DNA of 64,000 bases. It comes from a virus. The stretch is taken from IMG/VR virus record IMGVR_UViG_3300043399_001325, positions 1 through 64,000 of that record; one strand, 5' to 3'. A program made the position numbers and the translations under genes. Below are positions 1 to 64,000 of the stretch, in pieces (within the stretch, counting starts at the first letter, position 1; each line of letters opens with the position of its first letter). The notes below the pieces were generated by a model. It was not told the DNA's origin, searched no databases, and was given only the letters and a program-made list of their open reading frames with translations.

Positions 1-61
1 AAGCACAAACGCCAGCAAAAAAAAAGAACTCACAGGGAAATGTACTGGGAAAAGACTTGGG

Positions 62-590
62 GTGTTGGTGGTGGGGAATGGCTGGTGGATGCCGTGGGAA
101 GGGTTGGGATGTTTGGGTTGGGTAGGGTTTTGGATGACGTGGGAGGGTTTGGGGTGTGGGGAGTTGGAGGTGGGTGTTAGGGTGAAGTGGGAGGGTTTGG
201 GGTCGGGTTTTTGGGGAGCTGGTGGGTTTGGGGTTGGGTGGTGTGGAGAGGTTCTTGGGTCGGGTTTTTGGGGAGCTGGTGGGTTTGGGGCTGGGTGGTG
301 TGGGAGTGATGGTTATGGGGAGTTGGTCGGGAGGGTTATGGGGGTTCAGGGCAGCGTGGGGTGATTGGATGCCGTGGAGAGGTTCTTGGGTCGGGTTTTT
401 GGGGAGCTGGTGGGTTTGGGGCTGGGTGGTGTGGGAGGGGGTTGGTGGGGTGGGAGGTGGGTGTTAGGGTGAAGTGGGAGGGTTTGGGAGGTGGTGGGAG
501 GGGGTTGGGTAGGGTTTGGGAGGTGGTGGGAGGGGATTGGGGTTGGGGTTGGAGGTTCAGGGCAGCGTGGGGCGATTGGGGTCGGGGAAA
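62..590 (+). repeat. G-rich, strand-asymmetric degenerate repeat tract
   Basis: About 530 bp in which the plus strand is almost only G and T with very little C. Blocks recur: a ~45-bp block beginning GTCGGGTTTTTGGGGAGCTG near 202, 260 and 389; TTCAGGGCAGCGTGGGG near 346 and 554; GTGGGTGTTAGGGTGAAG near 172 and 459. Many runs of three to five G could form G-quadruplexes. All plus frames stay open only because stop codons need A. I read no protein here. It may be a replication, packaging or telomere-like structure; function unknown. Confidence 0.75.
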
Positions 591-616
591 GAGAATGGCA
601 ATAAAAAATTAAACCA

Positions 617-1146
617 AAACAAAATCAGAAATTAGATGCTTGATAATGAAGGTGTTACTTAGTATAACGGGAAAATGAAAAGGAATTTTTTGAAATTAAG
701 GGGTTTGAAGGGTTTTGGGGTGGTTTCGGTGGGGGTTTGGAGGGGTTTCGGTGGGGTTTTTGGTGGTTTTTCAAGAAAATTTACAAACCAAAATCAGAAA
801 TTAGATGCTTGATAATGAAGGTGTTACTTAGTATAACGGGAAAATGAAATGGGAATTTTGGGAAAATGAAGGAGAAGGGTGGGTTTTGGGGTGGTTTTTG
901 GTGGTTTTTCAAGAAAATTCACAAAACAAAATCAGAAATTAGATGCTTGATAATGAAGATGTTACTTAGTATAACGGGAAAATGAAAAGGGAATTTTGGG
1001 AAAAATGAAGAGGTAGGGTGGGTTTCGGAGGGGGTTTGGTGGGGTTTTTGGTGGTTTTTGGTGGTTTTTCAAGAAAATTTACAAACCAAAATCAGAAATT
1101 AGATGCTTGATAATGAAGGTGTTACTTAGTATAACGGGAAAATCAA
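617..1146 (+). repeat. Four direct copies of a ~60-bp repeat with G/T-rich spacers
   Basis: A nearly identical block containing ATCAGAAATTAGATGCTTGA and GTGTTACTTAGTATAACGGG occurs at about 619-680, 788-850, 926-988 and 1085-1146. Spacers of about 80-110 bp are G/T-rich and mostly end in TTTTTGGTGGTTTTTCAAGA. Each copy holds GTTACTTAGTATAAC, an imperfect inverted repeat whose GTTA and TATAACG ends resemble the cores of the attC-like sites downstream. Candidate iterons, recombination sites or binding sites upstream of the first cassette promoter. The region holds no convincing gene. Confidence 0.8.
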
Positions 1147-1186
1147 AACCACAAAATAAAAATAATTCAACTTTTTTTTACCATTC

Positions 1187-1236
1187 TTGTTGTAGCAATA
1201 AATATTATCTTTATATTTGTACTAACAAATACTTAA
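1187..1236 (+). promoter_or_regulatory. Bacteroidota-type promoter with ATTTGT/ACAAAT palindrome (copy 1)
   Basis: TTGTTG at 1187 (-33 region) and TATATTTG at 1212-1219 match the Bacteroidota consensus TTG/TAnnTTTG. Directly after the -7 box is ATTTGTACTAACAAAT, an inverted repeat with 6-nt arms that could be an operator or a 5' mRNA hairpin, then an A-rich leader to the ATG at 1248. The same unit recurs at 4610, 11315, 16131 and 22930. Confidence 0.8.
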
Positions 1237-1247
1237 AAACTGAAATT

Positions 1248-2528
1248 ATGGAAATTAATAAAGGGGTTTTAATCTCAATTCAAACAGAAGACATCGTTAA
1301 CGGAGTTCTAACACTGCCTGAAGAAGTAAAAGAAATATCAGATTATGTTATTTCGCATTTTCCTAACTTAAAAGAGATAGTGGGAAAAAGCGTTACGCAA
1401 ATTGGCAACGACAACTTCTACGACTGCAACGCATTGACGTCGGTTAACTTCCCACAGCTTACCCAAATTGGCAACGACAACTTCCGCTACTGCAACGCAT
1501 TGACGTCGGTTGAGTTCCCACAGCTTACCCAAATTGGCAACGACAACTTCTACGACTGCAACGCATTGACGTCGGTTAACTTCCCACAGCTTACCCAAAT
1601 TGGCAACGACAACTTCCGTGTGTGCAACGCATTGACGTCGGTTGAGTTCCCACAGCTTACCCAAATTGGCAACGACAACTTCCGCTACTGCAACGCATTG
1701 ACATCGGTTGAGTTCCCACAGCTTACCCAAATTGGCAACGACAACTTCCGTGTGTGCAACGCATTGACGTCGGTTGAGTTCCCACAGCTTACCCAAATTG
1801 GCAACGACAACTTCCGTGTGTGCAACGCATTGACCTCGGTTAACTTCCCACAGCTTACCCAAATTGGCAACAACAACTTCTACGACTGCAACGCATTGAC
1901 ATCGGTTGAGTTCCCACAGCTTACGCAAATTGGCAACGACAACTTCCGCTACTGCAACGCATTGACGTCGGTTGAGTTCCCACAGCTTACCCAAATTGGC
2001 AACGACAACTTCCGTGTGTGCAACGCATTGACGTCGGTAAAATTTAAAAATAACAACCTTAAAATAAAATCCGTAGATTCATATCCTTTTGTAGTCCAAA
2101 CCGAAAAAACAACCAAAGGAATTACATTGTATTCAGGCTATAATTTCAATGGAACGAATAGTGAAGGTATGCCAAAGGTAGAAAGTGCCTACGTAGCCAA
2201 AAAAGATGAATTCACAGCGCATGGCAAAACAGTTAAACAAGCCATTGCCGACTTAGAGTTCAAAGTGGTTGCCGAAAAGCTAAAAAAAGAACCAATTGCA
2301 CCAGATACAGAACTGACCGTAATGTACTACCGAACCATCACAGGTGCATGCGACTTCGGATGCCGTGAATTCATGGAAAAAAACGGAATACCCTACGAAG
2401 TAGTAAACGATGGAAAAACCGAAAGAACAATCGAAAAAAAACCCATCAAAGCCAAAGACCTACTCCCAATACTCGAAGAAAATAATGCATACGGACTGCA
2501 AAAATTTAAAGAATTAATACGGTTTTAA
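1248..2528 (+). CDS. BspA-type leucine-rich-repeat protein with ten near-identical repeats
   Basis: A 426-aa protein. After ~48 residues come ten 22-residue repeats of the type TQIGNDNFYDCNALTSVNF, the pattern of BspA/TpLRR (LRR_5) proteins, which usually mediate binding. Repeats differ almost only at the pair before Cys (YD, RY or RV) and at one N/E position. The C-terminal ~150 residues are non-repetitive and include a GACDFGC segment near residue 365. No signal peptide is evident from the chosen start, so location is unclear. I chose ATG 1248 because it lies just after the promoter and its leader; an upstream in-frame extension would run through the promoter. Exact ligand unknown; an adhesin or host-interaction role is inferred. 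Confidence 0.8.
   Translation: MEINKGVLISIQTEDIVNGVLTLPEEVKEISDYVISHFPNLKEIVGKSVTQIGNDNFYDCNALTSVNFPQLTQIGNDNFRYCNALTSVEFPQLTQIGNDNFYDCNALTSVNFPQLTQIGNDNFRVCNALTSVEFPQLTQIGNDNFRYCNALTSVEFPQLTQIGNDNFRVCNALTSVEFPQLTQIGNDNFRVCNALTSVNFPQLTQIGNNNFYDCNALTSVEFPQLTQIGNDNFRYCNALTSVEFPQLTQIGNDNFRVCNALTSVKFKNNNLKIKSVDSYPFVVQTEKTTKGITLYSGYNFNGTNSEGMPKVESAYVAKKDEFTAHGKTVKQAIADLEFKVVAEKLKKEPIAPDTELTVMYYRTITGACDFGCREFMEKNGIPYEVVNDGKTERTIEKKPIKAKDLLPILEENNAYGLQKFKELIRF
1395..2054 (+). repeat. Ten tandem 66-bp coding repeats
   Basis: The DNA under the LRR domain is ten 66-bp units that are almost identical at nucleotide level, including third codon positions. This implies recent expansion or ongoing gene conversion rather than old divergence. 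Differences cluster in one two-codon window (TACGAC, CGCTAC or CGTGTG) and one AAC/GAG position. Confidence 0.9.
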
Positions 2529-2556
2529 AAAGAAATGAAATGAAACAAGTGATATC

Positions 2557-2684
2557 GGTTAGGTGCTTGCCGAAGTGGGGATTTAATGTACTACTGCCTC
2601 ACTTCTGCACAAAAGATTATTAGTAGTACCATTGCTCAATGTGGCACGTCAGCCCCACTTTTTGCAATGCAATGTTATAGGCTG
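2557..2684. repeat. attC-like imperfect inverted repeat after the LRR gene
   Basis: The left arm ends CTTGCCGAAGTGGGG and the right arm starts CCCCACTTTTTGCAATGC and ends in GTTATAG. The right core GTTA is present but the left core is GGTTAGG rather than TAACG, so this is the least typical member. The loop carries a second inverted repeat, GTACTACT/AGTAGTAC. It would make the LRR gene the first cassette of array 1. Confidence 0.5.
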
Positions 2685-2704
2685 GCACGGTAAATTAAAA
2701 CGAA

Positions 2705-2881
2705 ATGAATTTAGTATTTGTAAATGAGTGTGCCGTAGATGGCTGCTATAAAAAGAATGTCGGGAAAGGAAAACAAATGTGCAAAGAACATCAAGCTGCT
2801 TATGAAAGAGGTGAAAAGTTAAAAGCCTTCTACGGCAAAACGGTTCAAAAGAAGGAATTTCAAACGGAGGCAGTCAAGTAG
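2705..2881 (+). CDS. Small cassette protein with a Cys/His cluster
   Basis: A 58-aa ORF between two attC-like repeats. The N-terminal half holds CAVDGC, then CKEH, giving a CX4C...CX2H pattern that could bind zinc. The rest is Lys/Glu-rich. I recognise no family. Its position, one short gene followed by an inverted repeat, is that of an integron-type gene cassette. Nucleic-acid binding is only a guess from the metal-binding pattern and charge. Confidence 0.6.
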   Translation: MNLVFVNECAVDGCYKKNVGKGKQMCKEHQAAYERGEKLKAFYGKTVQKKEFQTEAVK

Positions 2882-2887
2882 TGCTTG

Positions 2888-3023
2888 CCTATAACGTTTG
2901 GTGGCTACACGATGTTGCCAAAAAATAAGACCATATTGTTGACTTCAACAAAATGGTTTACAAGTACAAAATAAACATTAAATAACTCCCGAATTGGCAA
3001 TATTGTGTAACCACTGTTATCAC
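2888..3023. repeat. attC-like site, cassette 1 of array 1
   Basis: Left arm TATAACGTTTGGTGGCTACA..GATGTTGCC pairs with the reverse complement of GGCAATATTGTGTAACCACTGTTATCAC. The outer cores are TATAACG and GTTATCA, and the arms contain unpaired bases. Spacer about 75 bp. Confidence 0.7.
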
Positions 3024-3046
3024 TTCGGCTTAATTTACATAAAAAA

Positions 3047-3472
3047 ATGAAACTCAATGCTTATCAATGTTGGAAAGAAAAAAAAGAAAAAAATCTTTCT
3101 GATGAAGATTATAAAAGATTGTTGATTGAAAACGGAATAATTAAGAAAAAAGAAAAAACTATGAACAAAAAAATTTTATTAGTGTGGCAAGGCACAAATG
3201 AACAATCATCAGGTACAATTACCGAAACAAATGATATGATTGTTGTTTATTTAGACAATAGGTCAAAATGGGAACAAATGGAAAAAGACATTGAAGCCTA
3301 TAAAAACAGAATTAGAGTTTTACAAAACTTAAATACAAAGTATCGTGAAAGACTTGGAATTTCAAACGAGCCAGTTGATGCTATAAATGCTGTAAATGAT
3401 TGCAATCACGAAAATATGCAAATGAAATCAAGCGGTATTTGGAAGTGTAAATGTGGTTATACGCACTTTTAA
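3047..3472 (+). CDS. Cassette protein with C-terminal zinc-ribbon-like motif
   Basis: A 141-aa protein in an attC-flanked cassette. The N-terminal ~35 residues are Lys-rich (KEKKEKNLSDEDYKRLLIENG), the middle (about 75-105) is predicted helical or coiled coil, and the C-terminus holds CNHENMQM...WKCKCGYTHF, a likely zinc ribbon. An internal Met at residue 39 (3161) is an alternative start. No family recognised. The N-terminal segment resembles short helical motifs seen in other small Bacteroidota proteins, but this is weak. Role unknown. Confidence 0.6.
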   Translation: MKLNAYQCWKEKKEKNLSDEDYKRLLIENGIIKKKEKTMNKKILLVWQGTNEQSSGTITETNDMIVVYLDNRSKWEQMEKDIEAYKNRIRVLQNLNTKYRERLGISNEPVDAINAVNDCNHENMQMKSSGIWKCKCGYTHF

Positions 3473-3476
3473 TCTG

Positions 3477-3606
3477 AGTGATAACGGTTGGGTATTGGCG
3501 ATGTTGCCTATTCCCGAAGCTAAATAGAATTACTAATGTTTAAAATAAAGATGAAAAAGTTAATTGAATCACTGAAACAGGCATGGCACAAATACCATGT
3601 TAGCCG
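3477..3606. repeat. attC-like site, cassette 2 of array 1
   Basis: Left arm GATAACGGTTGGGTATTGGC pairs with the reverse complement of CAAATACCATGTTAGCC. Cores are GATAACG and GTTAGCC. The spacer contains the first codons of the next ORF, so that ORF starts inside this recombination-like site. Confidence 0.65.
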
Positions 3607-3868
3607 TAGTAAGCGGAATCGGAGCAAGAACCAAAGAACATTCGTGTATTGCAAATGCGGTAATGAAATGGTTGGTGATGATGATGGGCAAAAAAACTTG
3701 TCGTTTATTCGAGATGTGTATGTTGAAGAACGAAATGTTGTCCACTACAAATGCAGTAAGTGTGGTATAGAGAGTTTTTTTGACTTTGACCACCCTTGTC
3801 CAATTTCATTGCCATTTGCGGAGAACGATGATATAATTAAGCGATACAGGCTAGCTTATTACGGCTAA
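3536..3868 (+). CDS. Small cassette protein with two CxxC-like pairs
   Basis: A 110-aa ORF whose first ~24 codons lie inside the preceding attC-like repeat, so its N-terminus is a by-product of the junction. The body has CKCGNE near residue 39 and YKCSKCGIE near residue 73, a plausible zinc ribbon, followed by FFDFDHPCP. An alternative ATG is at 3551; no ATG follows until 3668. The stop overlaps the left core of the next attC-like site. Family not recognised. Confidence 0.5.
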   Translation: MFKIKMKKLIESLKQAWHKYHVSRSKRNRSKNQRTFVYCKCGNEMVGDDDGQKNLSFIRDVYVEERNVVHYKCSKCGIESFFDFDHPCPISLPFAENDDIIKRYRLAYYG

Positions 3869-3985
3869 CGTCGTGCCAGTAGGCGCAGTAGCGGCTAAAT
3901 AACAGCTTACTTTCTGTTAAAAATAAACAAGTAAAAAAAACGATTATTAACTAAACGAGCTATTGCCGCTTACTGGCGGTTAGCG
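3863..3985. repeat. attC-like site, cassette 3 of array 1
   Basis: A clear example: GCTAACGTCGTGCCAGTAGG pairs with the reverse complement of CTTACTGGCGGTTAGC, and GCGCAGTAGC with GCTATTGCCGC. Cores are GCTAACG and GGTTAGC. GC-richer than its surroundings. Confidence 0.75.
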
Positions 3986-4006
3986 GTTCGTTGCAATTCA
4001 AAAGAT

Positions 4007-4156
4007 ATGTTAGAAATAATCAAAGAATTAAATCACACCAGCGCATTACGCACTATTTTCTATTGCGTTGTGCTTATTATCATCGTTGCTATTTTGGCTT
4101 CATCTATTGAGGGAATTGTAAAATCAATTTTCAAAAGTTTGCGTGGTAAGCAATGA
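4007..4156 (+). CDS. Single-membrane-segment cassette protein
   Basis: A 49-aa protein made of a short N-terminal helix, a hydrophobic span (IFYCVVLIIIVAILASS, about residues 17-33) and a basic tail. It is the only ORF between attC-like sites 3 and 4 and its TGA touches the next site. Too short for family assignment; a small membrane protein. Confidence 0.55.
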   Translation: MLEIIKELNHTSALRTIFYCVVLIIIVAILASSIEGIVKSIFKSLRGKQ

Positions 4157-4157
4157 C

Positions 4158-4253
4158 CGCTAACGTTTTGCGTATATGAGCAGTACGCAAAGCACGAACC
4201 TTAAATTAAATATTAAACCTTAATGGTGTATTGCTTATATACGCTGTTAGTAT
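4158..4253. repeat. attC-like site, cassette 4 of array 1
   Basis: GCTAACGTTTTGCGTATATG pairs with the reverse complement of TATATACGCTGTTAG, with AGCAGTAC opposite GTATTGCT. The bases TTT next to the left core are unpaired. Cores are GCTAACG and TGTTAGT. Confidence 0.75.
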
Positions 4254-4264
4254 TAGTAAACGGA

Positions 4265-4456
4265 ATGAAATACGATGAAGTAATAAAAAGAATAGAAGGT
4301 ATTGATAAATCTGAAATAATTATTGTTGATGGTGTCAGTAAAAATTATTCAAAAATATCCTTAAAACATAAAGGTGTGAGAATTTTATATTTAACAAGAC
4401 CACAATTTGAAAAATTAAAAAAACTTGGATACAAGTGGGAAATGGTAGTTTATTAA
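4265..4456 (+). CDS. Small cassette protein, family unknown
   Basis: A 63-aa ORF beginning MKYDEVIKRIEGIDKS and ending LKKLGYKWEMVVY. An in-frame start at 4223 lies inside the preceding attC-like repeat, so I use ATG 4265. Mixed alpha/beta composition, no metal or catalytic motif. It is the last gene of array 1 before the shared tail and terminator. Confidence 0.5.
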   Translation: MKYDEVIKRIEGIDKSEIIIVDGVSKNYSKISLKHKGVRILYLTRPQFEKLKKLGYKWEMVVY

Positions 4457-4470
4457 TACTAACTAATGGC

Positions 4471-4555
4471 TAACCGCATATTTTACCGACTTATACAACC
4501 ATCTATCAGGCTTATACATCCGAAACAAGGTGCATACCCCTTAAAACAAGCCCCA
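4471..4555 (+). repeat. Shared cassette-array tail, copy 1
   Basis: GGCTAACC looks like a truncated attC left core. It is followed by CATATTTTACCGACTTATAC (4477), which recurs exactly at 16023, and by CTTATACATC..AAA.AAGGT..ATACCC, also conserved there. Both arrays therefore end in the same module, which runs into a terminator and then into the same promoter unit. Confidence 0.75.
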
Positions 4556-4575
4556 TACTTATCGGGGCTTTTTGT
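4548..4575 (+). terminator. Rho-independent terminator ending array 1
   Basis: Stem AAGCCCC/GGGGCTT with a 9-nt loop, followed by TTTTG. It sits directly after the array tail and 35 bp before the next promoter. Confidence 0.8.
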
Positions 4576-4609
4576 TTTGTTATTTTCACTAAAAAAAACT
4601 TTTCTTTTT

Positions 4610-4660
4610 TTGTTGTATCAATAGATATTATCTTTATATTTGTACTAACAAACACTTAAA
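4610..4660 (+). promoter_or_regulatory. Bacteroidota-type promoter with palindrome (copy 2)
   Basis: TTGTTG at 4610 and TATATTTG at 4635-4642, then the ATTTGT-ACTA-ACAAAC inverted repeat. Spacing is identical to copy 1. It drives the operon starting at 4671. Confidence 0.8.
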
Positions 4661-4670
4661 TATTTTTAAA

Positions 4671-5162
4671 ATGGAGAATTTAACTCAAAGACCTATTTGG
4701 AATCAGGCTATGCTTGAGAAATTATCATTAGTGTTAGGTGGTTTAATTTTTGATTGGTGTACTGATGATATTAGCTTAGAAGACTGCATTGAATCTTCCA
4801 GAAAAGTATTAGAATTTAATAGTAATTCCAATGGCTATGAACTTGCAAAAGAGTTTGAGGGTGAGGGCTTCTCTCCTGACTCGGAACTTGTGGATATTTT
4901 AGATAGTGTGTGGTATGAAAAGCACAAAATACAAGAAGATTTTGAGAAGCAGTGGGTTTCGGGAAACGCTCTAAAATTAGATTATGTGGTCGGTCAAAAG
5001 GTAGTTGCTAAACTAACTCGTTTGGGAGAGGTAGAGTGCGAAATTATGGCACTTTATCCTGAAACTATGAAGTATGGATTGTGGCACGAAAACCATTCTT
5101 TTAAAAAGGGTAAAGGTCATACCATTATTGGCTATGAAAATATTTTAAAATTAGTTTCATAA
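4671..5162 (+). CDS. Hypothetical protein, first gene of the 4.7-7.2 kb operon
   Basis: A 163-aa acidic soluble protein, ATG 11 bases after the promoter leader. Its C-terminal half (LDYVVGQKVVAKLTRLGEVECEIMALYPE) has the beta-rich rhythm of a small SH3-like fold. No catalytic motif or membrane span. It ends at 5162 and the next ATG is at 5163, so the two are co-translated. No family recognised. Confidence 0.65.
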   Translation: MENLTQRPIWNQAMLEKLSLVLGGLIFDWCTDDISLEDCIESSRKVLEFNSNSNGYELAKEFEGEGFSPDSELVDILDSVWYEKHKIQEDFEKQWVSGNALKLDYVVGQKVVAKLTRLGEVECEIMALYPETMKYGLWHENHSFKKGKGHTIIGYENILKLVS

Positions 5163-5390
5163 ATGGTTTGGCATTTGTTATCTAAGAAAGCTCCAATAGC
5201 CTACATTACAGGTTGTTTTGATGGAGAAAAAAGTGACAAGATATTAGTCTGCACCTTTTCTGGGAAGTATCATGTAGTCGAAATGTATGAGGGAGTTTTA
5301 GATGGTGTTTCATTTCGTGATTTTTACGATGACCGTGATTTTAAAATAGATAATGTTCAGTTTTGGACTGAAATTGACTCTCCTTTTTAA
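5163..5390 (+). CDS. DUF551-type protein, paralogue of a cassette gene
   Basis: A 75-aa protein with the DUF551 pattern: W near the start, KSDKILVCTFSGKY, EMYEGVLDG, then FYDDRDF and a WTEIDSPF end. DUF551 proteins are common in phages; function unknown. It is about 70 percent identical by eye to the protein at 15394-15621, which sits in an attC-like cassette. Start follows the previous stop directly; the next gene begins 11 bp later. Confidence 0.75.
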   Translation: MVWHLLSKKAPIAYITGCFDGEKSDKILVCTFSGKYHVVEMYEGVLDGVSFRDFYDDRDFKIDNVQFWTEIDSPF

Positions 5391-5400
5391 TTTTATAAAT

Positions 5401-5781
5401 ATGAAAAAGACTGAAAAAGAACTTAGACTTCCATTGAAGAAGAAGTGGTTTGGAATGAGCAAATCAAGAATCAAAACGGAAGACTATAGAGAAATGACTT
5501 CTTATTGGTATAGCAGGCTATGTTTGTACAATGGCATTAAAAGGAGTCAAAAGTGGTGGGATGAGCATTTTCGTTACGCCTTTGCATTTGATGAAAAGCC
5601 TATTGAATTTGTAAAATTTACTCAAAATACAATGACTTTAGGTTATCCAAAAAAAGGTGATGCTGAGAGAATTTTAAAGCTCAAACATAAAGGAATTGAA
5701 ATTCGTACTGGCAATCCTGAATGGGGCGCAGAGCCAAATAAAATTTATTTTGTAATCCTTCATGGTGAAATTGTTGATTAG
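5401..5781 (+). CDS. Hypothetical protein with MKKTEKE start
   Basis: A 126-aa basic, aromatic-rich protein. The nearest upstream in-frame start at 5353 would overlap the DUF551 gene, so I use ATG 5401. Its first residues (MKKTEKE) match the start of the next gene (MKKTEKK), suggesting shared leader duplication. The middle has EPIEFVKFTQNTMTLGYPKK-like strands. No motif of known function. Confidence 0.6.
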   Translation: MKKTEKELRLPLKKKWFGMSKSRIKTEDYREMTSYWYSRLCLYNGIKRSQKWWDEHFRYAFAFDEKPIEFVKFTQNTMTLGYPKKGDAERILKLKHKGIEIRTGNPEWGAEPNKIYFVILHGEIVD

Positions 5782-5788
5782 AATTAAT

Positions 5789-6115
5789 ATGAAGAAAACT
5801 GAGAAAAAGCAGCTCTATTTTAGCCCGAATGATGAGACAACTTGCCATGAGTTTGATTGGCTTTTAGCTGATTGCATTGCTGAAGCTAAGGATAATGGTG
5901 AAGATGAGTTTAAGCTGATTGAAGCAATTCCTGATAATAGCAATCATGATTATGTTTGGTGTACTCACTATCAAGAGGTTGTCGAAAGAGTCGACTGTAA
6001 AAAACATATTTGCCCACATTACAAGTCAAAGAGTGGTAGGGGGGTGTGTCAACTTCGTGGGAACTTTTACTTGCACGGGAAGGAAGTAATTTTTAAGGTT
6101 AGCGATTATGAGTGA
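5789..6115 (+). CDS. Hypothetical Cys/His-rich small protein
   Basis: A 108-aa protein. ATG 5789 follows the preceding stop by 7 bp. Residues about 54-85 contain WCTHYQ, CKKHICPHY and GRGVCQLR, a Cys/His spread that may bind one zinc ion. The last 8 bases overlap the GIY-YIG gene. Family not recognised. Confidence 0.6.
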   Translation: MKKTEKKQLYFSPNDETTCHEFDWLLADCIAEAKDNGEDEFKLIEAIPDNSNHDYVWCTHYQEVVERVDCKKHICPHYKSKSGRGVCQLRGNFYLHGKEVIFKVSDYE

Positions 6116-6962
6116 TGTTTTAGAAGGTAAAAAATATTTTAAAGCGATTATTCGTGTGGTCAAATCAATAGCATTTAAAAACCCTGATGAATACTTGGGA
6201 TTTGATACTGTTGAAGTATTAAGAGAGCCTGTTATTTTAGCAAATGACAAAAACGAGGTTAAACAGTATTTGGCTGAAAAATACCCTCAATTTTTCCCAA
6301 ACGCAAAGGTTTATGAGAGAGAGTCGAAAAACGACAAGACTCAATTCTTCTATGTTGTGATTTTCCCTTTATATCAATATGAAGTTAATCAAATCAATGA
6401 GGGCAATTGGACTTGCGACTATTGTGGTCATGTACATGAAAACCAATACATTTCAAAACCATTGAGGAGCAATAAGTTTGAAGGCAAAATGTTTTGTTCA
6501 AGTGACTACAAAAGCGGTAATGATATTTCTCAAGTTCCTGATTGTTATGAGCTTTGGAAAAGAGAGTATTACAAAGTAAATAATGGTTTAGAAATTCCCG
6601 ATGACTTGAATTTTATAAACGTTGATTCGCTAAATTACATTTACAAAATCACCGAAAAATCAACGGGTAAATGCTACATAGGCAAAACAAGAAATGCTCC
6701 TTTTTTTCGTTGGTGGAATCACCTAAAGCATAGTAGCAGCCCATTTGGATTATACCTTAGACAATCGAAAATAAACGAATGGACTTTTGAGGTTTTAGAG
6801 GAGTTGCCTTCTAACATAGAAGATTCTGAAGTGTTTAGAATCGAAACGGAATATATCCAGAAGTATAACTCAGTTGCTAATGGATTTAATACTATTGTGT
6901 CGAACAAAAAGGCAATAAAATCAAATCAAATTGATTTGTTTGAAAACCAAGAAAACTTATAA
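6108..6962 (+). CDS. GIY-YIG endonuclease-domain protein
   Basis: A 284-aa protein. The N-terminal ~95 residues are unassigned. A zinc-binding segment (CDYCGHVH near residue 102, FCSSD near 128) follows. A GIY-YIG nuclease core starts near residue 174: LNYIYKITEKSTGKCYIGKT, with Arg and Glu residues (FRWWNHL, ETEYIQKYN) in the expected positions. GIY-YIG enzymes cut DNA and often act as homing or repair nucleases. The variant YIY/YIG pair is within family range. Translational overlap with the upstream gene suggests an operon member rather than an inserted homing gene. Confidence 0.8.
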   Translation: MSDVLEGKKYFKAIIRVVKSIAFKNPDEYLGFDTVEVLREPVILANDKNEVKQYLAEKYPQFFPNAKVYERESKNDKTQFFYVVIFPLYQYEVNQINEGNWTCDYCGHVHENQYISKPLRSNKFEGKMFCSSDYKSGNDISQVPDCYELWKREYYKVNNGLEIPDDLNFINVDSLNYIYKITEKSTGKCYIGKTRNAPFFRWWNHLKHSSSPFGLYLRQSKINEWTFEVLEELPSNIEDSEVFRIETEYIQKYNSVANGFNTIVSNKKAIKSNQIDLFENQENL

Positions 6963-7000
6963 ATAAAACAGATAATCAGATAATCAACAATCTTTAATTT

Positions 7001-7180
7001 ATGGACTTATTAAATAAAGTCAAGGACTCCTTGGCAAAAAACAAACGATATGATTTCTCAAGCGAAATATTCGACGATGAGATGCTAACCATCATTTATG
7101 ATGTGGTTTATGAAACTGAAAAGGTTCTGCTAAATAAAGCCGATTCAAACCCAAATTATGAGGATGAAAAAGAATATTAA
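7001..7180 (+). CDS. Small hypothetical protein
   Basis: A 59-aa acidic, helical ORF (MDLLNKVKDSLAKNKRYDF...). It starts 38 bp after the GIY-YIG stop and its end overlaps the methyltransferase relic at 7164. A-rich leader before ATG. No recognised family. Confidence 0.5.
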   Translation: MDLLNKVKDSLAKNKRYDFSSEIFDDEMLTIIYDVVYETEKVLLNKADSNPNYEDEKEY

Positions 7181-7280
7181 TCATAAAAAGCTATCATATA
7201 ATTGGAATTTATCAGATACGGTTTTCACTAAAGACAAAGGTACTGTTTTCTCTTGTTTTTCGTCGGTGGGGGTTCTGTAA
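7164..7280 (+). pseudogene. Relic of a DNA cytosine-C5 methyltransferase N-terminus
   Basis: A 38-codon ORF ends ...FTKDKGTVFSCFSSVGVL then stop. The motif TVFSCFSxGGGS is the usual SAM-binding start of phage cytosine-C5 methyltransferases. Here the GGGS appears only in another frame (GTCGGTGGGGGTTCT at about 7262), followed by stops in all frames, and no downstream catalytic Pro-Cys motif is present. A frameshifted remnant of a once full gene is the best reading. It could instead be a short chance similarity. Confidence 0.45.
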
Positions 7281-7391
7281 TTTCACAATAAATGGCTCTC
7301 TAAAATTAACCTCTAAAAAGCCTCTTTTTTCCGCCCATGTATTATTTTTTGATAATTTGTGGTGTACGGAATTTTAAAACAAGAAAACATT

Positions 7392-7874
7392 ATGAAGAAA
7401 ATAATCAGAATTATAGCCTCGTGGTTTTTCAAAAACAACAAAACAAAAGAAGTCAAACCCGAAAGAACTGTTTTTTTGTTCCTCGATGATATTAGGATGC
7501 CCGTAGATGCGTTTTCTTACACCAACAAGAAAATGTTCATTCAGGAAGATTGGGTCATTGTGCGTGACTACAATCAGTTTGTGCAGCATATTGAGCTAAA
7601 TGGGCTACCTAGGATGATTGCTTTTGACCATGACTTAGCTGATAGCCATTATACGCCTGAAGAGTTATGGACTGACTATGAAAAGTCAAAGGCTTGGCAA
7701 GAGCAGCAAGTACACAAAGAAAAGACTGGGTTTGAATGCGCCAAGTGGCTGGTTGAATATTGTGTTGATAATGATGAAGAACTACCTGATTTCTTTTGTC
7801 ATAGCCAAAATCCCGTTGGTAAGGATAATATTTGTTGGCTTTTAAACAATTTTAAGGAACATCAAAAAAAATAA
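7392..7874 (+). CDS. Cyclic-phosphate-processing receiver-like domain protein
   Basis: A 160-aa protein with the signature of the receiver-like family linked to processing of cyclic phosphates on nucleic acid ends: LDDIRMP at 31-37, FDHDL at 78-82, TGFECAKWLVEY at 112-123 and HSQNPVGKDNI at 137-147. The acidic pair DD and the DHD and HSxNP motifs are presumed catalytic. Start at ATG 7392; upstream in-frame extension to 7359 is leader. The stop lies inside the 7872-7904 hairpin. An RNA-repair or anti-defence role is inference from the family. Confidence 0.75.
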   Translation: MKKIIRIIASWFFKNNKTKEVKPERTVFLFLDDIRMPVDAFSYTNKKMFIQEDWVIVRDYNQFVQHIELNGLPRMIAFDHDLADSHYTPEELWTDYEKSKAWQEQQVHKEKTGFECAKWLVEYCVDNDEELPDFFCHSQNPVGKDNICWLLNNFKEHQKK

Positions 7875-7904
7875 CCGAAGCAAAATGAATAATCGCTTCG
7901 GTTA
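7872..7904 (-). terminator. Hairpin terminator between convergent genes
   Basis: Perfect 10-bp stem TAACCGAAGC/GCTTCGGTTA with a 13-nt loop. On the minus strand it is followed by a T-run (complement of AAAAAAA before 7872), so it ends the minus operon 11247-7960. On the plus strand it lacks a T-run but includes the stop codon of the 7392 gene. Confidence 0.75.
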
Positions 7905-7959
7905 GTTGAAATACAATCTTTGGACGGATATTGTTTTCAATAGTAAATTTAAGCTGAAT

Positions 7960-8268
7960 TTAACCAAATCCATAAAAAGAGTGTTTTGGGTCTTTCACCT
8001 GAGATGTAATGTCTTTTTCTCCGAAGAAGATTTCATTTTCAGACATAACATCCACATGGTATCCGTTGTCAACCACAGACTCTTTTATAACGTTCCCTTG
8101 TTCATCAATAATGGCGTTTTCTAAAACCATTACTCCCAACTCAACAACCGCATGGATTCCCTCTCCATACGTTAGTTGGTCTTCAAGTCGGGTATAAATA
8201 TTTTTAGCCAACAAATCAGCTATTGCTTGGTCTTTATTCTCGTATTTGAGTTTGTATATGTTTGGCAT
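7960..8268 (-). CDS. Small protein downstream of the fibre gene
   Basis: A 102-aa acidic protein starting MPNIYKLKYENKDQAIADLL, with a GIHAVVELG strand region. Proteins of this type commonly lie next to phage fibre genes. Its ATG is 2 bp from the stop of the 8271 fibre gene. No catalytic motif. It could be a chaperone or accessory of the fibre; this is inferred only from position. Confidence 0.6.
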   Translation of the reverse strand: MPNIYKLKYENKDQAIADLLAKNIYTRLEDQLTYGEGIHAVVELGVMVLENAIIDEQGNVIKESVVDNGYHVDVMSENEIFFGEKDITSQVKDPKHSFYGFG

Positions 8269-8270
8269 GG

Positions 8271-10169
8271 TTATAAGGTTGTTAGTTGAATTGCTTCGGT
8301 ATCTGTTATTTGGGTTTTTGATAAATAAAAATCATTGATACCTCCACCCCATTGTCTAAGATTATTCCTATGACCTAAAGCAATTGTATCCATAGCTGGT
8401 ATAGCAGTAGTTGCCAGTGGGGCTTGTTGTACACCATTCAAAAATATTTTTGTTCCTGATGTACTATACACTACGGCAAGTTTATTAAGTCCTGATAATG
8501 GCGTTAAAGTTCTTGCTGCTAAATCACCTCCTGTTAGTATAGTTAATATTAAGTTTTGCATATTATTACTTGTTTGTAATGTTATGTTTTCAGTTGCTAA
8601 ATCCGAGAATAAAACAAGTAGACTTTTGATACCTAATGGATATGGTGTTCCATAAAATTCCAAAAATATTGTACCCTCTGTCTGTCCAATTAAATCAGTC
8701 GCCCCTGTTCTTGTTATAACATCGGCATTTCTTGTTACAGCAACCGTTGATGTTGGTATTACTGAAGTTTGAAATGCTTGTTGTTCCATTTGAGGCATGC
8801 CTATTCTGACTGTAAAGTCGTATGATTGACCAGTTGTAGTGACAAATTCAAGTATAGGTTGAACCCTTGCAACTGTTGCTCCACCAGAAAGTGTTCTTGT
8901 GTAACTAAATCTTTGTAAAGTAGTTGTTGGGGTTATATTTTGAAAACCAGCAGCAACAAATCCTCCAATGCTTGTTAGTTCAAACATTAGTAATCTAAAA
9001 AATGTTGGGGGTTGTGGTTGTGAAACCACTTTAACATAACTTGATAATGTCCAAGTTTGACCTGTTGCTGCTACTATTTGTGTTGTAGGTTCAAATAGTA
9101 TTCTTTGTAATGCTGTACCTGCCCCTCCAGCCGTTCCAGAAAGTCTTAAATCAACATACTCAACCCCATTTTCTACACCTAATCCAACAACTTCCCTTGT
9201 TAACCCAATTAAACTTTGAGTCCAGTTAGTAGGTAATGTCCCTGTGTTTCCTACAACAGCACCAACCATTGTGTTGTTTCTGATTTCATTTCTTGACTGT
9301 GGTTCAACAAGTATTGCTGGACAAGTTCCATTAGAATAATCTAAACGTGCAATATTTGATGCGCTTGTGCCATCTTGTGTTAATCCTTGAAATTTTGTTC
9401 TAACGGATGAAGTTGTTGGTATGTATTCTCCTGCACGATTTGATTGCTCAAGCTGTGCGCCCCAGACATAACAAACATCTTCAGCAACAGTTGATTGATA
9501 AGAGGGGTATCTACCACTATTCGTGTTATTTGTTGTTACAACTTCACAACCTGTAAAAGTACCAGATGATAATGCTGTTGCTTGCAAAGTACATCTATAC
9601 CAACCATTACCAACATCAGTTATTGTTGCAATAGCTCCAGCTCCTATATTTCCAATTACACCATTTTCTAAATCAAAATTAACCCAATTACTTGCTGTAA
9701 ATGGAACGTCTGATACATAAACTAATTGTATCCATCTATGGTTAGCTTTTTTTAAATAATATGATGTTGTATAAGTAGTGTTTGAGATAAAATTTGTAGA
9801 CTGTTGAAGTCTATGTCTTACCGATGAAATATCAACGCCTAATCTCAAAGTATCTGCTGTTAAAGTTCCATCTGGTGCAATTACAGTGTTTGCCGTAATG
9901 GTCAAATTTATTTTATTCCATATTCCTTGTGAAAACATTTCACTTTGCAAAAACAAATTAGTTATAGGCGTTTCAACAGCACCTAAACTATTTACTCTTG
10001 TTGCGCTTGTTGCTCTTGTAACCGTAAAATCTCCACTGCCATCAGTTGGTTTTAATGAATATAGCTTATTAACGCCTACTCCATTAGGAGTTACAATTAA
10101 ACTTGCATCATTATAAAAACTTCCCATTGCTATTATTGATTTAATGTTACTAATAGTGCGGTAAGACAT
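8271..10169 (-). CDS. Large fibre or adhesin protein with LamG-like end
   Basis: A 632-aa virion-type protein. The start holds the motif DFTVTRATSATRVNSLGAVE, common in phage fibre and spike proteins. Two similar beta-rich modules follow (about 65-220 and 280-480), each with a WxxY/GWYRCTL or YDFTVRIGMPQME segment like carbohydrate-binding domains. Residues ~490-632 resemble a concanavalin/LamG sandwich (EGTIFLEFYG, KIFLNGVQQ). No signal peptide or membrane span. It overlaps the small 10133-10279 gene. Receptor binding is inferred; long, repetitive low-charge sequence fits a surface fibre. Confidence 0.75.
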   Translation of the reverse strand: MSYRTISNIKSIIAMGSFYNDASLIVTPNGVGVNKLYSLKPTDGSGDFTVTRATSATRVNSLGAVETPITNLFLQSEMFSQGIWNKINLTITANTVIAPDGTLTADTLRLGVDISSVRHRLQQSTNFISNTTYTTSYYLKKANHRWIQLVYVSDVPFTASNWVNFDLENGVIGNIGAGAIATITDVGNGWYRCTLQATALSSGTFTGCEVVTTNNTNSGRYPSYQSTVAEDVCYVWGAQLEQSNRAGEYIPTTSSVRTKFQGLTQDGTSASNIARLDYSNGTCPAILVEPQSRNEIRNNTMVGAVVGNTGTLPTNWTQSLIGLTREVVGLGVENGVEYVDLRLSGTAGGAGTALQRILFEPTTQIVAATGQTWTLSSYVKVVSQPQPPTFFRLLMFELTSIGGFVAAGFQNITPTTTLQRFSYTRTLSGGATVARVQPILEFVTTTGQSYDFTVRIGMPQMEQQAFQTSVIPTSTVAVTRNADVITRTGATDLIGQTEGTIFLEFYGTPYPLGIKSLLVLFSDLATENITLQTSNNMQNLILTILTGGDLAARTLTPLSGLNKLAVVYSTSGTKIFLNGVQQAPLATTAIPAMDTIALGHRNNLRQWGGGINDFYLSKTQITDTEAIQLTTL

Positions 10170-10279
10170 GCCTCCGCCTCAAACGTACCTCCATCTGCCA
10201 AGACTCTTGCCTTGAACTGATTTACAATATTTTGTATGTCATAATTTTGTCCTTGACCACAACCCAATAATGTAAGCAT
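10133..10279 (-). CDS. Short fibre-operon protein (VLADGGTFEAE type)
   Basis: A 48-aa ORF with QNIVNQFKARVLADGGTFEA, a short motif found at the start of many Bacteroidota phage fibre and structural proteins. Its end overlaps the start of the 632-aa fibre gene by 37 bp. It may be a detached N-terminal segment of a fibre protein or a genuine small virion peptide. Confidence 0.55.
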   Translation of the reverse strand: MLTLLGCGQGQNYDIQNIVNQFKARVLADGGTFEAEACLTALLVTLNQ

Positions 10280-10281
10280 AA

Positions 10282-10941
10282 TTAAGCATAGGTTAAGTTA
10301 ATAATTACATCACCAGCTCCCACTGCTACAGAATTATTATCCGCAGAACCGCTTGTAATTGCTATTCCAATACCCAAAGGGAAATTTACCCCCATAGAGA
10401 ATGGAATCGATATACCAGCACCTTGCGTGTTTGCAGGCACGGGAATAGTCATAATTGGAACATCAGTTCCTACGTTTGGTGCGGTTGCCTTATTGTATAG
10501 CTTCAAAAACCTTACGGTTGAGGTAAGTCCAATAGCTATAATAGAGTACAAATTACCTCCTGAAGCCTTAATTACGTTGGCATTTGTGCTTGCTAAGGAA
10601 ATTAGTCTGTAGGCGGTTGTTCCGTTCACACCTGTGTTATTAGGTCTTGGACTAATCGGAATTGGAGATGCACTACTTGAGGTTGTTCCGAAATAAGTAG
10701 ACGAAAAAGTCAAAAAAGAACTTAATGTAAATGGAGTGTCTGTTGAGTCGGTGCAATCCGACAATAAGGATACGAACAATAATGCTCCACTTCCTTGATA
10801 TGCATTGTATAATACAACTCTTGGAGAGGCATCATATAAACTTGCAACATCTAATCCTATTAATTGGGTTGGCAAATACAAAACGTTTGTAGCCCCAACC
10901 GAAATCTGTAAAGTAGAATTTACTATAGTGAATTTTGCCAT
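10282..10941 (-). CDS. Phage-type structural protein with jelly-roll-like C-terminal domain
   Basis: A 219-aa Ser/Thr/Gly-rich beta protein. The last ~100 residues (KASGGNLYSIIAIG...VRFLKLYNK..APNVGTDVPIMTIPVP...GIGIAITSG) match a recurrent domain of phage and virion surface proteins that I know from memory, typically ending in VIVNLTY. No membrane span. It is upstream of the fibre genes in the same direction, so an adsorption-apparatus role is likely. Confidence 0.65.
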   Translation of the reverse strand: MAKFTIVNSTLQISVGATNVLYLPTQLIGLDVASLYDASPRVVLYNAYQGSGALLFVSLLSDCTDSTDTPFTLSSFLTFSSTYFGTTSSSASPIPISPRPNNTGVNGTTAYRLISLASTNANVIKASGGNLYSIIAIGLTSTVRFLKLYNKATAPNVGTDVPIMTIPVPANTQGAGISIPFSMGVNFPLGIGIAITSGSADNNSVAVGAGDVIINLTYA

Positions 10942-10989
10942 GATTTTTTTTGTAAATATAAGATAATTATGGTTTTAAACAAAAGAACA

Positions 10990-11247
10990 CTACCAAAACA
11001 ACCAACTCAGCCAACTGCCTTTATCGGTTTCACCTCCCTTTTCAAATAATCCTTTAGCATAAGCCTTCTCCATCCATTCGGGCATTTCCATACCATTGTC
11101 AATGTAGGCGTGAGCATCTTCCAAGGTCTTGAACTCAATATCATTTACGAAATAATTGTCATCAATAGGGATGTACATTATCATTTCACCCTTGTAATCC
11201 AAGAACTCAGGGTCATTATTTACTGGTGTGTTTTTTTGTTTTTTCAT
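10990..11247 (-). CDS. Small acidic protein with a C-terminal GG motif
   Basis: An 85-aa protein. The middle resembles a short domain seen in phage accessory proteins (VNDIEFKTLEDAHAYID). Near the end is GLFEKGGETDKG, matching the FxxGG motif repeated in the large proteins at 57.5-63.1 kb, followed by an aromatic tail SWLSWLFW. First gene of the minus adhesion cassette. If GG sites are protease sites, ~15 residues would be released. Confidence 0.6.
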   Translation of the reverse strand: MKKQKNTPVNNDPEFLDYKGEMIMYIPIDDNYFVNDIEFKTLEDAHAYIDNGMEMPEWMEKAYAKGLFEKGGETDKGSWLSWLFW

Positions 11248-11314
11248 AACAATTTGATTTAAAACACAAAGTTGCTTTTTTTTCGCAAAAAAAACATTAA
11301 AAAAGGAATATTTT

Positions 11315-11366
11315 TTGTTGTAGTAAAAACAGTTTTCTTATATTTGTACTAACAAATACTTAAACC
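11315..11366 (+). promoter_or_regulatory. Bacteroidota-type promoter with palindrome (copy 3)
   Basis: TTGTTG at 11315 and TATATTTG at 11339-11346, followed by ATTTGTACTAACAAAT. It lies in the 129-bp divergent gap between the minus gene ending its 5' end at 11247 and the plus gene at 11377. Confidence 0.8.
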
Positions 11367-11376
11367 TTTAAAAAAA

Positions 11377-11658
11377 ATGGAATCAGCAAAACTTACAATG
11401 TCTTTGGTTTACGACAAAAAACGAGATGCGAACATGCATATTGTTGTTTGTTCAAACAATATTTTTGAAGATGTTTTAAAGCAAATCAAGAAGTGTTTCA
11501 AAGAGGATTTTGAGGCTTCGGGAGTTGTTGAATATTACTCAAAAGAAACTATGATTTCTTTGTACGTCTCCGACCAAAAAAAAGTCGATTTTTTAAAAGT
11601 TAAGATTTTGGAGAAGAAGTTAGAAACTTTTGGATTGCCTAAAATTTGTAAAAACTAA
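11377..11658 (+). CDS. Hypothetical 93-aa protein
   Basis: A small mixed-charge protein (MESAKLTMSLVYDKKRD..., ending KLETFGLPKICKN). The pattern of short strands and two helices suggests a compact alpha/beta fold. First gene after promoter copy 3 and 3 bp before the exoribonuclease-like gene. No family recognised. Confidence 0.6.
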   Translation: MESAKLTMSLVYDKKRDANMHIVVCSNNIFEDVLKQIKKCFKEDFEASGVVEYYSKETMISLYVSDQKKVDFLKVKILEKKLETFGLPKICKN

Positions 11659-12530
<872 letters not shown>

Positions 12531-12538
<8 letters not shown>

Positions 12539-13103
12539 TCAAACCCAACAAAACAAAGAAGCAATTCTTGCCTTCATTAACGAAAAGCTAATTGTTGACC
12601 GCTTCCCCGTTTCAAAAGAAATAAAACCTAATGGAAAACATTCTGATTGTAAGGTCATAATCAACGTTTCTGATGAGTTTTATTTGGGCAACTCCGAAGA
12701 AATTATGCGCCAAGGAATTTTGAACTATTACTTCCCTATGGGAGAGTCAGGTGTCAATATGGGGATGAACTCTATATATGGAGCATTGCAGGTGCTTCAT
12801 TCTATTTACACATGGAATCCTGATTGGAAAGTGCTTATCCATTGTCAAGCAGGCAAAAATAGAAGCCCAACAATCAAATCAGCTTTTTACTTCATGATGT
12901 TAAATGAGCATGAGCCTGATAAGACTAAAGAAGGAGGTAGAAATAATCGTATGATTGATAATTGCAACCGAGGTTTTTTGCCAGAACTTGTGAGAATGGA
13001 ATTGTTCTTGCGAAAATGCAAGTTTGCCTTTGACAACCCTGAAAAGTTTTTTGGAGGGATGTTTGATTGGGCAATGTCAGACAAGCCAATTAATAAAAAT
13101 TAG
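12531..13103 (+). CDS. Dual-specificity/tyrosine phosphatase-like protein (HCxxGxxRS)
   Basis: A 190-aa protein with the CX5R phosphatase loop VLIHCQAGKNRSPT: Cys105 and Arg111, followed by Ser. Upstream NVSDEFYLG and the variable helices fit the DSP/PTP fold, and Asp49 is a possible general acid region. Substrate unknown; small phage phosphatases may act on proteins, lipids or RNA ends. Fourth gene of an overlapping operon led by promoter copy 3. Confidence 0.8.
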
Positions 13104-13115
13104 AGAGGAAAAGTT

Positions 13116-13355
13116 ATGTGTTATATTTTACTAATTAATTTAGGCGAAAAGAAAATTAAAACGCCAAGGCAGTTTTTAGAGCATTTTGGATTTGAAGGTA
13201 CGAAGCGGTATATTTATCAATCTGTTGATTTAGATGGTTGTCTGTGCCAAGTGGATATTGATGATGCTTTAAAAACCCATTCCATTCCGTACAAAAGAGA
13301 TTGTGGCGATTACTTTGTGGGTGAATTGGACGAGATTGTCGGTGATTCTGATTAA
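13116..13355 (+). CDS. Hypothetical 79-aa protein
   Basis: Small acidic protein with KTPRQFLEHFGFEGTKRYIYQS and two Cys in QSVDLDGCLCQVDID. The leader TAGAGAGGAAAAGTT before ATG 13116 is one of few Shine-Dalgarno-like purine stretches here. It is the last operon gene; its stop abuts a terminator hairpin. Family not recognised. Confidence 0.6.
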   Translation: MCYILLINLGEKKIKTPRQFLEHFGFEGTKRYIYQSVDLDGCLCQVDIDDALKTHSIPYKRDCGDYFVGELDEIVGDSD

Positions 13356-13376
13356 AGGCTATTTTATGCCTTTTTC
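13354..13376 (+). terminator. Rho-independent terminator of the exonuclease operon
   Basis: Stem AAAGGC/GCCTTT with an 8-nt loop and a following T-run. It separates the 11.4-13.4 kb operon from cassette array 2. Confidence 0.75.
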
Positions 13377-13412
13377 ATTAGTATTTAGCTTAATGATTTA
13401 AAATTTAAAACG

Positions 13413-13622
13413 ATGGGGGTAGATACAAAAAAATTACTATTGGAAGTAAAAGACTTGCACAAGCATAGAGTTGAAGAAACAGTTTTGTTTGCAAGATGTG
13501 GCGCAACTGACAAAGAAATGCGTTTGACATTCTATGGTGGTATTCAGGTTTTGCAAAACGGTAAGATTGTCCGAGAATTTGTGCAAGAGTTTCAGGCTGT
13601 AGAATTTTTTAATAGCTTATAA
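13413..13622 (+). CDS. First cassette protein of array 2
   Basis: A 69-aa protein (MGVDTKKLLLEVKDLHKHRVEE...) with a beta-hairpin-like stretch MRLTFYGGIQVLQNGKIVREF. The stop overlaps the left core TATAACGG of the following attC-like site, the typical arrangement of an integron cassette. No recognised family. Confidence 0.55.
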   Translation: MGVDTKKLLLEVKDLHKHRVEETVLFARCGATDKEMRLTFYGGIQVLQNGKIVREFVQEFQAVEFFNSL

Positions 13623-13700
13623 CGGTAGGCAGCTTGGCGACAGTAGCCGAAGCGTCGGCTTGCAGCGTTGGGGCTATTGCGCCAAACTGCGGTTATCGGC
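13617..13700. repeat. attC-like site, array 2 cassette 1
   Basis: TATAACGGTAGGCAGCTTGG with GGCGACAGTAGCC pairs with the reverse complement of GGCTATTGCGCCAAACTGCG and GGTTATC. A CAGT/CAAT mismatch and an extra A in the left arm recur in sister sites, like the extrahelical bases of true attC hairpins. GC-rich against an AT-rich background. Confidence 0.8.
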
Positions 13701-13743
13701 TGCCCTTCTTTTGGAGTGATTAACAATTAAAACAAAAATACAA

Positions 13744-14109
13744 ATGGACAAAAACGAAATATTTCAATGCAATCAGATTATTGCACAATTCATGGGATGG
13801 ACACCTGATGAAATTAGAATTTACATAGTTGGTAGAAATGGCAACATGGGGAAATTGGCTTTCAATGAAAGTTGGGATTTGCTCATGCCTGTAATTGAAA
13901 AGATTGAAAGCCTACCAACCAATAAGGAGGAAGGCGAGGAATATCAATTTAGTATTACAGGCGATGGCATTGCAATTACTCAATACGATGATGGCAGTGG
14001 CGTTATTGCCAACAGAGTTAACGAAATCGGTAAAAGTAAACTAATGTCAGCTTTTGAAGTTGTGGCTGCTTTTTGCTGTGATTATCTCAAAGTTGAAAGG
14101 CGGTCTTAG
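13744..14109 (+). CDS. Cassette protein, array 2
   Basis: A 121-aa protein with QCNQIIAQFMGW near the start, a motif frequent in small phage and cassette proteins of Bacteroidota, and an amphipathic middle (FNESWDLLMPVIEKIESL). The C-terminus (SAFEVVAAFCCDYLKVERRS) precedes an attC-like site by 5 bp. Catalytic role not evident. Confidence 0.6.
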   Translation: MDKNEIFQCNQIIAQFMGWTPDEIRIYIVGRNGNMGKLAFNESWDLLMPVIEKIESLPTNKEEGEEYQFSITGDGIAITQYDDGSGVIANRVNEIGKSKLMSAFEVVAAFCCDYLKVERRS

Positions 14110-14113
14110 GGTT

Positions 14114-14306
14114 GCCGATAACGTGCGGGCGGTTGGCGCAGTGCGTATTACTAAAAACAAACTTGATATGAAAGCAGAAGAAATACTAAGGAGAATTGGA
14201 TACGACAATGATTCAATTACTTCAACAGAAAAATGGATAGCAGAAACAGTTTATAAACTTGCTATGGATGATGCAGCATCATTGCGCCAACCGCTTGTTA
14301 GCGGTT
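14114..14306. repeat. attC-like site with an ORF start in its long spacer
   Basis: GATAACGTGCGGGCGGTTGG and GCGCAGTGC pair with the reverse complement of ATTGCGCCAACCGCTTGTTAG. The spacer is long (~140 bp) and contains the start of the 14168 ORF, which then reads through the right arm. Confidence 0.7.
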
Positions 14307-14455
14307 CGTTGCCGCCTGTTGACAATAGAGTGATGTTTGCTGATTATATACAACGTTGCGTAATTGAGAGGGGCGCTATGACTTACCCAAGTTTGCAGGA
14401 TGCTATTAAGGTGTGGGATGAAACTACAGAGAGGTTTAGTGGCAATGACCGCTAA
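14168..14455 (+). CDS. Cassette ORF translated through an attC-like arm
   Basis: A 95-aa ORF. The first ~38 residues (MKAEEILRRIGYDNDSIT...) lie in the attC spacer. Residues ~38-50 (ASLRQPLVSGSLPP) are encoded by the right arm of the hairpin, and the rest (MFADYIQRCVIERGAMTYPSL) is the cassette body. This looks like a fusion created by cassette insertion. An earlier in-frame start at 14054 would run through the previous gene and hairpin. Function unknown. Confidence 0.5.
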   Translation: MKAEEILRRIGYDNDSITSTEKWIAETVYKLAMDDAASLRQPLVSGSLPPVDNRVMFADYIQRCVIERGAMTYPSLQDAIKVWDETTERFSGNDR

Positions 14456-14577
14456 CGTTATGCAACTTGGTGTCAGTTGCGGATTATGAAAACAGATTTT
14501 TCTATTTAAGAAAAAAGAACTTAAAAATTAGTATAAACAAAATACAGCAATTGCACCAAATTGCTGTTATAAGCAGG
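14449..14577. repeat. attC-like site, array 2 cassette 3
   Basis: GCTAACGTTATGCAACTTGG with TGTCAGTTGC pairs with the reverse complement of GCAATTGCACCAAATTGCTG and GTTATA. The unpaired TTA beside the left core is analogous to sites 14820 and 15306. Confidence 0.75.
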
Positions 14578-14593
14578 CTTTAAATATAATTTT

Positions 14594-14818
14594 ATGAATA
14601 GGTTATTGATAAATATGAAAAATAAAGTAGAAACGATTAACGGGGCTATTGATATGATTTTTAGATTAAAAAAAGGCGAAAATATAAAACTAAATGGACT
14701 ACATAGTTTTGAAGTTTCAATGGAAAACAATAAAGATTTCGATTACAATAAAAGATTATCGGAATTATACGAAGAACGCGAAAATTTACAAATCAGAATT
14801 ATGCGTATGGGTGGATAA
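14594..14818 (+). CDS. Small coiled-coil cassette protein
   Basis: A 74-aa charged, largely helical protein ending YNKRLSELYEERENLQIRIMRMGG, a likely short coiled coil. ATG 14594 is 16 bp after the preceding attC-like site; ATG 14615 is an alternative. Its TAA is 4 bp before the next site's left core. No recognised family. Confidence 0.55.
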   Translation: MNRLLINMKNKVETINGAIDMIFRLKKGENIKLNGLHSFEVSMENNKDFDYNKRLSELYEERENLQIRIMRMGG

Positions 14819-14819
14819 G

Positions 14820-14900
14820 CTTGCTTATAACGGTTTGCAGATACACGCTGTGAGCGTTGGATTGAGCGTTGCAAAATAGCGTGTATGTGCTGTTAGTAGA
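14820..14900. repeat. attC-like site, array 2 cassette 4
   Basis: TATAACGGTTTGCAGATACA and CACGCT pair with the reverse complement of AGCGTGTATGTGCTGTTAG. Short spacer of ~25 bp. A well-formed member with unpaired TTT near the left core. Confidence 0.8.
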
Positions 14901-14925
14901 TGGCACGGTTAATTAACGATAAAAT

Positions 14926-15312
14926 ATGATTATGAAACGAATACAAAGAAAGCGGACAAAAGGGTGGAAAATGCCCGAAAATACTGTTTATGTTGGCAGA
15001 CCTACCAAATGGGGAAATCCTTTAAAATTGGTTGGAGATATTATTTACATAAATGCAAGTTGGAGAAGAAAGATTTTAGACCCGTGGGTTTACTTTAAGC
15101 AAGGAACTATTGAAGATGTGGTAAAGTATTACGACTTGCTTTTAAATGGAGAATGGTTAGGAGATAACGAAGATATGAGATACTGGAATATTGAACTGCA
15201 TAAGCTACCAATACACGAGTTGAAGGGCAAAGATTTAGCTTGCTTTTGTCCGCTTTCTTGTGCTTGTCACGCAGATGTTCTTTTGAAACGTGTCAGTAGT
15301 GCTTTCTGCTAA
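14926..15312 (+). CDS. DUF4326-type cassette protein
   Basis: A 128-aa protein with the DUF4326 pattern: VYVGRPTKWGNPLK near residues 22-35, a helical middle, then LKGKDLACFCPLSCACHADV near 100-119. The family is common in phages and mobile DNA; conserved Cys/His suggest metal binding, function unproven. ATG 14932 is an equally good start. It occupies its own attC-flanked cassette, and its stop codon lies in the next hairpin. Confidence 0.8.
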   Translation: MIMKRIQRKRTKGWKMPENTVYVGRPTKWGNPLKLVGDIIYINASWRRKILDPWVYFKQGTIEDVVKYYDLLLNGEWLGDNEDMRYWNIELHKLPIHELKGKDLACFCPLSCACHADVLLKRVSSAFC

Positions 15313-15366
15313 CGTTTTGCAGATTGGCGGTCGTTTTAATGCCGCCAATGTGCTGTTACCAGCAGT
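15306..15366. repeat. Compact attC-like site, array 2 cassette 5
   Basis: About 60 bp, the shortest of the set: CTGCTAACGTTTTGCAGATT and GGCGG pair with the reverse complement of CCGCCAATGTGCTGTTACCA. This length is like classical short attC sites. Confidence 0.8.
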
Positions 15367-15393
15367 TAATATTCACAATTTAAAAACAGAAAT

Positions 15394-15621
15394 ATGATTT
15401 GGAATAAGATTGAAAACAAAAAGCCATTAGCCTACCAAAGCGGTGGATGGGATGGCAAAAAGAGCGACAAGGTATTAGTATGCACACGAAGCGGAAGATA
15501 CTATGTTGCTGAAATGTATGAAGGTGTTTTAGATGGTAGCGAATTTTGTGACTTCTATGATGACCGAGATTTTGAGATAGAAAATGTGGCTTTTTGGACG
15601 GAGATTGACAGCCCGTTTTAA
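15394..15621 (+). CDS. DUF551 protein in a cassette, paralogue of the 5163 gene
   Basis: A 75-aa protein with WNKIENKKPLAY, KSDKVLVCTRSGRYYV, EMYEGVLDG, FYDDRDFEIENV and the ending WTEIDSPF. It is nearly colinear with the 5163-5390 product. That one lies in a promoter-led operon with no hairpin, this one in an attC-flanked cassette, so the same phage gene exists in mobile and fixed form. Confidence 0.8.
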   Translation: MIWNKIENKKPLAYQSGGWDGKKSDKVLVCTRSGRYYVAEMYEGVLDGSEFCDFYDDRDFEIENVAFWTEIDSPF

Positions 15622-15624
15622 TTG

Positions 15625-15757
15625 CTGGTAACGGCTGACGCTATACGAAGGCAGGGTTCAGATGCACTCCCTTTCAGCCTTTCACAATGATAAATAGATG
15701 CACACCGCTTGTATTAGCAGTACGCCCCTGCTTTTGTATAGCGTATGTTATAGGGCG
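15625..15757. repeat. attC-like site, array 2 cassette 6
   Basis: GGTAACGGCTGACGCTATAC and GAAGGCAGGG pair with the reverse complement of CCCCTGCTTTTGTATAGCG and ATGTTATA. Spacer ~65 bp. Confidence 0.75.
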
Positions 15758-15774
15758 TTTTTAATTTAATTACA

Positions 15775-15996
15775 ATGTCAAAATTTACAATTTACAACGA
15801 AGATGGATTTCCAGTAGGTAGCGTTAGAAAAGCATATCCTGTGAAATTTGTAGACCCGAAAAAAGAATACGAAGTAAGTTATCTTGCTCCGCACCAAAGT
15901 AAAAGTGGTGAACGGGAATCTGGAAATTTCACACTTAAAGGCGAAGATTTAACTGAAAATCAAATATGGCAGTTGTTTCTTCGGGAGGCTCTTTAA
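15775..15996 (+). CDS. Last cassette protein of array 2
   Basis: A 73-aa protein (MSKFTIYNEDGFPVGSVRKAYP...) with beta-rich N-terminal half and a helical end (LTENQIWQLFLREAL). It is followed by GCCCTATAAC, a left attC core, and then directly by the array tail, so its attC seems truncated or fused with the tail. No recognised family. Confidence 0.55.
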   Translation: MSKFTIYNEDGFPVGSVRKAYPVKFVDPKKEYEVSYLAPHQSKSGERESGNFTLKGEDLTENQIWQLFLREAL

Positions 15997-15999
15997 AAT

Positions 16000-16100
16000 G
16001 CCCTATAACTCATCGCTAAGGACATATTTTACCGACTTATACATCTAAAATAAGGTAGATACCCTTGAAGCAAAGCCCTTTCTAATTGGGGGCTTTTTTT
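16000..16100 (+). terminator. Shared array tail (copy 2) and terminator
   Basis: A partial attC left core (CTATAAC) is followed by CATATTTTACCGACTTATAC (16023), the same sequence as at 4477, then CTTATACATC..AAA.AAGGT..ATACCC. The terminator stem is AAAGCCC/GGGGGCTTT with T7 at 16072-16100. Promoter copy 4 follows within 40 bp, as in array 1. Confidence 0.75.
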
Positions 16101-16130
16101 ATTGATTTTTTTTAAAAAAAATGACTTTTT

Positions 16131-16181
16131 TTGTTGTAGCAAAAAATATTTATTTATATTTGTACTAACAAATACTTAAAA
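16131..16181 (+). promoter_or_regulatory. Bacteroidota-type promoter with palindrome (copy 4)
   Basis: TTGTTG at 16131 and TATATTTG at 16155-16162, then ATTTGTACTAACAAAT and ACTTAAAA. It drives the AAA+/SPFH operon. Confidence 0.8.
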
Positions 16182-16189
16182 CATATAAA

Positions 16190-16441
16190 ATGAACTCATC
16201 TGAAACCCCAATCTTGTGTGCCGAACACTCAAATGGAGCATTCAAAAAAACCTACATTATGTTCGTTAGAAAAGAAAATCCTTCCGCTAATAACGGGAAC
16301 AAACCCTCTTTTGTTAAAGAAAAATTACCTACAAGTGACAAGAGTTTTTTGCAAAAGCAGAACTTTTACATTCGCTTGGTTGCGCTTGCCTTTGTTTACT
16401 TCTTTTGTAGATTTTGGGCTGGAATATTGTTTAATGTTTAA
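16190..16441 (+). CDS. Small protein with C-terminal membrane segment
   Basis: An 83-aa ORF whose ATG follows promoter copy 4 by 9 bp. The first ~55 residues are polar, the last ~25 (FYIRLVALAFVYFFCRFWAGILF) are strongly hydrophobic. A second frame is open here too, but only this one starts at the leader end. It precedes the AAA+ gene by 12 bp. Function unknown. Confidence 0.5.
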   Translation: MNSSETPILCAEHSNGAFKKTYIMFVRKENPSANNGNKPSFVKEKLPTSDKSFLQKQNFYIRLVALAFVYFFCRFWAGILFNV

Positions 16442-16453
16442 TAATAAAAAAAA

Positions 16454-18172
16454 ATGAAGATTTCACTTTCCATAGAAAACATCGAAAAATTGGACAGTAT
16501 TTTTTACCGACATTTTTCTTCGGATTACTTTAATTATTCTGTCAGAAGATTAATTAAAGATGAAGATGCGGATAAAACACAAACATTTCCGTTTGACTTA
16601 TCGGTACTTGACTTAGAAAAATGCAAAGATTTCAAAGTCAAACTTGAAGAATTAAAAGTTCATAAAAAAACAATAACGACTGTTGACAATTGGATTAAGG
16701 CAATATCCAATCCCTCAGATGTTGTTATTACATCTTTGAATTTTTTAGAAAAAACCATTGTCAATTCTTTAAAGACAATGAAGAAGACATACTTGTACTA
16801 CAAAAACCCCGATGAGTGCTTGGTTCGCTATGCTGTTTCCAGAGTTAAATATTCCGTGACAAGAGACGACGGAGCATTTGTGTCTTTGTCTTTAGCTGCT
16901 TTAAATTATAATGTGCCTAATGGATATTACCACGACAACAATGATAAAATCGAAATCGGAAAAATAGAAACCATAATCCATTTTCAAAAGTCAGATATAT
17001 CCAAAATTTCTGAATCAGATATAGATTTCTTGTTAGACGATGAAAACAAGAAAGATGATTCCAGCACCGCTAAAAACTTCTTTTTTTCAAAAATATTATT
17101 TAACAAAAAGCTCTATTTGCCAACGGATGAACTGGATGAGGAGTATGAGGCTTCACTAAAAAAAGCATACGATTTGAGAAAAAAAGTCGGTCTTGTCTTT
17201 ACAACCAATTCTATTGGAAGATTAATTTCAGACCCCCCAAGAGGCTCTTCGAATTGGAGAGTAATCAATAATGACAACCTAAAGTCAAGGTTGGTGGTAG
17301 ATGTAACACCAGAGCAAAAAGTTTCCTCAACCATATCTTCTGAAAACTTTGGAAATGTTGAATTGCCAGAACACCCTTATTGCTTGTTTTATGACTTGGC
17401 AAATTTTAGATATGTACTTCTTCACATTGAAAATTGCTTGCCTTATGTATATGACAAGACAATAATTGACAAGTTAGTTTTGAACACCAAAACTAAAGAG
17501 ATATTGAAATCTTTAATTGGTTCTAAAAATAATTTTGAGGATATCATTTCAGGGAAAAGCGGTGGTATTGTAATACTTTCATCGGGAGGGGCAGGACTTG
17601 GAAAAACCTTAACCGCTGAAGTTTATTCGGAACTTATGGAAAAGCCATTGTATTCGGTGCAATCTGCACAATTAGGTATCGATATAAAAGAAATCGAGAA
17701 AAACTTAAATAAGGTTTTAAATCGTGCCGAAAAATGGGGTGCAGTTTTGCTAATTGATGAAGCTGATACTTACGTTTATGAGCGAGGCAAAGACATTTTG
17801 CAAAACGCTATTGTTGGCACGTTCTTGCGATTGATGGAGTATTACAACGGAATTTTGTTTTTGACAACAAATAGACCTGATATTGTAGACGATGCAATTA
17901 TGTCAAGGGTTACTTTGCACATACCTTATAACTTACCAAACAAAGAGGAAAGTTCATTGTTGTGGTCTATCTTAACGGATAATTTTTCAATCAAAATTTC
18001 AGAGGAAACAAAATCCGACATTTGGGAAAAATACCAGCCGATGAGTGGTCGTGACATTCGTAATTTTTTGAAAGATGTAAAAAAAATATACAAGGATTCG
18101 AATGAGGTAAAAATTTCAATGCTTGAAGACTTATCGAACTTCTTGCCATTCTTGAAAGCAAAATCAAATTAA
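16454..18172 (+). CDS. AAA+ ATPase (FtsH/spastin-like core)
   Basis: A 572-aa protein. The first ~370 residues are unassigned. The AAA+ module is C-terminal: Walker A GGAGLGKT near 378-385, Walker B VLLIDEAD near 430-437, sensor-1 LTTNRP near 469 and an arginine-finger region DDAIMSRV near 480, then a lid domain (MSGRDIRNFLKD). This is the classical clade of remodelling or unfolding ATPases. The SPFH lipoprotein two genes downstream echoes the HflKC-FtsH pairing, so a membrane-associated remodelling role is possible. No protease motif (HExxH) is present. Confidence 0.85.
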   Translation: MKISLSIENIEKLDSIFYRHFSSDYFNYSVRRLIKDEDADKTQTFPFDLSVLDLEKCKDFKVKLEELKVHKKTITTVDNWIKAISNPSDVVITSLNFLEKTIVNSLKTMKKTYLYYKNPDECLVRYAVSRVKYSVTRDDGAFVSLSLAALNYNVPNGYYHDNNDKIEIGKIETIIHFQKSDISKISESDIDFLLDDENKKDDSSTAKNFFFSKILFNKKLYLPTDELDEEYEASLKKAYDLRKKVGLVFTTNSIGRLISDPPRGSSNWRVINNDNLKSRLVVDVTPEQKVSSTISSENFGNVELPEHPYCLFYDLANFRYVLLHIENCLPYVYDKTIIDKLVLNTKTKEILKSLIGSKNNFEDIISGKSGGIVILSSGGAGLGKTLTAEVYSELMEKPLYSVQSAQLGIDIKEIEKNLNKVLNRAEKWGAVLLIDEADTYVYERGKDILQNAIVGTFLRLMEYYNGILFLTTNRPDIVDDAIMSRVTLHIPYNLPNKEESSLLWSILTDNFSIKISEETKSDIWEKYQPMSGRDIRNFLKDVKKIYKDSNEVKISMLEDLSNFLPFLKAKSN

Positions 18173-18177
18173 AATAA

Positions 18178-18453
18178 ATGAGGTCAAATAAAGAAATCGA
18201 TTTGCAAATTGAAGGTCTTATTTCTGAAAAAAGACTGACACCCGAATACTCTATGTTTGGCGAGCCTAATCATGCAATTATTGATGCTCAAATTGAAATC
18301 CTAAAAGGAGAAAAAACGTTGGATGATTTTCCTTTTGATGAGGGCAATGAGATTTACAAAAAAGCAGAAAGGGCAACATTGTGGCTTACTGGTGATTATA
18401 AAAAAAACTTGTATAATGAAAACCTTTTTTACGATGAAAAATCAATTCAATAA
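18178..18453 (+). CDS. Hypothetical 91-aa protein
   Basis: A soluble acidic protein (MRSNKEIDLQIEGLISEKRLT...). The central segment FGEPNHAIIDAQIEILKGEKTLDD is probably helical, a pattern I associate with phage hypothetical proteins. It starts 5 bp after the AAA+ gene and overlaps the next ORF by 20 bp. Confidence 0.6.
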   Translation: MRSNKEIDLQIEGLISEKRLTPEYSMFGEPNHAIIDAQIEILKGEKTLDDFPFDEGNEIYKKAERATLWLTGDYKKNLYNENLFYDEKSIQ

Positions 18454-18622
18454 GAAGTTCGCTTACTTAAAAGCCGTGCTTCTAATCTTAATTATCTTGG
18501 CTGTTGTCTACATCAATCTAAAAGCATTTAGAAGCAGCATGCCTACGATGATAATTCCAACACTTATCGGAACTATTTTATTTTTAATAATGTTCAACTT
18601 CAAAAAATTTTTAAAAAACTAA
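18434..18622 (+). CDS. Two-span small membrane protein
   Basis: A 62-aa ORF, MKNQFNKKFAYLKAVLLIL.., with two hydrophobic segments (about 13-28 and 38-54) and a basic end (FKKFLKN). ATG 18434 lies inside the end of the previous gene. Positive ends suggest both termini are cytoplasmic. Located between AAA+ and SPFH genes. Confidence 0.55.
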   Translation: MKNQFNKKFAYLKAVLLILIILAVVYINLKAFRSSMPTMIIPTLIGTILFLIMFNFKKFLKN

Positions 18623-18635
18623 AAAATCAACAACG

Positions 18636-19427
18636 ATGAAAAAAGCAATTTTTATTTTAGGCTTAATTGCCTTAGCAGCAATCTTTATGGTGTCATGTAA
18701 TCGCCCTGAGCCTCAATATGAAGGGGTTCTGATGTCAAATTATGGTCGGAATGGAATCGAGGATTTCAAACCTGTTACGGGAGCGCAAGGAATCTTGTGG
18801 TTTGGAGAGGAACTATACCAAGTACCTATGTGGGAACAAGATGGTAATCCTAAAAAAGTTAGAATTAGCACAAAAGACCAAACGCCATTTTATGTAGACC
18901 CTTCCTACACATATCGACCCATTAGATATAAGGGGGCAAACATTGTTTTAAGTTACAAAAACTATAACATTTCCGAGCCTGAGACTTTCTTCAATAGTAT
19001 TGAGAAAAATATTTTAGACCGAAGGGTAGTTGATGCTTATAGAGAAGAAGCCCGAAAATTCACTACCGATTCATTGATGAATAATATGGCTAAATTTGAA
19101 GAAAATGTTGAGGAAAAATTGAATAAAATTTTCGAGAAAAAGTTCTTTAGCCTTGAAACACTAACATCAGGATTAACGCCATCGGACAAAATGCTTGATG
19201 CAATTGAGGCAAGAAACGTTTCTTTACAAAGAGCTAATACCATTCGAAACGAGTTAGAAAACTCAAAACTACTATTGGAAAAAGCAAAAATTGATGCCGA
19301 GACGAACCGAGTTAAATCCTCTGGACTGACCAAGGAGGTTTTAACCGAAAGATGGATTAACGCTTTCAAATCCACAAAGAACAAAGTGATTGTTACTGAT
19401 GGAAGAACTCCAATTATTTTGAATTAG
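18636..19427 (+). CDS. SPFH/prohibitin-domain lipoprotein
   Basis: A 263-aa protein. Signal sequence with lipobox FMVSC places Cys21 as the lipidation site. Residues ~28-200 follow the SPFH (stomatin/prohibitin/HflK-C) pattern: an early beta domain, TKDQTPFYVDPSYTYRP, YREEARKFTTDSLMNN, then a long helix (RNVSLQRANTIRNELENSKLLLEKAK) that would form a coiled coil. SPFH proteins assemble membrane rings and partition lipids. In a virus this could organise membrane domains for assembly or block superinfection; that is inference. Confidence 0.8.
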   Translation: MKKAIFILGLIALAAIFMVSCNRPEPQYEGVLMSNYGRNGIEDFKPVTGAQGILWFGEELYQVPMWEQDGNPKKVRISTKDQTPFYVDPSYTYRPIRYKGANIVLSYKNYNISEPETFFNSIEKNILDRRVVDAYREEARKFTTDSLMNNMAKFEENVEEKLNKIFEKKFFSLETLTSGLTPSDKMLDAIEARNVSLQRANTIRNELENSKLLLEKAKIDAETNRVKSSGLTKEVLTERWINAFKSTKNKVIVTDGRTPIILN

Positions 19428-19429
19428 TT

Positions 19430-19909
19430 ATGTCAACGACCCTTTCTCATAGCTCCATTGAGGAATTGTTTTACAAACCCTTGAAGCAAAAGCAAAAAGA
19501 GCCAATGGATTCTGAATTATCAGAGATTTTCATTCGATTAGCTTTAGCTAAAGGCGTGAATATCCCTAATGAAGAAAAGCCTTTTTTGTATCAACTAATC
19601 GAGAAGAGATTAGAGCATGTGTTCACATTTAAGATGACTGACCCAAAAGCAATTTTATTAATTTGTGCGGTATCAGAATCAGCAGGAAATGCGGTTATGT
19701 ATTTGTGGTATCTACAAGGGTGGTGCAAGGAAAATAATGTCAAAGAACTCGATTTCGAGTTGATTTCAACAAAGATTTTTCCTTTTGGTTTTTTTTCAAA
19801 AAGCACTTTACAAGCAGCTTGGGATGCACAAAAAGTAAAAATTAAAGATTCATTTACGGGTAATCTTCTTGACTATACAGTTTTTGGTAAAACCCTTCAA
19901 TTTGAATAA
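19430..19909 (+). CDS. Hypothetical 159-aa helical protein
   Basis: Mostly helical protein with IFIRLALAKGVNIPNEEKPFLY and a hydrophobic patch CAVSESAGNAVMYLWYLQGWC. Not clearly a membrane protein. It starts 2 bp after the SPFH stop and the next gene starts 2 bp after its own. Similar genes occur near replication genes of Bacteroidota phages in my memory, but I cannot name a family. Confidence 0.6.
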   Translation: MSTTLSHSSIEELFYKPLKQKQKEPMDSELSEIFIRLALAKGVNIPNEEKPFLYQLIEKRLEHVFTFKMTDPKAILLICAVSESAGNAVMYLWYLQGWCKENNVKELDFELISTKIFPFGFFSKSTLQAAWDAQKVKIKDSFTGNLLDYTVFGKTLQFE

Positions 19910-19911
19910 TA

Positions 19912-20271
19912 ATGGTTAAAAATTTCGAATCTGAAACGCAAGAGCTTTCGCAAGAGGAATTAATGCTTGTGAATCCATTAATGTTGGGGCTTGAGAGCAA
20001 AACCAAGGCAAAACCCATAAAGGGTAAAGACATTATTCAAAAAATGAATGTTTTCGCCAAGGAAAAAAAATTGCCAAAACTAAATGATGTACGGCTTAGA
20101 AAGCTAATAAACCATATCAGGAGCAATTCGTTGCTTCCTGTTATGGCTTCATCGAAAGGGTATTATGTTTCTTATGATAAAGAAGACATAATGGCGCAGG
20201 TTGATTCTTTAAATCAAAGAGCAAAAAGCATTATGAATTGCGCAAAAGGACTTCAAAATTTTGTGAAATGA
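19912..20271 (+). CDS. Putative winged-helix-like phage protein
   Basis: A 119-aa basic protein. KLPKLNDVRLRKLINHIRSN followed by SLLPVMASSKGYYVSYD resembles a winged helix (recognition helix and wing), and the C-terminal part QVDSLNQRAKSIMNCAKGL is a helix. I recall this combination from replication regions of Bacteroidota phages. It overlaps the next start by 4 bp (ATGA). DNA binding is inferred. Confidence 0.55.
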   Translation: MVKNFESETQELSQEELMLVNPLMLGLESKTKAKPIKGKDIIQKMNVFAKEKKLPKLNDVRLRKLINHIRSNSLLPVMASSKGYYVSYDKEDIMAQVDSLNQRAKSIMNCAKGLQNFVK

Positions 20272-20591
20272 AAAAAAGAAGCCTTATCCGTGAAATCATG
20301 ATTCTCTTATCAAATTCTCTTGAATTAAGAGATGATTGGATGGGTGTAGTAAGGGAAATTCATTTGATTCAAATGAAAGAGTTAGGGATAGATTCAAAAG
20401 ACTATTTCTACACCTTATTTTACACGGAAAAACTAACGAATCCTCAAACGATTGGTCGTTTGTGGAGGTTAGTTCAAAACGAAAAAGAAAGCCTTCGGGG
20501 TAAACTTTGGAAAGAAAGACAAAAACAAGGAGGGCAAATCTCACAAGAATTTGCTCAAGCTAATAATCAACAACAAAAATTAGATTTGTAA
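20268..20591 (+). CDS. Hypothetical 107-aa basic protein
   Basis: Starts in an ATGA overlap with the previous gene. RNSLRD-like helices: REIMILLSNSLELRDDWMGV, then a Gln/Lys-rich tail QEFAQANNQQQKLDL. It may be a helicase-loader or replication accessory given its place after a winged-helix-like gene, but nothing in the sequence proves this. Confidence 0.55.
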   Translation: MKKRSLIREIMILLSNSLELRDDWMGVVREIHLIQMKELGIDSKDYFYTLFYTEKLTNPQTIGRLWRLVQNEKESLRGKLWKERQKQGGQISQEFAQANNQQQKLDL

Positions 20592-20593
20592 TT

Positions 20594-21937
20594 ATGAACT
20601 TAATAGTCTCAAAACAGGAGCTTATAGACATAGGCATTGCTGAAGATAAAATTCAAGAGTTAATTCAGCTAAAAATCAATAATTCAAAAACTGAATGGCA
20701 AGATTTGTTGCCGAAAATCGGAGAAGAAGCGAATGTGTTTTCTTTTTCATTAGAAAGGAAAAAGGTGGATTTTCAAACAGAAGCCGAGTATTCTTTCAAT
20801 CCTAAATACAACATTTCATTTCTTGCTAAAAAGATAGATTTATTTGTCCGAATGACAAATTTTGCTTTTATAAAAAACGATGGATGGGAAGCAGACTGGA
20901 ATGACGAAAAGAGTATAAAGCAGGGATTGGTGATTTACAATAATAAGGTTGAATTATGCCCTAATTTTCATAATATTTTTCTCTTTGGTATCACTTTTAA
21001 AAATAAGGAGATTACTAAAGAAGCGTTAGATATATTTGGTGTTGAAATCGAAAATTTGTTTATTAAGTCAACTCTTGAAATAGAATCGAACACATTTATT
21101 GATGCCGTTGAAGAATTTGATTATTTAGGTTTAAATTCTGATTCTATAGAGGATGATGAGAAAATAGTTTTGGCTGACAATATAATTAGAGAGCGTTTCT
21201 ATCAATTTAGATTGATGAATTATTCAAACTCATCGGAAATACAAGATTATTTCTTAAAAAAATGTGATATCGATTTTAAAACTTTGTTGTTTTTTGTTGA
21301 AAAGTACAACATTTCTCTTAAAAAACCATCCATCAAAAGGAGAAAAAAACCTAATGTTAATGATTTGAAAAACATTTTATTTGAAATCGAAAAAGGCACA
21401 CATGTTTTAGACTTGAATAAACTTTATTGTTTTTCAATAACATCAATTATAGGAATCGCCAACGAAAATGGTTATTTTTTAAAAGAGGATGGTTCTTTTT
21501 CCAGCTTTTTAACCGAAAACATTGATTTAGCTAATATTGATAAAATAGTTTTTTTTGATAACAAAAAAATACCACTCTGTCCAAGGGGGTTAGGGTTGGA
21601 ATATTATTATGAAGATGCTATTCTTATTGATAAAATGATTAATTCAAAATATTCTTTAAGTGAAATTTTAGATTTTTTCAATGCTTCTCGAAATGTTATT
21701 GTTAGAATTTGCAGAGAGCGAAATTTACCTTATTCAGCCCTCCAAGGGACTCATAGAGTTGGCAAAAACAAAAATACCGACGATGATAGCGAACCAAATT
21801 TTGATTCTAAAAATCAACCTAATATTTCGCCTGACAATAATTTAAACTTACCAAGCGACAACCATATTTCAGGTGTGCAACCTGAAAAAAAAGAGTTTGT
21901 TTTGCCTCCGAAAACAAAAAAATGGTGGCAACTTTAA
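20594..21937 (+). CDS. Hypothetical 447-aa protein
   Basis: Large unassigned protein. N-terminal ~50 residues start MNLIVSKQELIDIGIAEDKI, the middle is Phe/Asn/Asp-rich, and around 370-400 KYSLSEILDFFNASRNVIVR resembles an HTH helix pair. The tail is disordered (Asn/Pro-rich) and ends in KTKKWWQL. It closes the AAA+/SPFH operon; a promoter-like sequence follows. No catalytic motif recognised. Confidence 0.6.
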   Translation: MNLIVSKQELIDIGIAEDKIQELIQLKINNSKTEWQDLLPKIGEEANVFSFSLERKKVDFQTEAEYSFNPKYNISFLAKKIDLFVRMTNFAFIKNDGWEADWNDEKSIKQGLVIYNNKVELCPNFHNIFLFGITFKNKEITKEALDIFGVEIENLFIKSTLEIESNTFIDAVEEFDYLGLNSDSIEDDEKIVLADNIIRERFYQFRLMNYSNSSEIQDYFLKKCDIDFKTLLFFVEKYNISLKKPSIKRRKKPNVNDLKNILFEIEKGTHVLDLNKLYCFSITSIIGIANENGYFLKEDGSFSSFLTENIDLANIDKIVFFDNKKIPLCPRGLGLEYYYEDAILIDKMINSKYSLSEILDFFNASRNVIVRICRERNLPYSALQGTHRVGKNKNTDDDSEPNFDSKNQPNISPDNNLNLPSDNHISGVQPEKKEFVLPPKTKKWWQL

Positions 21938-21954
21938 TCTAATAAGGGACTTAA

Positions 21955-21998
21955 TTGTTTTTGCTTAAAAAAAAGTATATTTTTACAAAAAAATACTT
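21955..21998 (+). promoter_or_regulatory. Degenerate relative of the palindromic promoter
   Basis: TTGTTTTTGC, then TATATTTTTACA and AAAAATACTTA keep the order and spacing of the five main promoters, but -7 is TATATTTT and the palindrome is largely lost. It precedes the membrane-protein gene at 22005. Confidence 0.45.
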
Positions 21999-22004
21999 AT
22001 CGCT

Positions 22005-22643
22005 ATGAATACTAAAGACTTAGTTTATATAGGCTTAATTTTTGGAGTAAGTTACTTACTATTAAGCAATCAACAAAAAAAGCAATCGAAAAAGAAAGTT
22101 GCTGCCGAAGGGGGTTTTATTAACGGTGGTTTAGACCAGCCTACCACAATGGACTTGCCTAATTTGACCCCAAACCAAGGAATGGCTACCGAAGATTCAT
22201 TAAATCAAGCCAACATTACTCCTATTGGAAGTAATGAGCCTGAGCAAATTTTTGGTTTGCCATTACCTTCTGGAATACAACCTTTGACGGGTTCATCACC
22301 AGTTGCCTCAGCATCGCAGCCTCCTGTTTTTAGCGCACCAGTGCCTCCAACGACTACTTCAGCACCAACATTAAGCCCAACGTTGACTGAAGATGTCAAA
22401 CCAATTACAACGAAAACTCAATCAGTCATCAACAACATTTCGCCATGCGGTAATTCTTTTTCGGTCAGACTAAACGATAAAGACAATTCTATTATCAATT
22501 ATTGGTATGATGGGAATTATTATTATCAGCAAACCCAAAGTACTCTTATGCGAAGTGTTCCTGTTAGAATTACCTTCCAGCAATACAATGATGCTTGTCA
22601 ATCCAACATGAATTCTAACACACAAGTTTCATCTAAAAAATAA
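22005..22643 (+). CDS. N-terminally anchored Pro/Ser/Thr-rich protein
   Basis: A 212-aa protein. A TM segment at about 5-20 (LVYIGLIFGVSYLLLSN) is followed by a basic stretch, then EGGFINGGLDQ, a double match to the xxGG motif of the late proteins. A Pro/Thr/Ser-rich linker spans ~40-140, and a small domain with two Cys (CGNSF, DACQS) is at the end. Layout matches the single-TM late proteins although it lies on the plus strand. Probable virion membrane protein. Confidence 0.6.
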   Translation: MNTKDLVYIGLIFGVSYLLLSNQQKKQSKKKVAAEGGFINGGLDQPTTMDLPNLTPNQGMATEDSLNQANITPIGSNEPEQIFGLPLPSGIQPLTGSSPVASASQPPVFSAPVPPTTTSAPTLSPTLTEDVKPITTKTQSVINNISPCGNSFSVRLNDKDNSIINYWYDGNYYYQQTQSTLMRSVPVRITFQQYNDACQSNMNSNTQVSSKK

Positions 22644-22648
22644 TTGTT

Positions 22649-22906
22649 ATGAAAGCAGAGAACAAGAAATTATTAATTTATGCAGGCAGTGCTATTGCTG
22701 TTGGCGCGGTTGCCTTTTTCGTGTATGAATTTTTCAAAAAACCCAAGCAAATTGATTTGGGAGCGACCAAGATAAAAATAGGAGGTGAAGAAGTTGTGGA
22801 AGATGAGCTTAAAACGCCTTCATCTACCGAGCCACCAAAATTCCAACAATCTTTCCCAGCTTTTAAAGACTGGAATTTCAATGATGCATTGAAACGATTG
22901 TTTTAA
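22649..22906 (+). CDS. Single-TM small protein
   Basis: An 85-aa protein: basic N-terminus, TM at about 8-26 (LLIYAGSAIAVGAVAFFVYEFF), KKPK stop-transfer, then an acidic tail with QSFPAFKDWNFNDALKRLF. Same plan as many minus-strand late membrane proteins. A terminator follows the stop immediately. Confidence 0.6.
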   Translation: MKAENKKLLIYAGSAIAVGAVAFFVYEFFKKPKQIDLGATKIKIGGEEVVEDELKTPSSTEPPKFQQSFPAFKDWNFNDALKRLF

Positions 22907-22934
22907 AAAAAACGTGCTTCGGCACTTTTTTTTA
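22905..22934 (+). terminator. UUCG-tetraloop terminator
   Basis: A8-C-GTGC-TTCG-GCAC-T8: a short stem with a UUCG tetraloop flanked by complementary A and T runs. It can act in both directions. Confidence 0.85.
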
Positions 22935-22975
22935 ACTTAATTCTATAAATTTGTACTAACAAATATAACATCAGC
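22930..22975 (+). promoter_or_regulatory. Palindromic promoter (copy 5)
   Basis: TAAATTTG at 22946-22953 and ATTTGTACTAACAAAT match the other copies downstream of -7, but the -33 region is only T-rich because the terminator abuts it. Drives the HTH/polymerase-like operon. Confidence 0.7.
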
Positions 22976-22981
22976 AAGACT

Positions 22982-23293
22982 ATGGCATTGAAGAAAAACT
23001 TAGGCAACGAAATTATCCGATTAAGAGTTGAAGAAAATCGCTCTTATCCCGAAATAAAAAAGATATTGAACTGTTCATTAGGTTCAATTTACTATCACTG
23101 CTCAAAAAACGATTTGAACGATACTGGGAAGAAAAAACATGCGATTCCTGAAGAAATGAAGACTCAAATTCAAGAATTTTGTAAAACCCATACAATAAAA
23201 CAAGCAATGGCGCACTTTAATTTGTGTTATTCAACGATTGCAAAGTTCAAACTTCCAACATTAAACTCTAATGGCAAAAAAACGGAAATATAG
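22982..23293 (+). CDS. HTH DNA-binding protein
   Basis: A 103-aa basic protein with two helix-turn-helix units: NEIIRLRVEENRSYPEIKKI..SLGSIYYHC (about 9-40) and EFCKTHTIKQAMAHFNLCYS (about 62-82). This resembles resolvase- or transposase-type HTH repeats. First gene after promoter copy 5, so a good candidate regulator of the palindromic promoters; inference only. It overlaps the next gene by 23 bp. Confidence 0.7.
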   Translation: MALKKNLGNEIIRLRVEENRSYPEIKKILNCSLGSIYYHCSKNDLNDTGKKKHAIPEEMKTQIQEFCKTHTIKQAMAHFNLCYSTIAKFKLPTLNSNGKKTEI

Positions 23294-24206
23294 TACGTTA
23301 AGGCTGTTCAACGTTTTATCAAAACGTGCCTATAAAATATCGAAAAAGAGAAATTTAGGCTGGACTTGGAGAGATGCTCAAAAGTGGACTTCAGCTAACA
23401 TTTACCCTTCTTTTAAAGGGGTAACTCTTGTTTCTCGAATTCGATTAACGGATGTAGACAAACTTGTTGAAACGAGACTCGACACACCCACTGCCGTACT
23501 TCCATCATTCACTCCTGTCAAAAAGCAAAAAGAAGTTTGCAAAAATCCAAAAGACTATGCATCAGAATTCTTTGAAGACTTTGACTGGTTCGAAATCGTT
23601 GAAAGACTAAGTATTTTCGACGACAATATGTATATGGCACTGGAGCTTCAAATCAATGGCGCAAATATTGCGAGTACTGGGGAGATTAAAAAGGGTCAAA
23701 TCCCTAATTTAGTTAGCATCAGAGAAGATATTAGAAAAGTAGTGCCTAACTCCCCTATTGCTCAAATAGTGCTAAATATTGTTGTCCGTGAAGGCAAAAA
23801 AGATGATGACCAACCTTGTTCTTATTATGTTTTAGTTGCATTTGAAGGTTCAGATGCGGTTATGCAAGCAGCTCCTCGATTTGCATCGATGGTGTTTAGA
23901 ACTAAAAAGGACATGACTCCTGAAGACCTTGCATTGATTAAAGAAAGGGAAGAGGCTATCATACAAGCCCGTAAGGATATTACAACCAAAAAAGCGGTCA
24001 AAGATATGCCAAGACCTGATTTGGTTGAGCCAAAGCCTATAGTCCCTAAGACATCAGAGGAGATTAAGTTGGAAAAACTTCAAGCATACAATGAAGCCAT
24101 TGCCGAACTCAAAGAGTTACTTCGGGAGGGGCTTATTACAAAAAAACAGTTTTCAAAAAGATTTGATGATTTAGGCAAAAACCTTAAACAAGGTGGTGTA
24201 ATCTAA
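23271..24206 (+). CDS. Hypothetical protein with SHOCT-like C-terminus
   Basis: A 311-aa protein. The N-terminus is very basic (MAKKRKYSTLRLFNVLSKRA). The middle (about 100-220) is a mixed alpha/beta domain I cannot name. The C-terminus ELKELLREGLITKKQFSKRF fits the SHOCT short helical domain, which often ends oligomerising proteins. It precedes the polymerase-like gene, so it may be a partner in replication or terminal protein-like factor; speculative. Confidence 0.6.
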   Translation: MAKKRKYSTLRLFNVLSKRAYKISKKRNLGWTWRDAQKWTSANIYPSFKGVTLVSRIRLTDVDKLVETRLDTPTAVLPSFTPVKKQKEVCKNPKDYASEFFEDFDWFEIVERLSIFDDNMYMALELQINGANIASTGEIKKGQIPNLVSIREDIRKVVPNSPIAQIVLNIVVREGKKDDDQPCSYYVLVAFEGSDAVMQAAPRFASMVFRTKKDMTPEDLALIKEREEAIIQARKDITTKKAVKDMPRPDLVEPKPIVPKTSEEIKLEKLQAYNEAIAELKELLREGLITKKQFSKRFDDLGKNLKQGGVI

Positions 24207-24222
24207 TTTTGGCAAAAACACA

Positions 24223-24963
24223 ATGGAATTAGACAATCTTAAACGAAATTACAAGCGATGTTCAATGGATAAAATGTTGAACTTGCTTAAAGGTTCTGCC
24301 GAGCGTTATATGGTCAGAGAAGGTTCGGAGTGTAACGAACTGATTTTTGATGGGAATCATAATGTATATGCATCCCCTAACAAGAATTTCCCGAATGACA
24401 AAATATGCTTATTCAGAATGGTTTCGACCAATGTGAAAAAGTATTTGGCATCCGAGCCTTTTATTCTGTTACCTCCTAAAAAGGATGTCAGCTATTTTAA
24501 CTTCAACTACGACCATAAGCGTGGAGTTCTTACTGGTACAGACCTTGACCATGCATATTGGAGAATTGCTTATGCTAAAGGCTACATTACCAAGAAAACC
24601 TACAACTTTGGATTGGATGAAAGATGTAAACCATTACGCCTTGCAACTTTGTCTGTCTTGGGGAGAGAAAAGGTTTACGATTTGTATGAAGGAGACAGGC
24701 TTATCGAAAAGGTTGTACGTGTTCCTAAAGATGAGCAGATGAGAATGGTTTATCATGATATCCGATACTCTTGCTTTTATATGATGTATGAGCTTTCTGA
24801 AATGTTAGGAGATGACTTTGATTGCTGGAAAACTGACTGCATTTATTACCGTGATACACCAGCCAATAGAAAGATGGTTCAGAACTATTTTGAGGAGCGT
24901 GAAATGCTATATAAACAACTTATTTTTGACCAATCTAAGGTTGCTCCAGAACAAGTGTATTAG
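24223..24963 (+). CDS. Small protein with family-B polymerase palm-like motifs
   Basis: A 246-aa protein. Three motifs occur in polymerase order: TDLDHAYWRIA at 106-116 (like motif A DxxxxYP), KPLRLATLSVLGR at 136-148 (like motif B KxxxNSxYG) and WKTDCIYY at 202-209 (like motif C DTDS). Asp107 and Asp205 would be the metal ligands. There is no exonuclease domain and far too little sequence for a normal polymerase. Similar short proteins exist in Bacteroidota phages in my memory. It could be a minimal polymerase, a primase or an inactive relative. Confidence 0.55.
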   Translation: MELDNLKRNYKRCSMDKMLNLLKGSAERYMVREGSECNELIFDGNHNVYASPNKNFPNDKICLFRMVSTNVKKYLASEPFILLPPKKDVSYFNFNYDHKRGVLTGTDLDHAYWRIAYAKGYITKKTYNFGLDERCKPLRLATLSVLGREKVYDLYEGDRLIEKVVRVPKDEQMRMVYHDIRYSCFYMMYELSEMLGDDFDCWKTDCIYYRDTPANRKMVQNYFEEREMLYKQLIFDQSKVAPEQVY

Positions 24964-24992
24964 AATTAAAAATTATTATTTTTAATATTTTT

Positions 24993-25021
24993 TTTGTTTA
25001 TAATTATTTTTATTATTTTTG
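24993..25021 (+). promoter_or_regulatory. Bacteroidota-type promoter without palindrome
   Basis: TTTG at 24993-24996 and TATTTTTG at 25014-25021 with 17-bp spacing in a very AT-rich 79-bp gap. Lacks the ATTTGT/ACAAAT element, so it may be regulated differently. Precedes the 25043 gene. Confidence 0.6.
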
Positions 25022-25042
25022 ATGTAAATTAATAATAATAAA

Positions 25043-25336
25043 ATGAACTTATCTACAACACCTTTTACAAAAGAAGAGGTTAAAAAACCTCTAAAATTAG
25101 TGACATTCAAGGAGTTAGGTCTTAATATAAACTTCCTAAATGACGCTGATTTACAGCAAAAAAATCCTTCTGGAAACAATTACAAGTTTGGTGTAATTAT
25201 CGGAAATCAATATTTTTGGTACTTCAACGGAAAGTCTGTCGCCAAAAGCAGAGAAAAAATGAGGGAGATTTGGAGTGCGCTTTTAGACTATCATTCTACT
25301 TCTGACCAAACCCCATTTGTGTTTAAATCTAAATAG
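25043..25336 (+). CDS. Hypothetical 97-aa protein
   Basis: Soluble protein; KLVTFKELGLNINFLNDADL then a strand pair NYKFGVIIGNQYFWYFNGKSV. The beta-rich end resembles a small OB-like or ssDNA-binding fold, but this is not secure. First gene of the recombination operon. Confidence 0.55.
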   Translation: MNLSTTPFTKEEVKKPLKLVTFKELGLNINFLNDADLQQKNPSGNNYKFGVIIGNQYFWYFNGKSVAKSREKMREIWSALLDYHSTSDQTPFVFKSK

Positions 25337-25342
25337 CCTTAC

Positions 25343-25780
25343 ATGGATTTCAATCAGGATTTTTTAGACAGTAGTTTTAATAAGGTTAGTGCCTTTTTAA
25401 ACTCTTTAGCGATTAGCAACGACACAGCCGAGTTTGCCGATGAATGTGTGAAAATATTGAATGATTCCGCAGCAATGGCTTATGTGCATAACATAGCTTC
25501 TTTTCACGGCACTTGCAAGATTAATCCCTTCGAAGGCTCTAAGTATGTTAAGTTGTACGAAGATATTCATATGGCAATGTGTGTTCAATATTCCGTTTTT
25601 AAGGAAGATGATGGATTATCTAAATTAAGCCCTGAGTTTAGAAGTATTTTTTCGGGCAGAAGTGACCGAGAGTTGTTTGAGAGTAGCCTTTTAAAAAACA
25701 TGACCACTCAGATGGTTGCTACTTTTATGCATTATGAGCAATTGCCTGAAAAGTATCCTAACGTAATTTCAAAAATTTAG
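25343..25780 (+). CDS. Hypothetical 145-aa helical protein
   Basis: Helical protein with SVFKEDDGLSKLSPEFRSIF in the middle and MVATFMHYEQLPEKYPN near the end. It starts 6 bp after the previous stop and ends 1 bp before the next ATG. No recognised motif. Confidence 0.6.
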   Translation: MDFNQDFLDSSFNKVSAFLNSLAISNDTAEFADECVKILNDSAAMAYVHNIASFHGTCKINPFEGSKYVKLYEDIHMAMCVQYSVFKEDDGLSKLSPEFRSIFSGRSDRELFESSLLKNMTTQMVATFMHYEQLPEKYPNVISKI

Positions 25781-25781
25781 C

Positions 25782-26105
25782 ATGAAACCAGAAGAATTCA
25801 AAGCCCTCAAGACTGTACGGCTAAAGGTAAAATACTTGTTGGAAAAAGTTCCATACACAAGGGAAAACGACATGAAATTGTTAGGGACGTACTATTTGTA
25901 TGAAATTGGCAAAGAAGAGGTAAATAAAATGAGTGGAATTGAGTTATTGACTTTAATTTCCACAAATAAATTGCCTCACTTCGAGACTATCCGTAAAGAA
26001 AGGCAACGTGTTCAAAAAGCGTTTCCTGAACTAAAAACCGAAGAATATGGGAAAAGACGAAAGGTGGAGCAAGTTTACTTCAGGGTAAAGATGCGAGAAA
26101 AGTAG
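25782..26105 (+). CDS. Hypothetical 107-aa basic protein
   Basis: Very basic helical protein (KTVRLKVKYLLEKVPYTREND.., RKERQRVQKAFPELK.., RRKVEQVYFR). The middle TYYLYEIGKEEVNKMSGIELL and the RxxRQRVQ segment are a pattern I have seen next to replication genes of Bacteroidota phages. DNA binding is likely from charge. Confidence 0.6.
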   Translation: MKPEEFKALKTVRLKVKYLLEKVPYTRENDMKLLGTYYLYEIGKEEVNKMSGIELLTLISTNKLPHFETIRKERQRVQKAFPELKTEEYGKRRKVEQVYFRVKMREK

Positions 26106-26169
26106 TGAAAAAGTAAAGAGGGGCAACAACTCCCCTCTTCCCAAGAAACTCATCAACAACAACAACACT

Positions 26170-26262
26170 ATGGATAATGATGTTATCGGAACGAATTTAC
26201 GGATAAAGGTTTTGCAATCTCTTGAATTACAAAAGAATATTGTAAAATTATTAAAAGCCTAA
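26170..26262 (+). CDS. Possible 30-aa peptide
   Basis: MDNDVIGTNLRIKVLQSLEL.. , 30 residues, with an A/C-rich leader (CAACAACAACAACAC). It fills the 170-bp gap between two genes. Weak evidence: only an ATG, correct strand and spacing. Confidence 0.35.
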   Translation: MDNDVIGTNLRIKVLQSLELQKNIVKLLKA

Positions 26263-26273
26263 GATTTTGATTT

Positions 26274-26573
26274 ATGAGTCAAATTCGATTCTATAAATAT
26301 TACTTCATTAATCTTGAAAAGCCCATTATTATGGAAGCTGAAAGTAGAGAGGTCGCCAACGATATGTTGCGCCAACTTTCTATAAATTCGAGGGTTAAAA
26401 TCGACTTAAATAGAATTATTGATGTTCGGGTAGAGACTCCATTGTTAGGCATTTCCGAGAAGAAAAGGCAAGGAAAAGAATTAGTTTGGGTTGGAAAGGA
26501 TTATACTTCAGATGGGTGGATGGATAAAATAGAGTACGAAAAATTTGAGAAAATGAAAAAAAACAACTCTTAA
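26274..26573 (+). CDS. Hypothetical 99-aa protein
   Basis: Starts MSQIRFYKYYFINLEKPIIM. The middle RQLSINSRVKIDLNRIIDVRVE looks like a strand-helix-strand unit. It ends 3 bp before the DnaA-like gene. No family recognised. Confidence 0.55.
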   Translation: MSQIRFYKYYFINLEKPIIMEAESREVANDMLRQLSINSRVKIDLNRIIDVRVETPLLGISEKKRQGKELVWVGKDYTSDGWMDKIEYEKFEKMKKNNS

Positions 26574-26576
26574 CCA

Positions 26577-26945
26577 ATGACCACGGAACAAAAAGAATTC
26601 ATCAGATTAGCCGAGCATTTTATAAAAAAAACAGGTTTAGATGTGAGGCAAAACACAAGGAAGAGAGAAATAGTAGAGTTAAAAGCAGCTTTTTGCTTCA
26701 TCATTAGAAAAAGATTTAGAAGAAGAGTAACTTTGACCAAAATGGGGCAATTTTTGAGTAGAAATCACGCAAGCGTAGTCTATCTACAAAAAAACTATGA
26801 ACAAGTAATTTGCAGGTATAATGCAGAGTTGTCTAAAATTGTGGAGGACGTTTTAAATAACGAAAATTTTTTTAATGATGATAACATACGACAAACCTAT
26901 AGAAGTGTCGGAAACCCAAGCCAAAGCAATAATGCAGCTATTTAA
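26577..26945 (+). CDS. DnaA domain IV-like DNA-binding protein
   Basis: A 122-aa protein. Residues ~27-78 follow the C-terminal DNA-binding domain of DnaA: RKREIVELKAAFCFIIRK, then LTKMGQFLSRNHASVVYLQK, where SRNHASVVYL (61-70) matches the DnaA signature GRDHTTVxHA. The ATPase domain is absent, so this is a stand-alone domain that may bind the element's own origin. It overlaps the next small ORF by 71 bp in another frame. Confidence 0.75.
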   Translation: MTTEQKEFIRLAEHFIKKTGLDVRQNTRKREIVELKAAFCFIIRKRFRRRVTLTKMGQFLSRNHASVVYLQKNYEQVICRYNAELSKIVEDVLNNENFFNDDNIRQTYRSVGNPSQSNNAAI

Positions 26946-27048
26946 GGGCTTTGTCGCTCATAGGGTTTCAGATAACAAGCATTACATAAAAGTCTGGATA
27001 ATGACTGTAGCAAAGGATGTTGAAAAAATAATCCAATTCAATCCATGA
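26875..27048 (+). CDS. Small overlapping protein between DnaA-like and nuclease genes
   Basis: A 57-aa ORF beginning MMITYDKPIEVSETQAKAIM. It starts inside the DnaA-like gene and ends in an ATGA overlap with the nuclease gene, the arrangement of a coupled operon gene. QFKGFV-like helical middle, basic end. Family unknown. Confidence 0.5.
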   Translation: MMITYDKPIEVSETQAKAIMQLFKGFVAHRVSDNKHYIKVWIMTVAKDVEKIIQFNP

Positions 27049-27833
27049 TACCGATTTCACAATCTTTTTTAAAAGCGTTTAATGATATGCGCTTAGGCAA
27101 TGAATGTGGATTGGTGGTCAAGGCTAAATACGTTGATAAAACTTTACAAGGTGTTCCTTCAGAGGTAATGGAGTTAGGTCATTTCTTTGAATTTATGGCT
27201 ACGGGAAGTTTACCTCGTGATGGTAGAATTCCGCAAGCAAAATTAATCAATCAGGGGAAGCCAAATCAACGCCTATCCGAAGACTACCAAAGAGCAATGG
27301 ATTCAGCCATGTATTTCAAGGAGGTAATTCAGTATTACGGCATAAATATCGTAGAAACGGGCAAGGTAATTACTCAGCAGGGCATGACTGGTATTTTGGA
27401 TATTTTAGCGAATTGGAACAATCGAGTTTCAATTATTGACACAAAATACAGTGGATTACTCGAAGACCGATGGAACGATATGGGTTGGCACATTGATTCA
27501 CTCCCAGATAAACACAAACTCATGATTCAAGGAGTTCACTACAAGATTTTGATGTCTTTAGAGTTAGGTTGCGATATCAACGATGTTGATTTTTACTTTT
27601 TTGTGTTTGATTCTAAAAGCCCAAGAAACGCCAAAATAATTAAACAAGAGGTCGATGAATTAACTTTGCAACAGCACTTGAAGGTTGTCGAGTTTGTAAA
27701 GAAGGAGCTTGAGAAGCCTCACGAAATAGTTTTCAAGGCAAGACCATCGTTAAAATTATGCAATGACTGCTTGCTCAGAAATAATTGCGATTTCAAGGTG
27801 GAATTTCCTCCAATAGAACACGTTTTATATTAA
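27045..27833 (+). CDS. Cas4/RecB-like PD-(D/E)XK nuclease with Fe-S cysteines
   Basis: A 262-aa protein. The nuclease core is GMTGILDILANW (Asp119) and SIIDTKYSG (Asp132, Lys134), a GxxD...DxK motif of the PD-(D/E)XK fold, with a following Q (QGVHYKIL). Cys21 plus Cys239, Cys242 and Cys248 give the one-plus-three arrangement of Cas4/AddB-type 4Fe-4S nucleases. With RecT downstream it forms an exonuclease-annealase pair like lambda Exo-Beta or RecET, for recombination-dependent replication or repair. Confidence 0.85.
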   Translation: MIPISQSFLKAFNDMRLGNECGLVVKAKYVDKTLQGVPSEVMELGHFFEFMATGSLPRDGRIPQAKLINQGKPNQRLSEDYQRAMDSAMYFKEVIQYYGINIVETGKVITQQGMTGILDILANWNNRVSIIDTKYSGLLEDRWNDMGWHIDSLPDKHKLMIQGVHYKILMSLELGCDINDVDFYFFVFDSKSPRNAKIIKQEVDELTLQQHLKVVEFVKKELEKPHEIVFKARPSLKLCNDCLLRNNCDFKVEFPPIEHVLY

Positions 27834-27843
27834 ACCTACAGCT

Positions 27844-27975
27844 ATGAATGATTTTGAAAAAGAACTGGCTAAAACGTACCTAAAACTGCTTTTAAAAGCC
27901 GTGCTAAAAATAGTGGTTTTAGTTCTTTGCATTAAGGTGTTGCTAACATTTATTGTGAAAGTATGTCAGAGCTAA
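27844..27975 (+). CDS. Small membrane protein
   Basis: A 43-aa ORF, MNDFEKELAKTYLKLLLKAV.., with one hydrophobic span (about 18-38). It overlaps the next start by 13 bp. Lies between the two recombination genes. Confidence 0.5.
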   Translation: MNDFEKELAKTYLKLLLKAVLKIVVLVLCIKVLLTFIVKVCQS

Positions 27976-28199
27976 AGGACTTTATACAGCAGCAAATTTC
28001 AATTACTTCCTCGGAAATAGTTGAGCTAACAAAACTCAAAAATAATTACGTGAAGTTTGCTTATTCCGAAACTTTGAATGGTCGCATGAGAAAAATTGAT
28101 TTTGAACACTTGATAAATGAGGTTCAAAATATTGCTTTGCAAATTGCAAAACTTGAAGAAATATTATCAGATTACAACAAACACTTTAATGTATTTTAA
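27963..28199 (+). CDS. Small coiled-coil protein before RecT
   Basis: A 78-aa highly helical protein (QQQISITSSEIVELTKLKNN, then VQNIALQIAKLEEILSDYNK) that probably forms a coiled coil. ATG follows inside the previous gene and its stop is 1 bp before the recT ATG. May be a recombination accessory. Confidence 0.55.
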   Translation: MSELKDFIQQQISITSSEIVELTKLKNNYVKFAYSETLNGRMRKIDFEHLINEVQNIALQIAKLEEILSDYNKHFNVF

Positions 28200-28200
28200 C

Positions 28201-29001
28201 ATGTCAAACTTGCCTGCAACATTAACAAACAACTTCAATGAGGGTATTCAAAAATATGAATCCACAAGTCTAACCGAATTATTGTCTGGAAGTGGGGTAA
28301 CTCCTCAAAAATTCAAGCATGTATTGCATCAGGAATTAGAAAGGTCTTTACAACTCCAAGAGGCATTTTCCTTAAACCCAGCTTCTTTTTTCGCTACGGC
28401 TTTATATTGTGCTGAACTAAATTTATCACCCTCCAGTTTGGTCGGTGAATTCTTTTTCAACGTTTCCCATAATAGGATATCTCCTATTTTGGGCTATAAA
28501 GGATTAGTAACTCTTCTGTCAAGGAATAGTCAAGTGAAAAAAATATGGTCGGAAGTCGTTTATGAAGATGATGACTTTGAGTATGAGTTAGGTCTTGAGC
28601 CTAAGTTAATGCATATACCTAATCATAATGCTTCAAGAAAAAGTAAAGACATCAAGTATATTTATGCTTGCGCCAAACTTAATGATGAGGTTTCTTTCAA
28701 GGTTATGTCGCTCCGAGAGATTAAAAGCATTATCGATATTATTGAATTGCCAAGCGAACTCTATTTTAATGATACCCTTGACCCAGAAAAATGGATGCTA
28801 AAAAAGGTTGTCTTAAAGCAATTATCAAAACTTCTGCCTAAAGAGGATGACCGATTGAAAAAAGCCATTTCTTATGATGATAAAATCGAAGGAGGTGCTT
28901 ATTTGGTTTTAGACGAAAATGATTCAGTAAAAGTTGTTCAAGGAACAATCGTGAATAAAAAAGGGGGAATCTACCAAAGTATTTTAGGTGGCAAAGATTA
29001 A
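28201..29001 (+). CDS. recT: RecT-family single-strand annealing protein
   Basis: A 266-aa protein with RecT landmarks: the start MSNLPATL, SLNPASFFATALYCAELNLS near residues 60-80, SLVGEFFFNV, then SPILGYKGLVTLLSRN around 93-108 and a YIYACAKL strand. The end, KWMLKKVVLKQLSKLLPK, matches the conserved C-terminal core. RecT binds ssDNA and promotes annealing with a partner exonuclease, here the Cas4-like protein upstream. ATG 28201 is chosen because an upstream extension would overlap the previous gene. Confidence 0.9.
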   Translation: MSNLPATLTNNFNEGIQKYESTSLTELLSGSGVTPQKFKHVLHQELERSLQLQEAFSLNPASFFATALYCAELNLSPSSLVGEFFFNVSHNRISPILGYKGLVTLLSRNSQVKKIWSEVVYEDDDFEYELGLEPKLMHIPNHNASRKSKDIKYIYACAKLNDEVSFKVMSLREIKSIIDIIELPSELYFNDTLDPEKWMLKKVVLKQLSKLLPKEDDRLKKAISYDDKIEGGAYLVLDENDSVKVVQGTIVNKKGGIYQSILGGKD

Positions 29002-29118
29002 TTTTTATATCTTTGAATCCCTTGACTTACTGATTGTGTTTCTGCAAATGCTTTCGGCAAAAAAAAAGAGGAAACTTATTTTTAGTTCTTTTTCATTGAA
29101 GAGTTTAAATTTTGGAGT

Positions 29119-29150
29119 AAACCCCCGTGCATCGCATAGGGGTTTTTTCT
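29119..29150. terminator. Bidirectional terminator at the convergence point
   Basis: Stem AAACCCC/GGGGTTT around a loop of ~13 nt, with T-runs on both strands. It separates the plus early region from the minus late region; the next gene ends at 29151. Confidence 0.8.
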
Positions 29151-29504
29151 TTAGAATAAGTCAATTTTATTGAACACGTATTGGTTTGACGAAATGTAAA
29201 TAACGTTTCCAGAAGCCCTAAAAGTTCCTAAGCCAAAAGAATTCAAATTATCAAGAACATCTTGAATGTTATCAACCTTCTTGCCAAGAACCTGATATAG
29301 TGATGGAAATCCAACCACACCTAACGCAGTGTTGAAAACAGCCACATAATTTTCCCCTGACAAATCCCATTGATATAAAACAGTCGGGGTAGTTGCGTTA
29401 GGGTCTTGATTCCCTCCTAATATACTGACGGGTTGAGTAAAAGCTGTGTTATTGACAACTTGTAAGTTGATAGTGTCGTCTATTGGAGTTATTCTTTGTT
29501 CCAT
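29151..29504 (-). CDS. Putative small virion protein
   Basis: A 117-aa beta-rich protein (MEQRITPIDDTINLQVVNNT..). The strand pattern NLQVVNNTAFTQPVSILGG at the start is like the opening of the capsid-like protein at 47238 (QPYIVTVTSTSG), suggesting a related jelly-roll-type fold. ATG 29504 is preferred to 29558, whose extension contains TM-like chance residues. Last gene of the late transcript. Confidence 0.55.
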   Translation of the reverse strand: MEQRITPIDDTINLQVVNNTAFTQPVSILGGNQDPNATTPTVLYQWDLSGENYVAVFNTALGVVGFPSLYQVLGKKVDNIQDVLDNLNSFGLGTFRASGNVIYISSNQYVFNKIDLF

Positions 29505-29511
29505 AGTGTGG

Positions 29512-29970
29512 TTATTTTTTTCTCTTGTAAAAATAATAAAATAATAATCCAACGACAAAAACGCTTGTAAATCTAATCACTTGCGGACTAAGGTAGTTTT
29601 TGTCTTTAACAAAGTTCACAAAATGCTCACAATTGTAGTTGAAGAAGTCGTATTTGAAGGGTTTTAGACTATTGTAAATTTCCTTTATTTGGTTCAAGTC
29701 AATATTAGTACTTTCAATAGACAAAATCTCTTTGCCTTTAATCCAATCTTGCAAAGGCTCTCTTACCGTGTTACCACCTTTCGAATTAGTTTTGTCAGGG
29801 TGATTATGAATAATATACAAACCATCGTTAGATTTTTCTATCAAACCATAATGGAAAACGAAGGGATGATAGTCGGATTTTACCTTAATCAAATCTCCAT
29901 TTTTCAGATTTTCTATTTTTCTAATTTTAGACTTGTGCTTTAAAAATTCTATGGTCGAATTATATTTCAT
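29512..29970 (-). CDS. LRAT-like acyltransferase/thiol hydrolase with C-terminal TM
   Basis: A 152-aa protein with the LRAT/H-box signature: FVFHYGLIEKS (His40-Tyr-Gly42) and the NCEHFV box at 113-118 with the catalytic Cys114. These define the permuted papain-like LRAT/NlpC-P60 superfamily; viral and bacterial members act as phospholipases or acyltransferases. A TM segment lies at about 133-147 with a KRKK tail. It sits beside a capsid-like protein, so a virion membrane or lipid role is plausible, for example membrane penetration. Confidence 0.8.
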   Translation of the reverse strand: MKYNSTIEFLKHKSKIRKIENLKNGDLIKVKSDYHPFVFHYGLIEKSNDGLYIIHNHPDKTNSKGGNTVREPLQDWIKGKEILSIESTNIDLNQIKEIYNSLKPFKYDFFNYNCEHFVNFVKDKNYLSPQVIRFTSVFVVGLLFYYFYKRKK

Positions 29971-30421
29971 CTACAAATCCTCCAAAAAAATCATATTGTT
30001 GTCTATAAAAGTACTCTTGGAATAGGCTTGGCTCTTTTAAGTAGAATGCATTTGCAATTTCTTTTACGTAAAAAACAAAATTGATGCTGCTGTTTGCCAA
30101 TATATCAAAACTTAGACTTGCATTTCCATTTAGCACAACTTCTTTAATTGGCTTTAAAAACAAGGAGTTTTGATACTGATATGGGTCAATAGTGGGTATG
30201 TCGACTATTAGTCGAATATTACCATTCACGCTATACTCTTTTACTTTGATTGGCTGTAATACTTGGGAAGGGTTGTTTGAAACTAAATAGACCTCCACAA
30301 CTTTGTACAAAACACTACCCATAGAGGTCTGAATCTCGCTATAGGGAGTTCCATCCATACTGGTTACGGATACAACTCCATTAGGGAAATTCGTTATTGT
30401 AGGGTTATAAGTGCCTGCCAT
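29960..30421 (-). CDS. Paralogue of the candidate capsid protein
   Basis: A 153-aa beta-rich protein. PTIDPYQYQNSLFLKP and the later SFDILANSSINFVFYVKE align with PTIDPYQQQTNIIAMK and VLANATLKLYFYPAD of the 230-aa capsid-like protein at 47238. The C-terminus is shorter and aromatic. Likely a minor capsid, vertex or spike-base protein of the same fold. It overlaps the LRAT-like gene by 11 bp. Confidence 0.6.
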   Translation of the reverse strand: MAGTYNPTITNFPNGVVSVTSMDGTPYSEIQTSMGSVLYKVVEVYLVSNNPSQVLQPIKVKEYSVNGNIRLIVDIPTIDPYQYQNSLFLKPIKEVVLNGNASLSFDILANSSINFVFYVKEIANAFYLKEPSLFQEYFYRQQYDFFGGFVDEI

Positions 30422-30433
30422 TTTGCAAATCTA

Positions 30434-30769
30434 TTATTCTTCTTCAGCAATTAATTTTCCGCTTTTGTCCAAAGCTCTTAATTTCTTGGTATTCTTGTTA
30501 ATCATGACTTTTAAGCCATATTCTTTAAGAATCATGTCTTTCAGCTTGTTTAAGGCATCGGGCTTTTCTTTATTGTTAATGGCATCTCTCATCGCCTGCA
30601 ATGCAACGAATGAATCCTCTCTTTGTTTTTGCAAAGTAGAATCAGCCTCTTTTGGAGAAGCGTACTTTTCCGTAGGCTGTTTTTCAGTTGGTTTTTTCGG
30701 TCTTGTTACCAATAAAATTACGATTCCTAAGCCTAATGCCAACAAGAATGTTTTTGTTTCTTTATCCAT
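30434..30769 (-). CDS. N-anchored single-TM protein
   Basis: A 111-aa protein: TM at about 8-22 (FLLALGLGIVILLVT), then KKPTEKQPTEK linker and a helical, Lys-rich body (ALNKLKDMILKEYGLKVMIN). Overlaps the next upstream gene by 8 bp. One of the late small membrane proteins; no family. Confidence 0.6.
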   Translation of the reverse strand: MDKETKTFLLALGLGIVILLVTRPKKPTEKQPTEKYASPKEADSTLQKQREDSFVALQAMRDAINNKEKPDALNKLKDMILKEYGLKVMINKNTKKLRALDKSGKLIAEEE

Positions 30770-31133
30770 TTTTGTCTTTTAATTTTTGTACTACAATAAT
30801 TAGCGCAACAACACCCACGCCAAGGAAAACAAAGTTAAGAATCCTTTTTTTAGTAATATCTTTTTTGATTTCACTTTCTTTTACTTTGTTCAAATATTCA
30901 AACAGTACTTCAGTTTTTTTTAGTTCAGTACTAACGGAAGCAACTTTGTTTTTTAGCTCTTCTTGTTGCTGGTTGTTTAGTGCTGATAGCTTTCTTGCAA
31001 GTTCCTTGTTTTTTTGAGCTTGACCTTGCGCAAACAAAAAACCAACGCCAGTTTGTATAGCTATGCTTACTCCCATGCTCACAGGGTCAAATTTTGTGCC
31101 ATCAGCATTAAGATATCCTTTACAATCTGACAT
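30762..31133 (-). CDS. TM protein with long helical middle
   Basis: A 123-aa protein with a hydrophobic N-terminal stretch (VSIAIQTGVGFLFAQG, about 22-37), a Gln/Lys-rich coiled coil at 38-95 and a C-terminal TM (VFLGVGVVALIIVV, about 102-115). The N-terminus has CKGYLNADGTKFDP. Resembles the 45487 protein in plan. Membrane topology suggests a periplasm- or capsid-facing coil. Confidence 0.6.
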   Translation of the reverse strand: MSDCKGYLNADGTKFDPVSMGVSIAIQTGVGFLFAQGQAQKNKELARKLSALNNQQQEELKNKVASVSTELKKTEVLFEYLNKVKESEIKKDITKKRILNFVFLGVGVVALIIVVQKLKDKNG

Positions 31134-31134
31134 A

Positions 31135-31689
31135 CTAATCCTTTTTTACAATTAAAGAAACCCCGTAAATTATTCCTACGGCTAAACCTAATCCAACAAC
31201 GTAAATCCAAGTGTCTTTTAGCCTTGTGGTACTTTCTTGCTGTAATGTTTGTCTATACTGAAGCAAAGTGTTGGAAAATATCCTTAAACGCTCGGTTTCC
31301 GCCTCCGTCTTGATTTTCTCGTAGGCAATCTTTTCATTGGTTGAAAGTTCGGCTAATTTCAAATTAACCATCAATTCTCTTTGCTTTTTAGCCTGTCTTC
31401 CACCAAACAACCCACCAACAACCGAACTGGCAAGAGATGCTCCTGCCATTACCACTAAAGGAGCAACATTTACATAACCCTCGTTTAGAATCAAAGAATC
31501 CAATTCTTTGGAAAAATCGATGTTTTTCTTGACCGACAAAGCGTCAAAAGTTTGTTCATAGATTTGCTGAAGCGAGGCGGTATCCATCTGGATATCATAC
31601 CCATACTTCTGTAACAAAGGCACAATAAGCTGTGGTTTGTCGTAAATAAAATCAATGATTTCTTTGGTTTGCTTGTCAACTTGATTCAT
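31135..31689 (-). CDS. Two-TM member of a late paralogue family
   Basis: A 184-aa protein. Residues ~15-70 (LIVPLLQKYGYDIQMDTASL..FSKELDSLILNEGYV) match an N-terminal domain repeated in the proteins at 45798, 46021 and 46742. Then a Gly/Ala-rich hydrophobic stretch (VAPLVVMAGASLASSVVGGL), a coiled coil (ELSTNEKIAYEKIKTEAETERL) and a C-terminal TM. Probable virion membrane protein. Confidence 0.6.
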   Translation of the reverse strand: MNQVDKQTKEIIDFIYDKPQLIVPLLQKYGYDIQMDTASLQQIYEQTFDALSVKKNIDFSKELDSLILNEGYVNVAPLVVMAGASLASSVVGGLFGGRQAKKQRELMVNLKLAELSTNEKIAYEKIKTEAETERLRIFSNTLLQYRQTLQQESTTRLKDTWIYVVGLGLAVGIIYGVSLIVKKD

Positions 31690-31748
31690 CAGTACAGTTT
31701 TTATCTTAAACTAACGACAATTTTACGAAATAGTTTTTAATAAATACC

Positions 31749-32618
31749 TTATTTTAAAGCCTTTATTATAAAATTAGCATCAAAGACTTCGTTTAAATTA
31801 TTGTAGGGAAATGAATTCAAATCTTCGAATAAGAAATGCTTTTGATAATTAGAATGCTCAATTTGCCGTTCTACCGTAGGCTTATTTGCAAGAATGTTGG
31901 TGTGCATCTCATATCCAAAAACTTTCGGGCTTGTTGTGACCCATGTAACTACGGAAGGCAATCCCAAGGCAGTTGCAAGGTGCATTGTGCTGCTATCGAT
32001 TAAAAGCCTTTTTTCCGATAATGTTAGCAACACGGCAATACTTCTGATTTCATCAGTTGCCTGTAAAGTGTTTGGAAGCGCCAATTGGTCAGGTCTTTTA
32101 ACATGCACAATAGCATATTGATTTTTAAATTTCTCAATCACTTCCTCGATAATAGGAGAGGGTATGTCCCTTGTCCAAGAATACTTTAACGGCTGATTCA
32201 TCGCACCCCCGTTAGGATGAATTACCATAATGGGCTTGTCCAATTTGTAAAATTGTTGAAAGTATTCCTTTTCTGCTTTTCGCAAAAAGAACTCTGGCAT
32301 TTCCCCATCATATTCCAAACCATAAGTTTCGCACCATATTTTGATAAGATGATTTTGCTCGGTGATGAAGTCGGATGTACTGTATGGGTCAGTAACAAAA
32401 ACCTTGCAGTCTTTTTTTTCAATGTAGTTTTTATGAATCCCAACCAACTGGTCATGCTTGAGTACTTTGTTTACATTTGGGTTTCCGATGAAAATTTCAG
32501 GGTAGTGTGTAACGACAATTATGTTCGCCTTGTTGTATTTCTTTTTGATTGCTTTTAATACTGCCGTTCCGATTATGGACTTTCCGATGCCCCCATCGAT
32601 TTGATAGATTATATTCAT
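31749..32618 (-). CDS. GT9-like glycosyltransferase (heptosyltransferase type)
   Basis: A 289-aa protein with the GT9 layout: IYQIDGGIGKSIIGTAVL near the N-terminus, a central IHPNGGAMNQ segment and LLIDSSTMHLATALGLPSVV near residue 225, the donor-binding loop typical of ADP-heptose and related transferases. No signal peptide. It heads an island with HAD, nucleotidyltransferase, APS kinase-like and sulfotransferase genes. Likely modifies a host surface glycan or a virion glycan. Confidence 0.8.
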   Translation of the reverse strand: MNIIYQIDGGIGKSIIGTAVLKAIKKKYNKANIIVVTHYPEIFIGNPNVNKVLKHDQLVGIHKNYIEKKDCKVFVTDPYSTSDFITEQNHLIKIWCETYGLEYDGEMPEFFLRKAEKEYFQQFYKLDKPIMVIHPNGGAMNQPLKYSWTRDIPSPIIEEVIEKFKNQYAIVHVKRPDQLALPNTLQATDEIRSIAVLLTLSEKRLLIDSSTMHLATALGLPSVVTWVTTSPKVFGYEMHTNILANKPTVERQIEHSNYQKHFLFEDLNSFPYNNLNEVFDANFIIKALK

Positions 32619-32621
32619 AGT

Positions 32622-32846
32622 TTAGTCTTTTTTGTTGTCAGTTCCTTTTAATCCAAAATTTGACAATTTGTACCATGCTCTTTCGTGTAGTAGGTAAATT
32701 ATAGGTTTTACACACATTTCCGTAACGCCTATACTTCCTGCAACCCAAAAATTACCTGTAAAAAAATAAGAAATTAGGCACGTTTGAAGTGTGCCTAACA
32801 TCCTATAAGTGATTGCTTTTGCTATATGCCTTTTAAAATGTACCAT
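32622..32846 (-). CDS. DUF2061 small membrane protein
   Basis: A 74-aa protein matching DUF2061: KAITYRMLGTLQTCLISYFF, TGNFWVAGSIG, then IIYLLHERAWYKLSNFG. Two membrane spans. DUF2061 genes are often found near sulfate-activation genes in bacteria, in my memory, and here an APS-kinase-like gene lies four genes away. ATG 32846 is used; a longer frame would overlap the HAD gene further. Confidence 0.75.
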   Translation of the reverse strand: MVHFKRHIAKAITYRMLGTLQTCLISYFFTGNFWVAGSIGVTEMCVKPIIYLLHERAWYKLSNFGLKGTDNKKD

Positions 32847-33183
32847 CTTTGAACCCTTTATTTCTCCTGATATTAATGCCAACTGCTTTTTTATCGGAGC
32901 TGCCTTCAGGGATATCATTTATCACATATCTTGTGCCTCTTCCGATTTCCATTAGCAAAGTGTGGTACTTAACACCAATCTTTTCAAGTTCTTCTTTGGT
33001 GTAATCTTCCAAAACCTTCGGTCTTGCAGTTGTAATAACGATATGAGAACCTTTGTCAAACTCAGAATTAACTTTGTCAATAACATCTTGAATTGGCTCT
33101 ACATCCAAACTCAACATTAATGAGAATGGTCGGTACTTTACAAGAGTGCCATCAATATCTACAAAATAAGTGTCATTTTTCAT
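32833..33183 (-). CDS. HAD-superfamily phosphatase-like protein
   Basis: A 116-aa short HAD protein: FVDIDGTLV at 7-15 (nucleophile Asp9), IVITTARP near 48-55 and a C-terminal INDIPEG segment (Asp). Short HAD proteins of this type occur in sugar-phosphate and nucleotide-sugar pathways and as polynucleotide 3' phosphatases. The glycan-island context favours a sugar phosphate. Stop and start overlap with both neighbours. Confidence 0.75.
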   Translation of the reverse strand: MKNDTYFVDIDGTLVKYRPFSLMLSLDVEPIQDVIDKVNSEFDKGSHIVITTARPKVLEDYTKEELEKIGVKYHTLLMEIGRGTRYVINDIPEGSSDKKAVGINIRRNKGFKDGTF

Positions 33184-33641
33184 TACAACTCTCCTTTTTC
33201 TCTCATTTTTTCCCTGATTTTAGTGGCGGAGATTTCCGCTATATTAACAGGTGGAACATGCTCGATAATGTCATATCCGACTCCTCTACCAAACTCTACC
33301 GAACAAATGTCGGGGATTATCATTACCTTAACGGTAGGCAGCCCTGCATTTGAATTTTCATAATTCAAGTCAAAATAGTGTTCTTCAATTTTTTGTCTTA
33401 CTTCTTCAGCGGTGAAGGGGTTTTTTTCATCTACCTCGCCATCCCTAACGCAAACCAAAACATTTTTACCCTCAGCCATAGCCTGAGCAAATAAATTCGT
33501 GTGAGCTACGTGTAGGGGCTGAAATCTACCAATGAACATAGCATATTGATTTGGCTTAGGCTCTAACGATGATTTTACGTGTACAACCTTTCTCCAAGTG
33601 TCTTTTTCCAAGACTTCTTTTAATGAATCGTTGATTTCCAT
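33183..33641 (-). CDS. Cytidylyltransferase/NMN-adenylyltransferase-like protein
   Basis: A 152-aa nucleotidyltransferase: AMFIGRFQPLHVAHTNLF (35-52) carries the HxxH motif (HVAH) and ISATKIREKM near the end is the ISxTxxR motif. The family includes NadM-type and cytidylyltransferase enzymes that activate NMN, glycerol-P or sugars. Substrate is unknown; the island suggests nucleotide-sugar formation. ATG 33641 leaves a 7-bp gap to the upstream gene. Confidence 0.75.
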   Translation of the reverse strand: MEINDSLKEVLEKDTWRKVVHVKSSLEPKPNQYAMFIGRFQPLHVAHTNLFAQAMAEGKNVLVCVRDGEVDEKNPFTAEEVRQKIEEHYFDLNYENSNAGLPTVKVMIIPDICSVEFGRGVGYDIIEHVPPVNIAEISATKIREKMREKGEL

Positions 33642-33648
33642 GCCCAGA

Positions 33649-33981
33649 TTAATAAATGTTAGCGATATTTTTCTCAACGATAATTTCTCTCGCATCGCAA
33701 ACAACGTGATGCTTAACACCTACACCTTCAAATTTTTCCGAAAAGGTTCTTGATTTACAATTAATGATGATTTCAGAAACAAAAAACTCGTTTCCATTTA
33801 AAATTAATCTCCATTTTTGTGTGCCATCGGTATCGTTGTTGTTGTACCGAATTCTTACCAAAGTCGTTTCATTCTCTTTTTTGAAGAGGACTTTTCTTCC
33901 TTCGGAAATCATTTTCTGAATTTGTTTCACCTGATTACCCATGCCTAAATCGTTAGAGGGATTTTGACTTGTTGATTCCAT
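33649..33981 (-). CDS. Hypothetical 110-aa protein in the glycan island
   Basis: A soluble protein with beta-rich C-terminal part (NGNEFFVSEIIINCKS, VKHHVVCDAREIIVEKN). No catalytic signature. It overlaps the APS-kinase-like gene by 29 bp and is translated in the same operon. Confidence 0.5.
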   Translation of the reverse strand: MESTSQNPSNDLGMGNQVKQIQKMISEGRKVLFKKENETTLVRIRYNNNDTDGTQKWRLILNGNEFFVSEIIINCKSRTFSEKFEGVGVKHHVVCDAREIIVEKNIANIY

Positions 33982-34462
33982 TTTCTTGTTGTTTTTGTTG
34001 TTGATTAAATTTGTATGTTTCTATTTTCCAAAGAAGGTCATTAAGGCTCTCAAATTCACTTACATTTGTAGTGTCGATTTCAATAAAATCTTCGGTTGGT
34101 TTTTGATAATCTGCGGTATGGTACATTTCCCTACCACGAACATCGTTTGTGTGAACGTAAATTTCAATAACGTTGTGGGTTTTCTTCAAATCATCTCTCA
34201 TGTCCTTGTATGGAGCAACCATTGAAATTATCACATCATATCGTGCGTATTCATCCAAATACTTAGCAATGGCAAAGCCTTGACCAATATTGATTCTTCT
34301 TCCGTTTTCGGAGTAATCTTGATTATTGTTGATTTTTCTTAAATCATCGCCATCAACGATAAAAACTTCTTTACTTGGCTTGGATTCAATCAATGCCTTT
34401 CTTAGCCAATTTGCTAAAGTGGTCTTGCCTGAATGTGGCTGACCCGTGAACAAATAAATCAT
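33953..34462 (-). CDS. APS (adenylylsulfate) kinase-like protein
   Basis: A 169-aa P-loop kinase: IYLFTGQPHSGKTTLANWL (P-loop 7-15) and VFIVDGDDLRKINNNQDYSE (36-52), the DGDxxR segment of APS kinase, with GRRINIGQG following. APS kinase makes PAPS, the sulfuryl donor. With the sulfotransferase immediately upstream, a PAPS supply and use pair is likely. The C-terminal Gln-rich tail is unusual. ATP sulfurylase is not encoded here, so APS would come from the host. Confidence 0.75.
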   Translation of the reverse strand: MIYLFTGQPHSGKTTLANWLRKALIESKPSKEVFIVDGDDLRKINNNQDYSENGRRINIGQGFAIAKYLDEYARYDVIISMVAPYKDMRDDLKKTHNVIEIYVHTNDVRGREMYHTADYQKPTEDFIEIDTTNVSEFESLNDLLWKIETYKFNQQQKQQENGINKSKSL

Positions 34463-34465
34463 ATC

Positions 34466-35287
34466 TTAAACGTAATTAAATTTGTCAAAAAACCACTTAT
34501 ATGTATTCTTGATTTTGGCACACAACTCGTAGCCTAACACATCCATAAAGTCATCATCTAACTTTTCGAACTTAGGTCTAAGAGTGTGGTCTCCGTAGAT
34601 GCCGTGAATTTCATCGTTTTCTTTCGTGTATTGAGTGATATTCTCAAAGTCATGACCTTCGTAGTTAGGCAGCCCTAAATAGTCATAAAAACGCTTCATT
34701 TCGATTTCTGGGTTTGACATTAAGTCCTCATATCGAATGAATAAGATGTGTTTGTCCAGTCCTTGTTGAAATATATCTCTTAATCGGTCTAAGGATATCC
34801 CTACTGGAATACCGCTTGCCCATATATCTACCCTCTTGTCGACGGTAGTACCTTGAAGTTGAGAAGGGTCTTGAATGAAGTTTTGTTTGTGTGGGTTTTT
34901 TCGGAAGTTTTTCTCCATAGATGCGTAGATTGCTCTAACATCACGAACCATACAAATGATTTTTGGATTAGGGTAAAGCATGTTAGCAAAAGCATAGTGT
35001 ACACCCCAACCTCTATTTTTGTCCAAAACGTATGGTTTGTTGGTTAATGCGTCAAAATATGCTTTGTAACCTTCACGGCAAAAGTTAAGAAATGCCTTTT
35101 CCATTTCTTTTGGGTCTTGAGCCTTGAATTCTGGAGAATGATGGTAGCTATTCCTTGCGCCAAACAACAATTCTAAAGCACCACTTGTGGGGGTGCAATA
35201 GAATTCAGGGTTTTGTGCTACAATATTTTGAAACAAGGTTGAGCCTGCTCTTGGTAAAGAGGAATTATAAAATATTTTCTTGTCCAT
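34466..35287 (-). CDS. PAPS-dependent sulfotransferase
   Basis: A 273-aa protein with the 5'-phosphosulfate-binding loop SLPRAGSTLFQNIV (10-23) and the 3'-phosphate-binding Arg region IICMVRDVRAIYASME, plus a C-terminal IRYEDLMSNPEIEMKRFYDYLGL, the standard sulfotransferase plan. It lacks a TM segment, so acts in the host cytoplasm. Substrate unknown, probably a glycan. ATG 35287 is chosen; the longer frame from 35323 runs through the promoter-like sequence. Confidence 0.85.
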   Translation of the reverse strand: MDKKIFYNSSLPRAGSTLFQNIVAQNPEFYCTPTSGALELLFGARNSYHHSPEFKAQDPKEMEKAFLNFCREGYKAYFDALTNKPYVLDKNRGWGVHYAFANMLYPNPKIICMVRDVRAIYASMEKNFRKNPHKQNFIQDPSQLQGTTVDKRVDIWASGIPVGISLDRLRDIFQQGLDKHILFIRYEDLMSNPEIEMKRFYDYLGLPNYEGHDFENITQYTKENDEIHGIYGDHTLRPKFEKLDDDFMDVLGYELCAKIKNTYKWFFDKFNYV

Positions 35288-35312
35288 AAAAAAGTTAGTT
35301 TCTTGGTGTATG

Positions 35313-35345
35313 TAAAGATACAAAAAAAGCCAGAATCAAAATAAC
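35313..35345 (-). promoter_or_regulatory. Candidate promoter of the sulfotransferase operon
   Basis: On the minus strand TTTG is followed after 16 bp by TATCTTTA (35313-35320), one base off TAnnTTTG, about 26 bases before ATG 35287. Lies in the 72-bp gap above the gene. Confidence 0.45.
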
Positions 35346-35359
35346 TCTCGCATTTTTTA

Positions 35360-35674
35360 TTAATTGTTTTGCAAATTGGCGTGTGCCGTTCTTAGCTCAT
35401 CGATTAACTCATCGATTTTTGTTTTCAAATCGGCTGCATCTTCTCCTTTAATGGAAAATCCTTTTTTAGACATATAACGAATGTCGGAATGATTAAAGAT
35501 ATTGATTGCATGATAATTTTGCTCCGCATCGCTATCTGTAGGTTTTTTTGACCAAATATCCGTTACTAATGGCTGAACTTTTGTCAAATTGGTTGTTTTG
35601 ACTTTTACCGAGAACTCGTCGCTATTAATTTGGGTTTCTCCATACCCAAAAATATGAATTGTGAAATTTTTCAT
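35360..35674 (-). CDS. Hypothetical 104-aa protein above the sulfation island
   Basis: A soluble protein (MKNFTIHIFGYGETQINSDEF..), with two strands at the start and helical end (LKTKIDELIDELRTAHANLQ). HINIFNHSDIRYMSKKGF-like middle. Followed by a 72-bp gap and a promoter. Common as a small gene beside phage fibre genes; function unknown. Confidence 0.55.
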   Translation of the reverse strand: MKNFTIHIFGYGETQINSDEFSVKVKTTNLTKVQPLVTDIWSKKPTDSDAEQNYHAINIFNHSDIRYMSKKGFSIKGEDAADLKTKIDELIDELRTAHANLQNN

Positions 35675-35688
35675 TTTTTTTTATTTTT

Positions 35689-37548
35689 TTAAGTCAAAAT
35701 TTGAACTCCTGAAATGTGGGCAACCCACTTTATAAGGTTATTATTAGGTGATGTGCCTACAATTCTTAAACTACCTCCACTGGCAGAAATGGTAACGGAA
35801 AAAGAAGGGCTATGGAATTTTTCAATATTATTTTGATATAATATTTGTGCCGAGCCTGATGTGTTAGATGCAACGACATAATCCAAAGAACTACTAACTT
35901 GCCCTACACTATCATCAAACCCAAGTGTTTTAATAGTTATTAAAAGAACATAACCATCAGGGATATTAAATAATAATGATGCTCCATCTAAATACAAGTC
36001 AGTATTTCCTGCCGTTGAATTTGAGTTAAATGCCGTTGCATCTATTTGCTGAACATCACCATTAGTAGTAATACATCCTGACGCATGCGCTCTCTCTCCA
36101 TACCTGAACGCTTTAGCAGCAACCCCCCCTAAAATAGAAGAGTATTGCCCACAAGCAGTGTTTTCTTTTCCACCTACCACTAAAGCTAAATCACAGTTTG
36201 CAACATTATCCGTTCCTCCACCGATGAAAGTAAGTCTACAATTGCTATAGTTATTGTATCCACCTACAATCGAATTCAATTCCCCAAAAGCTCTGTTTGA
36301 AAACCCACCACCAACAAAGCCATAACAATTTCGTGCGTAGTTGCTTTTACCCCCACCAGTGAAGCTATAGTCCCCTCTTGTTGTGTTAATATATCCCCCA
36401 CCAATGAAACTAAAACATCCCAATGCAGTGTTACAATATCCGTTTCCGACAAAACTAAAACATCCCGATGCAGTGTTACATTGCCCATTTAATATAGTAG
36501 AATAATTTCCTGATGAATTATGGTTAAGCCCATTTATAACCACCCCATACTGAGATGAAGATGTGTTATCTCTTCCATTTCCGACAAAACTATATAATCC
36601 AGATGCGCTATTGCATTTTCCATTTACAACTGAACTAAAATTGTAAGATGCGGTGTTAAAATATCCGTTTCCGACTGAACTATAACCTCCAGATGCGGTA
36701 TTTTGTTGCCCCCCAGCAACGGAACTACAATATCCTGATGCGGTATTATAACGACCTGCGCCAACGAAACTATTATATCCTGATGCGGTATTACAATACC
36801 CCCCACCAACGAAACTGCTGCCTCCTGATGCGGTGTTTAAATAACCTCCACCAATTGAACTAAAACTGCATGATGCGGTATTGTATCGTCCGCCACCAAC
36901 TGAACTAAAACCGCATGATGCGGTATTACAAAACCCTCCACCAACGGAACTATAATTTCCTGATGCGGTATTATAAAGCCCTCCAACAACTGAAGATGCT
37001 AATCCTGAAACTGTATTTGAAACCCCTGCACCAATAAAAGATTCATTGCAAGACATAGTGTTGCATTGCCCCGACACAATTGCGGAAGCCGTTATACCAT
37101 ATGCTACGGAATTACAATTACCAGCACCTATAAAAGCACTATAACCACCATTACTGTTATATGAACCAGCTCCAATGAAAGCCCTTCCCCCATTAACAGT
37201 GTTATTGTACCCTGAGCCAATAATAGCGTTTGTCCCTACATTACAATTGCTTGACCCACCCACGATAGAGTTGTAGAGTCCGCCAACGTAGTTGTTTACA
37301 CCGCCTGAAATAGACCCATTATTACCACTGGCAACATTATTCCCTGTTTTTGGGATTATGGAGTCGCCTTGGTCATATTCGTATGGACTATTACCCCCTA
37401 AATTACTTACGTAATTTGATAAAGGTTCGGTATTTCCTTGAACGTCTTTAAGCATTAAAACGCCTGTAACACCATCTACAAAAACAGCCAAGCTATTTCC
37501 TTCGGGAGATGTTATGTTATATGGTTGTGATTTAGTTACAGTTCCCAT
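35689..37548 (-). CDS. YadA-head-like repeat spike protein
   Basis: A 619-aa protein. An N-terminal ~45-residue domain (NSLAVFVDGVTGVLMLKD) is shared with the next gene. Residues ~85-490 form a long run of 15-residue repeats like NTASGGYSSVGNG and SSVGGGFCNTASCGF, the left-handed beta-helix head motif of trimeric autotransporter adhesins, also seen in phage fibres. Many repeats carry Cys, unusual for this fold. The C-terminal ~120 residues form a beta-rich cap. Probable trimeric spike. Confidence 0.75.
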   Translation of the reverse strand: MGTVTKSQPYNITSPEGNSLAVFVDGVTGVLMLKDVQGNTEPLSNYVSNLGGNSPYEYDQGDSIIPKTGNNVASGNNGSISGGVNNYVGGLYNSIVGGSSNCNVGTNAIIGSGYNNTVNGGRAFIGAGSYNSNGGYSAFIGAGNCNSVAYGITASAIVSGQCNTMSCNESFIGAGVSNTVSGLASSVVGGLYNTASGNYSSVGGGFCNTASCGFSSVGGGRYNTASCSFSSIGGGYLNTASGGSSFVGGGYCNTASGYNSFVGAGRYNTASGYCSSVAGGQQNTASGGYSSVGNGYFNTASYNFSSVVNGKCNSASGLYSFVGNGRDNTSSSQYGVVINGLNHNSSGNYSTILNGQCNTASGCFSFVGNGYCNTALGCFSFIGGGYINTTRGDYSFTGGGKSNYARNCYGFVGGGFSNRAFGELNSIVGGYNNYSNCRLTFIGGGTDNVANCDLALVVGGKENTACGQYSSILGGVAAKAFRYGERAHASGCITTNGDVQQIDATAFNSNSTAGNTDLYLDGASLLFNIPDGYVLLITIKTLGFDDSVGQVSSSLDYVVASNTSGSAQILYQNNIEKFHSPSFSVTISASGGSLRIVGTSPNNNLIKWVAHISGVQILT

Positions 37549-37556
37549 GTTTTTTT

Positions 37557-38162
37557 TTAAATTTTTATTACCGTTAGTATTACCGATGGAATTTCAGGGT
37601 ATGGAATAACCAAGTTGGCTGGTTCGGCTACAATCTTAATGTTTGTTGTAGGCGTGAGCCAAACAAGTTCTGCATTTTCTCCAGCATTCAATTGAACAAT
37701 AAAGTTCCAAGCAGCAACAATTTTTGATTGGTTGGCGTTCCCCATCATAGTTACTTTAGTATTACTATGAGGTACATCAAAACCATTTTTTCGCAACCAA
37801 ATATCTATTGCAACCACTCCACTACCAGAAACTCTGTCTAATTGTGCTGAAAATTGAATGTTATAATAACCTGTTTGAGCAACGGTTATTTTTGTATCGT
37901 TAATTATCGAAACTCCATTAGAAACGTCAGTCATGTTGTACTTCATCGGAGTAGGGATATTATCTCCTGAAGCGGTTTGTGTTGTTGTGTCGTAAAAAGA
38001 GCCAAAAACACCTGTTTCTGGAATGTAATTTGTTATTGGTTCGGTATTCCCTAAAGCGTCTTTTAAAATAAGTCTATTAGTAATTCCATCTACAAAAACA
38101 GCAAGGCTATTTCCTTGTGGGGAAAATACGTTAGATGCCTGTGATTTATAGACTGAACTCAT
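37557..38162 (-). CDS. Second spike protein with TNF/C1q-like head
   Basis: A 201-aa protein. The first ~45 residues (SPQGNSLAVFVDGITNRLIL) match those of the 619-aa spike, so both attach to the same virion site. The rest (TGYYNIQFSAQLDRVSGSG..IDIWLRKNGFDVPHS) is a jelly-roll of the TNF/C1q kind, found in phage receptor-binding proteins. It is 8 bp upstream of the large spike gene. Confidence 0.75.
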   Translation of the reverse strand: MSSVYKSQASNVFSPQGNSLAVFVDGITNRLILKDALGNTEPITNYIPETGVFGSFYDTTTQTASGDNIPTPMKYNMTDVSNGVSIINDTKITVAQTGYYNIQFSAQLDRVSGSGVVAIDIWLRKNGFDVPHSNTKVTMMGNANQSKIVAAWNFIVQLNAGENAELVWLTPTTNIKIVAEPANLVIPYPEIPSVILTVIKI

Positions 38163-38169
38163 GTTTTTT

Positions 38170-38535
38170 TTAAAATATTTTATCCCAGAACTTTAAAATA
38201 AAAGTCCAAAAAACACCTACCGCAACACCTCCACCAACAAGTTTTGCTTTGAAGGCTTTGTCATTTTCGATATACTTATCATGCTCATCGACTTTGTGCA
38301 AGATGTTGATATGTTTACAATCATCGATGAACTTTTTGTTTTCTTTCACTTGTTCGACCAAACCAATCTGTCCATAAGCTGAGTCACCTATGATGGTTGT
38401 GTTTAGCTTCTCGCAAGTTTTGTCAACAGAATCTACCTTTTTAGTCAATTCCGTTAGTGTTGTTTTTATAAAATGTATATCAGTTGCGCTGACGGTTATG
38501 GTTTCTTGGGCTTTTTTTGTTCTTGTTAAAGCCAT
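38170..38535 (-). CDS. C-anchored coiled-coil protein, XhlA-like plan
   Basis: A 121-aa protein: helical coil (FIKTTLTELTKKVDSVDKTCEKLN), a charged middle and a C-terminal TM (LVGGGVAVGVFWTFILKFW, about 100-118). This plan resembles hemolysin XhlA-type phage proteins, but a virion or spike-anchoring role is also possible since it directly precedes the spike genes. Confidence 0.55.
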   Translation of the reverse strand: MALTRTKKAQETITVSATDIHFIKTTLTELTKKVDSVDKTCEKLNTTIIGDSAYGQIGLVEQVKENKKFIDDCKHINILHKVDEHDKYIENDKAFKAKLVGGGVAVGVFWTFILKFWDKIF

Positions 38536-38546
38536 ATTTTAAAAAT

Positions 38547-38948
38547 TTATATTCCTACACCTAAACTTTCTAACTGTTTCGCCAAAGTAACATTTTTCAC
38601 ATTTTTGTTTCCGACATAATAAGACAAAAATATTTGCTCTTTATGTTTTAATATGAATGCATTCGCTTCAAGTGGTGAAACATTAGCCTCTTCTGAGAAA
38701 TTAACGATACATTGACCTAAAAACGGAGTAGCGAGTTGTTCGTATCCTAAAAAGTCAATTTTTTTGTCCATAATTTCAAGAAAAGTAACGGTTTCAACTA
38801 CGGAGAAATCATTACACATTTCATATTTCACATGCCCTTCTTCGGTTATGCTAACTTTGATTTGAACGTTGTCGGATGATTGGTTGAATTTTTTAGCATA
38901 TTTGTTCAACCCAGTCATCATAATTTTTTTGACAATACCATGTATCAT
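38547..38948 (-). CDS. Hypothetical 133-aa protein
   Basis: A soluble protein (MIHGIVKKIMMTGLNKYAKK..), strands at QIKVSITEEGHVKYEM then helices. No membrane span, which is unusual among its neighbours. No recognised family. Confidence 0.5.
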   Translation of the reverse strand: MIHGIVKKIMMTGLNKYAKKFNQSSDNVQIKVSITEEGHVKYEMCNDFSVVETVTFLEIMDKKIDFLGYEQLATPFLGQCIVNFSEEANVSPLEANAFILKHKEQIFLSYYVGNKNVKNVTLAKQLESLGVGI

Positions 38949-38983
38949 TTTGTTGTTTATTAAAGTTTCTTGTGTAAAAATAA

Positions 38984-39544
38984 TTATTTTAAACCAAAAA
39001 GTCCAAAGAGTTTTGGGTATTTGGCTTTAAATTTTTCGAATGGCTTGTCCAAGTTATACTCCCGTAAAAGGTCAGTTGAATAAGTGAACGATTCTTTGTC
39101 AAATTTCAATGTAGTAGGTATGCCTAAAAAGACTACCTTAACTTCGCCAGATACTTGAATATCGATTGGTTTTCTTTCAGCAACATCTTTCAAAAATGGA
39201 AGCAACGCAGTCTTGGTTTCTGCAATGTTGATGCTTCCTTGCCCAACTACTTCAAAAGTTGAATTAGGCTGAATCATAATCGATGTATCGCTTGCCGTGT
39301 TAGCAAACTGTTTGTCTTTGAAGAATAAATCAATGTCGTATGCTTTAACCTCAACTTGGAAGTTTGACCTATTGGTCAAAGCAAAAGTAGCCTCCACTTT
39401 AACGTTTTCATTATCAACGCTAATTATTTTGAAATCCTTTAGGTTGTAGTCGTAATTTAATGCCAAATCTACTTGGTATCTAAAATACCGATATAACCCA
39501 AATCCAGCGAGTGCAACACCACCAATTAATAAAACCTTTTTCAT
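38984..39544 (-). CDS. LEA/WHy-like domain with N-terminal TM
   Basis: A 186-aa protein: TM at about 4-17 (VLLIGGVALAGFGLYRYF), then a beta domain with the LEA type 2 (WHy) rhythm: FKIISVDNENVKVEATFALTN, ..VEVKAYDIDLFFKDKQFA.., SINIAETKTALLPF. Such domains are often periplasmic or stress proteins. In the virion it could face outward or inward from the membrane. Overlaps the next upstream gene by 4 bp. Confidence 0.6.
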   Translation of the reverse strand: MKKVLLIGGVALAGFGLYRYFRYQVDLALNYDYNLKDFKIISVDNENVKVEATFALTNRSNFQVEVKAYDIDLFFKDKQFANTASDTSIMIQPNSTFEVVGQGSINIAETKTALLPFLKDVAERKPIDIQVSGEVKVVFLGIPTTLKFDKESFTYSTDLLREYNLDKPFEKFKAKYPKLFGLFGLK

Positions 39545-40062
39545 TTTCTTTTGATTAAAATTATTCCCAAAGCAAGTAAAACCACTATCCCACCAGCAAT
39601 TACCCTTTGTCTTACCATTTTTTTGGTTTGCTCTTGTATTCTTAACTTATCTTGTTCTTGGTATCCTTGCAAAATCGTGTTGATTTGCTCGGTTTTCACC
39701 TCGTTTATTTTTGATTCACAACCTTTTTTGTTGAACTCATCTTTATACTGCTTTATAAGCTGCTGAGATATAGCAACTGACTGACTGCTTCCTTGTTTTA
39801 ACGCAACATCAATAGCAGACTGCATCAATCCTATTTTCATTTCAAGGTCGAAGCAAGTGTCTTTCAAATTATCCACCCCACACCCTGATTCTAAATACTG
39901 TTTTTTAAGGGTATCATAGAAACTAAGTTGTTTGATTTCTGTGGGTCGTAAATTTGACTTTAACCGATATAATTCAAGCATCTTGAGGTAGTTTAGCTTA
40001 TCACCACAAGCATACTTACCCATCTTTTCAAAACTCGATAAAGGATTTACATACTCAGCCAT
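39541..40062 (-). CDS. C-anchored membrane protein
   Basis: A 173-aa protein with a mostly helical body (four Cys near 50-65 and 120) and a C-terminal TM (VIAGGIVVLLALGIILI) followed by KRK. Positively charged residues flank the TM. No homologous family known to me. Possibly related to the 40066 protein by shared Cys-rich helical style (both have CxDLE, KGCESK or KRCRDF). Confidence 0.55.
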   Translation of the reverse strand: MAEYVNPLSSFEKMGKYACGDKLNYLKMLELYRLKSNLRPTEIKQLSFYDTLKKQYLESGCGVDNLKDTCFDLEMKIGLMQSAIDVALKQGSSQSVAISQQLIKQYKDEFNKKGCESKINEVKTEQINTILQGYQEQDKLRIQEQTKKMVRQRVIAGGIVVLLALGIILIKRK

Positions 40063-40065
40063 TTT

Positions 40066-40422
40066 TTACTTTTTTGACGGAATTAATAAATACAAAGAAG
40101 TCAATAAGACTACACCACCCAAGGCAATATAAACAAGTTGCTCTCTATTTTTTTTCGGAATGATTTCAGATTCTTGTTTTGAAGCTAATTCTGTTTGAAT
40201 TTTACCTCCTTCTTGAATCCTTGTCATTTCAATGAAATCCCTGCATCTCTTTCCTTTAAAAGCAAACTCTAAACCAGTTTTCCAACTCTCCATCTTATTT
40301 ATAAGACCACTATTGGGGTTCGGCACTCGACGCAAATTGACAATCTCAGACATAATGTTTGAGATATGCTCATCCAAATCAAAGCAGTTGGAATTCAAAG
40401 GATATTTTTGCTCTAAAGTCAT
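40066..40422 (-). CDS. C-anchored membrane protein
   Basis: A 118-aa protein with CFDLDEHISNIMSEIVNLRR, GKRCRDFIEM and a C-terminal TM (QLVYIALGGVVLLTSLYLLIP) with a basic tail. The helical Cys body resembles the 39541 product, suggesting duplication. It overlaps the 40419 gene by 4 bp. Confidence 0.55.
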   Translation of the reverse strand: MTLEQKYPLNSNCFDLDEHISNIMSEIVNLRRVPNPNSGLINKMESWKTGLEFAFKGKRCRDFIEMTRIQEGGKIQTELASKQESEIIPKKNREQLVYIALGGVVLLTSLYLLIPSKK

Positions 40423-40607
40423 TGTCTTTTTTTTGTCAATATTTTTACCATTACAATAATAAAAATTGCTCCCAACCCTACAATTGCAAATCGAATTACG
40501 TCTTTCTTTTTGTCAGACAATTCGTCGATTTTTTGCATCTCTTCATTTACGTTAAGGAGATATTCTTTAGCTCTTTGCCCTTCATTTTTATCATACACTA
40601 AACCCAT
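40419..40607 (-). CDS. Small C-anchored membrane protein
   Basis: A 62-aa protein with a helical charged body (QRAKEYLLNVNEEMQKIDELS) and TM at about 38-56 (FAIVGLGAIFIIVMVKIL) followed by TKKRQ. Tail-anchored plan. Confidence 0.55.
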   Translation of the reverse strand: MGLVYDKNEGQRAKEYLLNVNEEMQKIDELSDKKKDVIRFAIVGLGAIFIIVMVKILTKKRQ

Positions 40608-40610
40608 AAT

Positions 40611-41102
40611 TTACTTTTTTAAGAGTTTGTAAACTAAAAATGCCCCCACGAGTACACCGCCAATCAACAAATAGTTCGTTGTTGCCTTTTTGTTTTTTGG
40701 TTTGGCACTTGCTTGTTGTGCTTGTGATGGAGAATTAGGTGTGTTTCCCGAATCAACAAGACCACTTTCAGTTTTTATAGGCGTTGTTGTTGAACCTTGA
40801 GAGAGGTTGTTTGCCGTTGGTTTCGGAGGAATGACGTTTATAATTTCAGGAACTGTTGTGGTCGGTTGTGCGCCACCAATTACGCTTGGCTCTTTTGGAG
40901 GTGCAATAGTTACAATGTTTCCTGAAACAACCAAAGATGGAGGCGGAGCTACTTCTTCCTTTATTGATGGTATTTGTGCCTCATACAAGCCCAAAACAGG
41001 TCTTGCTGGTGCTGGTTGCACGTAAGTTTCAGAGTCAAATATACCACCAACATTATTCGTATTGGTTGGAGTTTGTAACGGCATTGATTCTAAGGTAAGC
41101 AT
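40611..41102 (-). CDS. Pro-rich C-anchored protein
   Basis: A 163-aa protein with a Pro/Thr/Val-rich linker (about 25-135) and a C-terminal TM (YLLIGGVLVGAFLVYKLL). ATG 41102 is the given start; ATG 41084 is possible. Low complexity suggests an extended surface linker, like the plus-strand 22005 protein in mirror orientation. Confidence 0.55.
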   Translation of the reverse strand: MLTLESMPLQTPTNTNNVGGIFDSETYVQPAPARPVLGLYEAQIPSIKEEVAPPPSLVVSGNIVTIAPPKEPSVIGGAQPTTTVPEIINVIPPKPTANNLSQGSTTTPIKTESGLVDSGNTPNSPSQAQQASAKPKNKKATTNYLLIGGVLVGAFLVYKLLKK

Positions 41103-41137
41103 AACAATTGTTTTTAGTGGTTATTTTTTGGTGAAAC

Positions 41138-41698
41138 CTATAATTTCAAAGTATCCTCTCGATAGTACAATTCTAACTTTGGTGTTAGCATTCTATTGGC
41201 TTGCAAAAACGTTTTGTTTCTGTTAAAAGCATCGATTGATTGCTGGGATGGCTTTATTTTAAACCACTTGTAAACTCTCCCTTGTGGGTTTGTCATTTTG
41301 CCCTTGTCTTCAACAACGGAAATCACTTTTCCAACATTAACTCCCGATTCTTTAATTTGTCCAAATCGATTTGTTATAATGCCATCATTCACATAATTTT
41401 CAAGTCTTGCACGAACATCTGGAACTTTGGTGAACAGTGTCTTGTTGGAAAGCAATTTAGAAGCAACCTGAACATTATTCTTTAGAATAGCATCCAAGTT
41501 TTCTGGCACGGTTGCTTGTTCAACGGAAATCTCATCACCTGTAGGAGTTATGATTGTGTTTTCTTCAACATCTGCTTGAATGGATTCAGCTTGTGCTTTG
41601 ATAATTTCCTTTCGTTTTCGATTAGAAACATAAGCGTATAGCCCAATTGCCCCTAATAGAGCGATTCCTGAATATATGTAAACTTTCTTTGAGTCCAT
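41138..41698 (-). CDS. N-anchored membrane protein with helical domain
   Basis: A 186-aa protein: TM about 6-22 (IYSGIALLGAIGLYAYV) and basic RKRKEI, acidic linker, then a globular part (LDAILKNNVQVASKLLSNKT..VYKWFKIKPSQQSI). No known motif. Confidence 0.55.
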   Translation of the reverse strand: MDSKKVYIYSGIALLGAIGLYAYVSNRKRKEIIKAQAESIQADVEENTIITPTGDEISVEQATVPENLDAILKNNVQVASKLLSNKTLFTKVPDVRARLENYVNDGIITNRFGQIKESGVNVGKVISVVEDKGKMTNPQGRVYKWFKIKPSQQSIDAFNRNKTFLQANRMLTPKLELYYREDTLKL

Positions 41699-41702
41699 TT
41701 TT

Positions 41703-41864
41703 TTACTTTTTTGCTTCTTGAATTTTTTTCATAACCTCATCATAATCTTTCTTCAATGAAGAATCATTAGTGATGTCTTTTTGGGTTGCTTTTTTAAAAG
41801 TTGCATATAACAAAGATGCTACTATAACGCCAACCACTCCTACGACAATATATTCTTTTTTCAT
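41703..41864 (-). CDS. Very small N-anchored membrane protein
   Basis: A 53-aa protein, MKKEYIVVGVVGVIVASLLY.., with a TM followed by a charged helix (DYDEVMKKIQEAKK). ATG 41864 lies 1 bp before the end of the 41866 gene; an upstream start at 41912 would overlap more. Confidence 0.55.
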   Translation of the reverse strand: MKKEYIVVGVVGVIVASLLYATFKKATQKDITNDSSLKKDYDEVMKKIQEAKK

Positions 41865-41865
41865 A

Positions 41866-42297
41866 TTATTGTTTTTTGAATGTCTTGTAAACGTATGCCC
41901 CTGCCAAAACAACCCCTGCGATTAAAGCTACATTCAAGGCTGTTTTAACCTTGTTTTCCGTGAAAAAGTTAGAGACACCTCTAAGTGTACTACCTACAAC
42001 ATCCTGACTTGCTCCTACACCTTGTAAAACAGGAGCAAAAATACCAGCATTAGCAAACGGGTCTAACTTATTATCATTTACATACTTCCGAAAAGAACTA
42101 TTAAAAGTACGGCAATTCAAGTTACCGCTTAAATTGCCCGATTGGGCAAAAGCATAATTCCAAATATCATTAGCGGTTTCTTGACCAAAGTGTGCTTTTA
42201 GAAGTTTGTGCCATTGAGTCCAATCTTCGCAAGCCCACCAAGTATCATTACCCCACTCATCATAATCGGGAGCAGTATTCCAAGTTTTTACAGCCAT
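41866..42297 (-). CDS. Trp-rich protein with C-terminal TM
   Basis: A 143-aa protein with NDTWWACEDWTQWHKLLKAH near 17-36, NIWNYAFAQ and NCRTFNSSFRKYV, then a hydrophobic C-terminus (LNVALIAGVVLAGAYVYKTF). The distinctive Trp/Cys region is conserved in my memory among similar phage-like elements. Function unknown. Confidence 0.6.
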   Translation of the reverse strand: MAVKTWNTAPDYDEWGNDTWWACEDWTQWHKLLKAHFGQETANDIWNYAFAQSGNLSGNLNCRTFNSSFRKYVNDNKLDPFANAGIFAPVLQGVGASQDVVGSTLRGVSNFFTENKVKTALNVALIAGVVLAGAYVYKTFKKQ

Positions 42298-42325
42298 AAC
42301 ACTTTTTTTTGTTTTCTTTTTAAAA

Positions 42326-42790
42326 TTAAGCAGCTTTAACTGGTTGACCATTTACCTCAACGTAGCCTAATTTAGCTAACTCATTTGATAGCCTATCAAT
42401 TTCAAGTTGTGCTTTTGCGTTTGTTCCAATAATTGAACCTCTTTGTAGATTGTATTGGGTTTGCGCTCCTAAACTTGAAAATCCTGAATTTGGTCTTGAT
42501 GGTGGAACGGGTTTTATTTTTGCTCTTTCAGCAGCAATTTGCTTGGCTAATTCTCTTGCAGTTTGCAAGTTATCAATGACCTGAGCAACTTGTGTTGGGG
42601 TAGTCAGCGTTGTTCCGCTTTGTGGCGAACCCTGAGAAGCAATCAAGGCAGCTTGCGCTTGATTTATTTGACCTTGTGTCAAAAGACCTCCTGATGCTTT
42701 TTTCTGAGCATTTTTAGACTTAAAGTATAAATATGCCCCAGCTCCTAAAAGCGTTAATGCTACTCCTCCTATAATTAAATTTCTACTCAT
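42326..42790 (-). CDS. N-anchored helical membrane protein
   Basis: A 154-aa protein: TM about 5-19 (IIGGVALTLLGAGAYLYF), then Ala/Gln-rich coiled coil (QAALIASQG..IDNLQTARELAKQIAAERA). Possible membrane-anchored scaffold. Confidence 0.55.
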   Translation of the reverse strand: MSRNLIIGGVALTLLGAGAYLYFKSKNAQKKASGGLLTQGQINQAQAALIASQGSPQSGTTLTTPTQVAQVIDNLQTARELAKQIAAERAKIKPVPPSRPNSGFSSLGAQTQYNLQRGSIIGTNAKAQLEIDRLSNELAKLGYVEVNGQPVKAA

Positions 42791-42797
42791 GACAATT

Positions 42798-43073
42798 TTA
42801 AATTAAATCAGACAATGTTGTTTTGTCAACTTGATACACTTCTTTGAGACGGGCTTCAGTCTTTGACCCAAAAATTCCATCAACAACCAAATTACCAAGT
42901 TTTTTTTGCAACTCCTCGACTTCTTTCCCACGACTACCCTTTGCCAAAACTAAAGAATAATCCAAGTCATCGCCAAGAACTTTTGATTTTTGTTGGTAAT
43001 GCTTAAAAACAAAGTATGCACCAATTAAAATTAGTGCAGACGACAAATACAAGATTGTGGTTTTATTTTTCAT
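42798..43073 (-). CDS. Membrane-anchored peptidoglycan-binding protein
   Basis: A 91-aa protein: TM at about 5-22, then a PG_binding_1-type repeat (SLVLAKGSRGKEVEELQKKL..VDGIFGSKTEARL). These domains bind cell-wall peptidoglycan. In a membrane virion this would dock the particle to the cell wall during entry. ATG 43073 overlaps the upstream gene by 11 bp. Confidence 0.75.
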   Translation of the reverse strand: MKNKTTILYLSSALILIGAYFVFKHYQQKSKVLGDDLDYSLVLAKGSRGKEVEELQKKLGNLVVDGIFGSKTEARLKEVYQVDKTTLSDLI

Positions 43074-43278
43074 TTCCTTCTTGATTAGGTTCGTTTTGAC
43101 CATTATCGGCAGCCTCTATTGGGGGCTTTAAAAATTCATCTTCTGAACTGATGTTTTCCGAATCCTTTTTTGTTGGTGCTTTTGGTTTTACATTTTTTAC
43201 AGAATTGTAAATCATGTAACCCGTGAATGCAATAATTACCCCTGTTATGGCTAATGCCAAAATGTTTTTTGACTTCAT
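43063..43278 (-). CDS. Small N-anchored membrane protein
   Basis: A 71-aa protein, MKSKNILALAITGVIIAFTG.., with one TM and an acidic tail (DEFLKPPIEAADNGQNEPNQ). Stop overlaps the peptidoglycan-binding gene start. Confidence 0.55.
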   Translation of the reverse strand: MKSKNILALAITGVIIAFTGYMIYNSVKNVKPKAPTKKDSENISSEDEFLKPPIEAADNGQNEPNQEGNEK

Positions 43279-43490
43279 TATTCCTTAGTTAATGCAAACC
43301 CTATTGCGAATGAAATTACGGCTACCACTACTACTGTATTGAAGTCGTACATTTTTGTTCTCAAGGGCTTTATTTGTTGAGATGTTGTTTCTTGTAACTT
43401 TGGCAATTCTTTACCAGCTTTAACGATAGCGGTTTCCTCCGCTTCATTAAAATTTTCAATGTCGAATTTAGCTCCTGCAAAAGTTCCCAT
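43278..43490 (-). CDS. Small C-anchored membrane protein
   Basis: A 70-aa protein with helical N-terminal body and C-terminal TM (VVVVAVISFAIGFAL). The TM lacks the usual long basic tail (ends TKE). It overlaps the next gene by one base. Confidence 0.5.
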   Translation of the reverse strand: MGTFAGAKFDIENFNEAEETAIVKAGKELPKLQETTSQQIKPLRTKMYDFNTVVVVAVISFAIGFALTKE

Positions 43491-43496
43491 ACTGAT

Positions 43497-44282
43497 TTAT
43501 TTTAAAACCATGTTCTTTTTTTCAAAATTAGTGATAAAAGCATTGATTTTATCATATCTGGATTGATTTTGTATTGTAGGCGTTCCTAAAAAAACCTCCA
43601 AAAACGCTTGATACGCTTCGATTCTTGGATAGCCAAGACCCAAATAGATTAGCAATCCATTTAAGTCAGCCTCGGTCTCATCGTTAATATCATCATTCAG
43701 ATAGAAATGACTAAACTCATGGCACAAGATTGCAAATCGCATCGGAACTGTGTACTCATCGAATTTCTTCTTGCTTACCTGAATTCTACCTGTGGTTCTC
43801 GAAATCCGAGCAGGCGTTGATGCCTCTCCTCCATTTTTGCTTGGTATGATTGGTAAGTATTCAATCAAAAACTCGTTGTTGTCGGAAGTGTATGATTTGT
43901 TTGCTTCCAAATATGGGGAATTGAAGCAAAATCGTTGCGCAAAATCGACGAAATAATAAATGGTGGGGTTTGTTATGTCAACCACATCCAATCGCTTCTG
44001 TAAAGGCGTTTTTTCGATTCCTAAAACCCTAATATTCTTCTCTTGTTCTTTGGGCAAATTACCTCTTTTTTGGTCATACACAGAAACAATAACTGAGTTA
44101 GAAGTAATAGGCATATTTACCATAAAAGTAAACTTGTTTGAAACTGTTTTGTACCTGTCCGTAAAAACAATTTTTGGTTTTTCAGCATCAACAATTTTGA
44201 TAACTACAACCGTCGGTGTAGTCACCTCAACGGTGATTGCCAAACACATCTCTTCAAAACGAGTATTTATTCGAAAATTCAT
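43497..44282 (-). CDS. Zinc metallopeptidase-like protein (HEFSH)
   Basis: A 261-aa soluble protein with the zincin motif FAILCHEFSHFYLND (HExxH) followed by ETEADLNGLLIYLG, where the Glu/Asp downstream could be the third ligand. The N-terminal ~100 residues are beta-rich and unassigned. Zincins cleave proteins. Its place in the late operon makes it a candidate for maturing the GG-motif proteins or for cell-wall or host-surface cleavage; no direct evidence. Confidence 0.75.
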   Translation of the reverse strand: MNFRINTRFEEMCLAITVEVTTPTVVVIKIVDAEKPKIVFTDRYKTVSNKFTFMVNMPITSNSVIVSVYDQKRGNLPKEQEKNIRVLGIEKTPLQKRLDVVDITNPTIYYFVDFAQRFCFNSPYLEANKSYTSDNNEFLIEYLPIIPSKNGGEASTPARISRTTGRIQVSKKKFDEYTVPMRFAILCHEFSHFYLNDDINDETEADLNGLLIYLGLGYPRIEAYQAFLEVFLGTPTIQNQSRYDKINAFITNFEKKNMVLK

Positions 44283-44584
44283 TTCTTTCTTTTTTGGTAA
44301 ATACTATATCCAATACCAGCAGCTATGATTAAAATAGAAACCCCAATAGCAACATTGCTTAACCCGATGAAATTAGATTTTGCCTTTGGGTTTTCCCCAA
44401 GACCTAAATCTCCTTCTTTGTTATCATCAAATTTGCTTAAAAGATTGCTTTTCATCGAGGCTAAGGTATCTTGAACTTTTTTATTCAAGATGAAATTACC
44501 CTTTTCTTTTTCTCTTTCAATCCAGTCTTTGAAGGAAAGGGTTGTACCGCTTTCTCTCCATAGTTGATTTGCACTCTTATCCAT
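44279..44584 (-). CDS. C-anchored membrane protein
   Basis: A 101-aa protein, helical charged N-terminal half (LWRESGTTLSFKDWIEREKEKG) and C-terminal TM (VAIGVSILIIAAGIGYSI) with QKRKK. Overlaps the metallopeptidase start by 4 bp. Confidence 0.55.
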   Translation of the reverse strand: MDKSANQLWRESGTTLSFKDWIEREKEKGNFILNKKVQDTLASMKSNLLSKFDDNKEGDLGLGENPKAKSNFIGLSNVAIGVSILIIAAGIGYSIYQKRKK

Positions 44585-44585
44585 A

Positions 44586-44747
44586 TTATTTTGTTGTTGT
44601 TTGAGGATTAACTTTCACCATAGATTTCAAGTCTTGAAATTCGGCTTCTACTTCTTGTTTGGGCTTTAAATAGCCTCTGTAAAGGAACACTAAAGCACCT
44701 ACGCCAATGGTAACTAAAACTATTCCCGTTATTTGCTTTTGTGTCAT
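44586..44747 (-). CDS. 53-aa N-anchored membrane protein
   Basis: MTQKQITGIVLVTIGVGALV.. with a TM at about 7-23, then RGYLKPKQEVEAEFQDLKSM and a short tail. Stop lies 2 bp before the next gene's start. Confidence 0.55.
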   Translation of the reverse strand: MTQKQITGIVLVTIGVGALVFLYRGYLKPKQEVEAEFQDLKSMVKVNPQTTTK

Positions 44748-44795
44748 CTTTAGTCGTTTTTAATTAGTACTTTCTTGTAAAGATACGTTTTACAA

Positions 44796-44966
44796 TTAAA
44801 GTTGACTACCTTTTAAGGGTTTTAATTCAACTTTTTCTTCAGTAGCTAAAACGGCTTCTTCCTTCACCTTGGGTGCGGAAACTTTATTTCTTTTCGAGAA
44901 ATAATTATAAGCTAAAACGCCTAATACTACTACACCTGCTCCGATTAATAAATTTTTGTTTTTCAT
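44796..44966 (-). CDS. 56-aa N-anchored membrane protein
   Basis: MKNKNLLIGAGVVVLGVLAY..: short basic start, TM at 5-22, RKNK stop-transfer and a Lys/Glu tail. Good example of the recurring plan of these late proteins. Confidence 0.55.
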   Translation of the reverse strand: MKNKNLLIGAGVVVLGVLAYNYFSKRNKVSAPKVKEEAVLATEEKVELKPLKGSQL

Positions 44967-44976
44967 GATTCAAATA

Positions 44977-45111
44977 TTAAGCTGTTTGACTTTTTTTCCA
45001 TGCACGACCTACTAAATAAACTGCTGCAAAAACAGTGATTGCCGTAACTGCTAAACCACCTACTAATTGCATAGTTGTTGGTTTGTTTTTTTCATCAAAA
45101 AATGTGTCCAT
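44977..45111 (-). CDS. 44-aa membrane protein, paralogue of the next gene
   Basis: MDTFFDEKNKPTTMQLVGGL.. with TM (LAVTAITVFAAVYLVG) and the end GRAWKKSQTA. The terminal motif GxAWKKSQ is shared with the 45140 product (GKAWKKSQKN), showing tandem duplication. Confidence 0.55.
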   Translation of the reverse strand: MDTFFDEKNKPTTMQLVGGLAVTAITVFAAVYLVGRAWKKSQTA

Positions 45112-45139
45112 GACTTGTTTTTTTTTAAAAGATTAATAA

Positions 45140-45253
45140 TTAGTTTTTCTGGCTTTTTTTCCAAGCCTTTCCTGCAATATATACAGTTCCGTAAATTACG
45201 GCTAATGATAGTGCCAATCCTAACACTCCCATTACTAAGTTTGGTTTTTTCAT
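45140..45253 (-). CDS. 37-aa membrane protein, paralogue of the 44977 gene
   Basis: MKKPNLVMGVLGLALSLAVI.. with a single TM and the end GKAWKKSQKN. One of the smallest genes here; supported by the paralogy and tidy spacing. Confidence 0.5.
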   Translation of the reverse strand: MKKPNLVMGVLGLALSLAVIYGTVYIAGKAWKKSQKN

Positions 45254-45257
45254 GATT

Positions 45258-45479
45258 TTACTTTCTTACAATTATTGATGTAGCCACACCTCCAATAATA
45301 CCCCCAACAAGACCAGAGATGTAAATATTCTTGTCTTTCCAATAACCCACCATAAGACCAATCAAAAGACCCGTTACAGCGCCCTCAACCGATGCTTTGG
45401 TAGTGAGCTGTAGAATCTCTCTTTTGTCTTTATCGGTAATCTGCTTAACTTCTTGAAGATAGTCTTTCGTAATAGGCAT
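45258..45479 (-). CDS. Two-span small membrane protein
   Basis: A 73-aa protein with helical N-terminus and two Gly/Ala-rich TMs (VEGAVTGLLIGLMVGYW; ISGLVGGIIGGVATSIIV). Glycine-zipper-like GxxxG motifs suggest oligomers. ATG 45479 is chosen; a non-ATG start further upstream is unnecessary. Confidence 0.55.
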   Translation of the reverse strand: MPITKDYLQEVKQITDKDKREILQLTTKASVEGAVTGLLIGLMVGYWKDKNIYISGLVGGIIGGVATSIIVRK

Positions 45480-45486
45480 AATCAAA

Positions 45487-45795
45487 TTATTTTCTTGTTA
45501 CTGCAAATATTACTAAACCCAAAACAAAAACTCCCCCAACACCTAAACCAATATATAGAGGCAAATTGCTTTTACCATCACCTTGTTTTGCTCCTTGTAG
45601 TTGAGCTAATGCGGTTTGCTGATTAATTTGAGCAAGCTGAAGTTGTTTGTCTGCAATTTCTTTTGCATTATTTGCTTGTTCTCTTGCTAAATCTCTTTGT
45701 TGTTTGCTGCCAAAAGCAGCAACACCTAAGCCTAACACAGAACTAATGCCACTTGCGATAGCACCTTGACCTAATTCAGTTGAAAAAAAACCCAT
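45487..45795 (-). CDS. Two-span protein with Gln/Ala coiled coil
   Basis: A 102-aa protein: N-terminal hydrophobic helix (IASGISSVLGLGVAAFG), coiled coil rich in Gln/Ala/Leu (NNAKEIADKQLQLAQIN..), and a C-terminal TM (LYIGLGVGGVFVLGLVIF). Same plan as the 30762 protein. Confidence 0.55.
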   Translation of the reverse strand: MGFFSTELGQGAIASGISSVLGLGVAAFGSKQQRDLAREQANNAKEIADKQLQLAQINQQTALAQLQGAKQGDGKSNLPLYIGLGVGGVFVLGLVIFAVTRK

Positions 45796-45797
45796 AA

Positions 45798-46019
45798 TTA
45801 TAAATTTAGTTTATCTTGATTTTTATCTACCCAAATAGAAAAAGCCTTGTTAAAAGACACGTTTTTTCTTAACCCATTAAACACGGCATCAATTAACTGA
45901 TTAGTATCAAAATTCTCTGCATCAATTGTAACCCCATTTTGGTTAAGCAATATTGCTATTTCCATAGGGTATAATCCAACCGATTGCCCAATCAATTTTG
46001 AAATTTGCTCCTGATTCAT
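45798..46019 (-). CDS. Soluble member of the late paralogue family
   Basis: A 73-aa protein consisting almost only of the domain found at the N-termini of the 31135, 46021 and 46742 products: EIAILLNQNGVTIDAENFDT, LIDAVFNGLRKNVSFNKAF. No TM, unlike its relatives. It is therefore the minimal form of that domain. Confidence 0.6.
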   Translation of the reverse strand: MNQEQISKLIGQSVGLYPMEIAILLNQNGVTIDAENFDTNQLIDAVFNGLRKNVSFNKAFSIWVDKNQDKLNL

Positions 46020-46020
46020 A

Positions 46021-46737
46021 CTATTGATTTTTTTTAGAAACAAAATAGATGATTCCTCCAATAACAGCCACACCTAAAACACCTAATAATATGTAAGTAC
46101 CAGTGTTAGAACCTTTGGTCTGAGGACTTACATCAGATGCTTGTGGAATGTTAATTGACGGGCTTCCTTGTGCTTGCGCTTGCGCTTTTGTTGCCTCTGC
46201 GATAGCAATATTTGCTTCGTTTGTACTTTTCGTCTTTAAGAAGTCTAAAGCCATATTACCAACAGTAAAAATACTTGTCCAAAGCCCTTTTGGAGCTGCC
46301 GTTGCTTGACCCTCGCTTGTTGAAACTAAAGGAGGTGTCGAAGGAGCGTCTTTTTGAGTGCTAAAATCTAAGCCAAATTGAAATGGCGAACCTGTTGCGT
46401 TGTTATATCCACCATCCATTCTTAGGTATTGGGCTTCCTCAACAAATCTAAAGTAATCCGCTTCTTCGGTGAAACCAAAGAATTGTGGGTCTTCGGTGAA
46501 GTTTTTAAACTCACCAAAAATTCTTCCTAAAACAACTGGTTTTGCTAAAAACGCACGTAAATCCTTGTCAAAAGACTTGGAAACTTTCATTGTTGTGACA
46601 ATCAAATCAACGATGTCTCTATCAGATGCTCTGGGTGGAACAATAACACCATTTTTTTTCAACAAAGAAACCATACTTTGCTTGTAGTACTTAACGAGCA
46701 ATACAATAATCATTGCTCCCATATTTTCTTTTCCCAT
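46021..46737 (-). CDS. Member of the late paralogue family with C-terminal TM
   Basis: A 238-aa protein. The family domain lies near the start (MVSLLKKNGVIVPPRASDRD, VTTMKVSKSFDKDLRAFL), then FFGFTEEADYFRFVEEAQYL, a YLRMDGGYNN GG site, a Pro/Ala linker and a TM (YILLGVLGVAVIGGIIYFV). Its gene lies 2 bp from the minimal paralogue. Confidence 0.6.
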   Translation of the reverse strand: MGKENMGAMIIVLLVKYYKQSMVSLLKKNGVIVPPRASDRDIVDLIVTTMKVSKSFDKDLRAFLAKPVVLGRIFGEFKNFTEDPQFFGFTEEADYFRFVEEAQYLRMDGGYNNATGSPFQFGLDFSTQKDAPSTPPLVSTSEGQATAAPKGLWTSIFTVGNMALDFLKTKSTNEANIAIAEATKAQAQAQGSPSINIPQASDVSPQTKGSNTGTYILLGVLGVAVIGGIIYFVSKKNQ

Positions 46738-46741
46738 TTTT

Positions 46742-47143
46742 TTATTTTTTAAGAATTAATGCCGTTGCAATAAATAATGCTGAAACCACCAAAATCACAT
46801 TGGTTTGATGCGCTAATGTAGTGGATTCTGACTTTGCTTTTCCAACAATTTCACTTCCACTTGCATTCATGAAGTGTTCTTGATAATTCATTCGTGCTTT
46901 TGAGGTTGCACAAGACGGACAATTGCATCCTGAATTTGAATCTTTGGAGTACATTTCTAAAATGATTTCCTTATCAGGGTGAAAGTCCATAATTTTTTTC
47001 AAGGCAGGCTCACCTACTTGATTTACCAACTCGCTTAAACTTTGACCTAAGTCTTTGTTTGAAACCACCTCATAACCAAATGAATTGATAATTGAAATAG
47101 CCCCATTCGGGTCGGATTCGGCAATATATTTGTAAACATTCAT
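46742..47143 (-). CDS. Member of the late paralogue family with CxCxxC
   Basis: A 133-aa protein: family domain at the start (AISIINSFGYEVVSNKDLGQ..LVNQVGEPALKKIMDFHPDK), then SGCNCPSCATSK, a possible metal or disulfide centre, and a C-terminal TM (ILVVSALFIATALIL). The first gene after the capsid-gene terminator. Confidence 0.6.
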   Translation of the reverse strand: MNVYKYIAESDPNGAISIINSFGYEVVSNKDLGQSLSELVNQVGEPALKKIMDFHPDKEIILEMYSKDSNSGCNCPSCATSKARMNYQEHFMNASGSEIVGKAKSESTTLAHQTNVILVVSALFIATALILKK

Positions 47144-47159
47144 AATCTACCTTTTTAAG

Positions 47160-47200
47160 TAAAAAAGGGCAAGTAGAATAAAGTCTATCTTGCCCTTTCT
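47160..47200 (-). terminator. Strong terminator just after the candidate capsid gene
   Basis: A perfect 10-bp stem AAAGGGCAAG/CTTGCCCTTT with a 15-nt loop and a T-run on the minus strand. It separates the capsid-like gene (stop at 47238) from downstream genes, so their expression would be lower than the capsid's unless there is read-through. Confidence 0.85.
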
Positions 47201-47237
47201 TTATTATACAATAATCGGTTTAAAGCATATTGCTTAA

Positions 47238-47930
47238 TTACGCTTTCAACTTGATGGTTTGACCATTAGTTACAGGCGGAGTGCCGAATTGTCTGCTTAC
47301 TGGTTGACCTCCCAATGCACGAGCAAGGTTGATATTATCAGCAGGGTAGAAGTACAATTTCAAGGTGGCGTTAGCCAAAACTTGACGGATGATGATTTTG
47401 GTGAAACCATCGATACGGTAAGCGTACTTCATCGCAATGATGTTCGTTTGTTGCTGATATGGGTCAATTGTTGGCACTAAAGTTTTTTGCGCCAAGTTAC
47501 CATTTGCGTCACGAGTGTTTACGGACAACGTTTCCAAAACTTGGTTAGCCGTAGCAGACTGAATGTAAGTTAAACCTACACTGTACGGGTTGTTCATGAA
47601 TTGGTAAAGCATTTCACGGTAAGTGATGTCAGGAATACCTGAACTGATTGTTACCGAACCTACAACTAAGTCTCCACCTGAAGTGAAACCTGAGTTGTTG
47701 ATGTATTGGTAAGAACCTAATACTTCAAAATTTGACACGGCAGAACCTGAAGTGGAAGTTACCGTTACGATGTATGGTTGAGAAGTTTGAACGTTCCCTC
47801 CCATTCCTGATGCGTTGAAGAAGTCATCACCTGTGAATGACAAGTCTTCGTCAATGAAACCATCTGCATTCGCAAAATTTTCCATTGCATTACGCTGGGC
47901 AGTTGCTAAATAGCGTCTTACGTTTGACAT
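47238..47930 (-). CDS. Candidate major capsid protein (jelly-roll-like)
   Basis: A 230-aa protein with no membrane span. The first ~45 residues are polar (NAMENFANADGFIDEDLSF); then a beta-strand-rich body starts QPYIVTVTSTSG, with YREMLYQFMNNPYSVGLTYI, LVPTIDPYQQQTNII and VLANATLKLYFYPADN. This resembles single jelly-roll capsid proteins of tailless viruses, and the last two motifs recur in the 29960 product. It has its own promoter region, a strong terminator, and better codons than many neighbours by eye. Capsid identity is inferred, not proven. Confidence 0.55.
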   Translation of the reverse strand: MSNVRRYLATAQRNAMENFANADGFIDEDLSFTGDDFFNASGMGGNVQTSQPYIVTVTSTSGSAVSNFEVLGSYQYINNSGFTSGGDLVVGSVTISSGIPDITYREMLYQFMNNPYSVGLTYIQSATANQVLETLSVNTRDANGNLAQKTLVPTIDPYQQQTNIIAMKYAYRIDGFTKIIIRQVLANATLKLYFYPADNINLARALGGQPVSRQFGTPPVTNGQTIKLKA

Positions 47931-47986
47931 TTTGTTTTGTTTTTGATATTGTTAAAAAAATTTTTCAAATTCGGTTGACTACCCGA

Positions 47987-48100
47987 TTACTTTGTTGCAT
48001 CTGTTTTCTTGGTTAAGAAGTTAGTTTGAACATAGTTCGCAACTAAAACGCCTACCACAACAGTACCAACGGCTTTCAAAAAAGGAACAACTTGATTCAT
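47987..48100 (-). CDS. 37-aa N-anchored membrane protein before the capsid gene
   Basis: MNQVVPFLKAVGTVVVGVLV.. with one TM and a KKTDATK tail. It is the first gene after the late promoter and lies 56 bp before the candidate capsid gene, so it may be co-expressed at high level. Possibly a membrane-capsid linker. Confidence 0.5.
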   Translation of the reverse strand: MNQVVPFLKAVGTVVVGVLVANYVQTNFLTKKTDATK

Positions 48101-48163
48101 TTCAGAATGATTATTGATTAAACTTATTTTTTTTAATAATTATTTACAGAAATAATATTGTTC

Positions 48164-48198
48164 CAAATTTATAATACTATTTTTTTTAAACGTTAGCA
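48164..48198 (-). promoter_or_regulatory. Candidate late promoter for the capsid gene
   Basis: Minus-strand TAAATTTG (48164-48171) fits TAnnTTTG, with TTTG-containing sequence upstream near 48197 and an AT-rich 140-bp gap. No ATTTGT/ACAAAT palindrome. Confidence 0.5.
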
Positions 48199-48213
48199 AA
48201 TCAAAACATTATC

Positions 48214-48242
48214 CTAAAATTATAAATGCGCTATAATTTTAG
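48214..48242 (-). terminator. AT-rich 11-bp hairpin at the end of the lysis block
   Basis: Perfect stem CTAAAATTATA/TATAATTTTAG with a 7-nt loop. It overlaps the last codons and stop of the u-spanin-like gene. The T-run after it is weak, so it may be an mRNA stabiliser rather than an efficient terminator. Confidence 0.5.
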
Positions 48243-48667
48243 TTTACGACTAAGACAAAAGCCAATGCTAATGTTGCAAGAGTTGTCAATTTGTAAAATA
48301 CAGTCTTTCGCTTCTCGGATTTAAGTTCCGCTTCTCTTTGTTTTAGCTGCTCTTTAAAAATATCCCTTTGCTCATCCTTATTAGAAATGATACTTTCCAA
48401 ATTGAAAATCTGTTTATCCTTATTGAAGATAATACTGTCTTTTAAGGAAACCTTCTCTTTGAGTAACTTGAAATTTTCCCGAACAATTTTTATTTCGGCT
48501 TTACATACATCACCATTAACAAGGTCATTGGCTACCTTTCGTGCTATGGAGGTGTCGATACACACCAAGCGTAAGGAATCATTTTTTTTGCTTGTATCGT
48601 TCTGTGAAATAGCGTTCCCACATGCGAGCATCATAATGCTTAAAACGATTAATTTTAACTTTGCCAT
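48239..48667 (-). CDS. u-spanin-like lipoprotein with C-terminal TM
   Basis: A 142-aa protein. The start has a signal peptide and lipobox (IMMLACGN, Cys16), then a long charged coiled coil (VRENFKLLKEKVSLKDSIIF, SIISNKDEQRDIFKEQLKQRE) and a C-terminal TM (LTTLATLALAFVLVVN). N-terminal lipid plus C-terminal TM is the architecture of unimolecular spanins such as T1 gp11, which fuse outer and inner membranes at lysis. It follows endolysin and a coiled-coil gene and overlaps the latter by 89 bp. Confidence 0.65.
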   Translation of the reverse strand: MAKLKLIVLSIMMLACGNAISQNDTSKKNDSLRLVCIDTSIARKVANDLVNGDVCKAEIKIVRENFKLLKEKVSLKDSIIFNKDKQIFNLESIISNKDEQRDIFKEQLKQREAELKSEKRKTVFYKLTTLATLALAFVLVVN

Positions 48668-48932
48668 CTTTTCTGATTTTTTCGATTATTTGATTGTTCT
48701 CATCGATTTTGTCGTCGATGCTTAATATTTTGACTTGAAAATCTTCTATCTTTTTTTGATATTCTTCATTTTCCTTCCGTAGTTTTTTTATCTCTGATTC
48801 TATCTCATCTATTCGCTTGACCATATAGTCATTGCTAATAGAAGTAGTGTAGTTAAAAAACATTGTTACAAAAAGCAATACCAAAAGAATACCTCCAAGT
48901 ATTAAACTCGATTTGTTTTTTATTTGCTCCAT
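48579..48932 (-). CDS. N-anchored coiled-coil protein of the lysis block
   Basis: A 117-aa protein: TM at about 10-27 (LILGGILLVLLFVTMFF), then a long coiled coil (DEIESEIKKLRKENEEYQKK..) and a basic aromatic end. This is the layout of an i-spanin, yet the next gene looks like a u-spanin. Gene overlap in a different frame recalls Rz/Rz1. Alternatively a late membrane protein. Confidence 0.6.
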   Translation of the reverse strand: MEQIKNKSSLILGGILLVLLFVTMFFNYTTSISNDYMVKRIDEIESEIKKLRKENEEYQKKIEDFQVKILSIDDKIDENNQIIEKIRKDGKVKINRFKHYDARMWERYFTERYKQKK

Positions 48933-48933
48933 A

Positions 48934-49461
48934 CTAACTTTCGTTTTGAGAAATTACACCTTGACTATTTAGTCTTATGACTCTAACATTATTTGGCCGC
49001 CTAACTTTCCAAGAAGTACGACGAATTGCACTAAGTCTTGATTTTTCAATTCTTACAACACAAACCGAATTGTTTTGATTGCCCCCAAGCACATGATAGC
49101 ACACATCGTCTTCACCTACATAAATTCCTACGTGACCGCCTCCCTTACGCTTAAAGGTAAGTACATCGCCAAGCATGGCAACTGTTTGCCTTGTGCCAAA
49201 CTTATTCCAATTTAATGCCCAAAGACCATCTTGATAGGAGAAAGGGATATCCAAGCCTGCTTGATGGATGACATACCCCATGAATAATCCGCACCACGGA
49301 ATTTCATCAGCTTTATAGATATTCTCTAAGTCTAAAGTTTTTGCCCAGCCTAAAATTGTAGGGTTATGCTTGCTCCCCACAATTTCTTTTACCCCGATTA
49401 GCTTTTTAGCCTCGACCAAAATTTTTGGGGCGTTTTCTTGATTCAAATAATTGTAATTCAT
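48934..49461 (-). CDS. Endolysin-like CHAP/TIGR02594 protein
   Basis: A 175-aa protein with TIGR02594 features: IPWCGLFMGYV near residues 53-63 (catalytic Cys56), LGDVLTFKRKGGGHVGIYVG near 95-116 (His of the CHAP-like pair) and VLGGNQNNSV. Such proteins cut peptidoglycan peptide bonds. Between a holin-like gene and spanin-like genes it is the likely lysis enzyme. No signal peptide, so it would need the holin. The C-terminus is basic. Confidence 0.8.
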   Translation of the reverse strand: MNYNYLNQENAPKILVEAKKLIGVKEIVGSKHNPTILGWAKTLDLENIYKADEIPWCGLFMGYVIHQAGLDIPFSYQDGLWALNWNKFGTRQTVAMLGDVLTFKRKGGGHVGIYVGEDDVCYHVLGGNQNNSVCVVRIEKSRLSAIRRTSWKVRRPNNVRVIRLNSQGVISQNES

Positions 49462-49477
49462 TTCCTTCTTGAGTTTT

Positions 49478-49711
49478 TTACTCTAACGTTGGATTGCCAC
49501 TCCCGTTAAAAGTAGAGTTTACTTTTGCTTTCAGTATTCTTTCAACTATTGAAGTAGCTCCCTCTAACGATATATACACCGAAGAAATGATTACCCAATT
49601 ATCACCGTCAATTTTATCAAAAAAAAGTCCAAATGAACCAATGATAAAAACCACCAATTTTCTACTTATCCACTTAGATAAGTGTTTATCTACAAATTCT
49701 TGTCTACTCAT
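49478..49711 (-). CDS. Holin-like protein
   Basis: A 77-aa protein with two hydrophobic segments (RKLVVFIIGSFGLFF about 17-31 and NWVIISSVYISLEGATSIV about 38-56) separated by a charged turn (DKIDGD). Small size, two spans and position directly upstream of the endolysin fit a phage holin. Not sequence-similar to a known family by my eye. Confidence 0.6.
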   Translation of the reverse strand: MSRQEFVDKHLSKWISRKLVVFIIGSFGLFFDKIDGDNWVIISSVYISLEGATSIVERILKAKVNSTFNGSGNPTLE

Positions 49712-49715
49712 AAAA

Positions 49716-50534
49716 CTACATTACATATTGATTTATTAATTCTTGAGTCTTTTTTGTCAAAGCCTGTTCTAAAGTTAATGGCTTTTCTTTTATTAAAGGA
49801 TTTTTTTTAGTCAAGGGGTCAAGATATTTTTTCTGATTAAGGATTAGATAGTCTTGAATAACTTTTTCAAATTTACTTTTATCAGGCACTATTACCTTTT
49901 CATCGTCAACATCTACATAAACAAAAATTCGCTTATTACCTGCATAATACTCTTTATTGACATAGGCTTCTACCAATAATAATAACTCAAATTTTTCCGC
50001 ATACTTATTTTGATGCTTGGTTACATCATCCGTAATTTTATGGAATCGAATCCAGTTGAGATTTTGCCATATTTTAGGGGAAATCCTTCCAATTGATTGG
50101 AAGTGCAAAATTATGTCCGTGTCCGTGTGTCGGTTTGTACAAATTGCACCAATTAAATCGTTTGGAAGGGTGTCGGAAACATACCGATTAATATCTTCAA
50201 TTAAAAGTAAACCACCTCTAAAATCGTTCAGGATTCGAAACAATGCGTCTTGTATTTCTCGAATTGTCCATCGAACACCATTATCGTTAAAGGGTCTTAT
50301 TCTTCGGGCTTCAATTTTTGGGTGTGCTGAAAACCTAATTACGTCAGAAAGTCTTAATGCGTTAATTTGCTCGAACTCATCATTCACATCCAAAATCAAA
50401 ACCCGTCTTGGGGCAACTCCTTTGGATGGGTTTCCTACCACATATTTTTCAATCATTTTGGTAGTCGTATAAGTTTTTCCACAACCTTTTCTCCCTACCG
50501 CTACACCTAATCTTGGTTCTCTTAATTCTGCCAT
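49716..50534 (-). CDS. A32/FtsK-HerA-like packaging ATPase
   Basis: A 272-aa P-loop ATPase: Walker A GRKGCGKTYTT (14-24), Walker B GGLLLIEDINRY (107-118) and a downstream TNRHTDTDIILHFQSIGRI motif (133-151) typical of the A32/HerA-FtsK packaging family of PRD1-adenovirus-like viruses. It lacks a nuclease domain, so is not a terminase. This is the strongest argument for a tailless virion with membrane. It lies next to lysis genes and 34-aa TM gene. Confidence 0.8.
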   Translation of the reverse strand: MAELREPRLGVAVGRKGCGKTYTTTKMIEKYVVGNPSKGVAPRRVLILDVNDEFEQINALRLSDVIRFSAHPKIEARRIRPFNDNGVRWTIREIQDALFRILNDFRGGLLLIEDINRYVSDTLPNDLIGAICTNRHTDTDIILHFQSIGRISPKIWQNLNWIRFHKITDDVTKHQNKYAEKFELLLLVEAYVNKEYYAGNKRIFVYVDVDDEKVIVPDKSKFEKVIQDYLILNQKKYLDPLTKKNPLIKEKPLTLEQALTKKTQELINQYVM

Positions 50535-50537
50535 ATT

Positions 50538-50642
50538 TTAAACGTTGAAAAGTTTATACATAAAAAAAGTAAGCCATGCCAACATTATTAATAATAAAGT
50601 CAGCAATGGCTTATTGTTGTTGTTTTGACTATTACTAACCAT
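50538..50642 (-). CDS. 34-aa membrane peptide
   Basis: MVSNSQNNNNKPLLTLLLIM.. with one C-terminal TM. Fills a 110-bp gap between two larger genes with 3-bp spacing to each side. Confidence 0.5.
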   Translation of the reverse strand: MVSNSQNNNNKPLLTLLLIMLAWLTFFMYKLFNV

Positions 50643-50645
50643 TTA

Positions 50646-51716
50646 TTATCTCTTTTTTCTCGGAGTTGCTTTACCTCTTGTGCTTCTTCTTTTTGGTGGC
50701 TCTGAATCTTGACCGCTTAATCGGTCTAATTCAGCCAAAATGGATTTATCGCCAAAACTTGGCATACTTGGGTCATTCTGGAAGTCATTTTTAAAGCCTG
50801 CGTTGTCCTTTAAATTATCGTAAACTGGCTCGGAATTGAAGTTTTCTAATTGTTCTTCCAAGTTTGTTTTTGGTTTTTTTCTTTTTGGCACATTATCGTT
50901 TGAGCTTGTTACACTTGAAATATCAGTCGTGTAATCCACTAAGTCATCATTTTGAGCAACATCACTTTTTGTTTGACTTGTCGATGCTGGCTGTGATGGG
51001 GTCGGTGGCGTAGCTGGTCTTTCATAACGCATTCTTGATTCACGCATTTCAATAGTATTTTCCTTGAGAGCATCTAAAATGGAATTAGCTTGCTTTCTTA
51101 ACATAAATGCTTGCGCCCCTTTTGCTCCTAAATCTGTTAAAAAGTAATAACCCAACATTTGTTCATCGGTCATCCCGATTCCACGTTTTTTGAAAACACG
51201 CACCAAAGGTGGTCTAACCTTTTCTTTGAACTCATCATCAACTTCAAAGGCATCCTTAATGCTATTATTGTATTCTTTGGCGAAATCTCTAACGGGCATT
51301 TCTCCTGCTTGTGTTGGCAAAGTAATGTCAGCATCAATATCGCCTTCGGCAATAAGTTTGTCAATTTTTGATTCGCTAATTTGAGGTATTTTGCCAATCC
51401 AACCACACGCTTTTTCGTAAATATCCAAAGTCATGTCTGCCATCATTTCAGCCCCCATAGCCTTTTCCTTATTGTCTAATTCAGAAAAGGAAGGGTTGAA
51501 TGGTCTTTCGGGTTCAGGAGCGTCCTCCTCTTCATCAAATTCGGAAAAACTGGGTCTTTCAAATGTTGGAACTTCTAAATCCCCCATAATTTCCGCCTCA
51601 TCAATGTTTGGTCTGGTATAAGCACGTTGTTTTACGGGTGCATCTAACGGGGAATACCCGTCAATATCCTCGTTATTATCCATTATTGGTTCTGCGTAAT
51701 TAGTTTCTTGGCTCAT
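50646..51716 (-). CDS. Large disordered/helical late protein
   Basis: A 356-aa protein. N-terminal ~90 residues are acidic and disordered with two SFSEFDxEE/SFSELDNKE repeats; residues ~90-230 are helical (AEMMADMTLDIYEKACGWIG.., AKGAQAFMLRKQANSILDAL); the tail is Ser/Pro-rich and ends in a strongly basic KRRSTRGKATPRKKR. It could be a scaffold or DNA-binding core protein; no family recognised. Confidence 0.6.
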   Translation of the reverse strand: MSQETNYAEPIMDNNEDIDGYSPLDAPVKQRAYTRPNIDEAEIMGDLEVPTFERPSFSEFDEEEDAPEPERPFNPSFSELDNKEKAMGAEMMADMTLDIYEKACGWIGKIPQISESKIDKLIAEGDIDADITLPTQAGEMPVRDFAKEYNNSIKDAFEVDDEFKEKVRPPLVRVFKKRGIGMTDEQMLGYYFLTDLGAKGAQAFMLRKQANSILDALKENTIEMRESRMRYERPATPPTPSQPASTSQTKSDVAQNDDLVDYTTDISSVTSSNDNVPKRKKPKTNLEEQLENFNSEPVYDNLKDNAGFKNDFQNDPSMPSFGDKSILAELDRLSGQDSEPPKRRSTRGKATPRKKR

Positions 51717-51717
51717 T

Positions 51718-52149
51718 TTAATTGTCTTTAAGTTTTAACTTTATGTTTTTCATTTTTTTTATAATAACGTAATCCGTTGGGTGGTTTTCATCCAGCCTAT
51801 TAATTTCATTTCGTAATACTGAAATTAACGAGTCGGACTTTTTCAAAATAAACGAAATGTCTGCATTATTCAATCCTAATTTGCTGCCCAAAAGATTTGC
51901 TGAAACACCAATCGCAAAACGCCTATTATTACTTCTTTTTGCCCCGAAGAATTCTTGCGTAGTTAACTGGAATTCATCGCAAGTCAATTGAATAATATCC
52001 AACGCCTGCTTTATCTTTTCGTCATCAATCTGTAAGGTTCTTGAGTTTTTAAGAACAATTAACAGCTTGTCGATACCAATAACATTTATGGTTTTTTCCA
52101 GTTCCTTAAAAACCATAGAAAAACTTTTTTGATTTGTAGCTTCTTCCAT
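51718..52149 (-). CDS. Possible DNA-binding HTH-like protein
   Basis: A 143-aa protein: helices at the start, then FFGAKRSNNRRFAIGVSANLL and LGSKLGLNNADISFILKKS, similar in spacing to a DnaA domain IV or sigma-type HTH, then EINRLDENHPTDYVIIKKMK. May regulate late transcription. Uncertain. Confidence 0.5.
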   Translation of the reverse strand: MEEATNQKSFSMVFKELEKTINVIGIDKLLIVLKNSRTLQIDDEKIKQALDIIQLTCDEFQLTTQEFFGAKRSNNRRFAIGVSANLLGSKLGLNNADISFILKKSDSLISVLRNEINRLDENHPTDYVIIKKMKNIKLKLKDN

Positions 52150-52151
52150 AA

Positions 52152-52586
52152 CTATGGTTTTAAGTAGTTGTCAATAATTTCTTTGGTCATTTCAAATCCC
52201 CAGCTAAACGCAGCGAAGTATCCCTTAGAGTTTAATTTATCAATAGATTTTTGTTGTTCTTGTAGATGGTCGTATTCGGATACCACAACTTTGGTTTTGC
52301 CTACAGTAATAGTCTTTGTTACCTTTTGGCTTTTGAGTTCGCCATTCTTTTTAAAGGGGGAAGTTGTCTTCAGCTCAAGAAACAATCCATGATAACCCTT
52401 TTTAGGCTCAAAAATTAAAACGTCAGTACATCGAAACCCTTTTTTTTGAATTGCGGAATTTCTTCTGGCTTGACCGTTGCTTAACTTTAAGAAAGCAACC
52501 GTGTCGGATAGAAAATCCACATCGGGGTATTCGATGGAAATGTATCTTGCAATTTGTTTTTGTAATTCGTATTCAGCGTGCTTCAT
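52152..52586 (-). CDS. VRR-NUC nuclease
   Basis: A 144-aa protein with the VRR-NUC layout: a starting helix (ELQKQIARYI), GFRCTDVLIFEPKKGYHGLFLELKT (about 50-75, Asp55, Glu72 and Lys74 of the PD-(D/E)XK core) and a C-terminal EQQKSIDKLNSKGYFAAF helix and strand. These enzymes resolve or trim structured DNA. In a late operon it may be a resolvase or maturation nuclease before packaging. Confidence 0.8.
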   Translation of the reverse strand: MKHAEYELQKQIARYISIEYPDVDFLSDTVAFLKLSNGQARRNSAIQKKGFRCTDVLIFEPKKGYHGLFLELKTTSPFKKNGELKSQKVTKTITVGKTKVVVSEYDHLQEQQKSIDKLNSKGYFAAFSWGFEMTKEIIDNYLKP

Positions 52587-52604
52587 TGTTGTTGATTGTT
52601 GTTG

Positions 52605-53252
52605 TTATATCCCGTATTTCTTAGTGAATTCAGGATTTTTGAGAATCTTGCTCCCGACTAATTTTGCGAAATCATTGTCGGAAGGGTAATGCAAACCCAA
52701 ATATACTCTACTATTGGCAATATCTTCAATAATTTCCTTACAAAATTTATAAACTTGTGGGTGTTTGTTGCCAATAACATTCAAAATAACGAATGCTTGT
52801 AATGTATGCCCAGAAGGTAACGATGGAGAATCATCTGTGCTGCTTTTGTAAGGAAATAGCTTAAGTTTGTATGCATAAGCCAATTGATATGGTCTTGGTC
52901 TTTGAAAATGATACTTTAGTTTCGAAATCAAAGGCTTTAAATCTTTTGCTATTTCAGTACAATAGTTTTCTACATCGATATTTTCCTCCTTGAATATGCT
53001 TACGATTGTTTGTAATAGGTTTTTATCATAAGCCTTATACCTTTTGAGATATTCCTGATTTTCTTCATCCGAAACCGCTGCAATGGAGTCTACGATTTCA
53101 TTTAATTCATCCTTGGTTAATTCGGAATCATTAGAAGGTATTGGCTCGTTCTTTAATTCCATAAATACTGAATCCAAAAAAGATTCCTTGACAATTAAAT
53201 CCAAGACCTCTTTATTGGGATTTCCGTATGCCAATGAATTTAATACATCCAT
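52605..53252 (-). CDS. PAP2-family phosphatase
   Basis: A 215-aa protein with all three PAP2 motifs: KYHFQRPRP (KxxxxxxRP), PSLPSGHT and SRVYLGLHYPSDND (SRxxxxxHxxxD). Active-site His are present. No clear TM span was seen, so it is closer to soluble non-specific acid phosphatases than to the six-TM lipid type. Substrate could be phosphatidic acid, undecaprenyl-PP or sugar phosphate. A lipid role fits a membrane virion. Confidence 0.8.
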   Translation of the reverse strand: MDVLNSLAYGNPNKEVLDLIVKESFLDSVFMELKNEPIPSNDSELTKDELNEIVDSIAAVSDEENQEYLKRYKAYDKNLLQTIVSIFKEENIDVENYCTEIAKDLKPLISKLKYHFQRPRPYQLAYAYKLKLFPYKSSTDDSPSLPSGHTLQAFVILNVIGNKHPQVYKFCKEIIEDIANSRVYLGLHYPSDNDFAKLVGSKILKNPEFTKKYGI

Positions 53253-53264
53253 AGTGTTGTTGAA

Positions 53265-53495
53265 TTATTTACCTGACAAACAAGCCTGCATTTTCTCTTT
53301 TTCCCAAGCTGCCCAATCGAAGTTGGCTGATACTCGCATCAACATTCTTTCTTTTGCAATTTGGTCTTTGCAAGCATTCACTTTGGCATCATCCATAGGG
53401 ACGATAGTTGGCTCATTTTTTTTGTTTTTTGCTTTTAAAATCAAAGCAATGGCTACAACGCCAAGTCCAAGTAATAATAAATTTTCTGTTTTCAT
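53265..53495 (-). CDS. Small N-anchored membrane protein with two Cys
   Basis: A 76-aa protein: MKTENLLLLGLGVVAIALIL.. TM (5-21), KAKNKKNE linker, then VNACKDQIAKERMLM and KMQACLSGK. The two Cys may pair. Same plan as neighbours. Confidence 0.55.
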   Translation of the reverse strand: MKTENLLLLGLGVVAIALILKAKNKKNEPTIVPMDDAKVNACKDQIAKERMLMRVSANFDWAAWEKEKMQACLSGK

Positions 53496-53507
53496 TTTTG
53501 ATTCAGA

Positions 53508-53861
53508 TTAGGTTGAAGGATTGGTCAATATTTTCTCAACCATTCCCTTCTTAATTAGTTCAATTCTTTCATAGCTTACTTTCCCATTTTTCAGGGTAGT
53601 TCCAAACCTTACACCCCAATCGCCACCGATTAAGAATTCAGAACTTCCATAAATTTGCAATAATTTACCGAAAGGTAATTTTAAGGTTGCAAATCCGTTA
53701 TCATAGTCAACACTAACGATTTTCACGTTAGGTTGCCAAATGTTATTTATAAAAAAGGCATATCCTCCAGCAATAACAGTAATTGCTCCTACAACACTGG
53801 CGATTTTAATTATCGTTTGTGTTTGTTTGCTGAACTCAACTTTTGCTTTATCAAACAACAT
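53508..53861 (-). CDS. N-anchored membrane protein with beta domain
   Basis: A 117-aa protein: hydrophobic segment at about 17-34 (IIKIASVVGAITVIAGGYAFF), then a beta-rich domain (VKIVSVDYDNGFATLKLPFG, WGVRFGTTLKNGKVSYERIE). The soluble part resembles a small OB or LEA-like domain, perhaps related to 38984. Confidence 0.55.
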   Translation of the reverse strand: MLFDKAKVEFSKQTQTIIKIASVVGAITVIAGGYAFFINNIWQPNVKIVSVDYDNGFATLKLPFGKLLQIYGSSEFLIGGDWGVRFGTTLKNGKVSYERIELIKKGMVEKILTNPST

Positions 53862-53872
53862 AGGGATAAATT

Positions 53873-54211
53873 TTATTGGCTTACGGTGTATTTTTTACCA
53901 AGTGCCTTTTTTACATTGTACTTTACTTCCTCGACATCATCTACTAAGTTTTCAAACTCATCCTTAGACGCAGCCTCTTCAAGTTTTTGAATAGCTTTTC
54001 TATGGTACATAATGCTGTACCATGCGCTTGCGAATATTAAGCCAAATGTAACTATTGTCAAGATAGAATAAGGCTTGTCGTTTGCCATTTTTTCAATGAC
54101 ATTTGTATCACCACCACCTTCAAAACTTGGCGTAGCTTGAGCCACTGGAGGTGTACTTTGTGGAGTTGGAGTTGGCGTTTCTATTACGGGTGCTTGAACT
54201 GGTGCTTCCAT
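53873..54211 (-). CDS. Pro/Thr-rich membrane protein with FEGGG
   Basis: A 112-aa protein: Pro/Thr/Gln-rich first 30 residues ending SFEGGGDTN (GG-type motif), a TM about 48-66 (YSILTIVTFGLIFASAWYSI) and an acidic helix tail. Predicted single-span protein. Confidence 0.55.
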   Translation of the reverse strand: MEAPVQAPVIETPTPTPQSTPPVAQATPSFEGGGDTNVIEKMANDKPYSILTIVTFGLIFASAWYSIMYHRKAIQKLEEAASKDEFENLVDDVEEVKYNVKKALGKKYTVSQ

Positions 54212-54212
54212 T

Positions 54213-54635
54213 TTAAATTTTGTTTTTTTTGATTGATAATGCTATTAAAGCCAAACCTAACAATCCTCCCATTGAGGCATATGCTAATTTATGCTTTTGC
54301 ATGTGGGCTACAAACTTTTTTTTAGTTTCATTATTTGACAAAACAGGTTTAGGCTTTCCTTGTGGTCTAATCACAACCTCTTCTAAAGTTTCAATATCTT
54401 CCTTCAATGTTATTGTTTTACCATCCAAGTCTTTGGCAAGTATGGTTTGTGGTTTGTAGCCAACATAGGAAATTTTCAACTCTGATTCGGGTACTATAAT
54501 TTCATCGTTGACCTGATAATTACCCTCATAGTCAGACGTAAATACTTTTTGGACTTTACCATTGTTTATAATCGACAAGTTTGCCAATGGCAAACCTTCT
54601 CCTTTTTCGTCGATTATTTTAGCTGATAACTTCAT
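54213..54635 (-). CDS. Carboxypeptidase-regulatory-like domain with C-terminal TM
   Basis: A 140-aa protein. Residues 1-80 (MKLSAKIIDEKGEGLPLANL, TSDYEGNYQVNDEIIVPESELK, ISYVGYKPQTI) match the CarboxypepD_reg-like fold found at the N-terminus of SusC/TonB-dependent receptors, and LEEVVIRPQ follows as in a TonB-box region. Here it ends in a TM (LAYASMGGLLGLALIALSI) with KKNKI. No barrel follows. Possibly captured from the host or used to attach to host SusC-type proteins. Confidence 0.7.
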   Translation of the reverse strand: MKLSAKIIDEKGEGLPLANLSIINNGKVQKVFTSDYEGNYQVNDEIIVPESELKISYVGYKPQTILAKDLDGKTITLKEDIETLEEVVIRPQGKPKPVLSNNETKKKFVAHMQKHKLAYASMGGLLGLALIALSIKKNKI

Positions 54636-54637
54636 AA

Positions 54638-54793
54638 TTATTTGTAGCCATTTAGTCTTTTAATGGTGTAGTAATTAACAATAGCCCCTAAAGTAAAAGA
54701 CACAATCCCTACTACCACAAAAATGGTAGAAAGATGAGTATGAAATTTACCATTTTTATTGTTCTCGTTATTTATGTTGTTTTGCTCTTGCAT
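54638..54793 (-). CDS. 51-aa membrane protein
   Basis: MQEQNNINNENNKNGKFHTH.., Asn-rich start, one TM (TIFVVVGIVSFTLGAIVNYY) and a short basic end. Stop is 2 bp from the next start. Confidence 0.5.
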   Translation of the reverse strand: MQEQNNINNENNKNGKFHTHLSTIFVVVGIVSFTLGAIVNYYTIKRLNGYK

Positions 54794-54795
54794 TT

Positions 54796-55440
54796 TTATT
54801 TTTTTAAAACGAATTTTCTATATGCTAAATAACCAGCCACAATTAAAGCTACTCCCAAAATCAATTGATTCTTGTAGGTTTTCACGACTAATGAAAAACT
54901 GCCGTCATTTAACCACTCTTTTGGCAACTTTGATAGCATTACACTCTTCACCTCCCACACACGCAATTTTCCATCTTTCACTTTTCTAAAAGCTGGGTTT
55001 TGGTCGTATATTTTTTGAGCAGTCAATCCACCTCCTTGAATTACCCAATCATCGGGTTTCCCGATTGCCAATGGAAAGAAAATTGCGAAATACGTGTCAA
55101 TGTAGCTATTAATCTTTCCAGTGTATTGCTTCAGATATTCATAAACCAAATCTAATTGCTCTACTGCGGTCATTTTGATAATTTGGTCAAGAGTATATCT
55201 TTTTCCTCCAATGGTTTTGTATTTCAATCCTTTTGCATCGGGGCAAAACTGAATCAATCCTACACAGCCAATTTGGTTTTTTTCAGACGGAGAAAAAGAC
55301 CTTGCAGATTCAAAGTACATAATTGCCATCAACCAGTTAGGGTCAATTTTCAACTTGTCGCTTATCTCTCTAACTTTGGCTACAAAATCAGCACGATAGC
55401 TTTGCGGAACTTTTGATTCGTAGATTAACTCCATCACCAT
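54796..55440 (-). CDS. Lytic transglycosylase-like protein with C-terminal TM
   Basis: A 214-aa protein: LKIDPNWLMAIMYFESARSF near 30-50 (catalytic Glu of the lysozyme-like fold) and IGCVGLIQFCPDA, the SLT-type GLIQF motif. The end is a TM (LILGVALIVAGYLAYRKFV) with LKK. Membrane-anchored muramidases such as PRD1 P7 open the cell wall during entry. ATG 55440 or 55434 both possible. Confidence 0.75.
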   Translation of the reverse strand: MVMELIYESKVPQSYRADFVAKVREISDKLKIDPNWLMAIMYFESARSFSPSEKNQIGCVGLIQFCPDAKGLKYKTIGGKRYTLDQIIKMTAVEQLDLVYEYLKQYTGKINSYIDTYFAIFFPLAIGKPDDWVIQGGGLTAQKIYDQNPAFRKVKDGKLRVWEVKSVMLSKLPKEWLNDGSFSLVVKTYKNQLILGVALIVAGYLAYRKFVLKK

Positions 55441-55727
55441 AAAATTTTATCGGCATACCAACCGTTTGAACCCACTTTATGTCGGTCACTATTGTGGCGT
55501 TGCTTGTATAGCTTACGCCTTTTATTAGCATGTCCTTTTTCATAATAGCCCTTTTTTTCTTTTTCCAAGTAAGTTGGATAGTCATTCATACCTCTTGCCC
55601 CTATAGATGCTACTTTTTTCCCATTCTTGAAAACATCAATCTTTTTCAATGGATTAGTTGAGGGTTTTATTTCAACCCCCAACTTTTTTGCTTTATCGTA
55701 ACTATATGGCAATATTTTGTAAGGCAT
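55434..55727 (-). CDS. Small basic virion-type protein (NCLDV-like motif)
   Basis: A 97-aa basic protein: KIDVFKNGKKVASIGARGM, NDYPTYLEKEKKGYYEKGHA, then NKRRKLYKQRH..DRHKVGSNGWYADKILW. The pattern RRxxYxxRH...YADxxLW is, in my memory, shared with a short protein of large eukaryotic DNA viruses and some phages. I would not name a function; a DNA-condensing or packaging role is possible. Confidence 0.55.
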   Translation of the reverse strand: MPYKILPYSYDKAKKLGVEIKPSTNPLKKIDVFKNGKKVASIGARGMNDYPTYLEKEKKGYYEKGHANKRRKLYKQRHNSDRHKVGSNGWYADKILW

Positions 55728-55730
55728 AAA

Positions 55731-55976
55731 TTACGATGCTGAAAACTGTTTTACAGTTTGTCTACACGTATCTCTGCGTCGACATCTTCCGTCTTGCGCA
55801 AAATAACCAACTCCATCAGAGCCTTCACAAACACGACAAGGGGAAGAAGTTGTTTTAGTTCCATCAACCGAATAAAACCCGTCTGAATTTTTACGAGGCT
55901 TTTTGAACATAAAATATCCAACGGCAGCAACTGCTGCTAATCCCCCTACCAATAATAATGTTTTTTTAGTATTCAT
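55731..55976 (-). CDS. N-anchored protein with Cys cluster
   Basis: An 81-aa protein: TM 6-22 (LLLVGGLAAVAAVGYFMFKK), then SSPCRVCEGSD, GRCRRRDTCRQTV, four Cys that could hold a metal or two disulfides. Gene overlaps no neighbour and lies 4 bp from the 55434 gene. Confidence 0.55.
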   Translation of the reverse strand: MNTKKTLLLVGGLAAVAAVGYFMFKKPRKNSDGFYSVDGTKTTSSPCRVCEGSDGVGYFAQDGRCRRRDTCRQTVKQFSAS

Positions 55977-56039
55977 TTTTTTTAAAAATTAAGATTCAAC
56001 TTTTTTGAATCATTATGCCGTGATTGTTGTTGATTGAGT

Positions 56040-56741
56040 TTATTTTCTGACTTCCTTATACCACAAGTCTAAGAATCCATTAACGCCAAGCATTTTTAAT
56101 AAATATGCTTTTGGTTCTTTGCCAAGACCTTTTCGGTTTAAAAGCTGTTCTGTGGTAGTCAATCCTCGCATTTTGGCTCTCGCTCCATAAAAGCCTGAGT
56201 TATATGCGACCATAGTTTTGTTTAGTGGTGCTACCCCTTCTTGCGCAAACGCTTCAAGCATCCACCTAACTATTGCACAGCCTAATGCAATATTGAATTC
56301 TTCATTTCGGAGTGCTTTTTCAATACTATTAGTGTCGGAGGATGTCATTTTTCTATTTCTATCCCACGCTTTCCAATTTGGAGTATTTTTGCTTAAAATA
56401 GCCTTAAACGAAGTCGAAAGAGGCACGTCTACAAAAACATCCCATTTAGTCACTACTTCATACACAGTTTCAGCAGTGGCTTGCATAAGACCGATAGCCC
56501 CAAAACTGTTTCTACCTACATTTTTCCCACCGCTTTCTGTGCAAATAAAAGAATTGATAACATAGTTTGGGATGTCAAAATCTTCTCCCCATTTGTCCAT
56601 TAAGGATGAGTACTTTTTTGATGTAGCAATCAACATTCCCGTATTTGCACGAATTGTTTCTGGCTTACTATAGCTAAAACTTCCTTGGACAAAAGTCCTA
56701 TTTACGTCTGGGGCTTTAATATTTATTTTGGAATATGCCAT
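56040..56741 (-). CDS. SLT-type lytic transglycosylase
   Basis: A 233-aa protein. NSFICTESGGKNVGRNSFGA near 63-83 has the catalytic Glu (TESGG), and GLMQATAETV is the canonical SLT motif; VAYNSGFYGARA near 180 is the third. No TM or signal peptide. It would be a virion entry enzyme or second lysis enzyme, alongside the anchored one at 54796. Confidence 0.85.
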   Translation of the reverse strand: MAYSKINIKAPDVNRTFVQGSFSYSKPETIRANTGMLIATSKKYSSLMDKWGEDFDIPNYVINSFICTESGGKNVGRNSFGAIGLMQATAETVYEVVTKWDVFVDVPLSTSFKAILSKNTPNWKAWDRNRKMTSSDTNSIEKALRNEEFNIALGCAIVRWMLEAFAQEGVAPLNKTMVAYNSGFYGARAKMRGLTTTEQLLNRKGLGKEPKAYLLKMLGVNGFLDLWYKEVRK

Positions 56742-56745
56742 GATT

Positions 56746-56913
56746 TTAATCTTCTAAAGGTTCTTCAATTGGAGGAGTATCATATTCAATAAATTCAACA
56801 GTCCATCCTCTATCACGAACAACGTTTCGTGTCAGAAATTTTGTGAGAGCATAGCCCCCGATTGCGAGAGCTATAACGCCTACTCCTATTAAAATTTTTT
56901 TTGCCCTTGTCAT
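56746..56913 (-). CDS. 55-aa N-anchored membrane protein
   Basis: MTRAKKILIGVGVIALAIGG.. TM at about 6-22, then RNVVRDRGWTVEFIEYD and a Pro/Glu tail. Spaced 4 bp from the transglycosylase and 2 bp from the next gene. Confidence 0.5.
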   Translation of the reverse strand: MTRAKKILIGVGVIALAIGGYALTKFLTRNVVRDRGWTVEFIEYDTPPIEEPLED

Positions 56914-56915
56914 TT

Positions 56916-57407
56916 TTATTTTTTTCTAAAATAGTTAATAGCTCCGAGAGAACCTACTAACAATAATGTACCGAAAACAATACCAAATGTTCCAATTCCA
57001 GACCCTTTTTTTGCCTTTGCTTCAGCCTCCTCTTTAGCCTTTGCTTCAGCCTCCTCTTTAGCCTTTGCTTCAGCCTCCTGTTTGGCTTTAGCATCAGCCT
57101 CCTCTTTAGCTTTTGCTTCAGCCTCCTTTTTGGACTTTGCATCAGCCTCCTCTTTGGCTTTAGCATCAGCTTTCTCTTTAGCTTCTACTAATTCTTCAAG
57201 TTCTTCGACCAAATCTTCTTGGAAGTCTTGAATGTAGTTCTTGATTTCGTTAATTTCTGCTTCAGAGTCAGGCGATGGGTTTTCTTTGTTTTCTTCAATT
57301 GCGCTTGCAAGTCTTTGATTCAAATCGTTTAAAGCGTCAAGTTTTTTTGCAACGCTTCTTGGTACTTTATTGTTTAGTTTGGTTAATAACAATTTAATTG
57401 ACTCCAT
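56916..57407 (-). CDS. Ala/Lys/Glu-repeat coiled-coil protein with C-terminal TM
   Basis: A 163-aa protein. Residues ~75-140 are a run of AKAKEEADAKAKQEAEAK repeats forming a long single helix or coiled coil, then a C-terminal TM (GTFGIVFGTLLLVGSLGAI) and NYFRKK. TolA-like helical design: a membrane-anchored periplasmic rod. DNA repeats are imperfect copies of an 18- to 24-bp unit, prone to length change. Confidence 0.65.
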   Translation of the reverse strand: MESIKLLLTKLNNKVPRSVAKKLDALNDLNQRLASAIEENKENPSPDSEAEINEIKNYIQDFQEDLVEELEELVEAKEKADAKAKEEADAKSKKEAEAKAKEEADAKAKQEAEAKAKEEAEAKAKEEAEAKAKKGSGIGTFGIVFGTLLLVGSLGAINYFRKK

Positions 57408-57440
57408 AAGTTATTGTTTTTTAAGTTCTTATTTATTTTA

Positions 57441-57468
57441 TTCCCCATAATTTTTAGGCTATGGGGAA
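57441..57468 (-). promoter_or_regulatory. Perfect 9-bp hairpin in a leader
   Basis: Stem TTCCCCATA/TATGGGGAA, loop ~10 nt, between the promoter at 57478 and the coiled-coil gene. No T-run on the minus strand, so more likely a leader mRNA structure than a terminator. Confidence 0.55.
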
Positions 57469-57477
57469 ATTTATTTA

Positions 57478-57485
57478 CAAATATA
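57478..57485 (-). promoter_or_regulatory. Candidate -7 box of a late promoter
   Basis: Minus-strand TATATTTG, a perfect TAnnTTTG, in the 100-bp AT-rich gap between the 1010-aa gene and the coiled-coil gene. A clear -33 TTG is not visible. Confidence 0.45.
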
Positions 57486-57507
57486 AATAAATATCATTTA
57501 AGATGAT

Positions 57508-60500
57508 TTATTTTTTAAGTTCAGCAAAAGCACGTTTTAAAGCTGATTGCCATGACTCTCCATCTTTGCGAATTTCTTTCGCCAAAGCTGTAGCTTGCTT
57601 GAATTTATTGTTATTTTCTTGTTTTGGCAAACTTCCGCCATTCATAAAGCTCGTCTCATCTAAATCAGATAACTTTAATCGCATTGGTGGTGCGCCAGAG
57701 GTCATTTTATTCAAATAAACAGCCATGATGTAATTATCATCGTCATGGCTTAAAATATGAACGGATTTACCTTCCTTGGTTTTTACTTGTTTGCCCTTCA
57801 AGTTAACTTTAACTTTCTTGGAGGTTTCTTCTTTTTTGCCCATTAAACCACCAAAAAACTTTTTCTCAGCTTGTTGAGCTTTAACTTTTCCAGCTACTCT
57901 ATCGCCAACTTGTTTTGCTTCTTCTTTGGAGTAGAATTTACCAAATTCTTCTTGATATTCGCTTTTAACGGGTTTGCCAACATATTGCTTGGCAACTTTT
58001 AACGACAACTTTTCAAAGTTTGAAATTTTCCCTCCATACTTGAATTCACCTGTTTCCATAAAGGCTTCAAATATTTCTACTCCTTTATCATGTTGCTCGG
58101 AAACAACTTTTTCGGTAGTTCTCTTTGGAGTCGTAACAATTAGAGTATAGTATGGGTCTTTATGTGCAGTGTACTTCCACATTTTTACGCCTTTTGTTCC
58201 CGTCTCTTCAACTCTACCTGCTTGGACAGAAGTAATTAAATTGCCTTTAAAGTTTTTGTGGGTTATAAGCCTCCAATCATATCCGTTGTGGTCAGAATAC
58301 TCGGTTTCAGCCATCCAGTTGCCTCTTGCATCTTTTCGCAATCGAGTTGTTGGCTTGTTGCTGCTGCTTGCACCTTTAGATGAAGATGAATCTTCAATTG
58401 GTTTTGCATCTTTCTTAACCCAATATCCATTAGCAGGATTTATTTTATTACCGTTTTTCAATTCAACCTCAACAACATCACGTTTTGGAACGTAAAAAGC
58501 CTTTTTAGACAATTCACCGCCATTCATTAGTATGTTTGCTCCATTGAATACATCTGAACCTTTGTAGGTAACTTCTTTTCCATTACGTTTAACCGTAACG
58601 GTCTTGATGTCAGCTTTTAGGATGTATTTTTTGGCTTTTTTTGAACCTTCTACCATAGAATCAAATTCTCCATCAAGAAGTCTTTTGTATATATCTTTGT
58701 AATAAGCCACTCCTTCTTTGTCTTTGCTTTTAGCTCTCATGTCAATAAGCCTTTTTGCACTTTCTTTCATCTCATCAAGAACTTCTTGAGTAAATTTGCC
58801 TGTATCGCCTTTTGCTCCTAATTTTATTAGGTTATATCCATTTCTCAATCCATCTCTGTCCTGAGTAAAAATATAGGTATTCCCTGATGTATCTAATCGA
58901 ATATCACCATAATCCCCATTTACTGGGTTGCCATAATTATTCATTACGGTGGCATATCTTTTCTCATCTTTTTGATAAACCACATCCCCTACGTTGAATT
59001 TTATATTTTCATCGGGAGTGAAAGAGTTTTTGGCAAAATATAAATACATCGTGTTAGCTACACCTGAACCCTCCATTTTTGTGACAAAATAAAAAGCCTC
59101 CATAATGTCCAGTCCGTCCCATTCCGTTAATCTTGCAATGGCTCTTCCATAATCTTCTGCAAGTTTACTTGGAATGAAGTATTCAGACTTGTACGCCTCA
59201 TCTTTATCATCGGTGTCTGCAAGAATTTTTGCTAATTTTAATGCTTCGTCATGAAAATTGGCATCGGTCAAAGCCTCAATTAAGGCTTGATACATAGTTA
59301 AATCATACTCTTTTTTGCCCAGATTATCAATTGTGATTCCTTTTTCTTTGGCTATTTTTTGAGCTTGCAAATTCAAACTTCCATTGACTTTACCGCCAAA
59401 TAAGTATGAATTTTTCGTGCTTCCACCATAAGCAAAATCCTCAACCAAATAAGGTATTTGAACAGGTCGACCCATCATGTCGGTAACTCTTGACATTTGA
59501 ATTTTAGTCATAGGTATAAATGGGTAATTGCTACCCCAAGCACCTTGTTTAAGGTTTGTTAAACCAACAATTCCATTTTTTTCATGCACATACCAAAGCT
59601 CATCATCATAAATAACAGGGTCGCCTAAGTACATTTTTCGCTCGATGCTTCCTCCGTTTTCAAACTTCGTGTTAGTCCATCCAAACAATTCAGAATTAGC
59701 ACGGAAATAACGATTACCTCCGACTGATGTATAGTCGATTTCCCCGACGATATTATCCATATTGTCAAACACATTGAAAAAAGCACTAATAACTTGAGAA
59801 TCGGATGTCTGAATCATTGGGGCAATATAATATTCTAAGCCATCCATTTCAAAAGACATATTATCTCTTAGTACAACATCGTTTTTGCCTTTTAGAAAGC
59901 CTTTGATTTTTTCAAAAGCCATTTCGGAAAACTCTTTTTTGAATTCCTTTTCGGGAACTTCTTCGATTTCAACCATGCCTCTTTCGTTTTCCTCTTCCTC
60001 TTCTTTTAGGTCTTCAATCATTTCTTGTTTACCATCAAGGTAATGGACAACATCCGATAAATCAGCCGTTGCTCTACCCATTTTGGCAATAACCCAAGCA
60101 GGAATTCGAACTGGTTTTTTCAAAATATCCTCCAACTCATCCGAGTGGTGGTCAATTTGCTCATTTTGATTTATAAGCATTTCTTTTGCCTCATCTGAAA
60201 GGCTACCTCCGTTGGCAAAAAACTCCCCAGCACGTAAGCCCTGAAGCACCTCTTCGGCATTGATAGGCGTGAAAGAGGTATCTCTCTCAAAACCTAATCC
60301 AAATCGACCTCGATAGTTCTCAAGCTGGCTTCTACTCACCGAACCAACTTCAGCACCATAGCCCAAGTCAACAATTGCCCAAAGGTAATCAGGGTCGTCT
60401 GGGTCTGAATTAATAATAAACCATGTTCCAACACCAGTAGGGTTGAATATTTTAGCAACGACCACTTGTTTAGAGAGGTCGCTGCCTAATGGATATTGAC

Positions 60501-60540
60501 TAAATAGCTTTTTATCTATTGCGGATGTAAATAATTTCAT
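57508..60540 (-). CDS. Giant GG-motif protein, 1010 aa
   Basis: No single catalytic domain recognised. xxGG motifs recur roughly every 60-130 residues: FFANGGSLS, KFENGGSIE, DFAYGGSTK, YLFGGKVNG, ILMNGGELS, FKYGGKISN, FMNGGSLPK. Preferred pattern [FLYD]xxGG[SKE], similar to adenovirus-type and ASFV-type protease sites. A ~85-residue module (KRNGKEVTYKGSDVFNG..NGYWVKKDAKP) is duplicated in the 852-aa protein, and the C-terminus ALAKEIRKDGESWQSALKRA matches a segment there. Possibly a polyprotein of internal virion proteins. Confidence 0.65.
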   Translation of the reverse strand: MKLFTSAIDKKLFSQYPLGSDLSKQVVVAKIFNPTGVGTWFIINSDPDDPDYLWAIVDLGYGAEVGSVSRSQLENYRGRFGLGFERDTSFTPINAEEVLQGLRAGEFFANGGSLSDEAKEMLINQNEQIDHHSDELEDILKKPVRIPAWVIAKMGRATADLSDVVHYLDGKQEMIEDLKEEEEENERGMVEIEEVPEKEFKKEFSEMAFEKIKGFLKGKNDVVLRDNMSFEMDGLEYYIAPMIQTSDSQVISAFFNVFDNMDNIVGEIDYTSVGGNRYFRANSELFGWTNTKFENGGSIERKMYLGDPVIYDDELWYVHEKNGIVGLTNLKQGAWGSNYPFIPMTKIQMSRVTDMMGRPVQIPYLVEDFAYGGSTKNSYLFGGKVNGSLNLQAQKIAKEKGITIDNLGKKEYDLTMYQALIEALTDANFHDEALKLAKILADTDDKDEAYKSEYFIPSKLAEDYGRAIARLTEWDGLDIMEAFYFVTKMEGSGVANTMYLYFAKNSFTPDENIKFNVGDVVYQKDEKRYATVMNNYGNPVNGDYGDIRLDTSGNTYIFTQDRDGLRNGYNLIKLGAKGDTGKFTQEVLDEMKESAKRLIDMRAKSKDKEGVAYYKDIYKRLLDGEFDSMVEGSKKAKKYILKADIKTVTVKRNGKEVTYKGSDVFNGANILMNGGELSKKAFYVPKRDVVEVELKNGNKINPANGYWVKKDAKPIEDSSSSKGASSSNKPTTRLRKDARGNWMAETEYSDHNGYDWRLITHKNFKGNLITSVQAGRVEETGTKGVKMWKYTAHKDPYYTLIVTTPKRTTEKVVSEQHDKGVEIFEAFMETGEFKYGGKISNFEKLSLKVAKQYVGKPVKSEYQEEFGKFYSKEEAKQVGDRVAGKVKAQQAEKKFFGGLMGKKEETSKKVKVNLKGKQVKTKEGKSVHILSHDDDNYIMAVYLNKMTSGAPPMRLKLSDLDETSFMNGGSLPKQENNNKFKQATALAKEIRKDGESWQSALKRAFAELKK

Positions 60541-60552
60541 ATTGTAAAATTT

Positions 60553-63111
60553 TTAATCGTTTTTGTGAGTTTTTCCGTTTGGTTTTGGAAGGTTCAAATG
60601 CTCATAAGCATTCGGATTTACCGATAACAATTTATCAGGGTTTCCAGCGGAAAATCTTTTAATCGCACGGATTCTTCCTTCAGACAAATCAATATCTTCT
60701 TCAAGCCCATCCTCTAATGGCTTTCTACCGATGTAATCGGAGGATAAATCCATAGGAATATCTACGGGTTCTACTTCTTGGTTAAAGATTGGGGAGCGAA
60801 ATCTTCTTTCGTTATCCATTTCCATGAATCCATCGTTTTTTTCGTACAAATTACCTCCATCGGCAAAAGACTTTTTCGTAATACTCATTGGTACGGGTTT
60901 TGCATCTTTCTTTACCCAATATCCATTTGCAGGCGTTACTAAGTGTCCATTTTTAAGCGTTACGTACACAATTTCTCTTTTAGGAATGTAATTTGCCTTG
61001 GAAGAAATCTTACCCCCATCATCAAAAGTATTTACCCCATTAAAAACATCCGTGCCTTTGTAAGAAACCTCTTTGCCATTTCTCATAACATTTACATAAG
61101 CAATATCATCATGGTCAATATACTTTCTTGGCTTGCTTGCATACATTTTGTCAGATTTTATAGTTTTCATAACCTCTGACTTGGTTTTTTTGTATCCAGA
61201 TGTAGATTTATCGCCAACAATCAAAATCACGAATTCTTCTTTATCAATAGTTTTTGTTCCTAATGCTTGCATCAATGCTAAAACTTCACGCTCGCTAAGA
61301 TTTTCTTCTTTTGTAAATTCTTTAACGGCAGCAACATTTGTTCCTGTTAAAGATGCAATTTGTTCAATAGCAAGTTGTTCTAACGATGGGGTGCTTTTTA
61401 ACTTGCCTCCACTCTTGAAAATACCTGCACTTGCACCTTCTCCTAAGTAATAATTTACATAGGGTTGAGATGCAGCATCGATAATAGCTTGGTTTTGCAT
61501 CATCACGCCACCATCCATAAACAACTCTCCTGCGGACATTGCTCCTGTTTCACCAACAAGACCATCATAGTGAGTGCCTGTGAATCCATTAAGCATAGAA
61601 GGGTCTCCAGTTCCAAATTTACCTCCCATATGACCAGCAAGGTCGGGCATTACGTTTCCGCCAAGTTCAAAACTCTCGCTGTAGTGCAACTCTTTGTAGC
61701 CTTTTTTAATAAGGTCTTGCACAAAGTCGTTAAGCATTTCTTTGTTTTTAAAAGTAGCGATGTCATAAAAATTACTACCATCCTTGTGTTTTTGAACACC
61801 ATCATGATAGCTAACTAAGTATTTGACTTTTCCAACGTTATATTGAATAGTGTATCTTTTTTTACCTACATTACCTCCATCAGCATAAACCTGATTTTGG
61901 AAATTACCGAAAGTTGGGTCGGTCATGAATTCACCTCCATCAGCATATTTCGTTTCCAACACTTTATTTACTGAATAAGCAGAGCCATAATACCCATTTC
62001 CAACATCTTTAGCATTCATGTTTACTAAATTTTGGAAATTAGAAGCTGCGTCTTTTGGAGTGAAATGCAAAATATACTCATCACCTTTGTCTTCAATAAA
62101 GAAATCACCTGATGGTTTATATAGTTTAGCCTTAATTCTATCTTTGGTGAGCTTCACTTTTACGCTTTTGCCTAAGCCACCACCCGATTCCATTTTTAAT
62201 GACTCCAAGTGCTGATTCCAATAAGAGAAAAACCGTTCTACCTCTTTTTTGTCACCATCGTTGATTGCTTTTTCTAAGTTCACCAAATCCTCTTTCAAGA
62301 AATTATACATTCTTTCATTAGTTTTTGTCAGAAGTGATTTTAAATGACCTGAACTTCCAAGCCAATAAGAGAAAAACCTGTTGACTACTTCAGCATTTCC
62401 GCTGTTTGTAGCTTCACGCAATTGTTCTAAGTCATCTTTCAAAAAATTGTACATTCTTTCATTAGAAACTGAACCGCCATTCTCCAACAAAGGCATGTCT
62501 TTTGGGTATGCAGGAGACAATCTATCGGCATGACCGTCACGGCTTTCCCAATACTTTCTTCCAATCTTGTTTTCGAATGTTCCATATTGGTTTGATGTAA
62601 AACCTTGTTTTGTAACCACTCGCTTGCCTCTTGGCTTTGCAGTGCGAACAGAATCTCTAAGAATATCAGAGTCCTTGAATCCTTCTAACTCTTTACGGGT
62701 ACGAACAATTTTTAATAGCTTCTGCAATTCCGTATCGACTGTTTTTTTGGCTTGGGCTTTATTATTTTTCATAATATCGCTTGCCCGTTTAACCGCATCA
62801 TTCCAAGACTCGTCAGCACGTCTAATCTCTTTTGCTAAAGACATGGCGGTTGGTTTTGATGGAGCTGATTTTTTGGGTTTTGCTTTAGTTTTGGATGTGG
62901 TTTTTTTAGTCGTGATTGGCTTTAATGCTTCAGGGTTTTTCTCCTCCAATGCAGCAATAATCTTGTCCAGAGCTAAATCGATTTTCTCTAAAACCTCTTT
63001 ATCCTTTGTCTTGAAGTCATTTGTTTTTTGTGAAATGGCTTTCAAAATGCCAACTTGTTTTTCATCAAGTTTGCTTTGGTCGATTCTTTGGAATTTTTGT
63101 TTAGTGTTCAT
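60553..63111 (-). CDS. Giant GG-motif protein, 852 aa
   Basis: Companion of the 1010-aa protein. GG motifs: LLENGGSVS, MESGGGLGK, KYADGGEFM, VYADGGNVG, SFELGGNVM, LFMDGGVMM, IFKSGGKLK, TFDDGGKIS, SFADGGNLY. Residues ~90-115 (AMSLAKEIRRADESWNDAVK) resemble the 1010-aa C-terminus. Two ~45-residue tandem repeats (ERMYNFLKxDLxxLxxA..FFSYW) lie at ~215-300. The N-terminus is a Lys-rich helix with an SGYKKTKSEVM segment mid-protein. Function unknown; polyprotein-like. Confidence 0.65.
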   Translation of the reverse strand: MNTKQKFQRIDQSKLDEKQVGILKAISQKTNDFKTKDKEVLEKIDLALDKIIAALEEKNPEALKPITTKKTTSKTKAKPKKSAPSKPTAMSLAKEIRRADESWNDAVKRASDIMKNNKAQAKKTVDTELQKLLKIVRTRKELEGFKDSDILRDSVRTAKPRGKRVVTKQGFTSNQYGTFENKIGRKYWESRDGHADRLSPAYPKDMPLLENGGSVSNERMYNFLKDDLEQLREATNSGNAEVVNRFFSYWLGSSGHLKSLLTKTNERMYNFLKEDLVNLEKAINDGDKKEVERFFSYWNQHLESLKMESGGGLGKSVKVKLTKDRIKAKLYKPSGDFFIEDKGDEYILHFTPKDAASNFQNLVNMNAKDVGNGYYGSAYSVNKVLETKYADGGEFMTDPTFGNFQNQVYADGGNVGKKRYTIQYNVGKVKYLVSYHDGVQKHKDGSNFYDIATFKNKEMLNDFVQDLIKKGYKELHYSESFELGGNVMPDLAGHMGGKFGTGDPSMLNGFTGTHYDGLVGETGAMSAGELFMDGGVMMQNQAIIDAASQPYVNYYLGEGASAGIFKSGGKLKSTPSLEQLAIEQIASLTGTNVAAVKEFTKEENLSEREVLALMQALGTKTIDKEEFVILIVGDKSTSGYKKTKSEVMKTIKSDKMYASKPRKYIDHDDIAYVNVMRNGKEVSYKGTDVFNGVNTFDDGGKISSKANYIPKREIVYVTLKNGHLVTPANGYWVKKDAKPVPMSITKKSFADGGNLYEKNDGFMEMDNERRFRSPIFNQEVEPVDIPMDLSSDYIGRKPLEDGLEEDIDLSEGRIRAIKRFSAGNPDKLLSVNPNAYEHLNLPKPNGKTHKND

Positions 63112-63125
63112 AACCGTGATTTTTA

Positions 63126-63566
63126 TTAGAATGCATCCTCGATATTATCTAAGAATGACAAGTCTTCTTCTTCTTCTTTTTGTTCAACATTTTTTTTCTT
63201 AACTGTTTTTCCAGTTTTTTTAGTTTTCTTTGGAGCAACCTCTTCCAAATCAATAGTGTCGATTGTATCTATTTTTGCTTCGGGAACTTGCACCACTTCG
63301 GGCTGCACAACTTCAATCGATTCTGGGTTTTGTCCGATATTCGTTTTCTCTACAACCGCAGCAGTTGGTATTGCTTTTGCATCTTCTTTCGCTTCTTCAA
63401 ACAACCCCTTGATGATTTGGTCAATTATTTCAGCTTCTTCCCTTGGGAGTTCTTGAAATAATTTGTTAGTTTCGGATTCTAACTCAGCGAACCTAACAAC
63501 TCTTTCATCTTTGTCCATATAAGCCAAAGAAATCAATTCATTTGATATTTTTTCCAATACGCTCAT
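63126..63566 (-). CDS. Acidic helical late protein
   Basis: A 146-aa protein. N-terminal ~60 residues are helical (ISNELISLAYMDKDERVVRF..); a Pro/Val/Glu linker follows, then a Lys-rich KKTGKTVKKKNVEQKEEEE and acidic FLDNIEDAF end. Overlaps the next upstream gene by 4 bp. Possibly internal virion or scaffold protein. Confidence 0.55.
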   Translation of the reverse strand: MSVLEKISNELISLAYMDKDERVVRFAELESETNKLFQELPREEAEIIDQIIKGLFEEAKEDAKAIPTAAVVEKTNIGQNPESIEVVQPEVVQVPEAKIDTIDTIDLEEVAPKKTKKTGKTVKKKNVEQKEEEEDLSFLDNIEDAF

Positions 63567-63892
63567 ACAATGACCAAATTACCGTTTGCATCTAAATCAA
63601 TCTCAATTAAATTTGATTCAAACTCAAGACGTTGATTAATATTTTCGAATTGCTCCAAACAATCCTTTTTTTCTCCATTGGGCTTAATGCAAAGTATTTT
63701 GTAAATAGACTCAATACCATTATCTGGAAGCAATCCATACGAAGTGTACTTAACATAAATGTCGTTTGGAGTCAAGGCACTATAAAACAACTTCAAATCC
63801 TCTCTTTTTTTCTTGTTAGCAAAAGCAAAACCACTCAAGTAATCTTGCATAGCCTCGATTTGTTCGTTTGTTATTTTGGCAATGTTTTCCAT
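63563..63892 (-). CDS. Hypothetical 109-aa late protein
   Basis: MENIAKITNEQIEAMQDYLS.., helical start, then DLKLFYSALTPNDIYVKYTS and strands near the end. ATG 63892 used; a longer frame to 63904 starts at a non-ATG codon. No known family. Confidence 0.5.
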   Translation of the reverse strand: MENIAKITNEQIEAMQDYLSGFAFANKKKREDLKLFYSALTPNDIYVKYTSYGLLPDNGIESIYKILCIKPNGEKKDCLEQFENINQRLEFESNLIEIDLDANGNLVIV

Positions 63893-63896
63893 TTTT

Positions 63897-64000
63897 TTAA
63901 ACAATATTTAGTGCTTCGTTCAAAAGTAAAACTTTTTCCTGAAATTTTTTGTCTTTTTCATTTATTTGTTCCTGACTATCAGCATAAGAGCCTCCGCTAA
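63897..64000 (-). CDS. Partial CDS at the window edge
   Basis: The C-terminal 34 codons of a minus-strand gene continue beyond the window. Visible residues are SGGSYADSQEQINEKDKKFQ.., helical and charged, with another GG motif near the truncated end. Only the stop is defined. Confidence 0.5.
   Translation of the reverse strand, partial: SGGSYADSQEQINEKDKKFQEKVLLLNEALNIV

Follow-up and report, generated by a model that had tools for sequence, protein, structure and literature searches.

Is the run of small open reading frames (ORFs) and inverted repeats at the 3' end of a viral operon an array of mobile gene cassettes and, if so, to which recombination system does it belong? The operon lies in the window analysed here, bases 1–64000 of a virus record of 100,322 bases in total (IMG/VR). 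The record derives from a virus of Bacteroidota, carries genes for a RecT-like annealing protein, an AAA+ protein and a match to a tail protein, and may, at 100 kb, be incomplete. In our assessment, held with good confidence, the stretch is a cassette array of an integron-like system, namely a CALIN-like, recombinase-less member of an inverted type that is not based on IntI. It most likely works like an integron.

Structure of array 2

Array 2 (13.6–16.0 kb) consists of six attC-like sites alternating with six small-ORF cassettes, all on the plus strand, with site bounds set by the AAC of the left R box and the GTT of the right one. Site 1 (13621..13694; fixed-geometry scan) is followed by cassette 1 (13692..14122), which carries ORF 13744–14109 and, by direct reading, ends in TTATCGGC and GCCGATAA. 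Site 2 (14120..14299; direct reading and scan) is 180 nt long, and is unusual in that the start of the next ORF (14168) falls inside its span; cassette 2 (14297..14456) is crossed by this ORF (14168–14455) and has the ends TTAGCGG and CCGCTAA. The scan also located site 3 (14454..14568), site 4 (14829..14894), site 5 (15311..15357) and site 6 (15630..15749). Between them lie cassette 3 (14566..14831; ORF 14594–14818; end match 7/7), cassette 4 (14892..15313; ORF 14926–15312; end match 5/7) and cassette 5 (15355..15632; ORF 15394–15621; end match 7/7). Cassette 6 (15747..16009; ORF 15775–15996), with the directly read ends TTATAGGGC and GCCCTATAA, adjoins the attI-like element that forms the right end of array 2 (16007..16043, plus strand), which reads AAC-TCATC-GCTAA-GGA-CATATTTTACCGACTTATACA.

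Most of what a sequence-only reading had reported for this region was borne out. Its six inverted repeats, including those placed at 13617, 14820, 15306 and 15625, coincide with the sites found here, and its DUF4326 assignment holds for ORF 14926–15312 (PF14216, E 1.3e-18); DUF551, proposed for ORF 15394–15621, obtained no confirmation from Pfam. The reading placed the array after a terminator, and the one near 13355 is absent from the terminator scan list; a clear intrinsic terminator does follow the array (16072..16104, plus strand; terminator scan) and closes its operon. A search of Rfam gave no match.

The operon that carries array 2 at its 3' end begins with a predicted promoter-like leader (11330..11376, plus strand; direct reading), TTGTTGTAG...TATATTTGTACTAACAAATACTTAAA, and the leader motif recurs ahead of the operons that follow arrays 1–3. 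A motif repeated at operon starts, TTTGTACTAACAAA by direct reading, looks like a Bacteroidota promoter and is a candidate for that function. The stop of the gene to the left of site 1 (13413..13622, plus strand) overlaps the left box; as no matching GTT start lies upstream, this gene is probably the last resident gene of the operon. Each of the arrays 1, 2 and 3 sits between the last gene of an operon and the terminator of that operon. For the AAA+ gene that follows array 2, no close relative was found among viral contigs.

Site geometry and stem covariation

The sites share one layout: AAC, five bases (mostly with G first), a stem of about 14 positions, a variable loop, the other arm, one base and GTT, with site 6 departing from it by having two bases between the second arm and GTT. 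At a strict cut, the fixed-geometry scanner finds five sites in the 2.6 kb of array 2, compared with a mean of 0.01 and a maximum of 1 in 300 shuffles. The z-scores of the free DNA hairpins are modest (−1.4 to −4.8, top strand), so the sites are established by the geometry of boxes and stem and not by folding energy alone.

Stems were examined in sites picked solely by exact box matches on both sides, thereby avoiding selection on the stems themselves. The two sides differ by 4 nt in their best stem offsets (5/1, 6/2, 4/0), with mirror images that appear because the stem test is blind to strand. The stems covary, with all four Watson–Crick pairs represented; among the 69 sites pairing at 5/1, most stem positions hold three or four Watson–Crick pair types, above all 200 partner permutations, and covariation is least clear at positions 6 and 14. 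The recurring CAGT/CAAT mismatch on which the sequence-only reading had based a common origin is real: it corresponds to a G.T wobble at the fixed stem position 14, present in 47 of the 69 sites. A G.T at this position is a C.A mismatch on the opposite strand, and could thus mark the strands. The common origin of these attC-type hairpins is likewise upheld; their stems carry compensatory changes, and they delimit mobile cassettes.

Boxes of the form RYYYAAC and GTTRRRY with a covarying stem, a criterion of classical integrons, are present. G follows the left AAC in 65 of the 69 sites, a count biased by the fact that some loci were fetched with a TAACG pattern; in classical attC, a conserved G follows the AAC at the crossover box (PMC2727003). 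Canonical spacer geometry showed no clear enrichment in the viral loci (15 versus 9 in shuffled sequence).

Cassette ends and shared cassettes

The start (GTTnnn) and end (nnnAAC) of these cassettes are reverse complementary within a cassette and not within a site. If the ends of a cassette were once joined in a circular form, the bases that follow G|TT at its start should be able to pair with those that precede AAC at its end; no such complementarity is expected within a site, whose two ends derive from different cassettes in the array. Across 128 loci, an end match of at least 6/7 occurs in 102 of 169 adjacent-site pairs, against 4.7% with cassettes permuted, and the two boxes of a single site match at about chance level. 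The four cassettes of array 2 that were scored match at 6, 7, 5 and 7 of 7 positions, and the ends of the other two, cassettes 1 and 6, were read directly. Within-cassette end complementarity is the signature expected of circular-cassette integration.

Cassettes are also shared between viruses. Copies of cassette 5 with about 90–91% DNA identity occur among different neighbours in L008/L188 and L009, and the blocks common to this and other viruses terminate at boxes. A stretch of 49–50 nt across site 5 is identical in at least 10 other viral contigs, relatives of site 6 occur in L004, L087, L211 and a 634-kb phage, and a pattern built from the sites matches at least 119 viral contigs.

Arrays 1 and 3 and the common end element

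The record contains three arrays, not the two of the sequence-only reading, each closed by the same 37-bp attI-like element. Array 1 (plus strand) comprises a degenerate site (about 2560–2676) to the left of a site at 2893..3018, a weak site (3483..3601) and sites at 3867..3981 and 4162..4248, all but the degenerate one listed by the scan; its attI-like right end (4461..4497, plus strand) is followed by a terminator at about 4545–4580. Array 3 lies on the minus strand at the end of the record (about record bases 99011–100322) and runs off the contig.

After the last AAC, all three arrays share GCTAA NNN CATATTTTACCGACTTATACA. This element also closes arrays in L003 and L004, two unrelated viruses with other gene surroundings; it does not occur in 85k genomes, and broader patterns of the end element recovered just L003 and L004 again. 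Since a complete site is absent at the right end and present at the other, integron logic places attI at the right end, and the cassette genes would then read toward attI. The end element of this record, L003 and L004 differs from the attI of recombinase-bearing viruses.

A linked XerA-like recombinase

The record yielded no match to IntI, PF00589 or the A1 profile, and no recognisable tyrosine recombinase was found in the 100-kb record, L003 or L004. In L008, reached via cassette 5, a tyrosine recombinase gene starts 56 bp after the end of the array and is itself followed by a terminase-like gene. A profile built from three such proteins found relatives in 236 viral contigs (80 fetched) and in only 18 loci of the genome collection. 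Upstream sequence of at least 1.5 kb was available at 67 recombinase loci, nearly all viral and a few from genomes; attC-like sites lie upstream of the recombinase in 56 of them and downstream in 4. Linkage to arrays was not a selection criterion, the three seed proteins excepted. As a control, the 51 kb upstream of 14 weaker recombinase relatives contained two sites, both in a Flagellimonas plasmid, and these proved on inspection to be a true array.

At the recombinase loci, the terminal AAC mostly lies 53–56 bp ahead of the recombinase start codon and is commonly followed by a TAYTATATGTA-like stretch; the next genes after the recombinase include those for portal, terminase, protease, major head and helicase proteins. 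Cassette ORFs are oriented like the recombinase in 116 of 130 cassettes. Polarity is thus inverted, with cassette genes facing attI and recombinase, and the arrays of this record are likewise inverted as judged by their end element.

The recombinase has about 275 aa and is XerA-like: its best family and fold matches are XerA-type NF040815 and PDB 5hxy, though it scores under the cut-offs of both NF040815 and TIGR02249. An AlphaFold model (pLDDT 88.6, pTM 0.67) best matches XerA and VchIntI, with an uncertain domain arrangement. When aligned to the solved Vibrio IntI, the protein lacks the IntI-specific stretch, and 53–61 residues separate two motifs that are 86–100 residues apart in IntI. In a tree, the linked recombinases fall outside the IntI clade and apart from 14 Bacteroidota IntI proteins; their unity as a single clade is partly by construction, as relatives were gathered by homology. 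Because the IntI-specific insertion has been described as essential for integron function (PMC8138268; PMC9668308), its absence is the main departure from integrons. Neither the common attI-like ends nor, in other loci, a XerA-like recombinase without the IntI insertion had figured in the sequence-only reading.

Isolates and plasmids

The same architecture occurs in cultivated phages and in plasmids. In Polaribacter phage Leef_1, four box-matched cassettes lead up to the integrase gene, with 55 bp between the last of them and that gene, and Flavobacterium phage filifjonk9-1 carries an array with methyltransferase genes. In the Flagellimonas plasmid, two cassettes (a dihydrofolate-reductase-like gene and erm(F)) stand ahead of xerA. 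From the right-end AAC onward, through xerA and as far as the fetched sequence extends, an Arenibacter plasmid is identical to the Flagellimonas plasmid; directly left of the AAC the two diverge, and another cassette takes the place of the pair. At the sequence level, the two plasmids show a natural two-cassette difference at AA|C beside an identical xerA. The erm(F) unit, common to other Bacteroidota plasmids, runs from the AAC of its own site exactly to the AAC at the end, and in a Riemerella plasmid the resistance cassettes of ere(D), erm(F), estT and catB follow one another as a box-matched series of four.

Proposed mechanism and alternatives

The sequence evidence from which a mechanism can be proposed comprises the sites, the complementary cassette ends and covarying stems, the cassettes shared between viruses, the common end element, the link between recombinase and arrays, and the natural two-cassette difference between plasmids. 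Each cassette would be a circle-derived unit of an attC-like hairpin and one small gene, and recombination between the cassette-site box and the attI-like element that closes the array on the right would occur at AA|C, or G|TT on the other strand. The likely catalyst in related viruses and plasmids is a XerA-family tyrosine recombinase that starts right after attI and is without the IntI insertion. As the 100-kb record has no tyrosine recombinase, this virus would be a CALIN-like member whose enzyme is supplied in trans, by a host element or a co-infecting virus, or is encoded in the missing part of the record. Because the cassette genes face attI, their expression probably depends on the promoter of the operon, which lies upstream of the array, rather than on one at attI; a benefit of carrying them is presumed.

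An array left in the virus after a canonical host IntI had captured its cassettes, i.e. an ordinary CALIN, would be an unlikely account of array 2, even though 105 of the 396 genomes sampled from the phylum have an IntI that scores above the family cut-off. Phage CALINs are already known (Qi et al. 2023), and of six phage attC sites assayed, including one from P12002L, IntI1 recombined five (PMC9892861). However, no site of the viral geometry was found in 543 kb (both strands) around 20 canonical IntI loci, compared with 85 in 1.57 Mb of viral recombinase loci; the array at one canonical IntI locus, read by eye, is canonical, with cassette genes that point away from intI, and the end element of the arrays in this record is missing from the 85k genomes.

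Two further explanations concern the recombinase and the hairpins. The recombinase might be merely the lysogeny integrase of temperate phages, with an attP that resembles attC and cassettes acquired at excision: the Leef_1 integrase was taken as a sign of a temperate lifestyle (PMC8776804), and phages with simple tyrosine recombinases are known (PMC8138268). This appears very improbable given the tandem box-matched arrays that adjoin the recombinase in most loci, the polarity bias of the ORFs and the same architecture in plasmids with resistance cassettes, though the recombinase may have a double role in lysogeny and cassette movement. It is harder still to credit a reading of the hairpins as terminators, or as inverted repeats that arose by chance between phage genes. 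The terminator scan does list some overlapping stems, and counts 13 terminator-like sites in the region where 3.1 would be expected, but most sites have no T tract, complementarity joins the ends of a cassette and not those of a site, site 5 is identical in unrelated viruses and the geometry is fixed at 5/1; the cassette-end statistics already speak against this reading. The sequence-only reading had itself named alignment with ordinary terminators, or arms without conserved compensatory changes, as grounds for abandoning its proposal, and compensatory changes were found.

Beyond the inverted, integron-like reading of array 2, we lean, with less assurance, towards the view that the XerA-type inverted integron class serves Bacteroidota viruses and plasmids as their general gene-capture system and is an unrecognised shuffler of the resistance genes of that phylum (erm(F), ere(D), estT, catB and OXA-347). 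If this is true, attC-type capture would be possible without the IntI-specific insertion held essential, viruses would themselves carry capture machinery, the mobility of common Bacteroidota resistance genes would have a defined mechanism, and hairpin-site recombination would offer two solutions for comparison. The idea is directly testable, as the cultivated phage Leef_1 has both recombinase and array.

Comparison with known systems

A literature search with few subscription papers and preprints in its scope found no prior report of this recombinase and polarity class. XerA acts on dif-type sites and is not known to act on cassette arrays, and pdif modules (XerC/XerD) are flanked by short dif-like sites of about 28 bp. 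The sites described here are looped hairpins that span 47–180 nt, and the array was not assigned to pdif modules. Of the features of the XerA-linked inverted system, the record has the site geometry and shared cassettes and lacks a XerA-like recombinase after attI.

Similar to classical integrons, the system has tandem one-gene cassettes, R-box hairpin sites (nnnAAC / GTTnnn), end complementarity and an attI beside the recombinase. In contrast, the recombinase has no IntI insertion and groups outside the IntI clade, and the cassette genes face attI, whereas classical ones read away; as it departs from the classical family in two defining features, IntI and gene polarity, the array was not filed as a classical integron. 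The attC-like label of the sequence-only reading stands in so far as the sites are of the integron attC type, but their spacers (5 and 1 nt) and gene-to-site polarity differ from those of canonical attC, and a recurring G.T or C.A position replaces clear extrahelical bulges; in classical integrons, extrahelical bases and a central spacer set the choice of strand.

As in a CALIN, at least two attC-like sites (fixed-geometry scan) occur with no integrase gene near. Array 2 thereby resembles the integrase-less attC arrays of phages, for example the Bacteroidota phage Polaribacter P12002L, which the accessible text of Qi et al. (2023; PMC9892861) ties to IntI; here the link is to a XerA-like recombinase with inverted polarity, and an end element common to three arrays and three viruses goes beyond what that text describes. 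In Treponema integrons, intI is transcribed toward attI, and the cassettes follow (PMC3607928). In the system described here, attI is preceded by the cassettes, whose transcription runs toward it, and the recombinase gene points away from it.

Features outside the arrays

The record opens with a low-complexity, very G-rich stretch (1-1100) that carries CAAAATCAGAAATTAGATGCTTGATAATGAAGGTGTTACTTAGTATAACGGGAAAATGA in four or five copies. It is followed by an ORF (1107-2528) encoding a protein with many near-identical LTSVNFPQLTQIGNDNFYDCNA repeats (1368-1994), and this gene heads the operon whose end is array 1 (attC-like sites 2893-4248). On the minus strand, positions 29960-57407 encode a long series of proteins of 100-200 amino acids, many of which terminate in a single hydrophobic helix. 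A small ATPase of the packaging type, which matches terminase weakly, lies beside this run at 49716-50534, and together they possibly represent an unusual virion type.

Related cassettes in phages and plasmids

The 634-kb genome of an uncultured huge phage (LR745206.1) contains, at 6001-8718, a site resembling site 6 of array 2 (15630-15749), as well as box-matched cassettes, i.e. those with complementary GTTnnn start and nnnAAC end. In the isolated Flavobacterium phage filifjonk9-1 (NC_048831.1), several DNA methyltransferase genes lie within a cassette array. On Bacteroidota plasmids, the resistance genes erm(F), ere(D), estT, catB and OXA-347 are box-matched cassettes of the integron-like system, and so is a dihydrofolate-reductase-like gene; the loci concerned are NZ_CP092416.1 (1881-3970), NZ_CP072192.1 (19-5760) and NZ_CP102755.1 (1050-4974). 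Between a Flagellimonas and an Arenibacter plasmid, xerA, the XerA-like recombinase gene, is identical, whereas the cassettes at the adjoining attI differ, a natural difference.
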